Part shown: one piece after another, positions 1-64,000 of the stretch
Position numbering within the stretch: the stretch's first letter is position 1
How the letters are laid out: each line of letters starts with the position of its first letter
Made by a program: the position numbers and the translations under genes
Source of the DNA: Paenibacillus aceti
GTDB lineage: Bacteria; Bacillota; Bacilli; Paenibacillales; Paenibacillaceae
DNA: 64,000 bases
Reading direction: 5' to 3'
Assembly: GCF_003614185.1 (NCBI RefSeq)
Contig: NZ_KZ987724.1
Coordinates: forward strand, 2,986,171 to 3,050,170
The notes under the pieces: generated by a model
The model's input: only the letters and a program-made list of their open reading frames with translations
What the model was told of the DNA's origin: nothing
Databases searched by the model: none

Positions 1-1183
1 TAGTTACCGGCTTGCGGGCAAAGCTCATCATCTCAATGACCGGTTTATCCTTCTCTTCCGTCGCCTTAACTTGATCCAGTTCTGCTGTAGTAGCTGGCAA
101 CACTAGACCGTCTTTGGAACGAAGCTTCTGAGCGTCGGTACCGGATAACCATTTCATCAATTCGAAGGCTTCTTCTTTATGCTTCGTCTTCGAGTTCATC
201 GCCCAGCCTGCAGCTGCGATAATACTTGCGCGGTCACCATTCGGGCCCTCTGGAATTAGCGCGGAACCATACTCTACATTCGATTTATCCAAGTCAGACT
301 TGATCCAGCGTCCCGTAATCATCATAGCCAGCTTATCCGTCATGAACATCGAGGAGTCGCCGCCCATCGTCTCCGTATCTTGCGGAGTCGGGGAGACTCT
401 GTTCGCGCCGATGGACAGGTCTACGTATTGCTCCATCGCTTGAACCGTCTTATCGCTATTCATGAAGCCTTCCGCCTTAGTGCCTTCTTCGTTCGCAATA
501 TCTGTTCCATATGCCCACAGATAAGTGTAGATCGGGTATTCCCAAGTTCCTGCGTTAAAGCCGAATTGGGTGTACTTGCCGTTCTCTTGCTTCGTCAGCT
601 TCTTCGCTGTCGTGATCAGATCATCCCAAGTCCAGTCATCGCTTGGATAAGCTACGCCCGCTTCGTCAAAGATACGCTTGTTATACCATAGAGCCAGCGG
701 ATTGAAGTCCTTCGGCAGGTAGTACAATTTGCCGTTGATACGCTCCATATCGATCAGATCCTGCTGATACATGTTCAAATCGAAGGATTGATCCTTCGCA
801 ACATAATCATCAAGCGGCTCAACCACGCCTTTATCTACATAAGCGTAGAAGTCGCCTTCGCCGATCAGGAACACGTCAGGAGCCGTACCACTAGCGAGCG
901 AAGTCGTCAGCTTGGTCGCATAACCGTCGCCAGGGACTGGCTCGAACTTCACTTCGATATTAGGGTGAGCGGCATTGAATTCATCAGCCAGCTTTTGTTC
1001 ACTGGAGCTGCTGTTTACGTCTCCCCAAGTAGTGAAGGTAAGCTGAACCTTCTCTTTGCTACCGCTGTTGCCCGCAGCCCCATTGCTTCCTGTATTAGCT
1101 GCATTGCCACCTGAAGAACAAGCGGACAGTAACAGAACCGAGCTTAGAATCGTTGCCATTGCAATAGACCATTTCTTTTTCAT
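1..1183 (-). CDS. Sugar ABC transporter substrate-binding lipoprotein (partial)
   Basis: Extracellular solute-binding protein of a CUT1-type sugar importer, anchored outside the membrane as a lipoprotein. It starts at ATG 1183, preceded by GGGAGGT about 9 nt upstream. The N-terminus reads MKKKWSIAMATILSS and has a lipobox ending SACSS, followed by a Gly/Asn/Ser-rich linker and a binding-protein fold (TFTTWGDVNSS, then PNIEVKFEPVPGDGY and APDVFLIGEGDFYAY). The gene runs off the left edge with about 394 codons visible, so the C-terminus is not seen. It lies 33 nt after the GH65 gene on the same strand, so the two are probably co-transcribed and the ligand is likely a glucosyl disaccharide or maltodextrin; that assignment is inferred from the neighbour. 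Permeases, if any, would lie outside the window. Confidence 0.9.
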   Translation of the reverse strand, partial: MKKKWSIAMATILSSVLLLSACSSGGNAANTGSNGAAGNSGSKEKVQLTFTTWGDVNSSSSEQKLADEFNAAHPNIEVKFEPVPGDGYATKLTTSLASGTAPDVFLIGEGDFYAYVDKGVVEPLDDYVAKDQSFDLNMYQQDLIDMERINGKLYYLPKDFNPLALWYNKRIFDEAGVAYPSDDWTWDDLITTAKKLTKQENGKYTQFGFNAGTWEYPIYTYLWAYGTDIANEEGTKAEGFMNSDKTVQAMEQYVDLSIGANRVSPTPQDTETMGGDSSMFMTDKLAMMITGRWIKSDLDKSNVEYGSALIPEGPNGDRASIIAAAGWAMNSKTKHKEEAFELMKWLSGTDAQKLRSKDGLVLPATTAELDQVKATEEKDKPVIEMMSFARKPVT

Positions 1184-1216
1184 TTCAATGACCTCCCTTA
1201 ATATTTGAATATATGA

Positions 1217-3544
1217 TTAAAAAATAGCATGACCTAGAACTTCCTGGAGTTCACCGTTAACGAATAGTTGTACCGGCTCGCTGGCCGTATTCATGATGGA
1301 AATCTCCTGGGGCGTGATGCTGATCTCCAATAGCTTGCCCTGCCAGTGCAGCGGGAAGCTCAGTTTCTCCCAATGCTCTGGCAGCTTAGGCGCCAGATGA
1401 AGCTGGCCGTCCAGCATTCTCACTCCGGCAAAGCCCATCACGACACATTCCCAGATTCCACCGAGAGATGCGGAATGAATACCGGCATCTGATGAGTGCA
1501 CCTTCGGCCCCAGATCGATTTCAGCCGCTCTCTTGAAGAGATGATAAGCCAATTCTTTGTCACCGAAGTCGCTGGCCAGAATCGAGTGGGTCGACAAGGA
1601 CAAGGATGAGTCATGCAGCGTCTTCTCCTCGTAATACTCGTAGTTTGCCAGCTTCACTTCAGGGGGGAATTTATTTTCCAGCAAGAAGAACAGCATCATG
1701 ATATCCGCCTGCTTCGAAATCTGCATATTCCCAACCTGATCCAGGTTGTAATCATTGAATATGCTGCCCACTTTTTCCTGATCCTAGTAAGGCGTAAGAT
1801 CTATAATTTCTTTTTGCAAATACGTATCGTCCTGCGGAATAATCTTGTTCTCATTCGGCTGTGGCAGATAGATCAGATCCAGCTTGCTCTCCCATACCTT
1901 CCGCGCCTCCTGCAAGTTAAGCAGCTCATCATAACGCTGGAACAGCTCAGGGCGTTCTTCTTGTAGCTTGCTGTAATATTCCAACGCCAGCTCGATATTG
2001 AAATGTGCCATGTAATTCGTGAAGGCGTTGTTGTCCACATGCTCTTTGTATTCGTCCGGACCAACGACCTCGTTAATCTCATACCGTCCTTCGGCTTCGT
2101 CCCACTCCAAGCGACTAGCCCAGAATATCGCCGTATCGAAGATCATCTCGTAACCGTAGCGCTCCATGAAATCCTCATCCCCAGTTGCCCGGAAATAATG
2201 CCATACGGCATAGGCAATATCGGAGGTAATATGCTGTTCGATAAAGCCGGACCAGATCTTCGTCTGCTCGCCTGTGACAATATCCACCGCGCCCCAGACC
2301 GGCGTCACTTCACCATCGGATGGCCAAGCAGCTTCCCAAGGATACATCGCTCCGGCATAGCCGTTCTCCTTCGCCTTGCGACGTGCCCCTTCAAGACCCA
2401 GATAACGGTATTCCAGCAGCGAACGTGCCGTCCTCGGATTACTGTAAATGTAGAATGGCAGGATGAAGATTTCCGTATCCCAGAAGGAATGTCCCTTGTA
2501 GCCTTCACCGCTCAGCCCCTTCGCGCCGATTCCCATTCTCCGATCATGGGCTGGCGTCATAACAACGAGATGGTACAGAGCGAAGCGTAGGGCCAAAAGG
2601 TCAAAGGAATTCTTCGATTCGATCATAATTCCGTATTCCTTCCACACCCTCGCCCAAGCGGCAGCATGATTACGGAACAGCGCATCATAGCCTGTAGCAT
2701 ACATGCTCTTCAAATCGTTAAGCGCATGCTCTCTCATCACTGGCAAGCTGTATTCTTGCATATAGGCTTGATCACGACTGGTATGAACCGTTGATATCTT
2801 CTCGAAGCTGAGGGTCTGTCCTTCTTGCAGCTCCACGCTGTAAGCGACTGCCACCTTGCGGCGCTCGATCTCCATTACCGGACTAATCTCAATTTCTTGG
2901 CCGTCCAGCTTCAAGCGATGGGCAGTACCAATGACAAAATCAACTTTGGATTCGGTCGTCGTCTGGATCAGTTCCAAGTATTTCTTATCATAGATCCGTT
3001 TCTCACCCTCATGGAAATGCTGGCTGCCGCTGTTCGTGAGCTGGGCATCGATGCCGGAGGCGATCGATAATTTCACCGCTCCACTTAAAGCCTTCACTTC
3101 TACCTTCATGCCGATCAAATGTAGATGATCCAGAGATACGAATCTACGGAATGTAAATTGCAGCTGCTTGCCTTCCTCATTGCTCCAGATCAAGGAACGA
3201 ACCAGCTCCGCATCACGCAGGTTCAAGCTACGGCTGTACTCGGTCACTTCTCCCTGCTCCAGAGTGAACCGTTTACCGTCAATCCGGATATCCAATGCGG
3301 TTACATCCGCCGCATTCGGCAGCTCACTCACTTCAAACTCATCGAAGCGATTAAAAGTACCGTTCACGAACAGATTGCGCTTCTCTCCTACATAGGATTC
3401 TTCGGCGGCGGAACGCAGTCCCATATAGCCGTTGCCTAGAGACATTACAGCTTCGCACTTTCCGAGCGCAAGAGCCTGAAAGCTCTCCTCTGTAACTACC
3501 CAATCCGATGCTCCGTCCGGCAGTTTCTTGTTGTATTTTAGCAT
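1217..3544 (-). pseudogene. GH65 disaccharide phosphorylase, interrupted by in-frame TAG
   Basis: Glycoside hydrolase family 65 (maltose/kojibiose/trehalose phosphorylase type), a cytoplasmic enzyme that splits a glucosyl disaccharide with phosphate. The start is ATG 3544 with AAAGGA 9 nt upstream. One reading frame spans 775 codons, close to the usual size of the family, but codon 587 is TAG (1784-1786), between DLTPY and DQEKVGSIFNDYN. The first part carries the GH65 core and the catalytic acid region (NEVVGPDEYKEHVDNN). The part after the stop carries the phosphate-binding region (HSSDAGIHSASLGG) and the C-terminal beta domain. A truncated product would therefore lack the phosphate site. 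The remainder could only be made by restart at GTG 1771 or by readthrough. No frameshift is seen and the downstream codons remain well conserved, so the lesion looks recent or is a sequence error. Substrate is not decidable here. Confidence 0.85.
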
Positions 3545-3587
3545 GGCGTAAATTCCTTTCTACTCCGAAATTTCTCTTTAAATTTTC

Positions 3588-3643
3588 TGTAAACGTTACC
3601 GAAATCGTTTTCGAAACTCAAAAAAATTCGAAACGATTCCGAA
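3588..3643. promoter_or_regulatory. cre-like site and two LacI-type operator half-copies before GH65
   Basis: Three overlapping or adjacent signals lie 44-99 bp upstream of the GH65 start. A CcpA cre-like box, TGTAAACGTTACCG, at 3588-3601 differs from the consensus TGNAANCGNWNNCA only at the last base. ACCGAAATCGTTTTCGAA at 3598-3615 matches 15 of 18 bases of the perfect palindrome at 3679-3696. TTCGAAACGATTCCGAA at 3627-3643 is a further imperfect dyad. I infer operators for the adjacent LacI protein plus catabolite control. Confidence 0.6.
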
Positions 3644-3678
3644 AAATATCCTTTTGGCTAGATTTTTATGCAAAGGTT

Positions 3679-3696
3679 TTCGAAAACGTTTTCGAA
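3679..3696. promoter_or_regulatory. Perfect 18-bp palindromic LacI-type operator
   Basis: TTCGAAAACGTTTTCGAA is its own reverse complement and has the central CG typical of LacI-family operators. It sits just after the LacI stop codon and about 135 bp upstream of the GH65 start, with two degenerate copies between. It is probably bound by the product of the adjacent lacI-type gene; this is inferred from position and symmetry. Confidence 0.7.
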
Positions 3697-3700
3697 CTTA

Positions 3701-4711
3701 TTATAAAGTCTTAATAGACTCCCTGTCAACTATTTTGAAGGGAAGAATTTTATGATACCCTGGCAAATTATCCTCCAGCATCTTGACGACCTGCTCCAGA
3801 GCCGTAAATCCGATACTCGCAAAATCCTGACAAACCGTGGATAGCTTGGGCGTTGTATAGCTGGACAGGACAATATCATCAAAGCCCATAATGGAAATGT
3901 CCTCGGGAATGCGCAAGCCAAGCTCCTTGCAGCGGTTCATAAAGCCGATCGCCATCAAATCACTGGCCACGAAGACCGCGGTTAATTGCGGATTGTCATT
4001 CAAATAGGCTTCCGTAAGCTCATAAGCCTTCTCTTCACTAAAGTTAGCTTCTATCACTCGGTTAGCAATGAACGGCATTCCCGCCTGCTCTAACGCTTCA
4101 CGATACCCCTGCTCCCGCGAAATACTGACCGTCGCATATTTATGCCCGTTCACCATGCCGATCTCACAGTGCCCTTTGCTGATCAAATACTGCACCGCCT
4201 GCCTTGCTGCCAGCAGATTATCGGTAATTACAGAGCCTGTATGTGGACCGACGGTGTGAGCATCGATGACAATACATGGAATATCGCTCTCCACCAGTTC
4301 CTCAAAATAAGGGTCTGTCGTCCGCAGACCTGAAATCACGACGCCCGCTATTTTATGATCTTTGCAGAATTGCCAGTAGGATCGATCCTGTTGCTCAGAT
4401 AAACTGCGCGTATAAATGACAACCTCATAATCATACTTGGTAGCCGCAGCGTATACTCCGCTCATAATTTGGAACATAACGCCGTCCTTACCGCTCGTCT
4501 GCTCGAAGTTGGAAATGATCAGCGCGATCGTCCTCGTTTTTTTGTGCTTGAGATTCTTCGCCAGCATATTCGGAGAATAATTCAGCTCCTGCGCTGCCTT
4601 GAGAATCTTCTGTCTGGTTGCCTCACTAACATCGCTATACCCGTTCAAGGTCTTGGAGACCGCCGAAATAGACACATTAGCATGCTTGGCCACATCTTTA
4701 ATAGATACCAT
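3701..4711 (-). CDS. LacI family transcriptional regulator
   Basis: DNA-binding sugar-responsive repressor. The N-terminal LacI helix-turn-helix and hinge are clear (SIKDVAKHANVSISAVSKTL, then SEATRQKILKAAQELNYSPN), followed by the periplasmic-binding-protein-like effector domain (TIALIISNFEQ, AGVVISGLRT, AVFVASDLMAIGFM, DISIMGFDDIVLSSYTTPKL). Start choice: ATG 4711 puts MVSIKDVAK at the N-terminus, as is usual for the family (336 aa). An upstream TTG at 4738 would add nine residues. Neither has a strong ribosome binding site. The gene precedes the GH65 gene on the same strand, and the 156-bp gap between them holds the likely operators, so it probably controls the GH65/binding-protein unit. 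Confidence 0.9.
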   Translation of the reverse strand: MVSIKDVAKHANVSISAVSKTLNGYSDVSEATRQKILKAAQELNYSPNMLAKNLKHKKTRTIALIISNFEQTSGKDGVMFQIMSGVYAAATKYDYEVVIYTRSLSEQQDRSYWQFCKDHKIAGVVISGLRTTDPYFEELVESDIPCIVIDAHTVGPHTGSVITDNLLAARQAVQYLISKGHCEIGMVNGHKYATVSISREQGYREALEQAGMPFIANRVIEANFSEEKAYELTEAYLNDNPQLTAVFVASDLMAIGFMNRCKELGLRIPEDISIMGFDDIVLSSYTTPKLSTVCQDFASIGFTALEQVVKMLEDNLPGYHKILPFKIVDRESIKTL

Positions 4712-4959
4712 GTTTTCTGCACTACCATCCTTATTCAATTTTCATTTACTTTCTGATTCGTTTTCATTATAGCATATAGGTCAAAAGCAGGAAAAAAAGC
4801 CGGTAAAGCTTTATAGGGAGTAATTTAAAAGGTCATATTATTCCAAACAACATGAATCCGATCGCGTTGATCGCAAGATTAGCAAACATATGGACCATCC
4901 TTTAAGCGGCTTTTGCGATTCGATATATTAAATTTCTATACTCGCCCCTTAATGACCTC

Positions 4960-5012
4960 CAAAAAAAAGAAAACGCCCCGGTGTTATTACAACACCAGAA
5001 GCGATTTCCTCA
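4960..5012 (-). terminator. Rho-independent terminator of merR-trx
   Basis: Read on the minus strand, an imperfect stem (GGTGTT/AACACC with flanking pairs ending GGGGCG) is followed by TTTTC and a run of eight T. It lies directly downstream of the thioredoxin gene stop. Confidence 0.75.
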
Positions 5013-5022
5013 TTCATAAGCT

Positions 5023-5343
5023 TTATGATGCATAACGGGTCAGCGCTGCTTGATACGCGCTCTTTGGCCGCAGTCCAATCAGTTTATCCTTAGGTTCTCC
5101 GTTATAAAAGATGATTACCGTCGGCATGGACATGATGCCGAATTGAGCAGCAAGATCTGGGGATTCGTCACAATCCACCTGGTAAACATCGAGACGCCCC
5201 GCTTCCTCTTGACTCAGCTCTTCCAAAATAGGAATCAGCGCTTTGCAGGGAGGGCACCAGCTAGCCCCAAATTCGACAAGCGTGGCTCCATTCTGTTTAA
5301 TCGCATTTTGAAAGCTGGCTCCATCTATTCGTTGTAAACTCAT
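5023..5343 (-). CDS. Thioredoxin family protein
   Basis: Small cytoplasmic thiol-disulfide oxidoreductase, 106 aa, the normal length for a single thioredoxin domain. The redox motif is WCPPCK (the classical enzyme has WCGPC, so the dipeptide between the cysteines is Pro-Pro), and the cis-proline loop is SMPTV. The start ATG 5343 has GGAGG 7-8 nt upstream, and the stop of the MerR gene lies two bases before it, so the two are translated from one message. The pairing suggests a MerR-controlled stress response. Whether it is a housekeeping thioredoxin or a dedicated reductase cannot be told. Confidence 0.9.
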   Translation of the reverse strand: MSLQRIDGASFQNAIKQNGATLVEFGASWCPPCKALIPILEELSQEEAGRLDVYQVDCDESPDLAAQFGIMSMPTVIIFYNGEPKDKLIGLRPKSAYQAALTRYAS

Positions 5344-5345
5344 TT

Positions 5346-5717
5346 TTATTCCTCCATTTCATCCCATTGTCGTTCATCCAGAATCGATTGCATGCGCTCC
5401 TCCAGATTCATCTTGATATGATTCAGCTGGTTTATTTGCGCCTCGATCTCAGCTATTTTTTGGCGGAATATCGGGAAAACCTCTGTGCAAAACGCCTCTT
5501 TGTTTTTCATAACGCAATTCAGGAAACCGGCAATCTGCTCGGTCGTCAATCCAAGATTCAGATATAACTGGATCGTGCGCACCTGTTCTTCTGCGAATAT
5601 GGAATAGTCCCGGTAGCCGTTCTCGTCTCGAGCAGGCTTAAGCAATCCTTGTTGCTCATAATATCGCAGTGAACGGACGCTGACGCCAGTACGGGCTGCA
5701 AGTTCTCCGATTTTCAT
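5346..5717 (-). CDS. MerR family transcriptional regulator
   Basis: 123-aa MerR-type activator/repressor. The winged helix-turn-helix is at the N-terminus (MKIGELAARTGVSVRSLRYY, then EQQGLLKPARDENGYRDYS), followed by the dimerisation coiled coil (about residues 75-115). Start choice: ATG 5717 has AGGAGG 9 nt upstream; the frame is open further upstream but that would add a non-family extension. The effector region has two cysteines (FLNCVMKNKEAFC) that could sense thiol-reactive compounds or metals; this is inferred. It is co-transcribed with the thioredoxin gene and has its own MerR-type promoter just upstream, so it is very likely autoregulated. Confidence 0.88.
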   Translation of the reverse strand: MKIGELAARTGVSVRSLRYYEQQGLLKPARDENGYRDYSIFAEEQVRTIQLYLNLGLTTEQIAGFLNCVMKNKEAFCTEVFPIFRQKIAEIEAQINQLNHIKMNLEERMQSILDERQWDEMEE

Positions 5718-5751
5718 GCTATCTGGCCTCCTAGATGAACGATTCGATTTC

Positions 5752-5783
5752 ATTGTAAACCCTGACATTAGTGTCAAGGTCAA
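5752..5783 (-). promoter_or_regulatory. MerR-type promoter with 20-bp spacer and dyad operator
   Basis: On the minus strand TTGACC (-35, 5778-5783) and TACAAT (-10, 5752-5757) are separated by 20 bp. A dyad, ACCTTGACA and TGTCAGGGT around CTAA, fills the spacer. An overlong spacer with a central dyad is the hallmark of MerR-activated promoters, here driving merR-trx itself. Confidence 0.75.
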
Positions 5784-5843
5784 GGGGATTTTGACTATTT
5801 TAATTTTCCATAATTTATAGTTGATAGTTGCATCCGTTGAATC

Positions 5844-6710
5844 TTATTTTCTTCTCTTGGATTTACCTTTAGAGCTCTTACCCCATTGGGGCCAGCGATG
5901 CGGCGGCACATGCTGGAGCATCGTATGGAACACCGTTCCCCACTGCTCTTCATTCAGTCTACCTATGGGATATTCCTGATTCACCTTCAACATTCTAACC
6001 AGCCTCGCAATCTGGGGAGGAGTAAACACACCCGATAGAGCCGCAAATAACGGTAGCCGTGGATCCCGCAGTCCGTAAGCTGCCAACGACGTAAACTTCG
6101 GCTGATGCTGTGTAAGAACGAAAGGCTCCTCCCTTCGCTGGATGAGAAGGATGGCGGAATCCACTTGGGGAGGCGGTGCAAAATGATGAGGAGAAACCGT
6201 TCGCACAAGCCGGATTTCATATTGCATTCTCCAGCTCAAAATGCGCGGATCTATAATAGGAACTGCTGTAAAACGTTTGGCTGCCCCCTTCTCCACAAGC
6301 AGTACGGCTCGCTGCAGCGGAACTCCGGGATGATCCAATAACTTCCCCAAAATCGGAGTAGTTATTGAATAAGGAATATTGGCGACAACAGTAAAAGGAC
6401 TTCTAGGGAGAGAGACCTCCAAGAAATCAGATTGCTTGATGCGAATGTTGCTTCTATCCTGCATCTTGCTGAAGAGTCTGTCAATAAATGCCGAATCTGT
6501 CTCTATGGCAAGTACATGTGCCGCTATCTCTGCAAGCGGATAGGTTAATGCCCCCGTCCCGGCCCCGATATCGAGAACGGTATCAGTAGGGCTAATCTTA
6601 GCCAAAGCGATCATATCATGAATCAGCCGTTTGCTGATTAATAGATGCTGCGCGGAAAAGTTGGATTCTTTCTTCCAATTTTCACGATGATTTTTATTAT
6701 TTTCAGACAC
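5844..6710 (-). CDS. erm: Erm-type 23S rRNA (adenine-N6)-methyltransferase
   Basis: SAM-dependent enzyme that methylates A2058 of 23S rRNA in Erm families, giving macrolide-lincosamide-streptogramin B resistance. Evidence: SAM motif I (VLDIGAGTGALT), catalytic motif NIPYSITTP, the Erm(D)/Erm(34)-like start NFSAQHLLISKRLI, and an Erm-like C-terminal helical part (FTPPQIARLVRMLKVNQEYP and EEQWGTVFHTMLQHV) with a basic tail. The absence of KsgA-type signatures and the resemblance to Erm(D) argue against a housekeeping dimethyladenosine transferase. Start choice: GTG 6710 has GAGGTG 7 nt upstream (288 aa); ATG 6725 in frame has no good ribosome site but overlaps the stop of a short upstream ORF (ATGA). 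The leader peptide and hairpin ahead of it suggest drug-inducible expression. Confidence 0.85.
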   Translation of the reverse strand: MSENNKNHRENWKKESNFSAQHLLISKRLIHDMIALAKISPTDTVLDIGAGTGALTYPLAEIAAHVLAIETDSAFIDRLFSKMQDRSNIRIKQSDFLEVSLPRSPFTVVANIPYSITTPILGKLLDHPGVPLQRAVLLVEKGAAKRFTAVPIIDPRILSWRMQYEIRLVRTVSPHHFAPPPQVDSAILLIQRREEPFVLTQHQPKFTSLAAYGLRDPRLPLFAALSGVFTPPQIARLVRMLKVNQEYPIGRLNEEQWGTVFHTMLQHVPPHRWPQWGKSSKGKSKRRK

Positions 6711-6721
6711 CAAAAAGCACC

Positions 6722-6778
6722 TCATTCATTCGTATAGTAATGAAAAAGGTACAGCACAAATAATCCTGCGCATTTCAT
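6722..6778 (-). CDS. Candidate short leader ORF (18 codons) overlapping erm start
   Basis: Reads MKCAGLFVLYLFHYYTNE and stops at a TGA that overlaps ATG 6725 of the erm frame, allowing translational coupling. LFVL at residues 6-9 and HY at 13-14 fall at the same positions as IFVI and HY in the ErmC leader as I remember it. The ribosome binding site is weak (CAGG about 10 nt upstream) and the ORF lies in the 3' arm of the attenuator, so it may be fortuitous. Confidence 0.35.
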   Translation of the reverse strand: MKCAGLFVLYLFHYYTNE

Positions 6779-6827
6779 AAGAAAATGCCTGGATTTAGAT
6801 GTTCTGTACCTTCATTAACGAATACGT
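6731..6827 (-). promoter_or_regulatory. Attenuator hairpin in the erm leader
   Basis: Minus-strand RNA can fold into a long imperfect hairpin. The outer arms CGTAT.../...ATACG and TTAATG/CATTA flank AAGGTACAG (6812-6804) pairing with CTGTACCTT (6756-6748), with inner pairs AATCC/GGATT and GCATTT/AAATGC. CTGTACC is followed by TTTTT, so the hairpin can act as a transcription terminator. The 5' arm overlaps the end of the RIR leader peptide ORF. CTGTACCT could alternatively pair with the erm ribosome site region AGGTGC. Confidence 0.65.
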
Positions 6828-6847
6828 ATGAATGCGATGCAATACAT
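6815..6847 (-). CDS. Erm leader peptide MYCIAFIRIR
   Basis: Ten-residue ORF MYCIAFIRIR with AAGGGAGG about 11 nt upstream of its ATG, placed 105 nt before the erm gene. It ends in Arg-Ile-Arg. Arg/Lys-X-Arg/Lys is the known macrolide-dependent arrest motif, seen in the MRLR of the ErmD/ErmK leader. Its last codons form the beginning of the 5' arm of the attenuator hairpin, so a ribosome arrested at RIR would prevent that hairpin from forming. The ORF is too short to be certain from sequence alone. Confidence 0.6.
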   Translation of the reverse strand: MYCIAFIRIR

Positions 6848-6961
6848 GTAAGGACAATCCTCCCTTATATGAAACGGATCCTATTACAAGTACAGTATAG
6901 CATAGCCCCTCCGCCGATCTCATGGGGAATCTTCAATATAACGATTCTTTACCATCAGCAA

Positions 6962-6999
6962 ACTTGTGAAAAAACCTCTCAAGAGGTTTTTTCACAAGT
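6962..6999 (-). terminator. Terminator with perfect 18-bp arms
   Basis: ACTTGTGAAAAAACCTCT is followed after CA by its exact reverse complement, a 38-bp near-continuous dyad immediately after the oxidoreductase stop codon. T-runs lie inside the stem on both strands, so it may stop transcription from either side. It also insulates the erm leader from readthrough. Confidence 0.75.
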
Positions 7000-7011
7000 C
7001 CGTATTGACTG

Positions 7012-9261
7012 CTATTCGTACACACGTATCTCTATAATCTCTGCCCGGGGGCAACCGTTGGTAGCATCCACCACCAAGCGGAGCCGTTCCGAAGAAAGCC
7101 AACGATCCAGTGTATGTACTGCTCTGCGCTTCCGGTTATTTCGGACTTCGGCAACGGTGACCCATTCACCATCTATATAAGCCTGCAATCGGTAATCCTT
7201 GACCAATTCTGGAATTGCCTCAAACGGTGTGCGGTGATGATGTAGATTGATCAGATCCTCATTCACATCATCGTTAAATGTGAGATGCACCGTGCGAATG
7301 GTGACCGGTGCCGGCCAACTTAGCTCCAGCCACTCCGACGAGTCCTCCTGCAACAAGGCGGACGACCACAGATGCGGCCCCGCATACGGCCGATGATAAC
7401 CGTCGATCACCTTATCGGGCGCAAAGGTATGTGTCGGCGAGAGAAGACGGAAGCAGATGGACTTGCGGACAAACGGTCGCATATTCCACTGCACAACCGG
7501 CTGAGCTGATTGTTGATCGCCAAAGTCCGGAGAAACGATAGGCTGCGGACCTTTCTCGAACACAAGTACCCCGGATTGCGGCTCATCAGACAAATGCAAG
7601 GTAATTCGCTCATTTGCTTTAATGATAAGAAAAGCGTTCTGTGAAGCGCCCGGCTTCCAATGTAAAAGCAGCTTAGCCCACTGCCCCACTCCTTGCTTAA
7701 TCGGAATCGAAGCCGCCGTCTGCATCGTATGCGGGACATAGTTCTCACCGCGTCCGGTATCCCATAGCTCCAGCTCCAGTCTCGTGTCCTCCGCCGCATC
7801 GATGAGTAGTTCAATCCCCCTCAGCTCCGGGTCAACAGGCAAGAGCAAGCCGATATCGGAAGCAAGTCGATAGGATTCAACCGACTTTTGCACAGCTAGC
7901 TGCGTCAATGTGCTGGAAGCCGTTGTTTTGGCGTTCCGTGCCAAATCGTCCGGATCCTCATTGCGGAAACCAATGATGGACGCCCCCTGGCGAAGCAGTG
8001 TTTGCTGAAGCTCCCGCATATGAGTCTGGTAGAGCTCACGCGGGAAGATCCCCTTATCCGCGCATAAAGCCGCCCCGGTGCCAGCGGCTTCACCAATAAC
8101 GGCACATGTCGCCATCACACGGGTCGTTCCAAACGCTACATGCGAAGCGCTGATGTCACGTCCGGCCATCATCAAATTGTTCACATTAACGGAGTACAGG
8201 GAACGGAACGGAATATGATAGACCCCATCCGCATGCAGATGCTTCGAGCCGTTTTCCGTCGAATACATCCCTTGCGGAGGGTGCAAATCAATAGACCATC
8301 CGCCGAAGGCAACGCCGTCTTCGAACTGGCGCTGCTCCACAATATCGCTCTGGTTAAGCACATAATCGCCAAGGAAACGGCGGTACTCCCGTTTGCCCGG
8401 AATCGAGCCCACCCACTCCAGCGTCATATTATTGGCATCGAATTTGCCCGAATTTTTAATATAGTCCCAGATGCCATAAATCACCGCCCACAATTCGTCG
8501 CGAATCCGCTCATTATCGTGAACCGTATCCATTTTCCCGCCCCACTCGATCCACCAATAAGCACATCCGTTATCCCCGCTGCGGATAACACGCTTCAATG
8601 GAATCGTCGTCTTCGTGATATCCTTTGCAAAGCTTGGCGGTATAAATTTTACCGGCTGTCCCGCATCCTTCGTATAGAAGAACATCGTGCTTCCCAGCGT
8701 GATGTCATCTGCAACTTGCGGTGCCCAATCCTCGTTATACTCTTCCTTCGCCTCTCGACCAATGCGATACCTCGCCCCAGCCAGAAAACCGACCAAACCA
8801 TCGCCTGTACAATCTAGGAATATACCGCTTTCAAAACGAATATGCCGCTCAGAGCCCATCATCCAACCGGTAACAGAACGGATGATCCTGCTGTCCGTAT
8901 CGCCTTCGGCCTCCACTTCATGGACATCGGTATTCAAAAATAAGCGGATATTAGGCTCCGCGCGTACAGTTTCCAGCAAAATCATGTCCCAAATATACGG
9001 GTTCCCGTCGATATTACGATATTGGTTTTCAACGAATAGCTCGCCCATGATACCAGTCTCTCGTGCATAACGATTCGTTCCATGAGCGGTAGCTCCGCAC
9101 ACCCAAACTCGTACCTCGCTGCTCGAATTTCCGCCTAGTACAGGACGGTTCTGAATTAGTGATACTGTCTTGCCCAAACGGGCTGCGGCAACAGCTGCGC
9201 TCACTCCCGCCAAGCCACCGCCAATCACTGTAATATCTGACTTGATAACTTCCTTCCTCAT
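7012..9261 (-). CDS. FAD-dependent oxidoreductase with C-terminal carbohydrate-type beta domain
   Basis: 749-aa protein. The N-terminal Rossmann FAD fold is clear (DITVIGGGLAGVSAAVAAAR, then SLIQNRPVLGGNSSSEVR) and matches the FAD_oxidored family (PF12831). FLDCTGDGLVGFLAGA and MMAGRDISASHVAFGTTRVM complete the flavin-binding region by about residue 430. The remaining 300 residues resemble a discoidin/galactose-binding type domain (VTIRTVHLTFNDDVNED, PELVKDYRLQAYIDGEWVTV). No signal peptide is seen, so it is probably cytoplasmic. Start ATG 9261 has AAGGAGAGG 7 nt upstream. It is divergent from an AraC regulator, so its inducer is probably sugar-like; the real substrate is unknown to me. Confidence 0.8.
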   Translation of the reverse strand: MRKEVIKSDITVIGGGLAGVSAAVAAARLGKTVSLIQNRPVLGGNSSSEVRVWVCGATAHGTNRYARETGIMGELFVENQYRNIDGNPYIWDMILLETVRAEPNIRLFLNTDVHEVEAEGDTDSRIIRSVTGWMMGSERHIRFESGIFLDCTGDGLVGFLAGARYRIGREAKEEYNEDWAPQVADDITLGSTMFFYTKDAGQPVKFIPPSFAKDITKTTIPLKRVIRSGDNGCAYWWIEWGGKMDTVHDNERIRDELWAVIYGIWDYIKNSGKFDANNMTLEWVGSIPGKREYRRFLGDYVLNQSDIVEQRQFEDGVAFGGWSIDLHPPQGMYSTENGSKHLHADGVYHIPFRSLYSVNVNNLMMAGRDISASHVAFGTTRVMATCAVIGEAAGTGAALCADKGIFPRELYQTHMRELQQTLLRQGASIIGFRNEDPDDLARNAKTTASSTLTQLAVQKSVESYRLASDIGLLLPVDPELRGIELLIDAAEDTRLELELWDTGRGENYVPHTMQTAASIPIKQGVGQWAKLLLHWKPGASQNAFLIIKANERITLHLSDEPQSGVLVFEKGPQPIVSPDFGDQQSAQPVVQWNMRPFVRKSICFRLLSPTHTFAPDKVIDGYHRPYAGPHLWSSALLQEDSSEWLELSWPAPVTIRTVHLTFNDDVNEDLINLHHHRTPFEAIPELVKDYRLQAYIDGEWVTVAEVRNNRKRRAVHTLDRWLSSERLRLVVDATNGCPRAEIIEIRVYE

Positions 9262-9387
9262 GATTGAACCTCTCCTTAAGGCAGTATTCAATATCCTTGA
9301 TTTCATCTTATACTGGACACTTCCTTAAATACATGCATCATGTTACGATGGGACATATACTTTATTTCATATATCGGTGGCGATAAG

Positions 9388-10179
9388 ATGAGAAGTGACT
9401 TTGCGATCCGGCTGGTGACGCATCTTTATTGGATCAAGAAAGAAGCATTTGCTCTCGAACGGGATATTTACTCTTATTGGACAATATTTGCAGTGGAAGA
9501 CGGCAGGTTTATTTACCGCATCGAAGATCGGCAGGGTGAAGCTGGACTTGGCAGCTTGGTGGTCTGCCCTCCGAACACCTGGTTTCATAGAAAAACACTT
9601 GAGCCTTTGAGCTTTCACTTTATTCATTTCATGTGGAATGCGGAGCCTTCCCTTGAAGAAATACATTCATTGAGCGGGAGTCTGAAGATCATCGACATTG
9701 AGCGGCTGCGTTCCAACTATCACTACCTGCGCCTGCTTGCGTTAGAACAGGATGAAACTGCTATGGAGCGAAAACAACATCTGGTAAGCGATATATGGCG
9801 TTTATACGAACTGGAGACGAATATACCCAGGGAAATAGGGTTAAATGGAATGCTGGCAGATGTGGAGATGCGAACGGCTGCCCAATTTATCATCGACAAT
9901 GCATTTGGTCCGATCGATTTGAAAAGTCTGGCGCTCTCGCTGCAGCTTACCCCGGTACAGTTGACCAGACGCTTTCGCGCAGCTTATGGAATGACTCCCT
10001 CTGAATATACAACCCGGCTCCGGCTGGACAGAGCCAGCAAATTGCTGTTAGAAACAGAGCTTAGCATCGACAAAATTGCACAGCTCTGCGGATATGAGAA
10101 CGGCTTCTACTTAAGCCGCATATTCCGGAGCAAACGGGGAATGCCTCCTTCACAATATCGCAGCATGCCTCGTGTCTAG
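9388..10179 (+). CDS. AraC family transcriptional regulator
   Basis: 263-aa regulator with an N-terminal cupin-type sensing domain (TIFAVEDGRFIYRI, VVCPPNTWFH, FHFIHFMWN) and two helix-turn-helix motifs at the C-terminus (IDLKSLALSLQLTPVQLTRR and LSIDKIAQLCGYENGFYLSR, ending MPPSQYR). Start ATG 9388 has GGTGG 7 nt upstream; an earlier in-frame ATG at 9340 lacks a ribosome site. It is transcribed away from the FAD oxidoreductase gene across a 126-bp gap and probably controls it. Confidence 0.88.
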   Translation: MRSDFAIRLVTHLYWIKKEAFALERDIYSYWTIFAVEDGRFIYRIEDRQGEAGLGSLVVCPPNTWFHRKTLEPLSFHFIHFMWNAEPSLEEIHSLSGSLKIIDIERLRSNYHYLRLLALEQDETAMERKQHLVSDIWRLYELETNIPREIGLNGMLADVEMRTAAQFIIDNAFGPIDLKSLALSLQLTPVQLTRRFRAAYGMTPSEYTTRLRLDRASKLLLETELSIDKIAQLCGYENGFYLSRIFRSKRGMPPSQYRSMPRV

Positions 10180-10209
10180 CTACTTCTCTACCATGATTCC
10201 TATAAAAAA

Positions 10210-10243
10210 AGCTTGTAGAGTTGTTGGTTCAACTCTACAAGCT
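10210..10243 (-). terminator. Strong terminator, 14-bp stem
   Basis: AGCTTGTAGAGTTG and CAACTCTACAAGCT form a perfect stem around TTGGTT. On the minus strand it is followed by a T-run (10204-10210), so it ends the operon 16553-10251. It is also the only hairpin after the plus-strand AraC gene. Confidence 0.85.
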
Positions 10244-10250
10244 CCCATGC

Positions 10251-10307
10251 TTAATTGATTTGTGTACCGGTTTTCAGTTGCTCTAACGGCATATCAACAA
10301 TCGGCAA
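10251..10307 (-). pseudogene. Remnant N-terminus of a CE7 acetylxylan esterase gene
   Basis: Directly after the stop of the large secreted protein, GGAG and a TTG start introduce the 18 codons LPIVDMPLEQLKTGTQIN, then TAA and a terminator. Its first twelve residues match the start of the intact CE7 esterase encoded at 22381-21425 (MPIIDMPLEQLRT) with only conservative changes. The simplest reading is that an esterase gene stood last in this operon and was lost by deletion. A short functional peptide is unlikely. Confidence 0.7.
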
Positions 10308-10322
10308 TAGCGATTCTCCTCG

Positions 10323-13031
10323 CTACAGAACCGTGACGGATACATTAAAGTTATTTCCTGCGGTGCCAGTCTTCATGATTCTTAATATATGTGTAGTGGT
10401 ATCAAAAGTATAATCCGCTCCCGGAATCAAAGAGACTCCGTTCAACTTCACATTCGATAAATCAGACAGCCCCGTATAGACGTCCAATTCCTCAAAAGGA
10501 TGATCAAAGCTCATATTGAGTGTCTTGGAGCCAGTATCCCAATTCATGGACTTAAGGTTAATATCCTGATAGGAATGTCTGGTGTCCGTTCCTATTAGAA
10601 TCGGGTAGACTCCCCCATAGCTCTCCTCCAGCTGGTTGAACAGGATTTGCCCCCAGGCCTGGGATTCGCCCATACCGGCATAACCCAGCTCATTTCGGAT
10701 AACGAGCGCATCCTCTGTATCCCATTGCGGAAGCTGCAAGAAATAACTCAAGGCGCTTAGCGCCTTTGGGCTCTGCTTGTCGCTATATCCCAAATAAGTT
10801 TTGGTAGTGTAGTAGCCCTTATTATTATTGGCATTAATGTCCTGCAAATGAGATTCATAGTTTGCCGCTTTGGGATCATCAATTCCTTTGAATTTCCTTA
10901 TACCAAAAATCGCATTCCCCAGCCCATCATTGTCATTAGCAAACAATCCGGAAGCTTCCGCAGGCAGCAGGTCATATATATATTGAGCGATCTGCGCATA
11001 AGTTTTTCCTTCTATAGTTGTTGTATTGTCCAGATCCGCCATAACGGATAATCCATAAAGAAGCGGCCCCAGCTCGCCCCAATATAACGAACCGTTCGAC
11101 TTGTCATCATATGACGTCCAGTTATGCTGCCCGTAATTCATTAAATTCCGATAATAAATACCGATCGCCTGATTCAATACTTCCCTTGCATCGTTATCCG
11201 ATGGATGGCTGCTGCACCATGAAGCTAAGCCCATGATCGGGTAGCCGTAATTCATAAGCCTGCCAAACAAGTAATTATCATACTTGGTCGAGTTATATTC
11301 TGTCGGTTCATAGCTGTTAGCGGTTCCTCCCAGCATATGAGAACCAAATCTTATTTTTTCAAGGTATTCGCTCCAGGTTTCACCCTCAGCAATTGTTCCA
11401 TTGTATTTGAAGTAAGAGCTGCCGTTGGACTGCAAAATCCCCTCGAATCTGTCCGGGTTATTCTTCGCAAGGTCTTCTCCCCTTACAAAGCCTTTTCCGT
11501 CATCATAGAGCAGCCAGGCATCGCTTCCCCATTGTTTGACAGAGTCGAAAAATTCCGGTTCCCCAATGCCGTCGTCGCTCAACGCTTTTACAATTAAGCG
11601 CGGATTGGTAATCGACCCGCTGGTAGGCGTAATGGAGCCCTCAATCTCGGCTACACCGCCATGAATGCGGACCTTAAAATACACATGGACATTGTTTTCG
11701 TCTTTAGTGAACTCGACGACCATTGTATTGGTATCTTCATCAAAGGTAACCGATCTGGTCGTCGGATTGGCAATTTCCACGGGAGTCAAACCATCATAAC
11801 TATAAGCAAAGCGAAGAGCTCCCAACGGATCGGAACCATAAGTGCTCTCCGCAAAGGTTAATCGAGGAACAGATAGATCACCCGTTACATAATACAGACC
11901 ATTATCAAACTTTAGCTGCGGATCCACAAACATACTTGGACCCTGTCCGTACCTGAAATCAGACCATCTGTGAGTTGGCAAGCCTCTTGGCATGCTCTCC
12001 TTCACGAAATCAACCAGATTTTGCGTCGCATCCTGCGCATAGGTTTCAGGCAATGTCTGCAAGCTCAGCAATATCTCGGCGGAATCCGTGCTCCATCTTA
12101 TACTACTCTCAATATAACCTCTGGTTTCCGTATTCCTGTAGTCCCCTAATTGAGGATCATAATAAATTCTCTGGCCCCTCTCCTGAGGCTTGACGGCATA
12201 GCTGGATACATTTCTGACCTCCGCCTGATTTGATCGCGCAATGGTGTCCCCATTTAAATCGCAGACATCAACAATATAGACATAAGTTTTTTCTGCTTCA
12301 AGAGAACTCACGTAGGACAGCGTATTTACATCTGTAATTGTGGCATCAAGGTAATAAGGATGCATTTGGGGCAAATATTGAAAATTTTTATTCCAATCTC
12401 CCCCCGTGTAATATCTAAGGCCCGGATATGTCTTGGGAAATTTATAGACTTTATAAGACCCGAAATCATCCCCCTCATACTTCACCCAGTTGATCGTTGC
12501 TTGGTTGGAAGCGGGAGCACCCGCAGACAGGGAAAATTCAGGGTATGGGACCACATTAATATCAAACCATATCCCCAGATCAGGCAAAAAGGTGCCATCC
12601 GCCTTAATAGGACGCAGATAGATTCTGCTTGTCCCAAGCTCCTCCTGGCCTGTAAAGCTGAACATAAACCTTCCTGTACCTCCGGTTTCGATCCCGGAAT
12701 AGTTTGGCGCAGCCGGTCTGCTGAACGTAAGCCAATTATTGTAGCCGGTAAATATAGAGCTTGTCTCATAAGAATAGCTGGCGTCCGTATTTGCCAAGAC
12801 GACTTCATTGCTTGGCCATCCGAATAGCCATGGCTTGCTGCCGTTATTTTTGAGGTCAACCCAAAACTCTCCCGTCTCACCTGGATGTACAGTAATGGAC
12901 GAAGAGCTCTCTTGAACATACTGGGCGCTGAAATTAGCATTCGCGTAAGCTCCTGGCACGAAGGCGGATAAAATCAAAAGGATCAATGAGCTTGCAAACA
13001 GAACCTTCCATCGTTTTCTCCCTTTTCTCAT
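10323..13031 (-). CDS. Large secreted protein, Ig-like and FN3 domains plus putative helical-barrel domain
   Basis: 902-aa exported protein of no family I can name. A signal peptide (MRKGRKRWKVLFASSLILLI, cleavage near AYA-NANF) is followed by an Ig-like domain of the type next to BRCA1 (SSSITVHPGETGEFWVDLKN, GRFMFSFTGQEELGTSRIYL, residues about 35-160). Next comes a fibronectin-III-like domain (about 165-275), a long beta-rich region (about 280-600), and a helical part rich in Trp, Gly and acidic residues (about 600-830: SLYWGELGPLLYG, GLFANDNDGLGNAIFG, GMGESQAWGQILFNQL). The layout resembles polysaccharide lyases or hydrolases with an alpha/alpha barrel, which is inference only. It is last intact gene of an operon with an Lpl-type importer and a lost CE7 esterase, so it probably acts on an acetylated polysaccharide outside the cell. 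Confidence 0.7.
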   Translation of the reverse strand: MRKGRKRWKVLFASSLILLILSAFVPGAYANANFSAQYVQESSSSITVHPGETGEFWVDLKNNGSKPWLFGWPSNEVVLANTDASYSYETSSIFTGYNNWLTFSRPAAPNYSGIETGGTGRFMFSFTGQEELGTSRIYLRPIKADGTFLPDLGIWFDINVVPYPEFSLSAGAPASNQATINWVKYEGDDFGSYKVYKFPKTYPGLRYYTGGDWNKNFQYLPQMHPYYLDATITDVNTLSYVSSLEAEKTYVYIVDVCDLNGDTIARSNQAEVRNVSSYAVKPQERGQRIYYDPQLGDYRNTETRGYIESSIRWSTDSAEILLSLQTLPETYAQDATQNLVDFVKESMPRGLPTHRWSDFRYGQGPSMFVDPQLKFDNGLYYVTGDLSVPRLTFAESTYGSDPLGALRFAYSYDGLTPVEIANPTTRSVTFDEDTNTMVVEFTKDENNVHVYFKVRIHGGVAEIEGSITPTSGSITNPRLIVKALSDDGIGEPEFFDSVKQWGSDAWLLYDDGKGFVRGEDLAKNNPDRFEGILQSNGSSYFKYNGTIAEGETWSEYLEKIRFGSHMLGGTANSYEPTEYNSTKYDNYLFGRLMNYGYPIMGLASWCSSHPSDNDAREVLNQAIGIYYRNLMNYGQHNWTSYDDKSNGSLYWGELGPLLYGLSVMADLDNTTTIEGKTYAQIAQYIYDLLPAEASGLFANDNDGLGNAIFGIRKFKGIDDPKAANYESHLQDINANNNKGYYTTKTYLGYSDKQSPKALSALSYFLQLPQWDTEDALVIRNELGYAGMGESQAWGQILFNQLEESYGGVYPILIGTDTRHSYQDINLKSMNWDTGSKTLNMSFDHPFEELDVYTGLSDLSNVKLNGVSLIPGADYTFDTTTHILRIMKTGTAGNNFNVSVTVL

Positions 13032-13098
13032 GTTAGCTAATCATCCCTTTCGGATTGAATCAGCACGGTTTCTCCCTCATAACTCTATTTTTCTCTAT

Positions 13099-14622
13099 CT
13101 ATTCCTTGGCGGCAGATAGGAATGCGTCGACCTGCTTCTGATACTCCTCAATTACTTTATCCAGTCCGGCCTTTTTAAGTTCAGCGCTGTATTGGGCAAT
13201 CGCTTTTTCCGGCTCCAATACGCCCGCTGCAATTCCGTATTTGTATTTATTCTCTATCGTACTAAGAGCAGCCAGCTCGGTCTTAACCGGTGTTTGATCG
13301 AAGTTAAAGCCCATAATCGGACTCAACAGCTTGGTATCCTTATCGAAGTTCAGCAATTGCTCCATAAAGTCCGGAGCATCGGTAGCCTTCGGCTTCAGGA
13401 ACTTCGGATTTTGCCACATCCACTCCGGCGGTGCATATCCAATCGTCGAAGCATCTACTCCATCGGGAGTAACAATCTTGCCGTCCTTAATATCAAAGTG
13501 AGTGCCCTTCAACCCATTGGTCATCATATCGTAATTATCTTCGTTTTCCTGAATCCAGTTCAGAAACATAACGGCTCTGTCGATATTTTTCGATGTTGCG
13601 GCAATGCTTTGGAAGTTCCAAGTGGTCGTTGGCATATAAGGCTCATCGGTTAACAGTATTTTTACGAACTCGACCTCGGCTCCAGGTACGGAAATATTCC
13701 GATAATAGTTGTTATATTCATAAACATCCCCGCCGCCGATCGCTGCTTTCCCTGAGTTAAAATCTGCCCGGATGTCACGACCAACCATGACGTCTTTATC
13801 GATATATCCTTTTTCATAAAGCATCCGCAAATATTTCGCATCCTCCAAAGTGCCTGGAAGGTCGTATTTAGCCACTGCTTTCAGCGTCTTGAAGTTAAAT
13901 ACAATGCCATCAGAAACTGTGCTTTGCAGCACTTCCCCTGTCTGGTATTGGGCAGGCGGTTCGTTAAATACGATCATTTCCGGATTATTCTTCTTCACCG
14001 CTTCGGCATAAGCTAACAGATCATCCATAGTCTTGATCTCAGGCAGGCCGTACTTTTCACGCAAGTCCTTGCGAATTGTCGCCGTATAGTAGCCCTTGGT
14101 CGTACCTAACGCCCCTGCCGGCACGCCGTACTTCTGACCGTTAATCGTCACCGGAGGCCAGTATTTGCTGTCAAGCGCATCCATTATGGCTGATCCATAT
14201 TTGGAGAGAGGCTCATCCAGCGAGGCAAGCGAGTTGGATTTGCCGAACGTACCCAGAAGTCCCGGGTCCGTCCACATAATATCTACTTGATTTCCCGTGG
14301 CCAGCATAATCGGCAATTTTTGATAGTAATCCCCCCAAGGAATGTATTGATACTTCAATTTCACGTTAATGCCGTCCTCGGCCAGCTTCTTCTCCAAGGC
14401 CGCTGTTACTGTATCCTGATCCGGTTGCGGATCACCCGGATATACGATGTTCAGGGTAACTTTCGGCAAAGACTCCGTGCCGCTGCCCTGAGCTGGTTCA
14501 TTCTCTTTGCCAGCGTTTGTTGCCGCTCCATTTCCCTCATTGGGTGAGCAAGCGGCCAAAGCGGCTATCAGCAGTACACTTGCCAGAAAAACCCCAAACG
14601 TTTTACCAAATAATTTTTTCAT
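13099..14622 (-). CDS. Lpl/YtcQ-type sugar-binding lipoprotein
   Basis: 507-aa extracellular solute-binding lipoprotein; the length is typical of the LplA/YtcQ group that imports complex oligosaccharides. The signal peptide ends at the lipobox LAACSP, followed by an Asn/Gly/Glu linker and binding-protein sequence (TLNIVYPGDPQPDQDTVTAA, NQVDIMWTDPGLLG, GDVYEYNNYYRNISV). Start ATG 14622 has AGGAGG 7 nt upstream. It lies between the permeases and the secreted protein in one operon. Ligand unknown. Confidence 0.9.
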   Translation of the reverse strand: MKKLFGKTFGVFLASVLLIAALAACSPNEGNGAATNAGKENEPAQGSGTESLPKVTLNIVYPGDPQPDQDTVTAALEKKLAEDGINVKLKYQYIPWGDYYQKLPIMLATGNQVDIMWTDPGLLGTFGKSNSLASLDEPLSKYGSAIMDALDSKYWPPVTINGQKYGVPAGALGTTKGYYTATIRKDLREKYGLPEIKTMDDLLAYAEAVKKNNPEMIVFNEPPAQYQTGEVLQSTVSDGIVFNFKTLKAVAKYDLPGTLEDAKYLRMLYEKGYIDKDVMVGRDIRADFNSGKAAIGGGDVYEYNNYYRNISVPGAEVEFVKILLTDEPYMPTTTWNFQSIAATSKNIDRAVMFLNWIQENEDNYDMMTNGLKGTHFDIKDGKIVTPDGVDASTIGYAPPEWMWQNPKFLKPKATDAPDFMEQLLNFDKDTKLLSPIMGFNFDQTPVKTELAALSTIENKYKYGIAAGVLEPEKAIAQYSAELKKAGLDKVIEEYQKQVDAFLSAAKE

Positions 14623-14709
14623 GACCAGACCTCCTGTTTATTATGAGTGCTATCTATACAAACCCTTCCGGGGTGTATACAAAAGGAACTTGCGCAAGCA
14701 AACCCTTTC

Positions 14710-15594
14710 TCAACCTTTTACACTTCCAATAGTCAAACCTTTGACGAAATAGTGCTGCAGGAACGGATACAGTAAGATAATAGGCCCGATGGTCAGAACT
14801 GTGGTTGCCATCTTGACGCCCTCCTCTGGAATAGATGCAGCTGCAATCGATGAATTGGCTCCGCTTGAGGTCGCGTAAGAAATATTGGAAGTAATCGCCC
14901 GAATGAGCAGTTGCAGCGGGTAAAGCTCCCTTTCGTTGATCAGCATAAGCCCGAGCCACCAATCATTCCAATAGCTGATTGCATAAAACAGGCAGATGGT
15001 GGCCAGCCCGGGCAATGCGAGCGGTAATGCAATCCGGAATAATAGCTGAAATTCATTTGCTCCATCTATTTTCGCGGCTTCAAAGATTGAATTGTCAATG
15101 CCAGATATGAAGCTTCTCAGCACAAGCAGATTAAATGCGTTAATGGTGTAAGGAATAATCAAAGCAAGCAAACTATCATGCAGCCCCAGATACTTCGTCG
15201 TTATGATGTACCATGGAACAAGACCTCCATTAAACAGCATGGTGAAATAGACAAGAAACGAGATTGGCACCGCCATTTTCCATTCCTTTCTCGACAAGGC
15301 GAATGCCATCATGGTGGTAATCAGCATGCTGAACAGCGTTCCAACCACCGTAACAAAAGTCGTGACTTGGTAAGCGTCCAGAATGGTGGAGCCTCTTCCA
15401 AGCACATATTTGTATGCCGCCCAGGTTACTTCATGCGGGAATATATCGAAGCCGTTCGCACGAATATATTGCTCATCTGTAATCGATGTGGAAATAATGG
15501 TCATGAATGGAATAATGGCGACGATAACAAACAAAATCATATAAATATAGGCAAAAGCAGAAATGATCTTATCACTAGCAGACTTGGTTTTCAT
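14710..15594 (-). CDS. LplC-type sugar ABC transporter permease
   Basis: 294-aa inner-membrane permease with six predicted helices, the second of the pair. The cytoplasmic EAA loop that contacts the ATPase reads EAAKIDGANEFQLLFRIALP, and the C-terminus QHYFVKGLTIGSVKG is characteristic of the LplC/YtcP group. AGGTG lies 9 nt before ATG 15594. It follows the LplB-type gene by 29 nt. No ATPase is encoded here. Confidence 0.93.
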   Translation of the reverse strand: MKTKSASDKIISAFAYIYMILFVIVAIIPFMTIISTSITDEQYIRANGFDIFPHEVTWAAYKYVLGRGSTILDAYQVTTFVTVVGTLFSMLITTMMAFALSRKEWKMAVPISFLVYFTMLFNGGLVPWYIITTKYLGLHDSLLALIIPYTINAFNLLVLRSFISGIDNSIFEAAKIDGANEFQLLFRIALPLALPGLATICLFYAISYWNDWWLGLMLINERELYPLQLLIRAITSNISYATSSGANSSIAAASIPEEGVKMATTVLTIGPIILLYPFLQHYFVKGLTIGSVKG

Positions 15595-15623
15595 TCATTA
15601 TCACACCTATCTGGATTTATCTT

Positions 15624-16553
15624 TTAGAACAGCGCGGCATCCTTGTCATACTTTCTCACTACGGCATTGGCCGTATAGACAAACAGGAAGCCAATAACGG
15701 ATTGCAGCAGTCCGATGGCCGAGGACATCCCTACGTCATTCAAGGTTCGAAGCGCCCGGAAGACATAAGTATCAATGACATCCGTCGTGGAGAACAACAG
15801 GCTGTTATCGCCAACCAAGCCATAGATCATGCCGAAGTCGCCATAAAAGATCCGGCCTATAGCCAGCAGAAGCAAAATAATGATCGTCTTGGAAATACCG
15901 GGAATGGTAATATGCCAGATTTGCCGGAACTTGTTGGCACCGTCAAGTGCAGCAGATTCATATTGCTCCTGATCAATTCCCGTGATGGCGGCAAGGTAAA
16001 TAATACTGTTGAAGCCAACCGACTTCCAGGAGTACAACAGCACGAGAATGGCCGGCCAATACCCGGCCTGGTTGTACCAACTGACCCCTTCCAGGCCCAG
16101 GTTCTTTAACCAATTGTTCACGATGCCGAAATCCGTATTCAGGAAGTTGTACGCAAATACAGCAACAATCACCCATGAAATAAAATTAGGGAGTATTACG
16201 AGCGATTGGGATATTTTCTTGAACCACACCAACCGGATTTCATTAATCAGAACTGCGGTCATTACGGCTAATGCAGTACCTATACCAATGAATAAAACAT
16301 TTAGGAATAGAGTGTTGAAGACAACCCTCAATACGGAAAGCGTATCTACGGTTAGAAATTTAAAATTGTTCAGTCCATTAAACGGGCTCCCGAAAATCCC
16401 CAGATCCATACGGTATTCCTTAAAAGCTATGACAATACCAGCCATGGGCAAATAACTGAATAACAGGAAGTAGATTAATCCGGGTAACACCAACAAATAT
16501 AAAAATTTGTTTTTGACTAAATCGGTAAACCTTACATGCAGGGCTCTCCTCAT
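15624..16553 (-). CDS. LplB-type sugar ABC transporter permease
   Basis: 309-aa polytopic permease and first gene of the operon. The EAA loop is ESAALDGANKFRQIWHITIP; the N-terminal hydrophobic segment FLYLLVLPGLIYFLLFSYLP is typical of LplB. Start choice: ATG 16553 has GAGGTG 7 nt upstream; ATG 16568 five codons earlier lacks a good site. A weak cre-like sequence (TGAAAGCGCTATAT, minus strand near 16605-16621) lies upstream, so catabolite control is possible. Confidence 0.92.
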   Translation of the reverse strand: MRRALHVRFTDLVKNKFLYLLVLPGLIYFLLFSYLPMAGIVIAFKEYRMDLGIFGSPFNGLNNFKFLTVDTLSVLRVVFNTLFLNVLFIGIGTALAVMTAVLINEIRLVWFKKISQSLVILPNFISWVIVAVFAYNFLNTDFGIVNNWLKNLGLEGVSWYNQAGYWPAILVLLYSWKSVGFNSIIYLAAITGIDQEQYESAALDGANKFRQIWHITIPGISKTIIILLLLAIGRIFYGDFGMIYGLVGDNSLLFSTTDVIDTYVFRALRTLNDVGMSSAIGLLQSVIGFLFVYTANAVVRKYDKDAALF

Positions 16554-16761
16554 TTTTGTACACCTCATTTTCTCTATGTCGATTCTCTTGCCTCAGGGCC
16601 AAAATATAGCGCTTTCAATATCAAATCACAAGTTTAAAAACTAAATATTCCTTTTAATAATGTAGGTTGGACACGGCAAAAAAACATACATAAGGCCGAT
16701 CTATGCATTTCAAACCTTAATCTGTGTAAATATCCTCAGTATCTTCCAGAAAATCGCCATT

Positions 16762-16788
16762 AAAAAAGACGTCCCTGGGGAACGTCTC
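16762..16788 (-). terminator. Terminator of the membrane AraC regulator gene
   Basis: On the minus strand AGACGTTCCC and GGGACGTCT form a stem with a 2-3 nt loop, followed by six T. It separates the regulator at 19088-16800 from the importer operon downstream. Confidence 0.75.
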
Positions 16789-16799
16789 AAACTCAAAAG

Positions 16800-19088
16800 C
16801 TAGTGTTTCTTCCGGTATTCAGTTGGAGCCAAACCCGTATGCTTTTTATACCAGGTTACAAAATAAGAGGAATTCAGGAACCCTACTTTTTCCCCGATTT
16901 CCTTGACCGTTAGCTTAGAATCCTTCAAATATTGATTCGCCTTCCGTATTCGCAGCTCCGTAACATACTCAAGAAACAGACAGTTAAACAATTCCTTGAA
17001 CAGCCTGCCGAAATAAATGCCGTTGTAGTGAAAGCGTTCGGCAACCATTTCAATAGATAGCTCGGGATTACCATACTGCTCCTCAAGAAAAGCGGCAACC
17101 TTCTCCGCTAAATCCGACTTCTGCTGCTTTTTGTTTTCCTTTGAGCGGCAAATGGTCGTCCTAATGAACTCAACAAACCAATCCTCGATTTGCTGCAAAG
17201 ATTCCTTCCGCTCCAGGCTCCCCAGCATTTCAATAAAATTGGAGGAGGTTGTCGAAACCGAGGGATTAGCAGAGGTAGCTGTAATCACGGAAAATAATAA
17301 ATGATGCACCGAAAGCCGTATCTTATGATATGGCGCGAGTCGCAAGGAAGCAAAAATGTCTGCTACAGCCGCTTCAACCTTATCCTCCCTGCCTGCCTTG
17401 ACGATCTCAAAGAGTGTTTTCTGTTTGGCATTTGGATAGTCAAAATCGTTATTCAGCCGTGATATCGCATCTTCGTAAATAATAATGCTGCCCTCTCCGC
17501 GAACAAGCCGATAAAGGGAAGCTTCTTTCGCACTTAAATAGGAGTCGCTAATCTCTTGAGCGCTCAGAGCAGCGCGTCCAATACCGATGGTTACAGTGAT
17601 CCCATAAGTCCAAGCAACCTCCTGCTGAAGCTCCAGCATCGCGCTCATCACGGCATCAGGCAGAGCCGCTTCTTCTCCGCTGAATATAAGCACGATATCA
17701 TGATCTACCTTAACCATTTCACTGAGAACCCGGGATAGCATAAACTGCTCGGTGAAGCTATACAGGACCGTGCTGATGGTATGGTCAATCTCTTCCTTCC
17801 GTTCGGCCAGTTCACGAATGTTATCCAGCTTCAGAACAGCCACATACAAAGCGGCGCTTTTCAGTAGATCGACACGCAGCTTATACTCCTCTGTATCCTC
17901 TGGCTCCGGATTCCGTACCCCATGCAGCAGTTCCTTAAGGTATTCGGCCTTTAGTGATACTCGCGATTTTCGGCTAGAAGCTTCCAACTGTTCAAATTGT
18001 GTAGCAATATTGGAATAAAACCTTGTCAATATCTCCATTTCACTAAGTTTCCCTTCCGGCAGCTCCCCCGTATAGGCCTGGAAGCGAAGCGTATTCCGGG
18101 CAAGCCTGGATAACGGTGAAGACAGCAGCCCACTCAGGAGCGCAGACACGCCCATGGCCAGAACAAGCAGCACCAGGCAGGTTATAATCGCCACCTGTCG
18201 GATTGCTGCGATCTGCTCTGTAGCCGTATCGTATGGAATGATAGAGACAAAATACCATCCAAGCTGCTCCGAATAAAGGGAAGACACCATGGACAGGGAC
18301 TGATCTATCTTATCTGTAAAGCTTTCATTTCGATCTGCTTCTATAATACGCTGTACGTAATTCCGCTGGGAAATATCAGCAAGGAAACCGCTCTGCTCGA
18401 AGCCGAACACGATATGTCCTTTCTGGTCCAGGATCATAAGACCATCATTGCTCTTCATCTCATCCTCTTGATGATTAACAAAGCTGTCTATGGTCAAATT
18501 GACAATAATAGCACTAGTGATTTCGTTGGTTTCTAGATTTTTATCATAGTAGAAAATAGTATATACGTTCTGAACAGACCGCGTCGCTCCCTCAATGGAC
18601 AGCTTGCGAGGGACCGCCCGACCCAGGCTCTGGACGGGAGCCTCCTTCAACCACTCGATCGTTGCGGCTTCGGCGTAGGCTTTATCGCGATCCGTACCGA
18701 TTAATGTTTTACTTTGTCCGTTATATAGCGTTATAGAATAAATATTTTTATTGGTCAGCATCAGGTCATTTATTTTTCTTAAGGACGCGTTGTTCAGATA
18801 ATAGTCGTCCGCCGCTTCACGGCTGTTGATGGATCTTATAATGTCATTATCCACAGATAATTGCAGCGTAATCAGTCTGGCCTGATCGATGATAAACTCG
18901 AACATGCTTGAGCTTTGCTCCAGCCGTTTTTGCGAGATTTCATTGATCTGTTCCGTCGAGCTCTTGGAGAAAGCATGGTACAGCAGGACGGTCATTGTTA
19001 AGGTAACAGCGACAAGCAGCACAACGAAAGAAAAAAAGAACTTGACAAACAGCGACCCCAAATGGATTTTCTCTCTGATATACTTCAT
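16800..19088 (-). CDS. Membrane-anchored AraC family regulator with extracellular sensor
   Basis: 762-aa one-component regulator. A first membrane helix (about residues 12-37) and a second (about 295-320) bracket an extracellular sensory region of Cache type (RLITLQLSVDNDIIRSINSR, IYSITLYNGQSKTLIGTDRD, VSSLYSEQLGWYFVSIIPYD). A cytoplasmic stretch and a C-terminal AraC HTH pair follow (SIEMVAERFHYNGIYFGRLF, LTVKEIGEKVGFLNSSYFVT, then GLAPTEYRKKH). There is no kinase or receiver domain. Start ATG 19088 has AAGGGGG 6 nt upstream. It stands immediately upstream of the Lpl-type operon in the same direction, the usual place for its controller. Confidence 0.88.
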   Translation of the reverse strand: MKYIREKIHLGSLFVKFFFSFVVLLVAVTLTMTVLLYHAFSKSSTEQINEISQKRLEQSSSMFEFIIDQARLITLQLSVDNDIIRSINSREAADDYYLNNASLRKINDLMLTNKNIYSITLYNGQSKTLIGTDRDKAYAEAATIEWLKEAPVQSLGRAVPRKLSIEGATRSVQNVYTIFYYDKNLETNEITSAIIVNLTIDSFVNHQEDEMKSNDGLMILDQKGHIVFGFEQSGFLADISQRNYVQRIIEADRNESFTDKIDQSLSMVSSLYSEQLGWYFVSIIPYDTATEQIAAIRQVAIITCLVLLVLAMGVSALLSGLLSSPLSRLARNTLRFQAYTGELPEGKLSEMEILTRFYSNIATQFEQLEASSRKSRVSLKAEYLKELLHGVRNPEPEDTEEYKLRVDLLKSAALYVAVLKLDNIRELAERKEEIDHTISTVLYSFTEQFMLSRVLSEMVKVDHDIVLIFSGEEAALPDAVMSAMLELQQEVAWTYGITVTIGIGRAALSAQEISDSYLSAKEASLYRLVRGEGSIIIYEDAISRLNNDFDYPNAKQKTLFEIVKAGREDKVEAAVADIFASLRLAPYHKIRLSVHHLLFSVITATSANPSVSTTSSNFIEMLGSLERKESLQQIEDWFVEFIRTTICRSKENKKQQKSDLAEKVAAFLEEQYGNPELSIEMVAERFHYNGIYFGRLFKELFNCLFLEYVTELRIRKANQYLKDSKLTVKEIGEKVGFLNSSYFVTWYKKHTGLAPTEYRKKH

Positions 19089-19124
19089 CCCAGTCCCCCT
19101 TGTGTTGTTACCCGCCACAATCGT

Positions 19125-19141
19125 TATAAAGCGCTTTCATA
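19125..19141. promoter_or_regulatory. cre-like dyad before the membrane AraC gene
   Basis: TATAAAGCGCTTTCATA contains the half AAGCGCTTTCA that matches CcpA sites well; the other half (ATAAAG) departs from consensus at two bases. It lies about 40 bp upstream of the start. Moderate support only. Confidence 0.45.
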
Positions 19142-19246
19142 ATAATTGTAATTAACGATGTTAATTATACCACACCTGTAAATTCATGCTTCCCTCGATT
19201 CGTATCCGGGCCCGGATAGTTGTCGATTTAAACTCATACCGTAGAA

Positions 19247-20203
19247 TTACTTTAAAATGATGCTTCCGTAACCAGCAAAGGGGTAGTCGATCACGATTCT
19301 TCCTGCCTCTGTATCTCCTATTCCGCTATACAGGTCGCATTTTCCGTCCTCGCGCATCACGATGCCTGAAGAGAAGGCGCAGTCCGTCAATTCCGGCTTT
19401 TTAGCCGCACCGTCGGGATAGCAGGTTCGGGTACCAATGATTTTCTGATCCATAGCAACATGATGAGCCACATCCAGAACAAATGAAAAATTCATATAGA
19501 CCTGCTTCATCCCGCCGTCTTCCTCAGTAGTCTTGTAACAGATATGACCAATGACGCCAATATTTCCGCTGTCCAAATAATAGGCCTGGTTACAGCCCCC
19601 CCACTCATTTTGCTCAAATAAACCATAGATGTAAGGCGCATTCTCGACTACCTCCATCGTGAGCTCGTCAAGACTGTTAATGACGGTAAAGCCGATCATT
19701 GATTCACTGCCGAATGTCCTGCGGATCTCCTCGCTTCGTGGTCTGGAGAATACCCCAATCCTTCCCCCATCCATTTCAACCAAACGTATATCCTTCATAT
19801 ACTCGGGTCCTGTGGTGAAATAATGCAAATCGTCGATTTCCGTACCTTTGTAAAAATATCCGAAATACGTATCTACGCTATTTTGCTGGTAACGCACATG
19901 TGTTCCGCCCATAACCAGGGTATCGCCGATCAGGCTGATATACGGATCTTCCAATGGATAGATCATAGAATCAGGAACCAGCGTCCATTGGTCCTTGCCA
20001 GTCTTTTCAAATAGCCGTACCCAGGATCGGGCCCATTCGCTGCGTCTTTCCATTCGACCGAAAATATATTCCCGCCCTTTCCACTGGAACGGTATCGAGA
20101 CATTATATACATCGTAGCCCTCTACTCCATAAAATGTAAGCTTTGCACTTTCATAAATAGACTTATTCATCTCAAAATGCTCTCGCCGCTCTATCAAATT
20201 CAT
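19247..20203 (-). CDS. DUF1861 family protein (GH130-like propeller)
   Basis: 318-aa cytoplasmic protein matching the DUF1861 pattern: YNVSIPFQWKGREYIFGRME, the EDPYIS block, GPEYMKDIRLVEMDGGRIGV, FSRPRSEE, WGGCNQAYYLDSGNIGVIGH and a C-terminal YSGIGDTEAGRIVIDYPFAG. The fold is expected to be a five-bladed beta-propeller related to GH130 mannoside phosphorylases; catalytic activity is not established by the sequence. Start ATG 20203 has GGAAGGATG about 8 nt upstream. It is divergent from an AraC regulator, which suggests sugar-induced expression. Confidence 0.75.
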   Translation of the reverse strand: MNLIERREHFEMNKSIYESAKLTFYGVEGYDVYNVSIPFQWKGREYIFGRMERRSEWARSWVRLFEKTGKDQWTLVPDSMIYPLEDPYISLIGDTLVMGGTHVRYQQNSVDTYFGYFYKGTEIDDLHYFTTGPEYMKDIRLVEMDGGRIGVFSRPRSEEIRRTFGSESMIGFTVINSLDELTMEVVENAPYIYGLFEQNEWGGCNQAYYLDSGNIGVIGHICYKTTEEDGGMKQVYMNFSFVLDVAHHVAMDQKIIGTRTCYPDGAAKKPELTDCAFSSGIVMREDGKCDLYSGIGDTEAGRIVIDYPFAGYGSIILK

Positions 20204-20232
20204 TGACTATCATCCTTCCGTTTGTCTTCGTG

Positions 20233-20254
20233 ACTTGTCGATTACTTGTCGATT
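20233..20254. promoter_or_regulatory. Tandem 11-bp direct repeat in divergent promoter region
   Basis: ACTTGTCGATT occurs twice back to back between the DUF1861 gene and the AraC gene, about 30 bp upstream of the DUF1861 start. Direct repeats spaced by one helical turn fit an AraC-family binding site; the role is inferred. Confidence 0.5.
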
Positions 20255-20438
20255 AGTTTATCATGGACCGGCATCGGAATCTTACTTATATTTAGCCACA
20301 GACTACGCTATTTTCGCATTTATACAAACACCTATCGAACAATATACCAACAGTTCAGGCTTTATCTAATCCAAATAAGCTATACATTATTAAATAGAAT
20401 ATGCTATTTTGATGTAAGGAAAGGAGAGAGCCGAAGGA

Positions 20439-21308
20439 ATGAACATTCAGATTCAGAAGCTGACCGCAGATGGCGGAATTGACGCCGAGTCGGAGGGACA
20501 TTACAGAGACATAACGGGGATTGAAAATACATCAGGACCACACACCCATGATTTTTTTGAGTTTTTCGTCATCATTGAAGGAGCGGCTTATCATTGCATT
20601 AATGGTAAAAGAGAACTGCTGAATGAAGGCGCGCTTGTGTTCATGCGTCCGCAGGATGTCCACTATTATGAACAATTGCCCGACACAGATTGTCGGCTGA
20701 TCAACCTGTCATTTTATGAAAAAACGCTGCTGGATTTGCTTGCCTATCTCGGTCCGGGATTTCCTAAGGAATCGTTCCTTAGTGCGGCTTTTCCCATCGT
20801 CATCCAGCTATCCCATCAAGAAAAGCGGCTGCTACAGCATCGCATGGAAAAGCTCTATCGGATTCCCCAGTATGAGAAGCAGTGGTATCGGGCCGAGCTT
20901 CGAGCTCTTTTAGCCGAAGTATACTGTCATTACTTAATGCATTCCGTTATTCCGGGAGTTAGCGAAAAGCCCGCATGGTTTCTCGATCTTTGCAAAGAAA
21001 TGAAAAAGCCGGAGCACTTTATTGAAGGTGTCCCGGCGATGATTCGGTTATCGGGCAAATCTCACGCCCATTTATGCCGTATGTTCAAAGAATGGGAGCA
21101 TGAGACGCCTCTGCAATATTTGAATCGGATTAAACTGCAATATGCGGAAAATTTATTACTCCATTCCGACTGGAGCATACTGGATATCTCATTAGAGGCG
21201 GGGTATGGAAATCTGGGACATTTTTATAAATCGTTTAAGAAGCTGTTTGGTAGAACACCCCAAGCCCATCGAAAAATGCATCATACCAAGCTCACTCCAT
21301 TGATATGA
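20439..21308 (+). CDS. AraC family transcriptional regulator
   Basis: 289-aa regulator with an N-terminal cupin (HTHDFFEFFVIIEGAAYHCI, EGALVFMRPQDVHYYEQL) and C-terminal AraC helix-turn-helix pair (MIRLSGKSHAHLCRMFKEWE, SILDISLEAGYGNLGHFYKS, FGRTPQAHRK). GGAGAG and AAGGA precede ATG 20439. It is divergent from the DUF1861 gene and probably regulates it. Confidence 0.88.
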   Translation: MNIQIQKLTADGGIDAESEGHYRDITGIENTSGPHTHDFFEFFVIIEGAAYHCINGKRELLNEGALVFMRPQDVHYYEQLPDTDCRLINLSFYEKTLLDLLAYLGPGFPKESFLSAAFPIVIQLSHQEKRLLQHRMEKLYRIPQYEKQWYRAELRALLAEVYCHYLMHSVIPGVSEKPAWFLDLCKEMKKPEHFIEGVPAMIRLSGKSHAHLCRMFKEWEHETPLQYLNRIKLQYAENLLLHSDWSILDISLEAGYGNLGHFYKSFKKLFGRTPQAHRKMHHTKLTPLI

Positions 21309-21384
21309 GTTTTATAAATCGTGTTCAGTCTCGGATTTTTCAGGTTAACTATTCAGCTTGTACGATCGTGAGGCGGACACAAAA

Positions 21385-21420
21385 AGCGCAAAGGCTGCTT
21401 GCCTTCGCGCTTCACTTTTT
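21385..21420. terminator. Bidirectional terminator between AraC gene and CE7 gene
   Basis: AGCGCAAAGGC pairs with GCCTTCGCGCTT around a short loop. TTTTT follows on the plus strand and, after AAGCGC on the other side, on the minus strand, so it can end both converging transcripts. Confidence 0.75.
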
Positions 21421-21424
21421 GGTC

Positions 21425-22381
21425 TTATTCCAGGAAAAATTGCATCGTCCTGTCCGACGACTCCGGCAGATACTCATGTCCGAAGTCAGGATAAATAACG
21501 AGCCGCTTCTTCGTATTCATTTTATTGTAGGCTGCAAATTGCGTTGAAGGCGGACAGATGGTGTCCATTAATCCAACGATCATCATCACTTCGCCTTTTA
21601 TCCGTTCAGCCAGGAACTGTATGTCGATATAGCCGAGCTTCTCGAATATTTCCTGCTCGCGCTCATGCAGCAAATCATAATAACGGAAATATGTGCGCAG
21701 TTCACTGTAGGCTTCCTGATCCAGATCCATGTCCCAGGTGCGTTTGTAATCGCTAAGGAAAGGGAAGATCGGCGCCAGTTTCTTCACCCTTGGCTCCAAT
21801 GCGGCACAGGCTATTGTAAGCCCGCCTCCCTGAGATCCACCTGCTGCATATACGCGATCCGGGTCAACTTCCGGCAGTTCCATCGCTATCCCAGCAAGCT
21901 GTGCCGTATCCAAGAATATGTGGCGGAATAGCAGTTCATCCGGACGATCATCCAGACCGCGGATAATATGTCCATGGTGGGTATTGCCCTTCACCCCGCC
22001 TACATCCTCCGAGCTTCCCCCTTGGCCGCGGCAATCCATAGCAAGCACAGAGAATCCTAGCGAGGCATAGGCCAGTTTCTCACTCCAATCTCCGGCATGG
22101 CCAGAATAGCCATGAAACATAACTACTACCGGGTGAGGCGCCATTGTATGCTTGGGTCGCACATATTTCGCGTGAATCCTCGCTCCCTTCACACCGGTGA
22201 AATACAGGTCGAAGCATTCTGCATTCGGTGCTTGAAAGCTGCTAGGAACAAGCTCAATTTGCGGGTCCACCGTACGCATCTCCGCCAGAGCACGCTCCCA
22301 GTATTCATCAAAATCCGCCGGACGCGGATTGGTTCCTTGATAGGTCCTTAATTGCTCCAAAGGCATATCGATAATTGGCAT
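21425..22381 (-). CDS. CE7 acetylxylan esterase / cephalosporin-C deacetylase
   Basis: 318-aa alpha/beta-hydrolase that removes acetyl groups from short xylo- or other oligosaccharides. The CE7 signatures are all present: RGQ in DCRGQGGSSEDVGG, nucleophile Ser in AAGGSQGGGLTIACAAL, catalytic Asp in GLMDTICPPSTQFAAYN, and His in PDFGHEYLP. The length equals the family norm. It has no signal peptide, so it acts in the cytoplasm on imported oligosaccharides. It is the last gene of the collinear locus starting at 34136, 108 nt after the kinase gene. An N-terminal relic of a second copy lies at 10307-10251. Confidence 0.93.
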   Translation of the reverse strand: MPIIDMPLEQLRTYQGTNPRPADFDEYWERALAEMRTVDPQIELVPSSFQAPNAECFDLYFTGVKGARIHAKYVRPKHTMAPHPVVVMFHGYSGHAGDWSEKLAYASLGFSVLAMDCRGQGGSSEDVGGVKGNTHHGHIIRGLDDRPDELLFRHIFLDTAQLAGIAMELPEVDPDRVYAAGGSQGGGLTIACAALEPRVKKLAPIFPFLSDYKRTWDMDLDQEAYSELRTYFRYYDLLHEREQEIFEKLGYIDIQFLAERIKGEVMMIVGLMDTICPPSTQFAAYNKMNTKKRLVIYPDFGHEYLPESSDRTMQFFLE

Positions 22382-22489
22382 ATTTCCTCTCCTCTTCCCT
22401 TCACATTCGGCTCTCCTAACTTAACCTTGAACCGGCAACACTGATGCAGTTATTGCCTTCCTACTTTCTTCAGTTCACCCTCAGCTTCC

Positions 22490-25384
22490 CTATGGCTTAT
22501 CTTCGTGTATCGGGAGGATAATTGTCACCGTGGTGCCTTGAAATTCCTCGCTCTCTATCGAGAGCTTCAACGGCTCCCCATAATACAATCGCAGACGCTG
22601 ATAGACATTTATTAGTCCCACACCGCTGGAACGGCCCGTTGAATTCCGAACCCGAGACCGCTGCTCAGCCGCTGCCTCCGGCTCCAACATCAGCGATTGT
22701 CTGACCCGCTCCAGCTCCTCCTCGCTCATGCCGATGCCATTATCTTGTACGGTTAGTATCAAGACAAGACCAGACAACTTGGTGCGAATAAGCAGTTCGC
22801 CTTCGCCATATAAATCCTCGATTCCATGCTGCAGTGCATTTTCAATGATCGGCTGTAGAATGAATTTCAGAACGGGCAGCTTCATCGCCTGATCATCCAG
22901 CTCCCAGCGCACAATGAATTTGTTCTGGAAGCGCAGCTCCTGAATCGTCAAATAATTACGCGCATGCTCAAGCTCATCAGATAGGGCTACAACCTCACTG
23001 CCTGTATTGATCGTGAACCGGAATATTTTGGCCAGCGATTTAACCATCGTGCTTACTTCCGTTGCTCCATACTGACGGGCCCGCATATTAATCGCTTCCA
23101 ACGTGTTATACAGAAAATGCGGATTGATTTGTTGCTGCAGCATGCCTAGCTCAGCCTTCATCCTGGACGTAACAAGCTTCTTCTCGCGAATTTCTTTATC
23201 TACATTTTCCTGCATTAGCTCGTGAATTTGCCGAAGCATTTGATTGAAACTGGCAACGAGCCGGCCGATTTCATCGCGAGGCTGCGCTTCATCGGTATCC
23301 GTTCTTCCCACCAATAGCGGTTCCTCATTCTCGATAGCCTGCTTCAACCGCTCGATCGGTCTAACGAGCAAATAAGCGATCTGTCTCATTACAAGGAGTA
23401 TGATCATTATGATGAGCACAAGTAGAAGGCCGAACCGATAGAACATCGAATGGATCTTCAGATAAACGTCATCGATGGTCATGAAGATATACGAATACCA
23501 GCCTGGCTTCTCAAGACAGCGTTGAATAACCACTTGGTTGCTGCCTTCCACCTGTTGAATCTGCACGTCTAGTTCTTCCTTATCTGGAACGCTCCATTGA
23601 CTGACCGCAGCTTCCTGGAATGATTTGGGTGTAAGATGCGAGTAGATTAATTTACCCTCATGATCGAGGATAACGAAGCTCTGCTTACGGTCTGTCGTCG
23701 CATACGAGAAGGCATCCTCCTTCAATACCACCTGTAGGAAAGCCGTAGTCGGCCTGTCCGCCACACCGGACGAAACCTCCAGCTTCTTCACAAGCATTAG
23801 AGCCGGGTGGCCGTATACATCCTTGAGTCCAGTCAACCAGACCATCTCTTCCGCTTCAAGCTGCTCCAGCACACTCTTCTCATAGGAATGCAGCTTGAAC
23901 AAGGTGCGATTATTATTAAAGACTGAGGAATATTTGGCTACTCCGCTCACATCATAGATTACAAAATAAGAAATATCATTGAGTCCCGGATAGCTTGATA
24001 CCGTGAAATCATCCATATTTCCTCTATACACATAAGGTGAGGTCAGGTTCGTCAGCCTGCTGTCCGTGGACAAACGATTTGTTAAATTCTCATACCGTTC
24101 CACTCGGCTCTGCAGCTCAGTAACTACATGATCCGAGGACTCTACGGATAGATCCACCGCTTTATCGAATACGTATCTGTACATTAAAAAAGCGTACATG
24201 ACGATAGCAAGCAGCACGGGAATCAAGACCGAGGAGAGCAACATAATGAGCATCTTCTTGCGGATCGTAAACCTTGATAACCAGCCGTGCGAGAAGCGCT
24301 GTTCCGGTATGCTCCGAAAATCAAGATCATTCTCCTTCTTCCATACTGCTCGCGCCAAGGCCTGATAGGGATACATCACCGCATTGGCCAGTCGGTAGGC
24401 GATCACCAAGCTAAGCAGCAGACTGCAGGCAAGGAAGATAATAAAAGTATAAGTAGTGCCCCACTTCCCGATTGAATCATATTGCATCTGCTCGAAGATA
24501 ATGACACGTATGCCATAAGGGGGAACGGGAACCGTCCTGACATAGTAACGGCCGTCCAGGGACTGCTCCCATTCCGTCTCGCCGGAAGCGGCCAGCTTGA
24601 CCGCCTTCTCCATAGCTTCCCGTTCAGGCACATTGGTCCACAAAATCTGCTGATTCTCATCCAGAATCCCCGCGTACCCGCTCCAGATTCGGGATGAAGG
24701 CAGCTCGGCCGTAAGGATACGTTCGTCGAATACTATGACTGAGAGCACATTAAGCGCATTGACTCCGTTATTAATAATTAAATGTCCTTCGATGCTGGAA
24801 GCGAATTGATTTAACCGTTCCCATGTCTCCGATGGCAGTAATCCCCTCTTCTCCTCCAGCACGCTGGAGAGCATTCCTTCTGGAATATAAGCCGGCATAC
24901 CGTAATAACGAGTCAACAAATCTAACAGCCCGGCATCCTGCAGATCCTCAATCCACGGAATTTGACTGTCATCAATCGATTCGCCTGATTTCATTGACTT
25001 ACCGAAGTTTTTCTGGTTGATGTTATCGCCTATGAAATAGATACGTTCCACCATCTCCGGCGGCAGATGAAGCTGTTCCAGACGCGACGACAGCTCCTGC
25101 CGTGCGATCAGCTCTTCCTCAGGAGGGCGAAGGCTATAGAATGAACGTGCATACAGAATAAAGTCGTTCTGCTCCAGCTGCAGAGCCAGCGAGTTCATTT
25201 CATTCAGCTTCGAGATCATTTGGCTCTCGATATGCCGTGCAATATTCTGCTCGGATGCCCTTCTAATCTCGGAGCCTGTATCATTAATATTCCAATAGCC
25301 AATTCCGAATATAGTGATCTCAGATAATAGTGTTAGCAGCAGCGCTACACTGATAAGCATATTGCGGTGATAGCGGAACCTCAC
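22490..25384 (-). CDS. YesM-type histidine kinase with two tandem sensor modules
   Basis: 964-aa membrane kinase, much longer than the usual 580-600 aa. Order: membrane helix (about 9-30), extracellular region to about 310, helix (312-332), cytoplasmic or linker stretch, a second helix-sensor-helix unit (helices about 376-402 and 650-675 with a Cache-like region between), HAMP (PIERLKQAIENEEP, then EIGRLVASFNQML), His-kinase box QQQINPHFLYNTLEAIN near 750, N box ILQPIIENALQHGIE near 841, and G box. Start GTG 25384 has GGGAGAG 7 nt upstream and overlaps the regulator stop (GTGA), so the pair is translationally coupled. The signal is presumably a sugar or its binding protein. Confidence 0.92.
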   Translation of the reverse strand: MRFRYHRNMLISVALLLTLLSEITIFGIGYWNINDTGSEIRRASEQNIARHIESQMISKLNEMNSLALQLEQNDFILYARSFYSLRPPEEELIARQELSSRLEQLHLPPEMVERIYFIGDNINQKNFGKSMKSGESIDDSQIPWIEDLQDAGLLDLLTRYYGMPAYIPEGMLSSVLEEKRGLLPSETWERLNQFASSIEGHLIINNGVNALNVLSVIVFDERILTAELPSSRIWSGYAGILDENQQILWTNVPEREAMEKAVKLAASGETEWEQSLDGRYYVRTVPVPPYGIRVIIFEQMQYDSIGKWGTTYTFIIFLACSLLLSLVIAYRLANAVMYPYQALARAVWKKENDLDFRSIPEQRFSHGWLSRFTIRKKMLIMLLSSVLIPVLLAIVMYAFLMYRYVFDKAVDLSVESSDHVVTELQSRVERYENLTNRLSTDSRLTNLTSPYVYRGNMDDFTVSSYPGLNDISYFVIYDVSGVAKYSSVFNNNRTLFKLHSYEKSVLEQLEAEEMVWLTGLKDVYGHPALMLVKKLEVSSGVADRPTTAFLQVVLKEDAFSYATTDRKQSFVILDHEGKLIYSHLTPKSFQEAAVSQWSVPDKEELDVQIQQVEGSNQVVIQRCLEKPGWYSYIFMTIDDVYLKIHSMFYRFGLLLVLIIMIILLVMRQIAYLLVRPIERLKQAIENEEPLLVGRTDTDEAQPRDEIGRLVASFNQMLRQIHELMQENVDKEIREKKLVTSRMKAELGMLQQQINPHFLYNTLEAINMRARQYGATEVSTMVKSLAKIFRFTINTGSEVVALSDELEHARNYLTIQELRFQNKFIVRWELDDQAMKLPVLKFILQPIIENALQHGIEDLYGEGELLIRTKLSGLVLILTVQDNGIGMSEEELERVRQSLMLEPEAAAEQRSRVRNSTGRSSGVGLINVYQRLRLYYGEPLKLSIESEEFQGTTVTIILPIHEDKP

Positions 25385-26712
25385 GACAGTTCTCTCCCAT
25401 AAGCCGCATTGCGGTATTCAAGCGGAGAGAGCTGATTATATTTTTTGAATACTAATGTAAAGTATCTTGGATTCTCATAGCCGACCATTTCACCCACCTC
25501 ATGCACCTTGTGATTGGTATGCCGGAGCAGGCTCTTGGCCTTCTCAATCCGGAAAGATGTAATATAATCGATATACTTCTGACCCGTCAGTTCCTTGAAC
25601 AGGAAGCTTAAATAGCTGGCGTTCAGGTGTACATATTCGGCTACGTCATCACGCGTTATCGTCCGGTCATAATTGTGCTCAATAAATTGCTTAGCTTCTT
25701 GAATTAAGCGCTGTCCGTTGTTAATCTGCTCCACATTACACGCAGCCTCTTCCGGGTCTGCCGCCTCTATGCCCGGCAAATCCCTAAAGGATGTATCGTC
25801 CTGCTGAAAAAGCGCAGCTGCCTCCTGATAGGATCTGCAAATTTGGTTTGGCTGTTGTACAACTGTCCCAATGGTATAGATCAGCTTAGATTTAAACAGG
25901 CCTCGGAATCGCTTCAGACGTTGTATCACCTGCTCAAGCTCAACAGCCAGCGACTGCGGATCTTCCTTATAGCCGTCAATCGCCGCCCGATCCGTCCAGA
26001 TCAGCGCACATTGCCCGTCGACATCGACATAGTGGTAGCCCTTACCCCATAGATCCTGCATCAAATTATCCAACGTAAATAAAATAAGGGCCCAATCCTT
26101 ATCTCCAACCCCTCTCGGCCGTCTCGGATATTCTGTAAAACGCAGCAGGCACACAACATACTCTGTGTATTCCTCAAGCATAATTTCCGCAGCGCTGCTC
26201 TCCAGTTCAATCGTATCCTCTTTCATCTCGCTATACAGAAGATCCCGTAAAAAGCGCTTTCGTAAATGCTGTACCGATAGCTTTGCTTTGCGTTCCCAGG
26301 CTGCACGCTGCAGCTCATGCACCCGCTCCTGCTCGACCATCCGCACCGCCCTGGCCAATATTTTTCCGTAATCCTCGAAATCGAGCGGCTTCAGCAAATA
26401 ATCGAGTGAGCCATGTTTCATACAGGTTCTCGCATATTCGAAATCATCATAACCGGACAATACGATAATCTTCATATGGGGATATCGGGAGGCAACCTTC
26501 TCCGCCAGCTCCAAGCCATCCATAAGCGGCATACGAATATCTGTCACCAGCAGGTCGATCTGCTCATTCATCATCGTCTGCAAGGCAAACAAGCCATTCT
26601 CACAATCTGCAACAACGTCAATATGATAAGAGGAATAGTCAAAGCTGCGCAGGCCTTGTCTAATTTCATATTCATCGTCAACGATCATCAATTTATATCG
26701 GTTGTCACTCAT
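25381..26712 (-). CDS. YesN-type response regulator with AraC output
   Basis: 443-aa partner of the downstream kinase. The receiver domain is at residues 5-125, with acidic pocket VDDE, phosphoacceptor Asp in DLLVTDIRMP and Lys in DYLLKPLDF. After a central helical stretch come two AraC helix-turn-helix motifs at the end (ITRDDVAEYVHLNASYLSFL, KVHEVGEMVGYENPRYFTLV, then LSPLEYR). Start ATG 26712 has AAGGAAGGG 5 nt upstream. It probably activates the binding-protein-led operon starting at 34136. Confidence 0.92.
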   Translation of the reverse strand: MSDNRYKLMIVDDEYEIRQGLRSFDYSSYHIDVVADCENGLFALQTMMNEQIDLLVTDIRMPLMDGLELAEKVASRYPHMKIIVLSGYDDFEYARTCMKHGSLDYLLKPLDFEDYGKILARAVRMVEQERVHELQRAAWERKAKLSVQHLRKRFLRDLLYSEMKEDTIELESSAAEIMLEEYTEYVVCLLRFTEYPRRPRGVGDKDWALILFTLDNLMQDLWGKGYHYVDVDGQCALIWTDRAAIDGYKEDPQSLAVELEQVIQRLKRFRGLFKSKLIYTIGTVVQQPNQICRSYQEAAALFQQDDTSFRDLPGIEAADPEEAACNVEQINNGQRLIQEAKQFIEHNYDRTITRDDVAEYVHLNASYLSFLFKELTGQKYIDYITSFRIEKAKSLLRHTNHKVHEVGEMVGYENPRYFTLVFKKYNQLSPLEYRNAAYGRELS

Positions 26713-26769
26713 AGCTGCCCTTCCTTTCTTGTCTGCCATGCTCTGGATGCTGGTATATAGGATCTACAA

Positions 26770-28236
26770 TCAGGAAACCGTCAGATTTTTTACAAATTCA
26801 TTCACTTTGAAAGGCAGATTCTCCAGCATTTCTGCCTGCTTCCCGCCGATAACCAATCCTTCAATATGGACGCCATCAACGATATGCGAAGCATCAGAAC
26901 CGTGAAATAACGAAGCTGTCCCCTCTGGAATCTTAATATTACGGAATGTAATATTAAGAATCTGTCCCGGCTCCTGATCGATCGACCAGCGGTCCTTGAA
27001 AATAAGACAAATCATCGCATGCTGCCGTTCTTCCTCAATGGTTATATTCTCAAAGCGGATATTCGAAATCGTTCCCCGATCACCAACGACAATACAGAGC
27101 GAACCGACCTCCTCCGTCCATACTGCTGTCATGTGAACCACATTGCAGTTTTCGAATATGACGTCTGAAATATCTGTTCTCGTCTCTCCGGCAATTCCGA
27201 AGCAGCGTACTTTATCGTTCCATACTGTGCAATCGGATACATAAATATCACGACCTCCTATCGCTGGCGGCGCATCCATCGCCTTTACAGCAACGGCATC
27301 ATCGCCAGTACGAATGAAGCAATCGGTCACCTGAATCCGCTCGCAGTTCACAATATCGATTCCATCACTGTTCTCACGATAACCGATCAATGTCAGATCG
27401 GCAATGGAGGAATCGACACAATTGGACAGATGTACTGTCCAGTGTGAGGTTCCTACAATCGTCAGACCTTCTATCGATACATCTCGGCAGCCTGTCAGCA
27501 GCATCGCCTTGCGTGCATGCCAGTCCAGCATCGACATATCAATAATGCCTCTGCCATGAATTCGTATACTCTCAGCTTGCTCAGCAGTAATAAAATCAAC
27601 GTAATTCGGCTTATTCGCCCAGTCGCTGGCAACAACAGGTGCTTCATCCTCCGGTACATACAGCTGCAGCACCGCTCCACCGGCAATATATAAAGATTCG
27701 CCGGACTGCAGTTCAAACGAGCTTACCTTATGCAAACCCGGACCATAATATTTCACCTTGCTATCCGTCGGATCGGCTGCCCCTTCTTCCTTGGCGTGCA
27801 AAGTAATAACTAGAGGACGCTCCGTATTCCCATTAGCCTCCACAATGATTTTCGCGGGTCTGTCTACAGGAATATGAATCTCTTGCCCAACCAACTTCGC
27901 CTCGATCCCTAAAGAGAGCGGGCGGATCACAGCCGAATCGGTACTCCCTCTTCTCTTGGCAATCAGATTGAAGCTTCCTGGATCACCGACGAAGCTTAAG
28001 GAGGCAAAAGAGAGCGGCCCTCCATTCGTAATTGGCGCAGCATATACAGGCACTGCCTGGCCTTCTACATACAACTCCCAATCACGGGACAGCACAAGTC
28101 CTTCCGGATCAGGTGCAAATGCGTCTTCGCCCTGCGTTCGCAATCTTTCCTCATCCGCGGCATAACCTATTCCAACAGGTGCACGATCTATTTTAATGAT
28201 TGTTCCATTACTATTTATGATAATTTCTGCTTCCAT
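26770..28236 (-). CDS. GH28-like right-handed beta-helix protein (cytoplasmic)
   Basis: 488-aa protein with polygalacturonase-type beta-helix repeats (DVSIEGLTIVGTSHWTVHLS, SIADLTLIGYRE, ISNIRFENITIEEE). The GH28 acid motifs are present as NSDGIDI and TGDDAVAVK, giving the three expected Asp residues, but the usual Gly-His-Gly after them is replaced by FGIAGE. There is no signal peptide, so it acts on imported oligomers. Start ATG 28236 has GAGGAGA 7 nt upstream. Family membership is clear; whether it is a hydrolase on galacturonides or another sugar is not. Confidence 0.8.
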   Translation of the reverse strand: MEAEIIINSNGTIIKIDRAPVGIGYAADEERLRTQGEDAFAPDPEGLVLSRDWELYVEGQAVPVYAAPITNGGPLSFASLSFVGDPGSFNLIAKRRGSTDSAVIRPLSLGIEAKLVGQEIHIPVDRPAKIIVEANGNTERPLVITLHAKEEGAADPTDSKVKYYGPGLHKVSSFELQSGESLYIAGGAVLQLYVPEDEAPVVASDWANKPNYVDFITAEQAESIRIHGRGIIDMSMLDWHARKAMLLTGCRDVSIEGLTIVGTSHWTVHLSNCVDSSIADLTLIGYRENSDGIDIVNCERIQVTDCFIRTGDDAVAVKAMDAPPAIGGRDIYVSDCTVWNDKVRCFGIAGETRTDISDVIFENCNVVHMTAVWTEEVGSLCIVVGDRGTISNIRFENITIEEERQHAMICLIFKDRWSIDQEPGQILNITFRNIKIPEGTASLFHGSDASHIVDGVHIEGLVIGGKQAEMLENLPFKVNEFVKNLTVS

Positions 28237-28276
28237 CTTGATCTCTCCTCTGTAATTCTGCAACTCTCGCTGCGGT

Positions 28277-29221
28277 TTAAGACATCAGCATTAAGCTCCC
28301 CGCCTGATAGGCTGTCTTAAAGAAGGCCGGACGTTCATAAGGATGTGTATTCGGCAGATGCAAGGAGACAAGCAATTGTCCCTCAAAGGTTCGAAACAGC
28401 ATGCCATGACCGCCGTTCTTCTCGAACAGCTGCTCACGCTCCTGAACCCATGGCCCTGTAATGCTGCCGCTCTCAGATCGGGCTATTCCGATTGCGTAGC
28501 CGTCCTTACCGTGGCTGGACCAGATCATCAGCAGCTTGTCGTCAGGTGCATGATAAAGGAAGGGACCGTCGGTTACAAAGTTCCCAGGCCCTTCTTCCTC
28601 CACTGGCCAATGTGCATCGGCAGCCCGGAACAAGACGAGCGGATCACTTGCTGGCTCAGACAGATCCGCCGCAAGGCGCATCGCACACATCTCGCCATTT
28701 CCCACCTGCGTCCATTCATGGCAGAAGATCATCCACGGATCACCATGCTCATCCGTGTACAGTGTACCGTCAAGGCATTCCCAATTCGCCGGCGTAACCG
28801 GCCCTTCCCCCATAGGCACAAATGGCCCTAGCGGAGCATCCGCTTTTAGAATCTGAGTCCCCCGGCATTTGCCCTCAGCTTTAAAGCTGGCGAACATATA
28901 ATATCCGCCCTCATAATAATGCACCTCTGGCGCCCAGAAATGATGGTCCGCCCAGAAGCCCTCAGGCTTCCGGAATACGGGGAAGGGGCCTTCCCAATGG
29001 TGCAAGTCGCGGCTGCGGTAACCGTCAAAGCCAATAGCAGCGCCGCCCCATGAAGTCACACCCATCGTTCCGTACATGTAATAAAAGCCAGCGCCTTTAT
29101 CGGCAAATACGAACGGATCACGGATGTGTATATCGCCAAGCTGCAGTAGCTTCTCTTGCGCTTCCTGATACGGCAAGCCTCCCGGCTGCATAGTATCCTG
29201 CTTCATCATATCTCGATTCAA
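28277..29221 (-). CDS. GH43-like five-bladed propeller glycosidase
   Basis: 314-aa cytoplasmic glycosidase resembling GH43 (arabinosidase/xylosidase clan). Motifs: IHIRDPFVFA (catalytic base Asp), APEVHYYEGGYYMFAS, ECLDGTLYTDEHGDPWMIFC (second Asp), and NFVTDGPFLYHAPDDKLLMI, where many GH43 members have the acid Glu before Gly-Pro; here the residue is Asp. The start is TTG 29221 near GGGGGC, or ATG 29209; I cannot decide. It sits between the two GH28-like genes with gaps of 12 and 40 nt. Confidence 0.8.
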   Translation of the reverse strand: MNRDMMKQDTMQPGGLPYQEAQEKLLQLGDIHIRDPFVFADKGAGFYYMYGTMGVTSWGGAAIGFDGYRSRDLHHWEGPFPVFRKPEGFWADHHFWAPEVHYYEGGYYMFASFKAEGKCRGTQILKADAPLGPFVPMGEGPVTPANWECLDGTLYTDEHGDPWMIFCHEWTQVGNGEMCAMRLAADLSEPASDPLVLFRAADAHWPVEEEGPGNFVTDGPFLYHAPDDKLLMIWSSHGKDGYAIGIARSESGSITGPWVQEREQLFEKNGGHGMLFRTFEGQLLVSLHLPNTHPYERPAFFKTAYQAGSLMLMS

Positions 29222-29233
29222 CCTACCCGCCCC

Positions 29234-30766
29234 CTACTTCACTTCGATATTCTTAACATAATCGTTCACGGTAAATAAAGGATCGTCTTTCTTCAGCTTC
29301 TCGCCGTTTACTCTTATATTCTCGAACCGGACATTTGAGATCAGCCGATCCTTGCTCCAGCCCTCAAGCTTAATTTCATTAGAACCGTCAGAATAGGATT
29401 CGATATTCCGATATGTGATGTCGCTGATCTGTCCAGGCCAAGTCCAGTTGCCCTGCAGCGCACCGAAATAGAACGTATCTGCCATCTGAATATTGATTAG
29501 GCGCTTCGCCTTTTCAACCCGGATATTCTCAAAAGTTATTTCACTGATCTCCGTCCCATGCAGCGCAAATATGTTGATGGCCGACCGGTCCGGCAATACA
29601 TCAGGATGATCCCGATCATCATAATTGTGCAAAATATCAATATTGCTGAAGGTGATATTCCTGAAATAAGGCGCTACGGTCTCTGCACCAATACCAACCG
29701 CATTATTCGCATCCGCCCAGAGTTGGGCATTTTTGTACGTAATATTGTAGATAGGCAGTGCATCCTTTGGCTCCTCATGGGACAATCCCTTAATAGCTAC
29801 CGCATCATCAGCGGAATGAACAAAGGCCCCGTCGAACACAATGTCATGGCTGCTGTTAATGTTAAATCCGTCACTGCTTGCAAACCGTGGACTTACCGCC
29901 TTATAGTTAGTCACCTCTATATTGCTGCTGCCATGCATCGCCGCTGTCCAACTGCTGGCATCCCGGTTGACAATAATATCCCGAACGACAGAATCGGTTA
30001 CAAAGCCTAAAGTCAGAGCTATATCATCATATTCATCATTGGAACGGTAATCATTAAGCAATATGCCTCTGCCGCGGATCGTAATATTGCTGGCCTGATC
30101 CGCCCGTACTCTGCCACGCACCACAGCTCCACCGCTAATATAGAGCGTCTGCTCCGATTGCAGCATCAGCGGTGGTTCACCGTAATCTCCCAGATCATAA
30201 AAGCCCGGTTCAAAAAATATGACATTCGGATCATTCTTACCAGGGATATCCTCTTCCGGCTTCTGCGCGAACAAGTGCAGCACCTTCCCCTGATAATCGC
30301 CGTTGAGGACAAGCGTAACTGGAACCTGTCTATTTAATTCAAAGCGAATGGTATTCCCTTCACGTTCCCCCTTAATCCCTAATGATCTTGGAATAATCTC
30401 AAAGCTCTCGAATGGAAAATCCGGTGTAATCGCCATTTTACTGCGGCCCGGCATGTCAAAGTAACCGTAAGAAATCGGCTCATTCCAGCTATTAAGACCC
30501 GCGTTATACAAATCTATCTCCTGCTCTCCGGCAAAAACTTTGAAATCATAGGAGCGATAATTAGCAGGTAGGTCCTCAGGTGCTTTATAGTTGATAATCG
30601 GCTGGTCCTCCTTCAGTTCAGGAGGCAGGAGCGCCTGCTGTCCCTTAACGCCTGCTGAAGTGCAGCCCGAGATCATAGCTGTTAATAGACCGATCAACAG
30701 AAGTACAGTCACCACACTGTTACCGTGAGCTTGTGGACAGAAAACCGCTGGCTTCTTATTTCCCAT
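29234..30766 (-). CDS. GH28-like lipoprotein
   Basis: 510-aa lipoprotein: hydrophobic signal VTVLLLIGLLTAMISGC with a lipobox Cys at about residue 35. A beta-sandwich-like N-terminal part precedes a right-handed beta-helix (NITIRGRGILLNDYR, SNIEVTNYKAVSPRF, ISDITYRNIESYSD). The catalytic region is SSDGFNINSS and SADDAVAIKG, so the GH28 Asp residues are kept while the flanking residues differ from polygalacturonase and no GHG is seen. GAGGTG precedes ATG 30766. As a surface protein it could trim substrate before import, with its cytoplasmic paralogue encoded two genes later. Confidence 0.8.
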   Translation of the reverse strand: MGNKKPAVFCPQAHGNSVVTVLLLIGLLTAMISGCTSAGVKGQQALLPPELKEDQPIINYKAPEDLPANYRSYDFKVFAGEQEIDLYNAGLNSWNEPISYGYFDMPGRSKMAITPDFPFESFEIIPRSLGIKGEREGNTIRFELNRQVPVTLVLNGDYQGKVLHLFAQKPEEDIPGKNDPNVIFFEPGFYDLGDYGEPPLMLQSEQTLYISGGAVVRGRVRADQASNITIRGRGILLNDYRSNDEYDDIALTLGFVTDSVVRDIIVNRDASSWTAAMHGSSNIEVTNYKAVSPRFASSDGFNINSSHDIVFDGAFVHSADDAVAIKGLSHEEPKDALPIYNITYKNAQLWADANNAVGIGAETVAPYFRNITFSNIDILHNYDDRDHPDVLPDRSAINIFALHGTEISEITFENIRVEKAKRLINIQMADTFYFGALQGNWTWPGQISDITYRNIESYSDGSNEIKLEGWSKDRLISNVRFENIRVNGEKLKKDDPLFTVNDYVKNIEVK

Positions 30767-30830
30767 GACATGTCACCTCTCAGCCTTCAATTTCTTTTTA
30801 CCAGTCAGACACTTAGGCCCTTATAGGTGT

Positions 30831-31673
30831 TTAGCCTTTTACAGCAGAGGCTACTACTCCTTCTACCAAATAACGCTGGCCGATAAAGAAAACAACAATA
30901 ATAGGCAGCACGAACATGACCAATCCAGCGCTCTGTACCTGCGTCATTGTAATATCCTTCTGTCCCGGGAAGACATAACCGATCGAGAACAATGCGGTGG
31001 CCAGCGGATATTTATTGTCCTGCAGGAACATAAACGGTGTAATATAGTCATTCCCCCATGCACCGTTGAAAGCCAGGATCGATACAGTCGCAACTACAGG
31101 TAAAGAGATCGGTAGGAATATATTCCAGAAAATACGGAATGTCGTGCACCCGTCAATTCTGGCCGCCTCCTCCAGATCACGCGGAAAACCCGCGAAGAAC
31201 TGGCGGTATAAAAAAATGCTGAATGCACTACCGCCCAGGCCCCAGAAGAACCAAGGCCAAAATGTATTAACAAGACCTAGCTTAAAAAAGATGACGTAGG
31301 TCGGAATTTGAGTTACGATCCCCGGCAGCATCATCGTAGATAGCATGAGTAGGAACAGTACATTTTTGCCGGGTCCTCTTAATCTGGCGAAGCCATAGCC
31401 GACGAACGCGCTGGTTACTGTAGGAATAATGACCGAGAAGGCCGTAATAATGATTGAGTTCTTCGCATATCCCCAATAATCGATAAATGTGAGGGCATAT
31501 TTATAGTTAATAAAATGCAGGCCCGTCGGTAGGAATGTTGACGCTGCTCCTACCTGCTGCAATGAATTCGTAACCAGCCAATATAGAGGCATCACGAACA
31601 ATACGGACAAAGCAATGAGCAAAGCATATACCGTTATTCGGAAAGGCAGTCTCTTCATCCCCGCGTTTACCAT
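30831..31673 (-). CDS. MalG-type sugar ABC transporter permease
   Basis: 280-aa polytopic membrane protein; EAA loop EEAARIDGCTTFRIFWNIFL, C-terminal FFIGQRYLVEGVVASAVKG. Start ATG 31673 has AGGAGG 9 nt upstream, lying across the end of the preceding permease gene (stop ends at 31675). It is the second permease of the importer whose binding protein is at 34136-32724. Confidence 0.93.
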   Translation of the reverse strand: MVNAGMKRLPFRITVYALLIALSVLFVMPLYWLVTNSLQQVGAASTFLPTGLHFINYKYALTFIDYWGYAKNSIIITAFSVIIPTVTSAFVGYGFARLRGPGKNVLFLLMLSTMMLPGIVTQIPTYVIFFKLGLVNTFWPWFFWGLGGSAFSIFLYRQFFAGFPRDLEEAARIDGCTTFRIFWNIFLPISLPVVATVSILAFNGAWGNDYITPFMFLQDNKYPLATALFSIGYVFPGQKDITMTQVQSAGLVMFVLPIIVVFFIGQRYLVEGVVASAVKG

Positions 31674-31674
31674 G

Positions 31675-32643
31675 TTATTTGCCCTCCTGATCTACTTCAT
31701 AAAATACCCAGAACCTGCTTGTCGTGAATACAACAATGGTTAGAATAAGAATCATTACGAACAGCACCCATAACAGCGCCAGACCGTAGCCAAACCGGCC
31801 GTAAGCGAAGATTTGCTGAAAAGCATGCACCGAATAAACATAGTTCGGCCGAAGCGGCGTCGAGAGCAAGCTGTTCGAATTGGCCGCAAGCAGAATTGGC
31901 TGCACGAAGATCTGCAGCGAGCTGATAATGCTCATAATAAATTGGAAGAACAGCACTGGCGTCACTAAAGGAATCGTTATTTTCACAAAACGCTGTATTG
32001 TCGTTGCTCCGTCAATCGCTGCCGCCTCATACAGATCCTTGGACACCCCCTTTAATCCTGCCAGATAGATAAGTATCCCTCCGCCAACACCCCACAGGAG
32101 CATAATAATCAGCGGATAGATCGCGTAATCGTATCCAAGCCAATCCACCGCCTCCAACCCCAGAGCTTCCAGCATCTTATTCACAATGCCATCATCGACG
32201 AACAAGGAACGCCACATCGTCCCTACAGCGACTACGGGAATAATCGACGGAATAAAGAATAGAGTACGGTAAATGCCGATGCGCTTAATATTCTGATTCA
32301 GCAGAACAGCTAACAGAAAGCCTAATATAATCGTAGACGGCACCATAATCACCGTAAAAAATAAAGTCCTGCCCAGCGAATACATCGCATCATTATCCGT
32401 AAAAACCTTGCGGTAATTGTCAAGACCGACAAACACCAGACGGTCCATATTGAAGCCTGCATAATTGGTAAAGCTCAAATACAGGCCATATAAGAGCGGA
32501 ATTAATCCGAGCACAATAAATACGATGAACCATGGAGATATGAACAAATAAAACTCTATCGCCTCTTTAAAGCTTCTTCCGCGAAACCTGCTTCGTTTGC
32601 TGTGGAAGGCAGCGTCTGTCCCATGCACAACCTGTCTGTTCAC
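31675..32643 (-). CDS. MalF-type sugar ABC transporter permease
   Basis: 322-aa permease with hydrophobic helices beginning AIEFYLFISPWFIVFIVLGL and EAA loop YEAAAIDGATTIQRFVKITI. Start choice: GTG 32643 has AGGAGG 7 nt upstream; a TTG one codon earlier is less likely. It follows the binding-protein gene by 80 nt. Confidence 0.92.
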   Translation of the reverse strand: MNRQVVHGTDAAFHSKRSRFRGRSFKEAIEFYLFISPWFIVFIVLGLIPLLYGLYLSFTNYAGFNMDRLVFVGLDNYRKVFTDNDAMYSLGRTLFFTVIMVPSTIILGFLLAVLLNQNIKRIGIYRTLFFIPSIIPVVAVGTMWRSLFVDDGIVNKMLEALGLEAVDWLGYDYAIYPLIIMLLWGVGGGILIYLAGLKGVSKDLYEAAAIDGATTIQRFVKITIPLVTPVLFFQFIMSIISSLQIFVQPILLAANSNSLLSTPLRPNYVYSVHAFQQIFAYGRFGYGLALLWVLFVMILILTIVVFTTSRFWVFYEVDQEGK

Positions 32644-32723
32644 CAAAAGCCCTCCTTGCTTCCGAGTTAAATTTAAGAAGGGCTGCCGAAAGCAGTGCTT
32701 CCACCAACCCTTCTGTGATTCCC

Positions 32724-34136
32724 TTATGGGCTAACCAGCTGCTTGCCTTCCGTAATGAGTGTGTTCAGCTCCTCTGTCATTTTCTGAACAGCTCCGTCGA
32801 CTGTGTCCTTATCGAAATATACAGGTGTAAAGTATTTATCGATAATGGAGTTCACGGCTTGATAGTTCAAATAAGGGTTATAAGGCAGACTTCCATCTGT
32901 ATACTGAAGTTCATTTTGAATAAAGTCATAGTTCATCTTGTCAAACGCCGATTCCTGAGGGAGCATTTCCGTCAATGTCTTCGTGCCTGGCAAGCCATAA
33001 CCTGCTTTAGCACGTTCAACGGCAGGCTCTGCTCCGAAGAACCATTCAAACACTTCCCAAGCTTCCTTTGGATGCTTCGTATTTTTATAAATAATCGCGC
33101 CTGTGCCTGCGCCTGTCGGCGAGATTCGCTTGCCACCTTCCACTACCGGAGCTGGTGCTACGCCAAAGTCATCCAGACGGTCCTTTGTCAATTCATTGGT
33201 CTTCAGGAAACCAGAGAACCAATAGCCTGCAATAATAATCGCTGCCTTGTTATCTACGAACAATTGGCCGCCCCAGTCTGTCTCCTGCTGCAATGGGCTA
33301 GGCCCGATTCCCGATTTTGCTGTATCTACCCAAAAGTTCAGCAAATCCTTCGTTCCCGGTTTATCCAGCTCAGCTTGGCTGAAATCGGTGCTGAACATGC
33401 TGCTGCCCTGCTGGAGCAATTGCAGGTTCAACAAATCCTGATTCGCTGCGATCGTACTGTTGTAATAAGCAAGACCGTACTGTGTTGTTTTCTTGCCATT
33501 TTTTACAGTCAGCTTATTAGCAAGCTCAACCAACTCCTGCCAGGTCATAGCTTCTGTACTGCTAGGGAACGGCACTCCGGCCTCTTCAAACAACTTCTTG
33601 TTGTAATAGATCGTATAATCCGGCGACCAGTCTTTAGGGAAACCGTAGATCGCTCCCTCGCCATGCTTGCCGGAGGCAATATCATACTTAAATTGATTCA
33701 CTACCGGAAGGAAATCTTCTATGTCAAACACTTTACTGGCTTGGAAATTTTCAGTCAGATCCATCGCCATTCCTTTAAGTACAAAGCCTGGAAGCTCTGT
33801 AACGGAATTGGTACGAATAATATCCGGGCCGTTGCCCGCAGCCATCATAGCCATCAGCTTGTTATAGTCCGCCGAGACAATCTCGACCTTAATATTTGGA
33901 TGCGTTTTCTCAAATTCAGCTACGAGCTCACTAGTAAATTCCGTGTCGTACATCGTATGACGGATGACCACCTGTTCCCCGCTCTTCGCCGTATCCTTCG
34001 ACTCTCTGTCTGCAGCGTCGCTGCCCCCGTTATTGCCCGGTGAATTAGCCCCATTACCTCCGCCGCATGCGCTCATCAAGAGCAGACTTGATATTACAAG
34101 TACAGACAAGCATGCAGTCCACCAAGATCTTTTCAT
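32724..34136 (-). CDS. Sugar-binding lipoprotein of the GH28/GH43 locus
   Basis: 470-aa solute-binding lipoprotein (MKRSWWTACLSVLVISSLLL, lipobox MSACGG, Gly/Asn linker). Typical CUT1 blocks follow: VVIRHTMYDTEFTSELVAEF, GNGPDIIRTNSVTELPGF, and SPDYTIYYNKKLFEEAGVPF. Start ATG 34136 has GAGGGGG 7 nt upstream. It is the first gene of the 12-kb collinear locus ending with CE7. The likely ligand is a pectin- or hemicellulose-derived oligosaccharide, judged from the enzymes downstream. Confidence 0.92.
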   Translation of the reverse strand: MKRSWWTACLSVLVISSLLLMSACGGGNGANSPGNNGGSDAADRESKDTAKSGEQVVIRHTMYDTEFTSELVAEFEKTHPNIKVEIVSADYNKLMAMMAAGNGPDIIRTNSVTELPGFVLKGMAMDLTENFQASKVFDIEDFLPVVNQFKYDIASGKHGEGAIYGFPKDWSPDYTIYYNKKLFEEAGVPFPSSTEAMTWQELVELANKLTVKNGKKTTQYGLAYYNSTIAANQDLLNLQLLQQGSSMFSTDFSQAELDKPGTKDLLNFWVDTAKSGIGPSPLQQETDWGGQLFVDNKAAIIIAGYWFSGFLKTNELTKDRLDDFGVAPAPVVEGGKRISPTGAGTGAIIYKNTKHPKEAWEVFEWFFGAEPAVERAKAGYGLPGTKTLTEMLPQESAFDKMNYDFIQNELQYTDGSLPYNPYLNYQAVNSIIDKYFTPVYFDKDTVDGAVQKMTEELNTLITEGKQLVSP

Positions 34137-34262
34137 TGAAATCCCCCTCACAATCACTTCTGTTGTGTTGTACACCTCAAATTATAAAATCGATCTATAC
34201 CTCCAACAACGTCGTATCTTTTTTGATTCGTTCATATTTATTTGGGATTTGCCACTCCCATT

Positions 34263-34311
34263 AAAAAAAGCCCGCTTCTCTCTAACTAAATTAGAGTAGA
34301 AACGGACTTAG
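34263..34311 (-). terminator. Terminator of asd
   Basis: Minus-strand hairpin CCGTTTCTACTCTAA and TTAGAGAGAAGCGG around TTTAG, followed by GCTTTTTTT. It lies 26 nt past the asd stop codon. Confidence 0.8.
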
Positions 34312-34336
34312 TAATAATATATAGCGATTCCCGGCC

Positions 34337-35422
34337 TTATTTAGGCTGGATATATCCTTCCGCTTTCAGCAACTCAGCGATTAGGACAGCACCGCCAGCG
34401 GCGCCGCGCAGGGTGTTGTGCGACAAGCCGACGAATTTAAAATCGTATAATGAATCCTTGCGCAAACGGCCGACGGATACACCCATACCGCGCTCGATGT
34501 CGCGATCCAGCTTCGTCTGCGGTCTGTTCTCTTCTTCAAAGTACGTAATGAACTGCTTCGGCGCACTTGGCAGACCAAGCTCCTGCGGACGTCCAGCAAA
34601 TTGGCTCCAGCGCTTAATGATCTCTTCTTTCGAAGGTTTATTCTCAAACGAGACAAACACTGTAGCCAAGTGACCATCTGTTACAGGAACGCGAATGCAT
34701 TGAGTTGTAATCAACGGCGAGCTGGCCTTAACGATTTCTCCGCCTACAACATGACCCCAAATTCGCAGCGGCTCCTGCTCGCTCTTCTCTTCTTCCCCAC
34801 CGATATACGGAATTACATTATCCAGCATATCCGGCCAATCTGTGAAGTTCTTACCTGCTCCAGAGATGGCTTGATAAGTGGAGGCAACAACTTGGGTTGG
34901 CTTGAAATCAAGCAAGGCATTCAGCGCAGGGACATAGCTTTGGATCGAACAGTTTGGCTTCACCGCGATAAATCCGGTCTTAGTACCAAGGCGCTTTCTT
35001 TGGGCAGCGATGACCTCGATATGCTCTGGGTTAATTTCAGGAATCACCATCGGAACGTCTGGCGTCCAGCGATGAGCTGAGTTGTTGGAGATGACAGGCG
35101 TACCTGTCTTGGCATAAGCTTCTTCCAAGGCAAGAATCTCATCTTTTTTCATATCTACAGCACAAAATACAAAATCCACGTCAGCCGCAACTTCTTCTAC
35201 CTTTGCAGCATCCTGTACGATAATATTTTTCACTTGTTCCGGAATGGGGCCGGCCATCTTCCATCGATCCTGGACTGACTCTTCGTAAGTTTTGCCCGCT
35301 GATCTGCCGCTAGCTGCAATACTTACCACCTCAAACCATGGATGACCGTCCAACAGCTGCACAAAACGCTGCCCGACCATGCCCGTTCCTCCGATAATCC
35401 CCACTTTAAGCCTTTCTGCCAT
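34337..35422 (-). CDS. asd: Aspartate-semialdehyde dehydrogenase
   Basis: 361-aa NADP-dependent enzyme that reduces beta-aspartyl phosphate to aspartate semialdehyde, the branch point to lysine/diaminopimelate, threonine and methionine. Evidence: N-terminal KVGIIGGTGMVGQRFVQLLD (NADP fold), VISNNSAHRW, active-site Cys in AVKPNCSIQSYVPAL, and the acid/base His in ITTQCIRVPVTDGHLATVFV. The sequence is of the archaeal/fungal-like ASADH type rather than the classical E. coli type. ATG 35422 has GGAG 6 nt upstream. It stands alone with its own T-box leader and terminator, a housekeeping gene between two sugar loci. Confidence 0.93.
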   Translation of the reverse strand: MAERLKVGIIGGTGMVGQRFVQLLDGHPWFEVVSIAASGRSAGKTYEESVQDRWKMAGPIPEQVKNIIVQDAAKVEEVAADVDFVFCAVDMKKDEILALEEAYAKTGTPVISNNSAHRWTPDVPMVIPEINPEHIEVIAAQRKRLGTKTGFIAVKPNCSIQSYVPALNALLDFKPTQVVASTYQAISGAGKNFTDWPDMLDNVIPYIGGEEEKSEQEPLRIWGHVVGGEIVKASSPLITTQCIRVPVTDGHLATVFVSFENKPSKEEIIKRWSQFAGRPQELGLPSAPKQFITYFEEENRPQTKLDRDIERGMGVSVGRLRKDSLYDFKFVGLSHNTLRGAAGGAVLIAELLKAEGYIQPK

Positions 35423-35573
35423 GTTATCTCCATTCCTTTCCTCATTAGCTTAATATTTTGTTTATTACATCCGCCGGCGTGTTCCGAACGGTAAATCCCA
35501 TCACTTTTAAACACGTACTATTAGTAGATGCTTATGCGAATCCTCTGTAACAGGTACCACAGCTTTATTATAC

Positions 35574-35865
35574 AAAAAAATCTCACCCCTAAGACTGTAG
35601 TCTCAGGGACGAGATTTGGATTCTCGCGGTACCACCCTAAATTTACCGATATGTCGCCATATCAGCCTCTTCAAGTACAGCAGAAGTGCATATACTTTAG
35701 CTCTGTAACAGGAGCTCCTGGCACACCATCTCCTGATGATCTCAGGTTTCGGAGTGCTGCTCAGAGTCTTTTTTCGGATAAGCGATTCTTTGCTCCTTTT
35801 CACCGCAGCGGAGCTCTCTGGAAAAGAACCAGTTTACCTACTCTTCTCTTCATCGCATTTGGTAT
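35574..35865 (-). promoter_or_regulatory. T-box leader of asd, probably lysine-specific
   Basis: The minus-strand T-box sequence AGGGTGGTACCGCG (35638-35625) is an exact match to the consensus. It is followed by a terminator hairpin (TCTCGTCCCT and AGGGGTGAGA with T-run, 35574-35615) that competes with the antiterminator. Upstream, GATGAAGAGAAGAGTA and AGAGAGCTCC...GGTGAAAAGGAGC form stem I. Alignment to a glyQS-type leader (GAAA, specifier, ten bases to GAGC) puts AAA at 35771-35769 as the specifier codon; the neighbouring register reads AAG. Both are lysine, which fits asd. Confidence 0.88.
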
Positions 35866-35890
35866 TACTGTTTATAATATATAAAAATCG

Positions 35891-35933
35891 GCCGGAGGTA
35901 AACCATTTTCTATTCTTTTATTCAATCTCCGGC
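35891..35933 (-). terminator. Weak terminator after the maltodextrin transporter operon
   Basis: GCCGGAG and CTCCGGC arms with a 29-nt loop, followed on the minus strand by CGATTTTTAT. It lies just past the last permease stop. The long loop makes this tentative. Confidence 0.5.
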
Positions 35934-35955
35934 TACCCGATGTTCTCAAATGCCT

Positions 35956-36789
35956 CTAACCTTTGGAAGCCCCTGCAGTTAGACCTTCGACCAGGTTGCG
36001 CTGAAGGAGCAGGAATAGCATCGTTATAGGTACCGCGACGAGCACGGCTCCGGCAGCGAACATCGTAAATTCGGTCGAATTCCTCTGGCTCACCATTCTG
36101 TATAAACCGACTGCTAACGTCCGCTGATCTTCCGTCCTCAACACCAGATCCGCGAAGATAAAGTCGAGGAAGGCACCGTTAAAGATCATGAGGCTCGCAT
36201 AGGTCAGCATCGGCTTAGCGAGTGGGATAATGATGGAAAAGAACACTTTCAGGTGGCTGGCTCCATCGATTCGTGCCGCATCTTCTAGGCTTTTCGGGAT
36301 CGTATCAAAAAAACCTTTGGCTACGAATACATTCGATATAATCGCACCCGAGCTATAGACAAGAATCAACGCCCAATGAGAATTGAGCAGTCCCATCGTA
36401 TTCAGCAGAACGTAAATAGCAATCATAGCCATGAATCCTGGAAACATCTGAAGCACAAGTAAAGTGTTCAGGGCGAATTTACGGCCCGCGAAGCGGAATC
36501 TTGAGATTGCGTACGAAGTAAGCAGCAGTAGAAACGTACCGAAAAGGGTTGATAGTACCGCGACCTTCAGCGTATTCAAGAACCACAGAGGGTATTTGGT
36601 CTTCTCGAATAAATCCCGATAATGTTCCAACGTAAAGCTGCGTGGAAATAAAGTATCGCTGTAAAGACTGTTGCCTTCCTTTAAGGAAGACATGATAATC
36701 CATAATGCGGGAAACAAGCTTACGCAGGATAAAATGATAAGCAGCATATAGCTGATCCCAAGCTTGACCCGAGCGGACCGGCTGTTCAT
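35956..36789 (-). CDS. malG: MalG-type maltodextrin ABC transporter permease
   Basis: 277-aa permease; EAA loop LEDAARIDGASHLKVFFSII and C-terminus LLLQRNLVEGLTAGASKG as in MalG. Its ATG overlaps the stop of the preceding MalF gene by 4 nt. It forms the inner-membrane channel together with MalF and needs an ATPase encoded elsewhere. Confidence 0.9.
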   Translation of the reverse strand: MNSRSARVKLGISYMLLIILSCVSLFPALWIIMSSLKEGNSLYSDTLFPRSFTLEHYRDLFEKTKYPLWFLNTLKVAVLSTLFGTFLLLLTSYAISRFRFAGRKFALNTLLVLQMFPGFMAMIAIYVLLNTMGLLNSHWALILVYSSGAIISNVFVAKGFFDTIPKSLEDAARIDGASHLKVFFSIIIPLAKPMLTYASLMIFNGAFLDFIFADLVLRTEDQRTLAVGLYRMVSQRNSTEFTMFAAGAVLVAVPITMLFLLLQRNLVEGLTAGASKG

Positions 36790-38096
36790 GCTATCATATC
36801 CTCCTCTTTATAAGATCTGGTGCGGCGGTAGCTAATAATTGATAAGGTAGCGATGATTAGGAAGATAATGATACCGATCACCGACGCGAAGCTGTATTGC
36901 GATTGATTCAAGGCCAGCTTGTAGAGCCAGGTCACCAGCAAATCCGTATGCCCAGCGTATTGGTAATTCGAATTGACTGGGTTGCCGTCCGTCATTAGAT
37001 AGACGACATTGAAATTATTTATATTGCCAGCAAATTGCATTATTAGAATAGGCGCCGTCGAGAACAACACCATCGGCATCGTAATGGAGCGGAATTTCTG
37101 GAACGAGTTCGCTCCATCAACATCAGCCGCTTCGTACAGATCCCTCGGAATCGTCGTTAGCACCCCAATAGCCAGTATCATCGTTACCGGGATACCGATC
37201 CACATATTTACAAGAACGAGTGTGACCCTTGCCCAGATCGGATCTGTAAGCCAAGGTATTCCATCAAAGCCGATCCAGCGCATGATTTCGTTAACCGGGC
37301 CAAACTTGTTGTTAAACATATTCCGCATCACGAGCAGAGAGATCATGCTTGGAATCGCAAACGGAATGATCATAATCGTACGCCAGAACATCTTGAAGCG
37401 AATCCGGGGCTGTTGAATCAGTACTGCGATTAGGATGCCGCCAATATAAGTCGTCACCGTAGCCAGAATGGCCCATATAACTGTCCATAGCAGGACGCCG
37501 AAAAACGTGTTGCTCCACACCTTCAGGCTGACCAGCTTGACAAAATTGCTGAAGCCAACCCAGTCAATCAGATTGGCAGGCGGGAGGATCGGATCTGCAT
37601 AATTTGTAAAGGCCAACAAAATAGAGAAGATTAATGGAAGAATCGTCAAGAACAGAACCGTGACGGCGGGTAGCGCAAGTACGAGATAAGCAAAGTTTTT
37701 CTGATTTATTAGCTGCAGCGACTGTCGGAAGTTATTCGGGGCAACACCCGCATCTCTTTCCTTCCCCACTTTGTAGGCATCCCTGATATTCAGGACGTAT
37801 ATCACACCGACGAGAAATAAAGATAAGGCCGCCATTAATCCTTTGATCATAAGAAATATCGAGTGGTCGCCTTCGACCATCTTCGTAATTTTACCTACCT
37901 TCACCAATCCACTAGGTTGTTCTCCCAATGTAATAAGCCCCTTCAGATAAGTAGAAAGTCCAATCACCGAAGATAAGTATATCGCAGCGAGGCCTGTCGC
38001 CAAGAACAAAATCCCTTTCATCCATTGCCGATTGTACAATTGCCCGAGACCCATAAAAAGAACCGACAGGGTGGTACTTATTGTCTTTCTTTGCAT
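36786..38096 (-). CDS. malF: MalF-type maltodextrin ABC transporter permease
   Basis: 436-aa permease, longer than most CUT1 permeases because two extra N-terminal hydrophobic helices (LSVLFMGLGQLYNRQWMKGI, then another near residue 80-105) precede the core, as in Bacillus MalC/GanP. EAA loop YEAADVDGANSFQKFRSITM. It is 87 nt downstream of the binding-protein gene. Confidence 0.9.
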   Translation of the reverse strand: MQRKTISTTLSVLFMGLGQLYNRQWMKGILFLATGLAAIYLSSVIGLSTYLKGLITLGEQPSGLVKVGKITKMVEGDHSIFLMIKGLMAALSLFLVGVIYVLNIRDAYKVGKERDAGVAPNNFRQSLQLINQKNFAYLVLALPAVTVLFLTILPLIFSILLAFTNYADPILPPANLIDWVGFSNFVKLVSLKVWSNTFFGVLLWTVIWAILATVTTYIGGILIAVLIQQPRIRFKMFWRTIMIIPFAIPSMISLLVMRNMFNNKFGPVNEIMRWIGFDGIPWLTDPIWARVTLVLVNMWIGIPVTMILAIGVLTTIPRDLYEAADVDGANSFQKFRSITMPMVLFSTAPILIMQFAGNINNFNVVYLMTDGNPVNSNYQYAGHTDLLVTWLYKLALNQSQYSFASVIGIIIFLIIATLSIISYRRTRSYKEEDMIA

Positions 38097-38183
38097 GCGT
38101 TAAACAACCTCTTTTCTTGCGATTTGACCGACTTCACCCGACCGCTGGGGCGATCGGGTGGAGTCTTTTGAAAAAAGATCGAA

Positions 38184-39503
38184 CTAATTGGATGAAATAC
38201 TTGTCTTGATTGTATCGACCATCGTATCCAGTGTGGTCTTGACGTCCGCCTTCGGATCGTCCCAGATTGTTCTAAACGCCGCTTGAAGCGGATCCCATAC
38301 CGCATTAATCTCCCCGATAGTCGGCATCGGCGTGGAGTGAGAGAACTGCCCATAGAACCCACTGATAACAGGATCATTCTTGATTGTAGGGTCCTCTCCT
38401 GCTTCCTTGTTCGCTGGAATGGCTCCCGTCATCTGGTAGTTCAACAACTGGTTCTCCTTATTAGCCGCGAAGTTGGAGAAAAGGCGAGAAGCAATCGGAT
38501 ATTCGGTGTAAGAGTTAACAAAGTAAGCTTTCACGCCAGAGAAAGAATGAGATACTTCGCCGTTTGACATCGCTGGCAAGGGAGCAACTCCGAAGTTGAC
38601 TTTGTCTTTGAATGCCGCTATCGACCATGGCCCGTCGATATTCAAAGCCAACTTACCTTCCTGGAACAACTGCGTCTTCACGTCATAGGACACATCTCCC
38701 GCATTCATAGGCAGAATTTTTTTAAGGCTCTTCAGCAGCTCAAACCCTTGAACCGCTCCTTCGTTATTCAAACCGATATCGGTTGGATCGGTGTTATCAT
38801 TACCGAAGAAGTAGCCTCCGAGCGTGCTGACGAATGGATAGGTATAATACCCAACGAACTCCCACATAATGGCGTATTTATTTTGCTTGGTATCCGTGTA
38901 GGTCTCCGCGAAGCTTATAATTTCGTCCCAAGTTTTCGGAGCTTCAGGGAAAATGTCTTTGTTATAGTACATGGCGTACGTCTCAACCGATTTTGGATAG
39001 CCGTACAGAACTCCATCATAAGATACTGCTTTGATTGCGGAATCCTCCATGACAGCGCGTGTCTCATCCTCGAACAAATCGTTAGGCAGAAGAAGACCTG
39101 CTTTAACCGCTTGAGCGATCTGATCATGAGGCATTGTAAGGACATCTGCTGCAAGCTTCGATGGTCCGTCAGTCGCTAGACGAGTGCCCTGATCCCCGCC
39201 GGCTACGACTTCCAGCTTGACCTGTACTCCATACTGCTTCTCGAATTCGGCCGCGACTTTCTCCATATACTCCATTTGCTCTTGTGATTCCCATACCGTC
39301 AACTTGGCTCCAGGTTCCGGTAAATACTCCTCTTCGTTCTCGGTAGAAGCCGGAGGCGTATCGGATGTGTTAGATGGTTGTGCACTGTTCGGGCTTGAAT
39401 TGCCTCCGTTGCTGCCCCCGCATGCCGCCAGACTGAGAACCAACATTACACTAACCAGACCGATAACCCATTGTCGCAACTTCGCTTTTTGTTTCAACCT
39501 CAC
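38184..39503 (-). CDS. malE: Maltodextrin/cyclodextrin-binding lipoprotein
   Basis: 439-aa solute-binding lipoprotein: signal VIGLVSVMLVLSLAACGG, Ser/Asn/Pro linker, then EPGAKLTVWESQEQMEYMEK, PNDLFEDETRAVMEDSAIKA, YGYPKSVETYAMYYNKDIFP and INGPW-like INIDGPW block as ALNIDGPWSIAAFKDKVNFG, typical of MalE/GanO-type proteins. Start choice: GTG 39503 has AAAGGG 8-9 nt upstream; GTG 39512 is too close to that site. Gene order malE-malF-malG and the flanking cyclomaltodextrinase and CGTase point to uptake of maltodextrins or cyclodextrins. Confidence 0.9.
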   Translation of the reverse strand: MRLKQKAKLRQWVIGLVSVMLVLSLAACGGSNGGNSSPNSAQPSNTSDTPPASTENEEEYLPEPGAKLTVWESQEQMEYMEKVAAEFEKQYGVQVKLEVVAGGDQGTRLATDGPSKLAADVLTMPHDQIAQAVKAGLLLPNDLFEDETRAVMEDSAIKAVSYDGVLYGYPKSVETYAMYYNKDIFPEAPKTWDEIISFAETYTDTKQNKYAIMWEFVGYYTYPFVSTLGGYFFGNDNTDPTDIGLNNEGAVQGFELLKSLKKILPMNAGDVSYDVKTQLFQEGKLALNIDGPWSIAAFKDKVNFGVAPLPAMSNGEVSHSFSGVKAYFVNSYTEYPIASRLFSNFAANKENQLLNYQMTGAIPANKEAGEDPTIKNDPVISGFYGQFSHSTPMPTIGEINAVWDPLQAAFRTIWDDPKADVKTTLDTMVDTIKTSISSN

Positions 39504-39541
39504 ATTGTCCACCCTTTCTTGATTGAGTTTCTTTTTCTTTG

Positions 39542-39555
39542 TGCAAACGTTATAC
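39542..39555. promoter_or_regulatory. Second cre-like box in the malE leader
   Basis: TGCAAACGTTATAC lies about 40 bp before the malE start and shares TGCAAACGTT with the site over the promoter at 39737-39750. It could act as a roadblock site for CcpA or a LacI-type protein. Confidence 0.45.
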
Positions 39556-39600
39556 CAATTCTGTAAAAAATACCTCTACCCACTAACTCCTTGTGACTAT

Positions 39601-39715
39601 AAAAAAAAGAGTACAACTCTCTACAAATCGAATGATTGTCGAGGTTGTACCCTTGGGGTAGCAGCGCCTTTAAATTGTCTCAAGCGGTTGTATTCTCCAC
39701 TAGAACTATTAAGAC
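39601..39715 (-). promoter_or_regulatory. malE leader with shared motif and terminator-like hairpin
   Basis: From the predicted start near 39715 the RNA contains a small stem (GTCTTAA/TTGAGAC enclosing AGTGG/CCGCT), then ACAATTTAAAGGCGCTGCT (39678-39660), then a hairpin with GGGTACAACCTC (39652-39641) and GAGAGTTGTACTC (39621-39609) followed by eight T. The hairpin lies about 100 nt before the malE start, so it can act as a leader terminator. The 19-nt motif recurs before the CGTase gene (17 of 19 identical), and part of it before the cyclomaltodextrinase gene. Confidence 0.6.
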
Positions 39716-39721
39716 ACTTTC

Positions 39722-39751
39722 ATTATAAGATTTACGAGAAAACGTTTGCAA
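39722..39751 (-). promoter_or_regulatory. malE promoter overlapped by cre-like site
   Basis: Minus strand TTGCAA (39751-39746) and TATAAT (39727-39722) with an 18-bp spacer. TGCAAACGTTTTCT (39750-39737) matches the CcpA consensus except its last base and covers the -35 region, as expected for catabolite repression. Confidence 0.65.
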
Positions 39752-39948
39752 ATATTAAAATTGAGGGAATTTATCGTAATATTACTTAAATTCATTGAAA
39801 TCATTAACTTTTCCTCTGTTATAGTCCAATATCTCCATTTTCTTCTTCATTACTCACTAAAGAATAATTATTTTAAATAAATACCTGTCCTCCAAGCCGA
39901 CTTATTAAAGCTGTTGCCAACATGGAAACCATGTGTTAAGATGGGGGA

Positions 39949-40010
39949 AATTTAAAGGCAATGAAACTTTCGGGTTCAACCTCGGTTTATTCAGAGGTTG
40001 GACCCTTTTT
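39949..40010 (+). promoter_or_regulatory. Cyclomaltodextrinase leader with shared motif and terminator
   Basis: AATTTAAAGGC at 39949-39959 is followed by GGGTTCAACCTC (39972-39983), which pairs with GAGGTTGGACCC (39994-40005) and then TTTTT. This is a good intrinsic terminator ending only 31 nt before the start codon at 40042. AATTTAAAGGC and GGGTNCAACCTCG are both shared, in the same order and with 12-13 nt between them, with the divergent malE leader. A 6-bp hairpin ACATGG/CCATGT lies just upstream (39920-39934). Confidence 0.6.
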
Positions 40011-40041
40011 GCGTTCTCTTGCCTGAAGGAGGCCATCATTA

Positions 40042-41838
40042 ATGATTGAGCTGGAAGCGGTATATCATCGCAGCGGACTGAATTGGTCCTATGCCTATAA
40101 CGAATCGACCGTACACATCCGTCTCCGCACGAAACGTGGCAATGTGACGCAGGTACGGCTGGAGTGTGGCGACAAATATAACTGGGATAAATATAACGAA
40201 TCCATTGCCATGGAACGGTTCGGTTCAGACGGCCTGTTCGATTACTGGCAAGCCACTATATCACCACGATTTCGGCGGGTTGTCTATTATTTTGCCCTCT
40301 ATGGGGAAGCGGGCGAGACCGTCTATTTTCTGGAGAAGGGATTCTTCAATACGCCTCCAACGATTCTTTATGAGGGGCTGTTCGATTTCCCATATCTGAG
40401 CCCTGAGGATGTTCACTCCCCGCCAGAATGGGTCAAGGAAGCAGTCTTCTACCAGATCTTTCCCGAGCGATTCGCCAAGGGCGATCCATCCATCGACCCG
40501 GAAGGGGTGCTGGAATGGGGCGATGTGCCGAGCCCAACCAATTTTTTTGGCGGCGATCTGCAAGGCGTGCTTGATAATCTAGATTATCTTGTTGAGTTGG
40601 GAATCAATGCGATCTATTTCAATCCATTGTTCGCCGCGACCACTAATCACAAGTACGACACGCAAAATTATATGCTTGTCGATCCACAATTCGGCACGAA
40701 TGAGAAGCTGAAGGAACTGGTTAACGCCTGTCATACCCGGGGCATCCGGGTACTGTTGGACGGCGTCTTCAACCATTGCGGGCACACATTTCCGCCCTTT
40801 GTTGATGTTCAGCAGAACGGACCCGCCTCCCGCTATGCCGACTGGTTCCATATCAGGGATTGGCCGCTCAAGGAGGAGGACGGCATTCCGAACTATGCCA
40901 CCTTCGGCTTCGAGCCGATTATGCCAAAGCTGAACACGGGCAACCAGGAGGTCAAGAACTATCTGCTGGAGGTCGGGCGGTATTGGATCGACGAGCTGGG
41001 GCTGGACGGCTGGCGTCTCGACGTGGCCAACGAGGTGGACCATACATTCTGGCGCGAGTTCCGGCGCGAGATCAAGAAGGCGAATCCAGACGCCTACCTG
41101 CTCGGGGAAATTATGCATGATGCGATGCTGTGGCTTCAGGGCGACCAGTTCGATGCTGTGATGAATTACCCGTTCACCAACATCGTGCTTGATTTCTTCG
41201 CTAGAAGACGCATTGACGCCATTCAGTTTGCTCAGAGCATCAACGCCCAGTTGGCCAACTTCCCGCAGCAGGTCACCGAGGCCGCGTTCAACCTGCTGGG
41301 CAGCCACGATACCGTCAGGTTGCTGACGCTGTGCGGCGGCAATAAACGGCTGATGAAGCTTGCAGTGCTGTTCCAGCTGACCTTTCAGGGGACGCCCTGC
41401 ATCTACTATGGGGATGAGATCGGCCTCGACGGAGAGCATGATCCCTACAACCGCAAATGCATGGAGTGGGACCCCGGTAAGCAGGATCGCGAGCTGCTGG
41501 GCTTCTTCCGCCGCCTTATCGCCATGCGCAAAGCTCACCCTGCATTACGCGGTAGCGGCCTACGCTTTCTAACAGTCACTGGGCACCCTCAGTTGCTCGC
41601 TTACGAACGACGCGACGAACAGGACCGCTTTCTGCTGCTCCTGAACAATAACGAGAACGAATGCTCCGTCACCCTGCAGAGCAGCGGGATGAACAGAATG
41701 TGGCTGGATGCCTGCAGCGATGCCGATGTCCAGAGAGACGAGGGGACGATGCAAGTGGTACTCCCTGACTTTGGATACGCCATCCTGCATATTTCTGCGG
41801 ATACTGGCAGCGACGCAATCCTTCTATCCGCTCGTTAG
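40042..41838 (+). CDS. Cyclomaltodextrinase / neopullulanase (GH13_20)
   Basis: 598-aa cytoplasmic alpha-amylase-family enzyme that opens cyclodextrins and hydrolyses maltodextrins or pullulan. The N-terminal CBM34-type domain (about 1-120: [20 protein letters not shown]) is diagnostic of the subfamily and makes the dimer. The barrel has [25 protein letters not shown], nucleophile Asp in [13 protein letters not shown], acid Glu in YLLGEIMHD and Asp in [10 protein letters not shown]. There is no signal peptide. GGAGG lies 9 nt before ATG 40042. With the CGTase and the MalEFG importer it completes an extracellular-to-cytoplasmic cyclodextrin route. The middle of the gene is noticeably richer in GC than its flanks. 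Confidence 0.92.
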
Positions 41839-41898
41839 AGCTCGTTCCAGACCCGGTGTTGCCCGGCACTGTAGTCCAAAACTTTTTACTGTTAGTAT

Positions 41899-41927
41899 TT
41901 GACAAAAATAGAATGGCCATTTAAAAT
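41899..41927 (+). promoter_or_regulatory. Strong promoter of the CGTase gene
   Basis: TTGACA (41899-41904) and TAAAAT (41922-41927) with a 17-bp spacer, close to the vegetative sigma factor consensus. The start would be near 41934, leaving a leader of about 240 nt. Confidence 0.75.
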
Positions 41928-41933
41928 GAAGGC

Positions 41934-42058
41934 GCATTCTTGTTTTTATTCTGCAAAGCTGGGCAAGGGTGCCGATCTACAATTTGAGGGCGCTGCTTTC
42001 CTGATCATATTCCGAATCAGGAACAACCCCGTAATCTTCAAGAGAAGATTGCGGGGTT
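41934..42058 (+). promoter_or_regulatory. CGTase leader with shared motif and hairpins
   Basis: ACAATTTGAGGGCGCTGCT (41979-41997) repeats the motif of the malE leader at nearly the same distance from the predicted start (about +46 against +38). It is followed by a 7-bp hairpin TCCTGAT/ATCAGGA and a 15-bp hairpin, AACCCCGTAATCTTC (42025-42039) with GAAGATTGCGGGGTT (42044-42058), then ATTTGC. The T-run is poor, so termination is less certain than in the other two leaders. Confidence 0.55.
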
Positions 42059-42173
42059 ATTTGCATTGGCGTCGAGAAAGGAGGAGGCCGACTACATTCA
42101 GCGCTTGGCTTGGTGTCCATGGTAGTGTGTACGTGCAGAAACAGTATAAAAAGCTTGAAAGGCGGTTTGATCA

Positions 42174-44333
42174 ATGAAACGGATGATTAAAAAATCAATT
42201 ATCACACTGCTTGCTTCCACCTGTCTCTTTACAGCATGGCTCGCTCCGTCTTTTGCTGTTCCTACGGCAAACGCCGCTCCCGATACATCGGTTCTGAACA
42301 AGCAAGGGTTCTCCACCGATGTCATCTATCAGATCGTTACCGACCGCTTCGCGGACGGAGATCCTTCCAACAATCCGTCCGGTGCCGCATTTTCTCCGGG
42401 CTGCACGAATCTTAAGCTATACTGCGGCGGAGACTGGCAGGGAATCATCGATAAAATCACCGACGGCTATTTTGCGGGAATGGGCATCAGCGCGCTGTGG
42501 ATCTCCCAGCCTGTAGAAAATATATACAGCATCATCGACTACTCCAGCGTAAACAACACGTCTTACCATGGCTATTGGGCTCGCGATTTCAAACGGACAA
42601 ATCCGGCGTTTGGCAGCATGAGCGATTTTCAGGAACTGATCGACACCGCTCATGCCCATAATATTAAAATTATTATCGATTTTGCGCCGAACCACACTTC
42701 CCCGGCTTCCGAGACGCAGCCCTCCTTCGCCGAGAATGGGCGGCTGTACGATAATGGCAGCCTGATCGCCGGTTACACTGGGGATACGAACGGAATTTTC
42801 CATCATAATCAGGGAACGGATTTTTCATCGTTAGAAGATGGCATTTATCGTAATCTGTATGATTTGGCTGACATCAATCACCACAACAACAAAACAGACG
42901 CCTACTTCAAGGAGGCCATCAAGCTTTGGCTGGATATGGGCATCGACGGCATCCGGGTAGACGCGGTAAAGCATATGCCGGAAGGCTGGCAGAAGAACTG
43001 GGTAGCTTACATTTCGGGATATAAGCCGGTGTTTACCTTCGGCGAATGGTTCCTCGGAGTCGGCGAGAATGATCCGAGCAACGTCAGCTTCGCCAATGAA
43101 TCGGGCATGAGTCTGCTGGATTTTCGATTCGGACAAAAGGTTCGCCAGGTATTCCGCGACAACACTGACAATATGTACGGCTTGAACAGCATACTTGCAG
43201 GAACCGCAGCCGATTACACGCATATTCAAGACCAGGTCACATTCATTGACAATCATGATATGGACCGCTTCAAGCTCGGTAACAATAACCGCCGCCTGGA
43301 GCAGGCACTGGCCTTTACGCTTACCTCGCGCGGTGTTCCGGCTATTTATTACGGTACGGAGCAATACATGGCAGGCAACGGTGATCCGGCAAACCGCGCC
43401 TTCATGAGCAGCTTCTCGACGGCTACCACAGCCTATAAAGTCATCGGCAAGCTGGCTCCGCTTCGCAAGTCCAATCCGGCTATTGCTTACGGCAATACCC
43501 AGGAGCGCTGGATCAATAACGATGTTTATGTTTACGAGCGGAAATTCGGCAGCAGCATCGCGCTGGTGGCCATTAACCGCAGTGAGACTGCCGCCGCATC
43601 GATTACCGGCCTACAGACATCACTTCCTGCCGGCTCCTACGCGGATCTGCTGGGAGGATTGCTCGATGGTAACGGCATAACGGTCGGCAATACGGGCTCC
43701 GTAACGGCCTTCAACCTTCCGGCCGGAGCCGCTGCCGTATGGCAATTTACCACTGACGAGACGGCTCCGATCATCGGCAATATCGGACCGGATCTGGGGA
43801 CAGCCGGGACGACACTGACGATCGACGGGCGGGGCTTTGGCAATGCCAAAGGAACCGTCTACTTCGGCACAACGGCGGTCTCTGGAAGCCAGATCATTCA
43901 GTGGGAGGATTCCCAGATTCAAGTGATCGTTCCGGCGGCTACACCCGGCACGCATAACGTGAAGGTTCGTAGCGCCTCCTCCGTAGACAGCAACAGCTAC
44001 AGTAGCTTCAACTTACTGACTGGGGATCAGGTATCGGTCCGTTTCATCGTGAACCATGCCAGCACCGTATACGGCGAGAATGTTTACCTGACAGGCAATA
44101 CTCCCGAGCTCGGCAACTGGGACCCGAACAAGGCAATCGGCCCTTTATTCAATCAGATCATTGCCGCCTATCCGTCCTGGTACTATGATGTCAGTGTGCC
44201 TGCCGGAACGGAACTGCAATTCAAATTCATAAAAAAGAACGGTAGTGCTGTCACCTGGGAAGGCGGAGCCAACCACAGTTATATAACACCAGCCAGCGGT
44301 GTCGGCACTGTTGTAGTCGACTGGCAGCCGTAA
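42174..44333 (+). CDS. cgt: Cyclomaltodextrin glucanotransferase (CGTase)
   Basis: 719-aa secreted GH13_2 enzyme that converts starch to cyclodextrins. The signal peptide ends around [11 protein letters not shown]. Domain [49 protein letters not shown], nucleophile Asp in [13 protein letters not shown], acid Glu in FTFGEWFLG, Asp in [11 protein letters not shown]. Domain C follows, then a TIG/IPT domain D ([20 protein letters not shown]) and a starch-binding CBM20 domain E ([47 protein letters not shown]). This five-domain plan and the length are standard for CGTase. AAAGGCGG precedes ATG 42174 by 8 nt. Confidence 0.95.
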
Positions 44334-44352
44334 TCCCCAGCTCAAGAGCACA

Positions 44353-44387
44353 AAGGTCCAGCCGGGGCATCCCCTCGGCTGGACCTT
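44353..44387. terminator. Bidirectional hairpin terminator
   Basis: AAGGTCCAGCCG and CGGCTGGACCTT form a long GC-rich stem between the convergent CGTase and flavoprotein genes. T-runs are short on both sides, so efficiency is uncertain. Confidence 0.65.
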
Positions 44388-44444
44388 AATTGGAATCAAA
44401 TGATTAAACGGATTGTTTAACTACTTCAAGACCTAAAGTAAAAA

Positions 44445-46430
44445 TCAGTTGGCCAACGCTTTAGCGGCCGCACGATCGCCGCCAAGACGACCGGAAGTAA
44501 ATGAATAACCGATTCCGACGCCGTTGCCGACATAGGTATCATTAAACAGTACACCTTCCGATTCCAGACCTACCGCGAACAATCCAGGGACCGGGACGCG
44601 CTTGTCATTCAATACCTGAAAATCGGTATTAACGAGCAAGCCGCCTACTGAGCCGAGGTTGTTGATCTCAGCGATAATGGCGTAATATGGACCGCTCTCT
44701 CCCATCAATTGCAAATAAGCCTTGGATTTGCCGAACTCGACATCCACCCCGGTGCGAATAGCTTCTTGATATTTGTTGAAGGTGTTCTTAAATACATCAG
44801 TATCCATGCCAGCGTTCTTCGCCAACTCCTCGATAGTGCCGCCCTTGTATCCGTCTCCGTTCTCCACCATCGAATCAAAGACTTGCTGTGCATTTTTCCA
44901 AGGCGTATCCAGCTTGAATTGATCCTGGAAGTCGGCATAAAATTCCGGCGGCATGCCTGGAAGTCTAGGCGCTTTCACGCCATTCATGCCTTGTGCGGTC
45001 AGTGCATCGATTTGTGATTGAGACACGATAACCAAATGATAAGGGCCATTAAAAGCACTTGTATTAGCGGCAGCTACCGCTTCCAATGTAGCCGCCTCGT
45101 CGCGGAATCTTGCCCCGGATGGCCCGACATTGATAAAGTTCGGCAAATAGCTGAGCATCAGCGGATAGCTGGCTTCAAATGAAGAGTATTGCTCCTTCAG
45201 CTTGCCAGTAGCTCTGGCAAGCGTTTGGTGCAGCATTTGGCCTCCGAGGTTGTCTGGAACCTTGGCTCCAGCCGCCCATGCCATCTCCAGCCCTTCGCCG
45301 ATATTTTGTCCCAGCCCCCCATTGATGCCTTCGAATCCAAAGACTTCCTTAACCATCTCTTTGTTGGCCGCATAACCACCGGTTGCCATCACAATGCTCT
45401 TAGCTGTAACCTCAAGTGTAGTTCCGTCCTTCTTCTCTGCTATAACTCCTGTAACTTCGCCATTCGTTCCAGTCATCAGCTTCTTAGCGGTCGTCTCGGT
45501 AATCACCTGGCCCCCGTTCTTCTCAACGGATTCCGCCAACATGTTCCTCAGTAATTCCTGACGGGTATCATAAGCAGGAAGCACGTGCAGCGGCTCGCCA
45601 GCGAAATTCATGAACATGGTCTTATAACCTTTATCCGCCAGCCAGTCATACGTTTCTCCGGACTTCATGACATATTGCCGGATCGCAGCAGCGTCAACGC
45701 GCCAATGATTGTTATAGATCCAATCGGCTATTTCCTGCTCTACGTTAACTTTCAAGCCTTCATTCAACGATGCGGAAGAATTATAAAATTTACCGGCCCA
45801 GGACAAGTTGCTCGCACCGCCGATCGTTGCCGTCTTCTCAATAATAATGACTTTGGCCCCTTTGTCTGCCGCCGATACGGCTGCCGATACGCCTGATGCG
45901 CCTGCGCCTACGACAACTACGTCCGCCGCAAGCTGCTCCGTTAAACCTTCGCCCGGCTTCTTTACCGCATTTGACTTAAAAGCTTCAACGTCCCCTCCTG
46001 CCTGTTTCACGGCATCCTCCACCGCGGCCAGCAAACCGGCACTTGTCTCGGATGCTCCGGATACGGCGTCTACGGCTAACGTCTGGCCATCAATAATTTG
46101 CTCCTTTAAGGTGTCGAGTGCAGCATCACCAATTCCTGCGGTTTCGCCTTGGCTCAGTACTTTAATATCCGTAAGTTGATCCTCCGTAAAGGTAACTTCG
46201 ATCTGAATCGTCCCCTCTTTCCCCTTGGACTCCGCTGTATAGATTCCGGGTATAAAGGACATCTTGTTTACGGTATTTTCTTTTTGCGGCGTTAACTGTT
46301 CCGAATTGCTGTTCGCTGAATTTTCTGCTTGCGGCTTGTCTGAATTCCCTTTGCATCCCCCTAGCATCGACAGAATCATAACCAGGCATACTGAAATAAT
46401 CGCAAATCTGTAAACGGATTTTCTGCGCAT
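44445..46430 (-). CDS. Flavin-binding lipoprotein, fumarate/urocanate reductase-like
   Basis: 661-aa surface lipoprotein: signal FAIISVCLVMILSMLGGC. An FMN-binding domain (about residues 65-150) has IPGIYTAESKGKEGTIQIEV and DAVSGASETSAGLLAAVEDA; the SGA region is where this family attaches FMN. The FAD_binding_2 domain begins VVVVGAGASGVSAAVSAADK and ends GNGVGIGYSFTSGRLGGDRA. This combination is typical of extracellular reductases fed by flavin-based electron transfer in Gram-positive bacteria. The true acceptor (fumarate, urocanate or other) is not set by what I can see. Start ATG 46430 has AGGAGGAGG 7 nt upstream; the frame is open back into the group II intron but that part is intron sequence. 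Confidence 0.85.
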   Translation of the reverse strand: MRRKSVYRFAIISVCLVMILSMLGGCKGNSDKPQAENSANSNSEQLTPQKENTVNKMSFIPGIYTAESKGKEGTIQIEVTFTEDQLTDIKVLSQGETAGIGDAALDTLKEQIIDGQTLAVDAVSGASETSAGLLAAVEDAVKQAGGDVEAFKSNAVKKPGEGLTEQLAADVVVVGAGASGVSAAVSAADKGAKVIIIEKTATIGGASNLSWAGKFYNSSASLNEGLKVNVEQEIADWIYNNHWRVDAAAIRQYVMKSGETYDWLADKGYKTMFMNFAGEPLHVLPAYDTRQELLRNMLAESVEKNGGQVITETTAKKLMTGTNGEVTGVIAEKKDGTTLEVTAKSIVMATGGYAANKEMVKEVFGFEGINGGLGQNIGEGLEMAWAAGAKVPDNLGGQMLHQTLARATGKLKEQYSSFEASYPLMLSYLPNFINVGPSGARFRDEAATLEAVAAANTSAFNGPYHLVIVSQSQIDALTAQGMNGVKAPRLPGMPPEFYADFQDQFKLDTPWKNAQQVFDSMVENGDGYKGGTIEELAKNAGMDTDVFKNTFNKYQEAIRTGVDVEFGKSKAYLQLMGESGPYYAIIAEINNLGSVGGLLVNTDFQVLNDKRVPVPGLFAVGLESEGVLFNDTYVGNGVGIGYSFTSGRLGGDRAAAKALAN

Positions 46431-46534
46431 TTCTAATTCCTCCTCCTTTTGGTTTACGCAGCCCCCTCTTCTTTTGTCCCTAAGGCTACAGCCAAAGCTT
46501 AAACATTGGTGCAGCTCCAAGGTCAATGAAGATC

Positions 46535-48444
46535 TAGAGTAAAGGGCTGAAAATTTCAGCCCCTCCTCATCAAACCGTACGTGAGGTTTTCCCTCATACG
46601 GCTTTCCGATGTTCGTCATTCATGTGCATGCAGTTTACAAGAGCGTTTTAAGTCCACATTGATTGGCTATAAGCCTGACCTCGCGAACGGAACTCATCCA
46701 TCGCGCACGTTGCCGCTTCTTCGCATACCATCTCGCAAGTCTTTGCGTGATGTACCAATCCAACTTTGCCATTTTCCGCTGGCTGTAGGCGGTGTAATAG
46801 TAGTTCCGCCATCCTTGAATTTTGGGGTTTAGCCATTCTACGTGTTCTAAAAATGACTTATGCCGCATATTCGGTGGTGCCAAACGGTCCCTCACGACTT
46901 CCCGGATACGCTCTTCTGCTTTCCGTGTCAGCCATTGCTGGGTTGTGTAGTACGCTTTTCCTTTTGAGGTTTCAGCCCTCATCTTGCGATGATGCATGCC
47001 GAGAAAATCGAAGCCTTCTTCTCCAGTCCAGAGTCCAGCAATGCGCGTTTTGGTCGGATGCAATGTGAGTTCAAGACGCTCCATGATCGCTCGAATAAGT
47101 TCGTACGATCGGTCTGCGTCCTTCTTCGTCTTGCACACGACTACGAAATCATCTGCGTATCGCGTCAGTTCTCCGTATCCACTGCCATGTCTTTCCCACA
47201 GAATGTCAAAGTAGTTCAGATAGATATTTGCCAAAAGCGGAGATATGACCCCGCCCTGTGGCGTTCCCAAATCTGAGCACCTGACCGTTCCTTCCTCCAT
47301 TACTCCCGCTTGTAGCCACTTCCGTACCAGTTTCAAGATACGTCTGTCGCTGATTCGCATTTCTACCAGCTTCATTAACTTCTCTTGGTTGATGTTGTCG
47401 AAGTAGCCTTGGATGTCGACGTCGACCACCCAATTCCCTTTGCGATTGCATGCTTTCCGGATTCGGTCGAGTGCTTGCTTCGCGCTTTTCTTCGGACGAA
47501 ACCCAAATGAGCTATCCTGGAAATCCGCTTCAAAGATCGGTTCCATAACCAGTTTTGTTGCCATTTGTATGACACGATCTCGAACGGTGGGGATGCCCAG
47601 CGGTCTTTGCTTCCCGTCTTTCTTCGGGATGTAATGACGGCGGACAGGTTGTGGCTTGTAGTGTCCTTCCTTAAGGATCCGGTGACATTCTAGCAGGAAG
47701 TAACTCTCTCCTTGCTTCTCAATGTCCGAAAACGTTTCACCATCGACTCCCGATGATCCTTTGTTAGCCCTTACCCTTCGCCATGCCTCCCACAAAATAT
47801 CCATTCGGTAGACCTTGTCGTACAGCGCGTGGAATCTGCGCTTCTTGTTCTCCTTGGCCGCAAGACCTAGTTTCTTTTGGAGTTGTTGAACGTTTTCCTT
47901 TGGTGTTGTTAGCCGTTTGGCATTCACTAACTCGTACCTCCTTAAGAAACATGAACAAAGTAGGGCTCCTTTCCTCCCGCAGGTTGTGTTGTCCTGCGGT
48001 TCTTCGGTAATATGGGCCCTTCGGACTCCCTTCCTGCAGACGACTCACTTCACCTTTTGGGCTTATAGAGTGCCTCTTTACGATTTTTTTTCGTGCAGGG
48101 GAGGGTCTCCCCAGTTCACTGCATCTTCTTTCATACCATGCCGCTCCCTATACGCCGGAGGATTCTTCACTGTCGCTCCAAGTTCTTAACAGCTTCCATG
48201 GCCTTCGTCCATACATACGAGACTCGGCTTCCTCTTTTCCCTCTTGCGAGGCCTTTTTGACGACGCGGCAGGATTCACTTCATGTTACGGCCTGGTATGT
48301 CGCTCGCCCTGTCTCTGACAGGTACTTTTGTCGATACGCTTTTACGTACAGATTTCGCCGTCCGCAAGTATCCTAGCTACACAGGGACTTGGCTCCTCCC
48401 GTGGCCGGACTTTCACCGGTTAGAAGATGCGTGCCTCTGGGCAC
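46535..48444 (-). mobile_element. Group II intron with encoded reverse transcriptase
   Basis: About 1.9-kb retroelement. The 5' end is probably GTGCCC at 48444, followed by a short stem (GTGCC/GGCAC) and GGTGAAAGTCCGG of domain I. The 3' end carries domain V (AAGCCGTATGAGG and CCTCACGTACGGTT around GAAAA, 46610-46575) and a domain VI stem (GGGGCTGAAA/TTTCAGCCC) ending near 46534-46540; exact ends are uncertain by a few bases. It lies directly after the terminator of the MerR gene, the insertion preference of bacterial class C introns, and its ORF has no endonuclease domain. Class should be confirmed by RT phylogeny. Confidence 0.85.
46635..47927 (-). CDS. ltrA: Group II intron reverse transcriptase/maturase
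   Basis: 430-aa multifunctional intron protein. RT blocks are intact: RRHYIPKKDGKQRPLGIPTV, VVDVDIQGYFDNIN, GTPQGGVISPLLANIYLN, catalytic RYADDFVVVCKTK, and DFLGMHHRKM. The group II maturase domain follows (FLEHVEWLNPKIQGWRNYYY, RLARWYAKKRQ). There is no HNH endonuclease domain, and the protein ends soon after the maturase domain. It starts at ATG 47927 with AAGGAGGT about 13 nt upstream. It appears intact and the intron may still be mobile. Confidence 0.93.
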   Translation of the reverse strand: MNAKRLTTPKENVQQLQKKLGLAAKENKKRRFHALYDKVYRMDILWEAWRRVRANKGSSGVDGETFSDIEKQGESYFLLECHRILKEGHYKPQPVRRHYIPKKDGKQRPLGIPTVRDRVIQMATKLVMEPIFEADFQDSSFGFRPKKSAKQALDRIRKACNRKGNWVVDVDIQGYFDNINQEKLMKLVEMRISDRRILKLVRKWLQAGVMEEGTVRCSDLGTPQGGVISPLLANIYLNYFDILWERHGSGYGELTRYADDFVVVCKTKKDADRSYELIRAIMERLELTLHPTKTRIAGLWTGEEGFDFLGMHHRKMRAETSKGKAYYTTQQWLTRKAEERIREVVRDRLAPPNMRHKSFLEHVEWLNPKIQGWRNYYYTAYSQRKMAKLDWYITQRLARWYAKKRQRARWMSSVREVRLIANQCGLKTLL

Positions 48445-48450
48445 GCTATG

Positions 48451-48498
48451 TGAAAAAAATCTCAAAGCAGGTCAAAAAAATGACCTACCTTGAGATTT
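48451..48498 (-). terminator. Terminator of the MerR gene, target of the intron
   Basis: Minus strand AAATCTCAAGGTAGGTCA and TGACCTGCTTTGAGATTT around TTTTTT, followed by a T-run. The intron begins about 8 nt after it. Confidence 0.85.
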
Positions 48499-48560
48499 AA
48501 TCATTCGCTAAATATGATGATGCATCAATCACAAACTGGTTAGCGGAATTAATAAATTAC

Positions 48561-49367
48561 TTAAAAAGGAATATTAATTTCGAGATAAGAGCCCTGGGCC
48601 TCCTGAATATATTCATTTAGCAATAATTTCCCCGTAATATCTCCTGTAACCTTATGCCCTTTTGCAGCCAATTCATCCAGCATAAACCGGAAAGCATCAG
48701 CCGAGAAGCTATCCTCCGCCGAAGTCCGGATTACCGAAGACAGACAGCGGACAGGAGGAAGGTATTCCACGCGATCGCTAACCCCGACATTCAAATTCAG
48801 CAAATCGTCTTGCGTCAAAGTCATTCCCCAGCTGTATTTAAGAAGATGATTGCCCGGCGTATCATTCCAGTTCTCAATCCGGAAGCAAAAGAATGTGAAG
48901 GGCAGCAGTTCCATCCATTCGTTTACCATTTCTTTTAAATACGGCTCCTTCAATAAACGGTCCTGACTCGTTTGCTTAAGCCGGTATCTAGCCGTTAATT
49001 GCTTGATCCGGCACTTATACAATCTTTCCTCAATCTGCTCCAGTTCAGCCTGGATCTCGTTCATCTTATTCAGAAGCAGCGTACTCCTGCGAATTTGTCC
49101 CTCCAGATTCGTCTTCGACTGAAGGATTTGCTGTTGAACCCGCTGCGCCGTCGCTCCATTAATCAATTCAGACACGTCCTGCAGCGGAATATTCAAGCTC
49201 CGGTACAACCGACTCACCAGCAAGCTTCGAACATCCAGATCATAATAATACCTGTAATTGTTGCTGTGATCCTTAAGCGGCCTTATAATGCCCTGCTTCT
49301 CGTATAACCGTAAAGTATCCGCCGATACGCCGGTTATCGATGCAAATTCTCCGATAGAATATCTCAT
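48561..49367 (-). CDS. MerR family regulator with long C-terminal effector domain
   Basis: 268-aa regulator. N-terminal MerR helix-turn-helix (MRYSIGEFASITGVSADTLR, LYEKQGIIRPLKDHSNNYRY), coiled coil (about 80-120), then a roughly 140-residue effector domain resembling the GyrI/BmrR-like drug-binding fold (LTLTQDDLLNLNVGVSDRVE-type block; KGHKVTGDITGKLLLNEYIQ, GSYLEINIPF). AGGGGGGG lies 5 nt before ATG 49367. It stands upstream of the flavoprotein gene in the same direction, now separated from it by a terminator and the intron. Target genes unknown. Confidence 0.85.
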   Translation of the reverse strand: MRYSIGEFASITGVSADTLRLYEKQGIIRPLKDHSNNYRYYYDLDVRSLLVSRLYRSLNIPLQDVSELINGATAQRVQQQILQSKTNLEGQIRRSTLLLNKMNEIQAELEQIEERLYKCRIKQLTARYRLKQTSQDRLLKEPYLKEMVNEWMELLPFTFFCFRIENWNDTPGNHLLKYSWGMTLTQDDLLNLNVGVSDRVEYLPPVRCLSSVIRTSAEDSFSADAFRFMLDELAAKGHKVTGDITGKLLLNEYIQEAQGSYLEINIPF

Positions 49368-49392
49368 ACGAGCCCCCCCTTGTCACAAAAAC

Positions 49393-49425
49393 ACCCTAAA
49401 AATATAGTTATCTATATCTTAGGGT
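49393..49425. promoter_or_regulatory. MerR-type dyad upstream of the MerR gene
   Basis: ACCCTAAAAATATAG and CTATATCTTAGGGT form a nearly perfect 33-bp inverted repeat 26-58 bp upstream of the MerR start. The AT-rich centre would overlap the promoter. Autoregulation is inferred. Confidence 0.65.
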
Positions 49426-49576
49426 AAATAATAAAATGATATTGTGAATTTTTTCTCATAACAACGTGCTTGTTGGGGTAGCGGTGGTTTCATCACCGTT
49501 TCTAATTGTCTTCGTGGGATCTTCTGGCGTAAATGCAGTCCCGACTGCTACAAACTGATACCTCAAAGCCTGTAAA

Positions 49577-49599
49577 GGGGAATGTTTTGCAACATCCCC
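49577..49599 (-). terminator. Weak terminator after lacZ
   Basis: GGGGATGTT and AACATTCCCC (minus strand) pair around GCAA with one bulged base, followed by TTTACAGG. It is 30 nt past the lacZ stop. The rest of 49426-49629 shows nothing I can assign. Confidence 0.45.
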
Positions 49600-49629
49600 C
49601 TAAAAACGAAAAACAGCAAAATATCATAA

Positions 49630-52677
<3,048 letters not shown>

Positions 52678-52731
52678 TCATCCTTTCCTTCGAATCATAA
52701 GATAACAACCGCAAACCTTTGAGTAAATTAA

Positions 52732-53538
52732 CTAGAGAAACTTATTTCGATAATCGGTCGGTGTTAATCCATAATGCTTCTTGAAGCTATCCCGGAAATG
52801 ATCCTGATCTGTATATCCGATCTGATCACATATCTCATAAATTTTGATCGTCGGATCCTTAAGGAGCTTAACCGCTGCTTCCATCCGCACCTGGATAATA
52901 GCATGGTTCAATGTCGTGCCAGTCACCTCTTTGAACACCTGGTTCAGATATTTTTCACTCAATCCAACATGGGAGGCAATATCGTTTAAGGTCAAGTTCC
53001 GCTTCATGTAATGAGCCAAAACATATTCAAGGGCCTGATCCACCAGTTTTTTCTTTTTAACATTACCGCCTATGCTGTTTAGTGGCATTTGACCTGATAG
53101 ATTGGGGAGTTGCTCTCTCACCAATTGCTCCGCCATAGCAAGCCCATTGCGCTCCTCTTCTTCCTTGCGGAGCTGAGCAACGGCAAGCCCTACCACTCGT
53201 TGAATCTGCTCCGGGTCTACCGGCTTCAAGACGTAATCCAACACTTGTAGTGAGATCGCCTTGCGGGCATATTCAAATTCATTCAAGCCTGACAGGATAA
53301 TGCATTTCATATCTGGATACCGCTGCAGCACATCTGTGATCAGCTCGATGCCATTTACCTTTGGCATACTAATATCTGTTAATAAAATATGAGGAGCAAG
53401 GGCATCCAGCTGTTCTAGAACCTCCTCACCGTTACTCAGTGCTCCGATGACCTCTACATCAAGCGCACTCCAATCAATGGAGCGAACAATGGCTTCCCGA
53501 ACAGTCCTTACATCTTCTGCTACCAGCAGCTTATACAT
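52732..53538 (-). CDS. Short YesN-type response regulator with AraC output
   Basis: 268-aa regulator, compact for its class because receiver and DNA-binding parts are nearly adjacent. Receiver: LLVAEDVRTVREAI, phosphoacceptor Asp in ILLTDISMPKVNG, Lys in LDYVLKPVD. AraC motifs: LTLNDIASHVGLSEKYLNQV and KIYEICDQIGYTDQDHFRDS, ending LTPTDYRNKFL. Its ATG overlaps the kinase stop by one base (TAATG), so it is translationally coupled. Its likely binding sites are the 21-bp-period repeats at 57389, 59273 and 61152. Confidence 0.92.
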   Translation of the reverse strand: MYKLLVAEDVRTVREAIVRSIDWSALDVEVIGALSNGEEVLEQLDALAPHILLTDISMPKVNGIELITDVLQRYPDMKCIILSGLNEFEYARKAISLQVLDYVLKPVDPEQIQRVVGLAVAQLRKEEEERNGLAMAEQLVREQLPNLSGQMPLNSIGGNVKKKKLVDQALEYVLAHYMKRNLTLNDIASHVGLSEKYLNQVFKEVTGTTLNHAIIQVRMEAAVKLLKDPTIKIYEICDQIGYTDQDHFRDSFKKHYGLTPTDYRNKFL

Positions 53539-55430
53539 TATTCATCCTCCATTCTCTCTTCCGGTGCAGGATTTCCGAACAAGCTAGGCCTAAGTTCACC
53601 TTCATTCTTGATTGCTTCATCAATGTCTGCGATTAATGGCATAACCGCTTCCACACAGGTTCCGTTAGAAACTCTGATATACCGCAGACCATAATCTCCC
53701 TTCCGTTCCTTGCAGTTCAGCAAAATTCTACGATGCACATTTAAAGTTCCATAGCCCCCCTCCGAACTCTTCTCCTTGCTGCTCTCTCTAGCTAATCTGT
53801 AGTTCATCAAGTCCGGATCTACTCCACTTCCATTGTCCTCCACTCGGAGGATAACGCTTTCAAATTCTCTTCTAGCTGAAATCTCGATTCGACAATCGCT
53901 CGTCTTATTGGCAAATCCATGTACAATACAATTTTCCGCAAGCGGCTGCAGAATTAAATGAATCACCTGTACAGCGGCCAGTTCCTCCGGAATATCTATG
54001 CTGATCATTAGGTCATCCAGCATTTGCTTCTGAATGTCTAAATAAGCTTCTACCTGACAAGCCTCATCCTTAAGGGGGATCCAGGTCTTGCCTTTATTTA
54101 ATCCATAACGGAACACATTGGCAAGCGAACGGACGATCATGCTGGTCTCCATATCCCCGGAAATCAATGCCCGGCAGTTGATCAAATCCAATGTATTATA
54201 CAAAAAATGAGGATTGATTTGAGCTTGCAACAATTCCAGCTGCAATTGGCGCCGCTCAATTTCTTCAGTGAAGCTCTTCTCAATCAGTTGCCGAATCATA
54301 ACCAGCATTGCTGAGAACTGTTGGTTCAATTCGTTAATCTCATAGATTTCTGAGATGTCGCTTGGCAGGGGCTGCTCCAGCTGCAGCACATCCTTCCGCT
54401 GCATGGCTGTAACTAAACGGGATATGGGAACCGTCACACGAACAACAATCGAATGCATCCAGAACCCGGATACCAATAGCGCAATGATACCAATAACTGC
54501 ACAGATCATCGAGATCATAAAGGTATAGCGGCTAAAATGACTCTCTGGAACCAAGGCCACCAGCTTCCAGCCATTATCGAACGAGTCGTACATAATTCTG
54601 TACGATTCATTATCTACAGTTGCTTTAACGGTCCCTTTGGCTCCATGAAGTGATTGAACATATGGCGTTCCGCTCAAATTCTCCATAAATGAATGCCGGG
54701 CGCTATATATTACCTGGTCCTTCTCATCCAGCAGCAGATAGTAGCCTTTATCAATAGGCGCATTACCAATCACGCCCTGGATGCTTCGAGTATCCGCACC
54801 AACCATCACCGTGCCTATATTCCGGCCATCCTTATAGCTGAGCTTGCGACTAGCCAAATACACCACATTGCCCGTACCAAAAGGTTGCGCCCACCACACG
54901 CCTTCACTCTCATTACGATTCAGCCGTTGGTACCATTCTGCATCTGTCAGGTCATTAGCCTGGTAAATTCCAGTTCCGCCGAAAAAATGGGCGGGTGAAA
55001 CACTATAAAGACTGCTGGTGGGCTCCAATATCATAGATACGCTATACGTCGTCTGAACTGCATTATTTGAAGCAACATTATGGAGCAGAGATAAGAGAGA
55101 TAGATTTTGCAAATTCTTCTCCAGCTCAAAAAAATCACCGATCGACTCATAATCATCCTTATATTGACGATCAATGAGGTTATCAATAAATTGATTAGAT
55201 CGCACGAACGCACTTACATTTTTCATGGTATCAAACTGATACCAGACATTCCGATGTACAAACTCCATCGACTGCTCCGCCATTTTTAGCGTATGGTTGT
55301 TTTGAACCTGAATCAGAATATAGCTGGAAGCCGTCGTGGACAGGACGATAAATACCACAATCAAACCTAAGAGTGGCAAGCTCAACTTGTTGAACAAGCG
55401 TGAGGTTTTACGCGATGCGGTCTGTCCCAT
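53538..55430 (-). CDS. YesM-type sensor histidine kinase
   Basis: 630-aa membrane kinase of standard size. Helix at about 16-38, extracellular Cache-like region (NLSLLSLLHNVASNNAVQTT, YLASRKLSYKDGRNIGTVMV, YYLLLDEKDQVIYSARHSF), helix about 300-325, HAMP, His-kinase box QAQINPHFLYNTLDLINCRA near 405, N box LILQPLAENCIVHGF near 495, and G box (DNGSGVDPDLM, GGYGTLNVHRR). It follows the second permease by 25 nt. The signal is presumably a galactoside or its binding protein. Confidence 0.92.
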   Translation of the reverse strand: MGQTASRKTSRLFNKLSLPLLGLIVVFIVLSTTASSYILIQVQNNHTLKMAEQSMEFVHRNVWYQFDTMKNVSAFVRSNQFIDNLIDRQYKDDYESIGDFFELEKNLQNLSLLSLLHNVASNNAVQTTYSVSMILEPTSSLYSVSPAHFFGGTGIYQANDLTDAEWYQRLNRNESEGVWWAQPFGTGNVVYLASRKLSYKDGRNIGTVMVGADTRSIQGVIGNAPIDKGYYLLLDEKDQVIYSARHSFMENLSGTPYVQSLHGAKGTVKATVDNESYRIMYDSFDNGWKLVALVPESHFSRYTFMISMICAVIGIIALLVSGFWMHSIVVRVTVPISRLVTAMQRKDVLQLEQPLPSDISEIYEINELNQQFSAMLVMIRQLIEKSFTEEIERRQLQLELLQAQINPHFLYNTLDLINCRALISGDMETSMIVRSLANVFRYGLNKGKTWIPLKDEACQVEAYLDIQKQMLDDLMISIDIPEELAAVQVIHLILQPLAENCIVHGFANKTSDCRIEISARREFESVILRVEDNGSGVDPDLMNYRLARESSKEKSSEGGYGTLNVHRRILLNCKERKGDYGLRYIRVSNGTCVEAVMPLIADIDEAIKNEGELRPSLFGNPAPEERMEDE

Positions 55431-55455
55431 TTTCTCATCCCCTGCACATGGAATA

Positions 55456-56331
55456 TCACCCCTTAACTGAGCCTACCATCATCCCCTGATCAAAATATTT
55501 TTGAACAAAAGGATAGATTATCAGCATCGGCAAAGCCACGATCACGATGGCTGACATTTGGATGCCGATCGTTGGCGGAGGTGTAGTTCCGGCCGCCTCT
55601 AACAGCTCAGGAGGTAAGCTGGAACTGGCTATTATGGTGCGGAGCACTAATTGCACTGGAGCCTTGTTCCAATCCGTCACATATAGCATAGCATTAAAGA
55701 AATCATTCCAGTAGACTACCAAATACATTAAACCGATAGAAGCCAAAACCGGCATGGACAGCGGTAAGACAATTTGCCACAAAATGCGGAATTCCGAGGC
55801 TCCGTCGATAGCGGCAGACTCCTTCAAGCTTTCTGGGATGCCCTCAAAGAAGGTTTTCATAATGATCATATAGAACGCGCTGAACGCCATAACCAGGATT
55901 AATACATACGAGGTGTTCAGAAGCCCTAATTGCTTGATCGTAATATAAGTAGGGATCATTCCCCCTCTAAACAACATCGTAAATACAAAAAACAGAATAA
56001 GAATTCTACGTCCAGGCAGCTTTTTCTCAGCTAATGCATAGGCGGCGCCGGAGGTCAGAATTAGTGCAAGAATCACGCCCCCAACTGTATTCTTCAGCGT
56101 ATTACCATAGGATTGATATATCAGTGAACCCTTCTCTAGCAAATACTTGTAATACTCTAGGCTAAACGAAGTTGGGAACAAGACCATGCCATTCTTGGCA
56201 CTGAATATATGATAAGGAGTAACGGATACAGTAATGACATACCAGAAGGGCAAAATAATAATAACTGTCATGAGCGACAAAAGAATATAGTTAGAGACGA
56301 CAAATAATTTCTCTGTAGCGGTAAGCTTCAT
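55456..56331 (-). CDS. LplC-type sugar ABC transporter permease
   Basis: 291-aa permease; EAA loop KESAAIDGASEFRILWQIVL; C-terminus VQKYFDQGMMVGSVKG typical of LplC/YtcP. It follows the LplB-type gene by 15 nt. Confidence 0.93.
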   Translation of the reverse strand: MKLTATEKLFVVSNYILLSLMTVIIILPFWYVITVSVTPYHIFSAKNGMVLFPTSFSLEYYKYLLEKGSLIYQSYGNTLKNTVGGVILALILTSGAAYALAEKKLPGRRILILFFVFTMLFRGGMIPTYITIKQLGLLNTSYVLILVMAFSAFYMIIMKTFFEGIPESLKESAAIDGASEFRILWQIVLPLSMPVLASIGLMYLVVYWNDFFNAMLYVTDWNKAPVQLVLRTIIASSSLPPELLEAAGTTPPPTIGIQMSAIVIVALPMLIIYPFVQKYFDQGMMVGSVKG

Positions 56332-56346
56332 GATTCGGTCTCCTCT

Positions 56347-57309
56347 CTAGAAAATGCCCGAATCATTGATTCGTTTGGCAAAATGATTGGCTGTAAGCAC
56401 CATCGCTAATCCGATAATTCCTTTGATAACATCTGCCGCAGCGGCTACGCTAATATTGAATTGCTCCACCCCAACGCGGTAAATATACGTATCCAAAATA
56501 TCACCAACCTGCAGGACCATGGGATTGTACAAATTGATCACCTGATCAAGACCCGCGCTCATAATGAAGCCAACCCGTAAAATAAACATGACTACGATCG
56601 TACCTGATATTCCCGGCAGCGTCATGTAAATGATGCGCTGGAAGCGGGTGGCTCCATCCACAACAGCCGCTTCATTAACTTCCGGATTCAGGCCAGCGAT
56701 GGCCGCGATATAAATAATTGCCGCCCATCCCATCTCCTTCATCGCGTCGGTCACCACCAAGATCGTTCGGAAGTAATGATGATCGGCAAGCAAATAAGCA
56801 GGATTTCCGCCTAGAAGCTCAATTAGCTTATTAACAATCCCGGTTTCCGGAGAGAGAAGTAGAGTAATAATTCCCCCGTATACGACCCAGGAGACGAATC
56901 TCGGCAAGTACACGGCCGTTTGCAGCGTCTTTTTGAACCATTTAATGCGAATTTCATTTAAGGCAAGTGCTAATAGAATTGGACAGATAAAACCGCTAAT
57001 CATCTTGTACAAATTAATGATCAACGTATTTTTAAAGGCCGTCCAGAACATATCGGACTCAAACAATGCATGAAAATATTTTAGTCCTGCCCATTCACTA
57101 CCACTGATTCCACGAATAAAGTTGTAGTCCATAAAGGCTACGCTGATCCCTAAAACCGGGAGATAATCAAAAATGAATACCCACAAAAATGCCGGAAGTA
57201 AAAGAAGATACAACAGTTTAAACTTCCAGATCCGATCCAGCACTTTCTTTAATCCTGATTCAGGCACAGTTCCAATGATCATTTGCGCCGATTTCAACTC
57301 GCTCCCCAT
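56347..57309 (-). CDS. LplB-type sugar ABC transporter permease
   Basis: 320-aa permease; LLYLLLLPAFLWVFIFDYLP near the N-terminus, EAA loop NEAAVVDGATRFQRIIYMTL, and C-terminus GIIGLAMVLTANHFAKRIND. A 21-bp-period operator lies 80-119 bp upstream of ATG 57309, so this gene probably has its own regulated promoter in addition to readthrough from the binding-protein gene. Confidence 0.93.
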   Translation of the reverse strand: MGSELKSAQMIIGTVPESGLKKVLDRIWKFKLLYLLLLPAFLWVFIFDYLPVLGISVAFMDYNFIRGISGSEWAGLKYFHALFESDMFWTAFKNTLIINLYKMISGFICPILLALALNEIRIKWFKKTLQTAVYLPRFVSWVVYGGIITLLLSPETGIVNKLIELLGGNPAYLLADHHYFRTILVVTDAMKEMGWAAIIYIAAIAGLNPEVNEAAVVDGATRFQRIIYMTLPGISGTIVVMFILRVGFIMSAGLDQVINLYNPMVLQVGDILDTYIYRVGVEQFNISVAAAADVIKGIIGLAMVLTANHFAKRINDSGIF

Positions 57310-57388
57310 TCTTTTTATGCCTCCTTGTTCCTTCTACAGCCGTTTCGACAGGGCTTTCATAAGTAATATATCTAATCCCCCCTTATCC

Positions 57389-57428
57389 GAAAACCGGACA
57401 GAAGCGAAGTATTACAGGGGAAAAGTCC
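57389..57428 (-). promoter_or_regulatory. Operator C: 21-bp-period direct repeat before permease operon
   Basis: On the minus strand TTTTCCCCTGTAATAC and TTCTGTCCGGTTTTC place the CC-GGT/CTGT cores 21 bp apart. It is related to the elements at 59273-59311 and 61152-61190. Half-sites two helical turns apart suit an AraC-type dimer. Confidence 0.65.
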
Positions 57429-57446
57429 TGTTTTCGGTTATTGAGA

Positions 57447-57492
57447 AAAAAGGAAGGGAACAGGCTGCTCTGGAAGGAGCGGACCTATTCCC
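57447..57492 (-). terminator. Intercistronic hairpin between binding protein and permeases
   Basis: Minus strand GGGAATAGGTCCGCTCC and GAGCAGCCTGTTCCC around a short loop, followed by TTCC and a T-run. Such partial terminators often keep binding-protein mRNA above permease mRNA. Confidence 0.7.
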
Positions 57493-57546
57493 GTTCTTTG
57501 TTTGTGCGTTCAATGGGCCTGTGATTTGCCCTACCCTAAAAAGGGA

Positions 57547-59172
57547 TTACTTGCCCTGTTTTTTCATGAATGATGCTTCCAGCTCGCTTAAAATTTGCGA
57601 CCCGCCTTGTGACTTCCACTTTTCCACGAATTCATCGAATTTCTTGATATCCCCGCCCATGATAATCTGAGTAAACACAGAGTCGCGCATCGTATTCAGC
57701 TCTACCAGCTTGGCAATTTTGGTCGGAGAATCCAAGAAGTTGGAGGCATCTGTGATTTGATACTTATTAGTTATAGCCACATCAAGCGCCTGGGAATGCC
57801 GAAGCGGTAACGATTCTAAGTAACGCGGCCAGCCTTTCAGACCAGGGGCAAACAGATAGCTTTGGATACCCCGGAAATTACCGTCTTTGTCTTGCATTGT
57901 TTTAGGATCTACCAGATCAGTCACAACCGACATTTTATCATTCTCAATTTTGTAGTCTTCGCCTTCAATTCCCCACACGGTAAGCATCTGATTCTCCAGT
58001 GACAAGGAATCCTCGATAATCTGCAGCACCCAAGCAGGATCTTTCGTCTTGACGCTAATTGCCGTCATTTGGTTGAATGGGGCACCTGCAGGAGCTACTG
58101 CCGTACCATCGGATCCGACGAGGGAACCTGTTAGTGTTAAGTATTTGAAAGGTGAATTGGATTGGTCAGGCAAGCTGCCATCCGATGCCAGCTCTCCGCT
58201 TTGCTTCAACAGATTCGTCTCGATTTGTGTATCATAATCGTTAGCTGTAGACCACCAGCCCATCCAGGAGAACAGCTTGCCGCTATACAGCTTGGTCCGC
58301 AGCTGTTCTTCCTTGATCGTCGCGAATTCCTTATCAATAAGTCCTTCTGAGTACATCTTTTGCAGGTAAAGAAGCGCATCTCTCATTTTCGGATCGATAT
58401 CATAATTGCTGAACTTGCCATTCGCTTCCGTAAAGAAGCCTGGCGTCACCCCGAATGCGCCAAAAATATGGTCAAAGGAATTGTTAGCATATTTTTGTTG
58501 GCCGACCTCCGCGTTGTAACCTCCGAGCGGAATGACATCGGGATTCTCTGCCTTGATCTTCTTGAGCAGATTGTAATAGTCATCAAGCGTCGTCGGCACT
58601 GGTGTGTTTCCCAGAAGATCTGTACGCATTACCAGATCCCAGCGGTAGCCAGCTCCCGGACCGCCCTGATAAGGGATTCCGTACAATTTACCGTTGACCA
58701 TGGCCTGTTCGAACACATCTGCAGGCACTTCTTTAACAATGTTTGGCGTATCTTTCTCATTGATCAGATCGGTCAGGTCAACAAAGGCGCCCTGCTGCGC
58801 ATACTTTTGAAAGTCATCGGCAAAATCAATTCTGACCACATCGGGAATGTCTCCGCTGGTCATCTTCAGATTCAGCTTCGTCTTGTACTGCTGCACATCC
58901 ACCATTTCAGGTACGATCTCAATGTTCAGCTTTTTCTCAATCGCCTGCTTTACGACATCCTTGGAATAATCATACGGCTTCGATATATCCTGCCCTTTCA
59001 GCCAATTCAGCTTATAAGGCTGATCCGCAGTGTTCGTCTCCTTTCCCTCAGATGGTGAAGAAGACGGCGAGGCAGACGGTTCTCCGGAGTTGCCACATCC
59101 CGTTAATGCTACCGTACCTGCCAGAACAACAGCCAGCATACCACTAGTCAACTTGCTTCTTCGTTTTGCCAT
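57547..59172 (-). CDS. Lpl/YtcQ-type sugar-binding lipoprotein
   Basis: 541-aa solute-binding lipoprotein: signal SGMLAVVLAGTVALTGCGNS, Ser/Pro-rich linker, then KLNWLKGQDISKPYDYSKDV, MTSGDIPDVVRIDFADDFQK, GGPGAGYRWDLVMRTDLLGN. Long Lpl-type proteins usually serve complex oligosaccharides. A 21-bp-period operator lies 101-139 bp upstream. Enzymes on both sides suggest a galactoside or galactomannan-type ligand, which is inference. Confidence 0.92.
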   Translation of the reverse strand: MAKRRSKLTSGMLAVVLAGTVALTGCGNSGEPSASPSSSPSEGKETNTADQPYKLNWLKGQDISKPYDYSKDVVKQAIEKKLNIEIVPEMVDVQQYKTKLNLKMTSGDIPDVVRIDFADDFQKYAQQGAFVDLTDLINEKDTPNIVKEVPADVFEQAMVNGKLYGIPYQGGPGAGYRWDLVMRTDLLGNTPVPTTLDDYYNLLKKIKAENPDVIPLGGYNAEVGQQKYANNSFDHIFGAFGVTPGFFTEANGKFSNYDIDPKMRDALLYLQKMYSEGLIDKEFATIKEEQLRTKLYSGKLFSWMGWWSTANDYDTQIETNLLKQSGELASDGSLPDQSNSPFKYLTLTGSLVGSDGTAVAPAGAPFNQMTAISVKTKDPAWVLQIIEDSLSLENQMLTVWGIEGEDYKIENDKMSVVTDLVDPKTMQDKDGNFRGIQSYLFAPGLKGWPRYLESLPLRHSQALDVAITNKYQITDASNFLDSPTKIAKLVELNTMRDSVFTQIIMGGDIKKFDEFVEKWKSQGGSQILSELEASFMKKQGK

Positions 59173-59272
59173 TTACTAGAAGACCTCCTCAAATTGTACT
59201 CTATTTCCCCTTAAGACCTAAAGTTAAAAAGAAAGCGTTCACATGTCAAAATTAATAAAAAATGCCTTCCCT

Positions 59273-59311
59273 GAAAACCGGGGAAAAGGACGATAATACC
59301 GGATAAAAGTC
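59273..59311 (-). promoter_or_regulatory. Operator A: 21-bp-period direct repeat before binding-protein gene
   Basis: On the minus strand TTTTATCCGGTATTATC and TTTTCCCCGGTTTTC carry CCGGT cores exactly 21 bp apart. The element abuts the GH36 stop codon and lies 101-139 bp before the binding-protein start. Confidence 0.7.
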
Positions 59312-61075
59312 TTATTTGCCTGCTATGAGTGTAACAAGCCCTGCGGGCGGAACAGAAATTTGCTGTATCCCTTCTATTCCCAGCTTGTACTCCTGTACCA
59401 CACATCCGGTAGTGTCTTGTACCGTAACTGCTCTAGGACCGGCGTTAACTGCCCACTCCACAATCATTCCATTCTCTCTCGTACCATTAATCAGCACGAT
59501 GGTCTCCGGCAGCTCCCTATCAAGGGTAACTACCGTCCGCTCATAAGCAGCGGCGATTAATATATCACTCGTTACAGCTACTACCACAGGGTATAGAAGT
59601 TCCGGATGATAAGGCTCGAGCTGTCCATCCAGCAAAACATGTCGATATTCTCTCCAGAAGCTCAGCCAAAAAGCTGCCATTTCTTGATGTCGCACAGGAA
59701 GCTGATCCAATCTAACCGAGATTTGCGGCACAGCAAACAATACATTGATGAGCTGAAGTGCTGCCGACTCTACCGGCTCTTTAATACTCCACATTATTGG
59801 ATCAGCGTGTGCAGCCGTGCTGCCGCACAGAAGTCGAATATCCAAAATGCGTACCCGATTCTCGATAGAATCATTTGGGCAATCGGACGCTCGGAACATA
59901 TTGCCGTATTTACGCATATGCGGCCCAATATAAGATTGGCGGAACTCAATCATCACATTCGGTTTGATCATGCGCAGACGATGCATAATATCAGTCATCA
60001 GCCGGTCTACCGCTTCCGATACCGACACATAATCCCGTCCATTGCCGTACTCCGGCTTCTTTCCCCCTGGAGGCAGAAAGCTGTCCATAAAATCCAGCTT
60101 GAAACCGTCTAGATCCCATTCTAACAGTGCCTTTTCATAGATTCCGATTAAATATTCACGCACCTCGAGATATCGGGGGTCTACGATTCCCCAGCCCCGC
60201 TCTTCAATCGTATACAGCATTTTATCCTGAAATTTGCTCCAGGCCCGGCTGTGTATACCTACAAAAGGAACAGAATACCAAAGCAAATATTTCATTCCTA
60301 AGCGATGAACCTGCTCTACATGCTCCTTCATATCCGGTATTTTATCAGAACATACGATCCAATCACCGCAGTATGCATATCCTCGCATATTGTCCGCTGT
60401 TTGCCACCCGTCGTCAACAATGACGGACTCACAACCCATTTTCTGGGCCAGGCGGCACTGTTCCTCAATCTCCTCCGGCACTAGTCGCTGGTGATAGCTG
60501 TACCAAGTTGAGTACATCGGCTCGCGGGCAGAGTCTGGAACCGGGGCAGGAGTCAGACCAGAAATGCCGCTCCACCAGTTCTGAACTTCATTCAGGGCCT
60601 CGTAATAGAACAAGTCCCGGCAATCCACTCTAAGAGTCGCCTCATAATGGCTTAGCGGTGCCACCGGCTCCTCAAACAGGGTCACCGAACAATGAAACTC
60701 CGCGGTCTCCTCATGAATACCGGCCTTCATCACAATCGGGTTCAGGGCATCCGAGAAGGCAAACGTCATCTTGTTTCGGCCAGCTCCACTAAAGAGACAT
60801 ACCACTGGAGAGGAGTTCGTCAGCCGGCTGGCATAACCAGCACCCCAATCCGGCACAAATCCCCGATTCCTACCGCAGTTCGGATGCCATACCCCATGAA
60901 TATCAGCTACCGGATGCTCCCAAGTCAACTGAATACACGGTGGTATGGCAGGCTTCTCCAGGCTGATTCGGATGTGAACAAGCTCCAACCCAGCTTCAGG
61001 AGTCTCCGTTGTGATCTCCGACTGAAAGCCCTCGCTTCCGTTAGTCCAATGAAAGTGGTGTTGAATCATAGACAT
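59312..61075 (-). CDS. Alpha-galactosidase, GH36 type
   Basis: 587-aa cytoplasmic glycosidase. N-terminal beta domain (HFHWTNGSEGFQSEITTETP, HPNCGRNRGFVPDWGAGYAS), then a TIM barrel: MYSTWYSYHQRLVPEEIEEQ, GCESVIVDDGWQTADN, nucleophile Asp in DLDGFKLDFMDSFLPP, and acid/base Asp in MFRASDCPNDSIENR, C-terminal beta domain. The motif set is that of the GH36/GH-D clan; it is shorter than the 700-aa RafA-like enzymes and closer to the short GH36 group. Start choice: ATG 61075 has AGGGGGG 6 nt upstream. A 21-bp-period operator lies 77-115 bp upstream, giving it its own promoter. Confidence 0.88.
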   Translation of the reverse strand: MSMIQHHFHWTNGSEGFQSEITTETPEAGLELVHIRISLEKPAIPPCIQLTWEHPVADIHGVWHPNCGRNRGFVPDWGAGYASRLTNSSPVVCLFSGAGRNKMTFAFSDALNPIVMKAGIHEETAEFHCSVTLFEEPVAPLSHYEATLRVDCRDLFYYEALNEVQNWWSGISGLTPAPVPDSAREPMYSTWYSYHQRLVPEEIEEQCRLAQKMGCESVIVDDGWQTADNMRGYAYCGDWIVCSDKIPDMKEHVEQVHRLGMKYLLWYSVPFVGIHSRAWSKFQDKMLYTIEERGWGIVDPRYLEVREYLIGIYEKALLEWDLDGFKLDFMDSFLPPGGKKPEYGNGRDYVSVSEAVDRLMTDIMHRLRMIKPNVMIEFRQSYIGPHMRKYGNMFRASDCPNDSIENRVRILDIRLLCGSTAAHADPIMWSIKEPVESAALQLINVLFAVPQISVRLDQLPVRHQEMAAFWLSFWREYRHVLLDGQLEPYHPELLYPVVVAVTSDILIAAAYERTVVTLDRELPETIVLINGTRENGMIVEWAVNAGPRAVTVQDTTGCVVQEYKLGIEGIQQISVPPAGLVTLIAGK

Positions 61076-61151
61076 GTATAGCCCCCCCTGTATTCGCTTA
61101 CATACTTTTAAAGCATACTGCCCCCTAAACATATATCAATCTAAAATAAGC

Positions 61152-61190
61152 GAAAACCGGGGAGAAGAACGATTTTACCGAGGGAAATCC
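61152..61190 (-). promoter_or_regulatory. Operator B: 21-bp-period direct repeat before GH36 gene
   Basis: On the minus strand TTTCCCTCGGTAAAATC and TTCTCCCCGGTTTTC carry CGGT cores 21 bp apart. GAAAACCGGGGAGAAG on the plus strand matches the element at 59273 almost throughout. It lies 77-115 bp upstream of the GH36 start. Confidence 0.7.
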
Positions 61191-61210
61191 TGATCTCGTG
61201 TCACACTTAT

Positions 61211-61238
61211 AAAAAAACGGCCCCGCTAATGCGAGGCC
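61211..61238 (-). terminator. Terminator overlapping the end of the SGNH esterase gene
   Basis: Minus strand GGCCTCGC and GCGGGGCC around ATTA, followed by GTTTTTTTA. The stop codon TAG of the esterase gene lies in the loop/stem, so the last codons form the hairpin. Confidence 0.85.
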
Positions 61239-61888
61239 TTGTTCCAATCGAAGCCGATGACGTTTAGAAATGCTTTGGCCAATACCATATGGCCGACTGC
61301 ATTCGGATGAACCCGATCCCAAGCTATCGTCGCCGGGTAAATGGACTCAAGCACAGAAGCAAATGCTTGCTGTGTATCAACGAATAAACATCCGTAATCA
61401 TCGGCAACGCGCTTCACGACAGAACCATACCGATCCATGGATGCTCTCATCAGATCATTTGAATTAGGTTCCAGATAATACGGAGTCATAAGGATAAGTC
61501 CTTTCAAAGAAGGATGCGTCGATTCTACCAAATCTCTAAGCGTCGACTCATATTCCTCCAGATATACATGCCCCTCCGTTATATGAGGAGTATCAAATTG
61601 TCTCCACACGTCGTTGATCCCAATCATAATAGACAGCCAATCCGGCTTTAAGTCTAGTACATCTGTAGTCCACCGTTGATGCAAATCCCGGATCGTATTG
61701 CCGCTCGTGCCCATATTCGTGATCCGAATGCCTCGCTCAGGATATACGGACTGGATCAGGGCGTCTACCATCATGACATACCCTTTTCCAATTCCCCCAA
61801 ATAGGCCTTCTCCATAAGGACGCGCCCTCTCACAATCTGTCACAGAGTCGCCAATCATGATCAGCTTCTCGTTATTACCTATTAACAT
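61226..61888 (-). CDS. SGNH/GDSL hydrolase, oligosaccharide acetylesterase-like
   Basis: 220-aa cytoplasmic esterase. SGNH blocks: block I Ser in LIMIGDSVTDCERARP, block II Gly in TNMGTSGNTIRDL, block III Asn in IMIGINDVWRQFD, block V Asp/His in WDRVHPNAVGHMVLAKAF. The arrangement resembles carbohydrate esterases acting on acetylated oligosaccharides. Start choice: ATG 61888 has AGGGAGAG 6 nt upstream. It follows the GH38 gene by 22 nt and is in the same operon. Confidence 0.9.
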   Translation of the reverse strand: MLIGNNEKLIMIGDSVTDCERARPYGEGLFGGIGKGYVMMVDALIQSVYPERGIRITNMGTSGNTIRDLHQRWTTDVLDLKPDWLSIMIGINDVWRQFDTPHITEGHVYLEEYESTLRDLVESTHPSLKGLILMTPYYLEPNSNDLMRASMDRYGSVVKRVADDYGCLFVDTQQAFASVLESIYPATIAWDRVHPNAVGHMVLAKAFLNVIGFDWNKASH

Positions 61889-61910
61889 AGCTGTCTCTCC
61901 CTTCGTCAAA

Positions 61911-64000
61911 TCAATTACAAGAGAACTTCACTAGAAATGTGTTAATCTCATAAGGTTTGAACTTGTGACGGATCTCAGGACCGTCCACTGTTTCCATTAG
62001 AGGGCGTTCCATCAGATCGCATACCTGCCAGGAGTAGACCGGGTAATCGCTGGTTAATGTGACCTCACTACGTCCACCCAGATATTCGTGTAACCGGACG
62101 ATCAGACCGTCGCCTTGCTCTGACAGCTTCACCGCATCAATCGCGATGCCTTCGGTATCAGTCCGGATCAGCGACCTGCCAGCTCCGGTGGTATATGCCC
62201 CCTGCACCGCCTGCAGCGGGTTATTCAGCGACCACGCTTCCTCCACCGTTCGTCCGGCAGCCCAATCTCCCACATGCGGAAGCAGAGCGTAAGTGAAGCG
62301 GTGCTCACCCTGATCAGCCTGCCAATCCGGCTCCGTGGCCGACTTAATCAATGACAGCCGCATCACATGATCCTTGATGTCGTATCCATATTTGCAGTCA
62401 TTGAGCAGGCTCACGCCATATCCGCGCTCTGACAAATCGGCCCATTGATGCCCCACACTCTCAAAGCGCGCATAATCCCAGCTTGTATTCCAGTGGGTCG
62501 GCCGTTTCACATTACCAAATTGAATGTCGTAAGTAGCTTCCGTGGATCTTACCGCTACCGGAAACGCAACCTTCAACAGCTGCTGCCGTTCGTGCCAATC
62601 GACCAGCGTCTCGAAGTCGATCCGCCGAATTCCCGAGTACACCTTAACCCTCTGGGTAATGGTAGAGTCCATATAGCCCCATTTCAATTCCAGTACAGCG
62701 GCCAGCGGTCCGCTCTCAATCAAGGATATAGACTGTAAATCCGTAATCTCCCGCATTTTCTCCTGATAGAACAGATCAATATCCCATGCCTCATACATTT
62801 TTGGCTTATCCTCGAACACCTGCAGTACATTGCCGCACTCTCCCGTCGCAAGTACCTCCCGCTCCGCTTCACGATCGTAAATGCGGGTTAATTGTCCCGA
62901 CCTGTTCCATTCCAGAACATAAAATGGAGTGATCAGCCGGGAATCTTCCCAGTGGAATGGCACATCCAACTGAGCTGGTTCAGCCGGATAGGCTTTAAGG
63001 ATTGCAGAACCCATCATAGGAAGATCAGGAACTTCGATCAGCCATTTGTCTCCCTGTCTTTGTGAACGCAGCACACGCCCGCTTCTGTCTCTCCATTCCC
63101 TGTCTTGGCACTCCGCATCCGCTAAAATAACAAGATCGCCCCGGTTATAGAAGGCACCATTGAACACTGTATATTCCATTTCATCTCTTCCGCCGTTTAA
63201 GGTCATTAGACCCGCCTTGGCCGAAGCGGCGGCTTCCTCGCCAATCCGAAGCGCTTCCGCATACTCCACCCGGGAATCCTCATATACCTTGCGGATGGAT
63301 GAGCCAGGAATAATATCATGGAACTGATTGCGCAGAATGATTTTCCAGCCTTCATACAGCTGCTGAGCCGGATACCTGGAGAAGTCTCCCGTCTCCGCAG
63401 CCAGCATCGCTTGCAGCCATTCGGATTCCCGGTACAGAAGTTCCAGCTTCCGATTCATCCGTTTGTTATATGCCTGGCTCGTATATGTGCCTCTATGGTA
63501 TTCCAGATACAGCTCTCCATCCCATGTGTGGACATACTCGTCAGTGCTCTCAATCGTTCTCTGCAACCGTTCAAAATACTCATCGGCCCGCCCCGTCTTC
63601 ACGTTTGGAACTCCTGGAATCTCATCCAGTCTGCGGCGCATTTCCAGCATCTCACGGTTAACACCGCCGCCACCGTCGCCATACCCGTAGGACAGCAGCA
63701 GCTCCCGGTTCAGATTTTTGTCCCTGTATTGGTCCCAAATGCCCTGCACGGAGAACGGCTCGATCAGCCCGTTGTATGTATAATACCAAGCGCTGGACTC
63801 GGGCCCTTCCGGTGTCGTAATGAAATGGGCCAGCACCTCGGTACCATCGATGCCTCTCCAACGGAATGTGTCATGCGGCATACGATTGTATTGGCTCCAA
63901 CTGATTTTGGTCGTCATGAAGGTGTCAATGCCTGATTTGCGTAAAATCTGTGGTAGCGCCCAGCTGTAGCCGAACACGTCTGGCAGCCAGAGATATTTGC
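61911..64000 (-). CDS. Alpha-mannosidase, GH38 (partial, 5' end outside window)
   Basis: About 696 codons visible; the N-terminal part of the protein lies beyond the right edge. The visible sequence begins KYLWLPDVFGYSWALPQILR, which holds the GH38 nucleophile Asp of the PD-FG motif, then SGIDTFMTTKISWSQYNRMP, ELLLSYGYGDGGGGVNREML, and HDIIPGSSIRKVYEDSRVEY (zinc-ligand region), and the C-terminal beta domains (LVDWHERQQLLKVAFPVAVR, RFTYALLPHVGDW). There is no evidence of secretion in the part seen. It is the first visible gene of a unit that also encodes the SGNH esterase. Confidence 0.92.
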   Translation of the reverse strand, partial: KYLWLPDVFGYSWALPQILRKSGIDTFMTTKISWSQYNRMPHDTFRWRGIDGTEVLAHFITTPEGPESSAWYYTYNGLIEPFSVQGIWDQYRDKNLNRELLLSYGYGDGGGGVNREMLEMRRRLDEIPGVPNVKTGRADEYFERLQRTIESTDEYVHTWDGELYLEYHRGTYTSQAYNKRMNRKLELLYRESEWLQAMLAAETGDFSRYPAQQLYEGWKIILRNQFHDIIPGSSIRKVYEDSRVEYAEALRIGEEAAASAKAGLMTLNGGRDEMEYTVFNGAFYNRGDLVILADAECQDREWRDRSGRVLRSQRQGDKWLIEVPDLPMMGSAILKAYPAEPAQLDVPFHWEDSRLITPFYVLEWNRSGQLTRIYDREAEREVLATGECGNVLQVFEDKPKMYEAWDIDLFYQEKMREITDLQSISLIESGPLAAVLELKWGYMDSTITQRVKVYSGIRRIDFETLVDWHERQQLLKVAFPVAVRSTEATYDIQFGNVKRPTHWNTSWDYARFESVGHQWADLSERGYGVSLLNDCKYGYDIKDHVMRLSLIKSATEPDWQADQGEHRFTYALLPHVGDWAAGRTVEEAWSLNNPLQAVQGAYTTGAGRSLIRTDTEGIAIDAVKLSEQGDGLIVRLHEYLGGRSEVTLTSDYPVYSWQVCDLMERPLMETVDGPEIRHKFKPYEINTFLVKFSCN

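Follow-up and report, generated by a model that had tools for sequence, protein, structure and literature searches.

An antiterminator-like RNA element shared by starch, maltodextrin and resistance-like gene leaders is widespread in Paenibacillus and its relatives

Among the described systems that lie closest to the element reported here, RAT hairpins have a GG/CC lower stem, small internal loops and a stem that overlaps a terminator, while ANTAR sites consist of two hexaloop hairpins. Paenibacillus-like bacteria, the hosts considered below, include producers of CGTase and cyclodextrins. RAT of the LicT/SacT/SacY/BglG systems is treated in PMC9981650, the LoaP/dfn leader hairpin is of the UNCG type and is bound by LoaP, which antagonises NusA (PMC12691694), and Paenibacillus 5′ UTRs have been compared with Rfam (PMC5670726). 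In the openly licensed (CC0/CC BY/CC BY-SA) PMC literature we found no published account of an element such as the one described in this work.

This antiterminator-like element is real and widespread, matches no Rfam 15 family and occurs in three leaders of the window, that is, the whole 64,000-nucleotide stretch of DNA analysed (G000:C1:2986171-3050170, in a 5.6-Mb genome whose genes suggest Paenibacillus). A sequence-only reading had proposed that the malE, cyclomaltodextrinase (cda) and CGTase (cgt) leaders carry related sequence, and we found that each of them holds a copy of one RNA element, with an intrinsic terminator downstream of it (Table 1). The coordinates, identity, offsets and spacing it had reported were all reproduced: the 19-mers ACAATTTAAAGGCGCTGCT (39678-39660, minus strand) and ACAATTTGAGGGCGCTGCT (41979-41997, plus strand) agree at 17/19 bases, the motif lies near +38 (malE) and +46 (cgt) of the starts predicted from promoter-like hexamers, AATTTAAAGGC at 39949-39959 is part of the cda leader, and, counted from the end of AATTTAAAGGC, GGGTACAACCTCG starts at +13 nt in malE and GGGTTCAACCTCG at +12 nt in cda.

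Table 1. Elements, terminators, promoter-like pairs and target genes of the three leaders.
Feature	Coordinates	Strand	Details
Element copy 1, malE-like leader	39640..39678	-	R2 56.1 bits, copy in training set; ACAAUUU-AAAGG-CGC-UG-C-[UACCC CAA GGGUA]-CA-A-CCUCG
Element copy 2, cyclomaltodextrinase-like (cda) leader	39947..39984	+	R2 45.0 bits, copy in training set; GAAAUUU-AAAGG-CAA-UG-A-[AACUUUCGGGUU]-CA-A-CCUCG
Element copy 3, CGTase leader	41979..42031	+	R2 53.6 bits, copy in training set; ACAAUUU-GAGGG-CGC-UG-C-[UUUCCUGAU...AUCAGGAA]-CA-A-CCCCG
malE leader terminator	39601..39654	-	arms AAGGGUACAACCUC (5′) / GAGAGUUGUACUC (3′), then 8 U
cda leader terminator	39972..40010	+	GGGUUCAACCUC ... 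GAGGUUGGACCC, then U5
CGTase leader terminator	42025..42066	+	AACCCCGUAAUCUUC/GAAGAUUGCGGGGUU, then AUUUG, a weak U-tract
malE promoter-like pair, TTGCAA-18-TATAAT	39722..39751	-	consensus match only
cda promoter-like pair, TTGCCA-17-TAAGAT	39914..39942	+	predicted start ~39949, at the element
CGTase promoter-like pair, TTGACA-17-TAAAAT	41899..41927	+	consensus match only
Target 1, MalE-like solute-binding protein, 442 aa	38184..39512	-	NCBIfam GanS, MalE, both below curated cut-off
malF- and malG-like ORFs after the MalE-like gene		-	named by eye
Target 2, GH13 cyclomaltodextrinase/maltodextrin-glucosidase-like, 598 aa	40042..41838	+	below equivalog cut-offs
Target 3, CGTase, 719 aa	42174..44333	+	solved CGTases match residues 35-719, E reported as 0

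The hairpin found in all three leaders has the appearance of a terminator and, judged from the predicted starts, lies in the 5′ UTR each time, as had been claimed; the folds beat shuffles (z -3.0, -4.3 and -4.3), while the promoter and terminator scans lay little above them (7 versus 3.8 expected; 5 versus 3.8 expected). Terminator and element have GGGUACAACCUC in common in the malE leader and AACCCCG in the CGTase leader. The 16-mer core AATTTRARGGCGCTGC has two exact matches in the 5.6-Mb genome, both in the malE and cgt leaders and none elsewhere among the matches listed, and allowing up to 3 mismatches gave 217 matches against 75 for a reversed control. The cda copy, with 3 mismatches to AATTTRARGGCGCTGC, is on its own no better than chance in the window (2.3 matches expected); it is backed by the cda leader of a relative (L261, 42.4 bits), which was absent from the first model. 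At the predicted malE and cgt promoters we also noted, by eye, the sequences TTTGCAAACGTTTTCT (39737-39752, minus strand) and TGAAGGCGCATTC (41927-41939, plus strand), which resemble the cre consensus and suggest that catabolite control may act here besides an RNA switch.

The exact AATTTRARGGCGCTGC core occurs in 11 of the 41 genomes of the genus, at 14 places, and its reversed control in none. By sequence, all 14 places are malE-type or cgt-type leaders, and comparing them revealed an RARGGCGCUGC block, a variable hairpin and then CAACCYCG, which opens the terminator. A covariance model built from 16 sequences (R1; E up to 1 in the genus) gave 64 matches in 33/41 genomes, among them a fourth copy in the source genome (G000:C1:4877857-4877894, minus strand, E 7.2e-6) before a 581-aa GH13 enzyme. 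With a second model of 63 sequences (R2), used at E up to 0.05 for family and order and up to 0.01 for class and phylum, matches were obtained in 212 of 296 sampled genomes and 14 of 19 genera of the family, in 126 of 246 genomes of the order (32 of the 126 belong to other families), in 32 of 299 genomes of the class (8 outside the order) and in 4 of 299 genomes of the phylum, all four of which are from the family and include the source genome. As the phylum is nearly empty elsewhere, it acts as a false-positive control for R2; the genome counts give minimum numbers for true copies, because R2 overlooks some copies with a long P1, such as the GH13 leader of G063 (L463), in which the element was read by eye. 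The covariance-model search across relatives, which the sequence-only reading had named as a check on its proposal, hence places the element well beyond the source genome.

Searches with exact motifs were less informative. A loose scan of contigs showed no element after the motif in L056, L108, L041 and L067, among the matches listed, and the pattern RARGGCGCTGCN{5,34}ACAACC, which hit 67 of 296 genomes of the family, was set aside as mostly chance-like; its match in G116 (L192), the only one from another genus that was examined, is a true relative. Two exact short-P1 patterns had 0 matches in viral contigs. In G184, two elements stand in tandem before one solute-binding-protein gene (L342:3201-3241 and 3319-3358, minus strand), each followed by a terminator-like hairpin of its own.

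To describe the element, R2 was run on 100 + 52 loci, and the 184 matches (59 of the 64 R1 matches of the genus, 113 from 28 genomes, 9 from further loci and 3 in L192/L262) were reduced by 15 duplicates to 169 distinct sequences, a non-random set taken from genomes with known matches, most of the 28 having been picked for several. Across these 169 sites the core consists of a lower stem RGG/CCY, an internal loop CNM/W, UG/CA, a one-base bulge and a hairpin, P1. G11, U16, G17, C47, A48, C50 and C51 are invariant in 169/169, and G12 (168/169), C13 (168/169), A3 (168/168) and C53 (167/169) nearly so; the variable positions are R10, N14, A/C at 15, C/U/A at 18, W49 and Y52. R10 and Y52 pair as A-U at 114 sites, G-C at 51 and G-U at 3, with one gap and no A-C, although few of these changes are independent since A-U or G-C in the lower stem largely tracks gene class. 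P1 is 11-46 nt long, varies in length base by base and shows compensatory changes.

Covariation was scored in two alignments, A6 and A7, which were fitted to the model structure, so that their pairing (99.2% and 98.0% of cells, respectively) is inflated. The covariation scores of 0.496 (A6) and 0.422 (A7) were each reached by 0/500 shuffles, and slid registers scored much lower. Some measures, two of five in A7 and one in A6, did not beat shuffles: pairs changed on both sides reached the observed value in 453/500 shuffles for A6 and 159/500 for A7, and further pair types in 0/500 and 199/500. Because the alignments were fitted to the structure, we also folded P1 freely, without the model: 143 of the 169 hairpins then had the outer pair that was expected (U-A 116, A-U 26, U-G 1), and the other 26 lacked it when folded alone. 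With the lower stem forced, U16-A48 and G17-C47 also pair in three printed examples; as these four bases are invariant, covariation is uninformative on their pairing. A conserved core, stems that covary across species and an expression platform, by which a riboswitch or regulated antiterminator is recognised, are thus all present.

Lower stem and terminator both require the CCYC strand. At 153 of the 169 sites CCYC lies in the 5′ arm of a terminator, compared with 189 of 845 when the downstream sequence was shuffled; the arm extends into CAW or P1 in 121 sites, and 16 sites have no terminator under the rule used. The terminator region is more stable than the antiterminator at 168/169 sites (means -27.0 versus -7.8 kcal/mol), and the best leader fold retains the antiterminator at only 3 of 169. 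Since the terminator is favoured energetically, the leader would be off at equilibrium and the antiterminator would have to be held for the on state, from which we infer that something must hold the antiterminator to turn the leader on. We have good confidence that the mechanism belongs to the class of RAT-like conditional antitermination, in which the element probably competes with the built-in terminator and so decides whether the gene is read through.

In such a mechanism, the nascent RNA would fold the element first, with RGG/CCY, the CNM/W loop, UG/CA, the bulged base and P1 in place. Without the effector, the stabler downstream terminator would take up the CCYC strand and, in most copies, CAW or the 3′ arm of P1 too, and transcription would end ahead of the gene. 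An effector acting in trans would recognise the near-invariant internal loop and the bulge, hold the element and block the terminator, and in the effector-bound state the genes for starch uptake and breakdown would be on together, along with some resistance-like genes. Sequence comparison shows the element itself, its stems, the strand that it has in common with the terminator and the variety of its targets; a default-off leader that is switched on by an effector, like the kind of effector and signal discussed below, is what we infer.

Rfam 15 at gathering score had no match at the three leaders or at 20 loci from relatives. With E allowed up to 10, positions 39400-42200 gave four sub-threshold matches, including CopA at 21.2 bits (cut-off 60, E 1.4) and SurA at 12.2 bits (cut-off 100) at the CGTase leader. 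The sequence-only reading had recognised no known riboswitch or RAT, in line with the absence of an Rfam 15 family at curated score, and its proposal of a common antitermination RNA now has strong support: many species have the element, its stems covary, its conserved stem has a strand in common with the terminator, no Rfam family matches and CAT_RBD (RAT-binding) proteins were not found in many of the genomes that carry it.

An ORF of 200 aa or more begins in the 500 nt after the element at 164 of 169 sites (474 of 845 random places). A point against is that 24 of the 169 fall within an ORF of 150 codons or longer, as 676 of 845 random places do. When each site was classed by simple signatures in the sequence of the largest ORF to start in the next 500 nt, the result was 73 GH13 cyclomaltodextrinase/neopullulanase-like, 27 CGTase-like, 17 nucleotidyltransferase, 16 MalE-like, 8 AAC(3), 7 esterase and 2 MATE targets, 17 others and 2 without any. 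By inspection, the 17 others comprise further GH13 genes, amylase/pullulanase-type genes, a CBM21 protein, an esterase, two AraC-type regulators, an ABC ATPase, an IS110-like transposase, a carboxypeptidase-like gene and further single outliers. Pfam and NCBIfam searches of representatives returned AAC(3) (PF02522), MATE (PF01554), esterase (PF00756), CBM21, pullulanase domains and AraC HTH_18. The assignment to the starch pathway made from sequence is too narrow: lincosamide-nucleotidyltransferase-like, AAC(3), MATE, two AraC-type and one ABC gene also follow the element. All eight AAC(3)-type loci (L245, L246, L249, L251, L254, L255, L316 and L377, the last assigned by Pfam scan and the other seven by signature) have G-C at R10-Y52.

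Other features of the window were noted. A T-box leader (35602-35862, minus strand; Rfam RF00230, 102 bits) sits upstream of an ORF at 34337-35422 (minus strand), aspartate-semialdehyde dehydrogenase-like by eye, which is found between a malG-like ORF and another sugar-binding-protein ORF. A Group II intron (46532-48422, minus strand; RF00029, RF02003) contains a reverse-transcriptase ORF, named by eye, at 46635-47927 and adjoins a flavoprotein-like ORF (44445-46619) whose listed start reaches into the intron region. At 1784-4738 (minus strand), a GH65-like phosphorylase ORF and a neighbouring ORF for a LacI-type regulator, identified by eye in both cases, are possibly another alpha-glucoside unit.

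As to the effector, two protein families were considered. The nucleotidyltransferase had no Pfam match, a weak likeness to Lnu(F/G/B/H) far below cut-off and, as its sole PDB match, 3jyy, a solved lincosamide nucleotidyltransferase (E 7.2e-6). A profile search of 48 chosen genomes (28 element-positive and 20 without matches, with one partial match, in G300, set aside) yielded 11 full-length homologues, 10 of them with the element upstream; three of the 11 were profile rows (G043, G073, G261) and three had previously been found via the element (G025, G531, G599), and the remaining five carry it in 4/5 cases, the exception being G001. The nucleotidyltransferase hence looks like a target and not the effector, and as a common effector it was rejected because full-length homologues were found in 11/48 genomes, the source genome not being one of them. 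Of 26 element-positive genomes, 15 had a detected CAT_RBD (PF03123), as did 7 of 9 element-negative ones. It was not found in the other 11 positive genomes, 8 of which are at least 98% complete and one of which is G043 with its 9 element sites, and a CAT_RBD protein is therefore unlikely as the common effector, unless a diverged version was missed. The likeliest candidate, which may well be the right one, is an RNA-binding protein from outside the CAT_RBD family; a small-molecule ligand comes second and is a possibility we hold only tentatively.

G001 has no model match to the element anywhere in its genome, and no element was detected upstream of its nucleotidyltransferase. Its GH13 leader (L455, reverse strand, read by eye) keeps GCGAAAGGTACATCTTCGG, a P1-like sequence, the 3′ half and the terminator, while the RGGC-NN-UG 5′ half is gone, so that the element appears to have decayed. 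This pattern, of which there are few cases, fits the loss of a trans-acting effector in G001. GH13 genes without a detected element were also seen in G020, G035 and four genomes of genus g8, as well as among some GH13 paralogues of element-positive genomes (e.g. L475, L476 and L480).

The strongest alternative to a protein effector is that a small molecule, either a derivative of a sugar or a general metabolite, binds directly to the element, which would then act as a riboswitch with no need for a protein, a reading to which we give a minority chance. Its compact, near-invariant core with conserved unpaired positions, its position before unrelated genes and the finding that neither protein tested (CAT_RBD, nucleotidyltransferase) is common to element-positive genomes all point this way, but at 35-40 nt in short copies the core is very small, neutral maltodextrins bind RNA poorly and no obvious single metabolite links starch with resistance-like genes. 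To our knowledge, no nameable known regulator explains that link either.

Considering the resistance-like targets, attenuation by ribosomes translating a leader peptide, a mechanism known from many leaders of antibiotic-resistance genes, also had to be weighed, in particular since RARGG resembles a Shine-Dalgarno sequence and 111 of 169 sites have AUG at positions 15-17. At the other 58, however, these positions read CUG, the putative Shine-Dalgarno sequence is only 2 nt from the AUG, the length of P1 varies base by base, and the predicted cda start lies at the element and leaves no upstream room. In the frame at positions 15-17 we found no conserved peptide among the 169 sites, which show 112 different beginnings and open lengths of 1-100 codons; a leader peptide from the element's AUG/CUG is excluded by this unkept frame, and attenuation of this kind is in our view highly improbable. 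Slightly less probable still is a classical RAT bound by a LicT/SacT/BglG-type (CAT_RBD) antiterminator: the general layout, with its GG/CC lower stem, small internal loops and terminator overlap, is the same, yet PF03123 was not found in 11 of the 26 positive genomes and was found in 7 of the 9 without model matches. Least probable of all is that the motif is an operator in the DNA, bound near the promoter by a repressor or an activator, and that the terminators are incidental, for although some leaders have it close to their predicted start and cre-like sites (by eye) are present too, its two conserved halves lie 11-46 nt apart, paired positions change together, the distance to the predicted promoter varies and a strand-sharing terminator follows 153/169 sites.

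Conditional antitermination by the element would, if true, provide an RNA-level switch common to starch and maltodextrin genes in Paenibacillus-like bacteria, make one RNA the link between carbohydrate use and resistance-like genes and offer a defined, testable target for finding the effector. That it represents a new riboswitch or antiterminator class of Paenibacillales, a 35-40-nt RNA answering to a signal common to starch breakdown and to antibiotic-inactivating or -exporting functions, is a speculative extension that we rate as less probable than the mechanism itself; an aminocyclitol, a compound resembling a sugar or a general cue of starvation might, for instance, serve as such a signal.

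Compared with known systems, the element resembles T-box leaders in the choice between antiterminator and terminator, but the Rfam T-box model misses the three leaders and matches elsewhere in the window. Like the two-hairpin antiterminators regulated by ANTAR proteins, its antiterminator overlaps a terminator in the leader; unlike them, it is one bulged hairpin with a variable loop. The LoaP/dfn hairpin likewise lies close to an intrinsic terminator in leaders of Bacillota, whereas the conserved part here is the stem base together with an internal loop, which compete with the terminator. From RAT as generally described, the element differs in its 3x1 loop CNM/W, its one-base bulge and its variable P1, in its starch/ABC and resistance-like targets and in that a CAT_RBD protein, expected in every genome that uses RAT, was not found in 11/26 element-positive genomes. 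With RAT of the LicT/SacT/SacY/BglG type it shares a short, bulged leader hairpin that has a strand in common with an intrinsic terminator, a connection to sugar catabolism and an expected default-off state.
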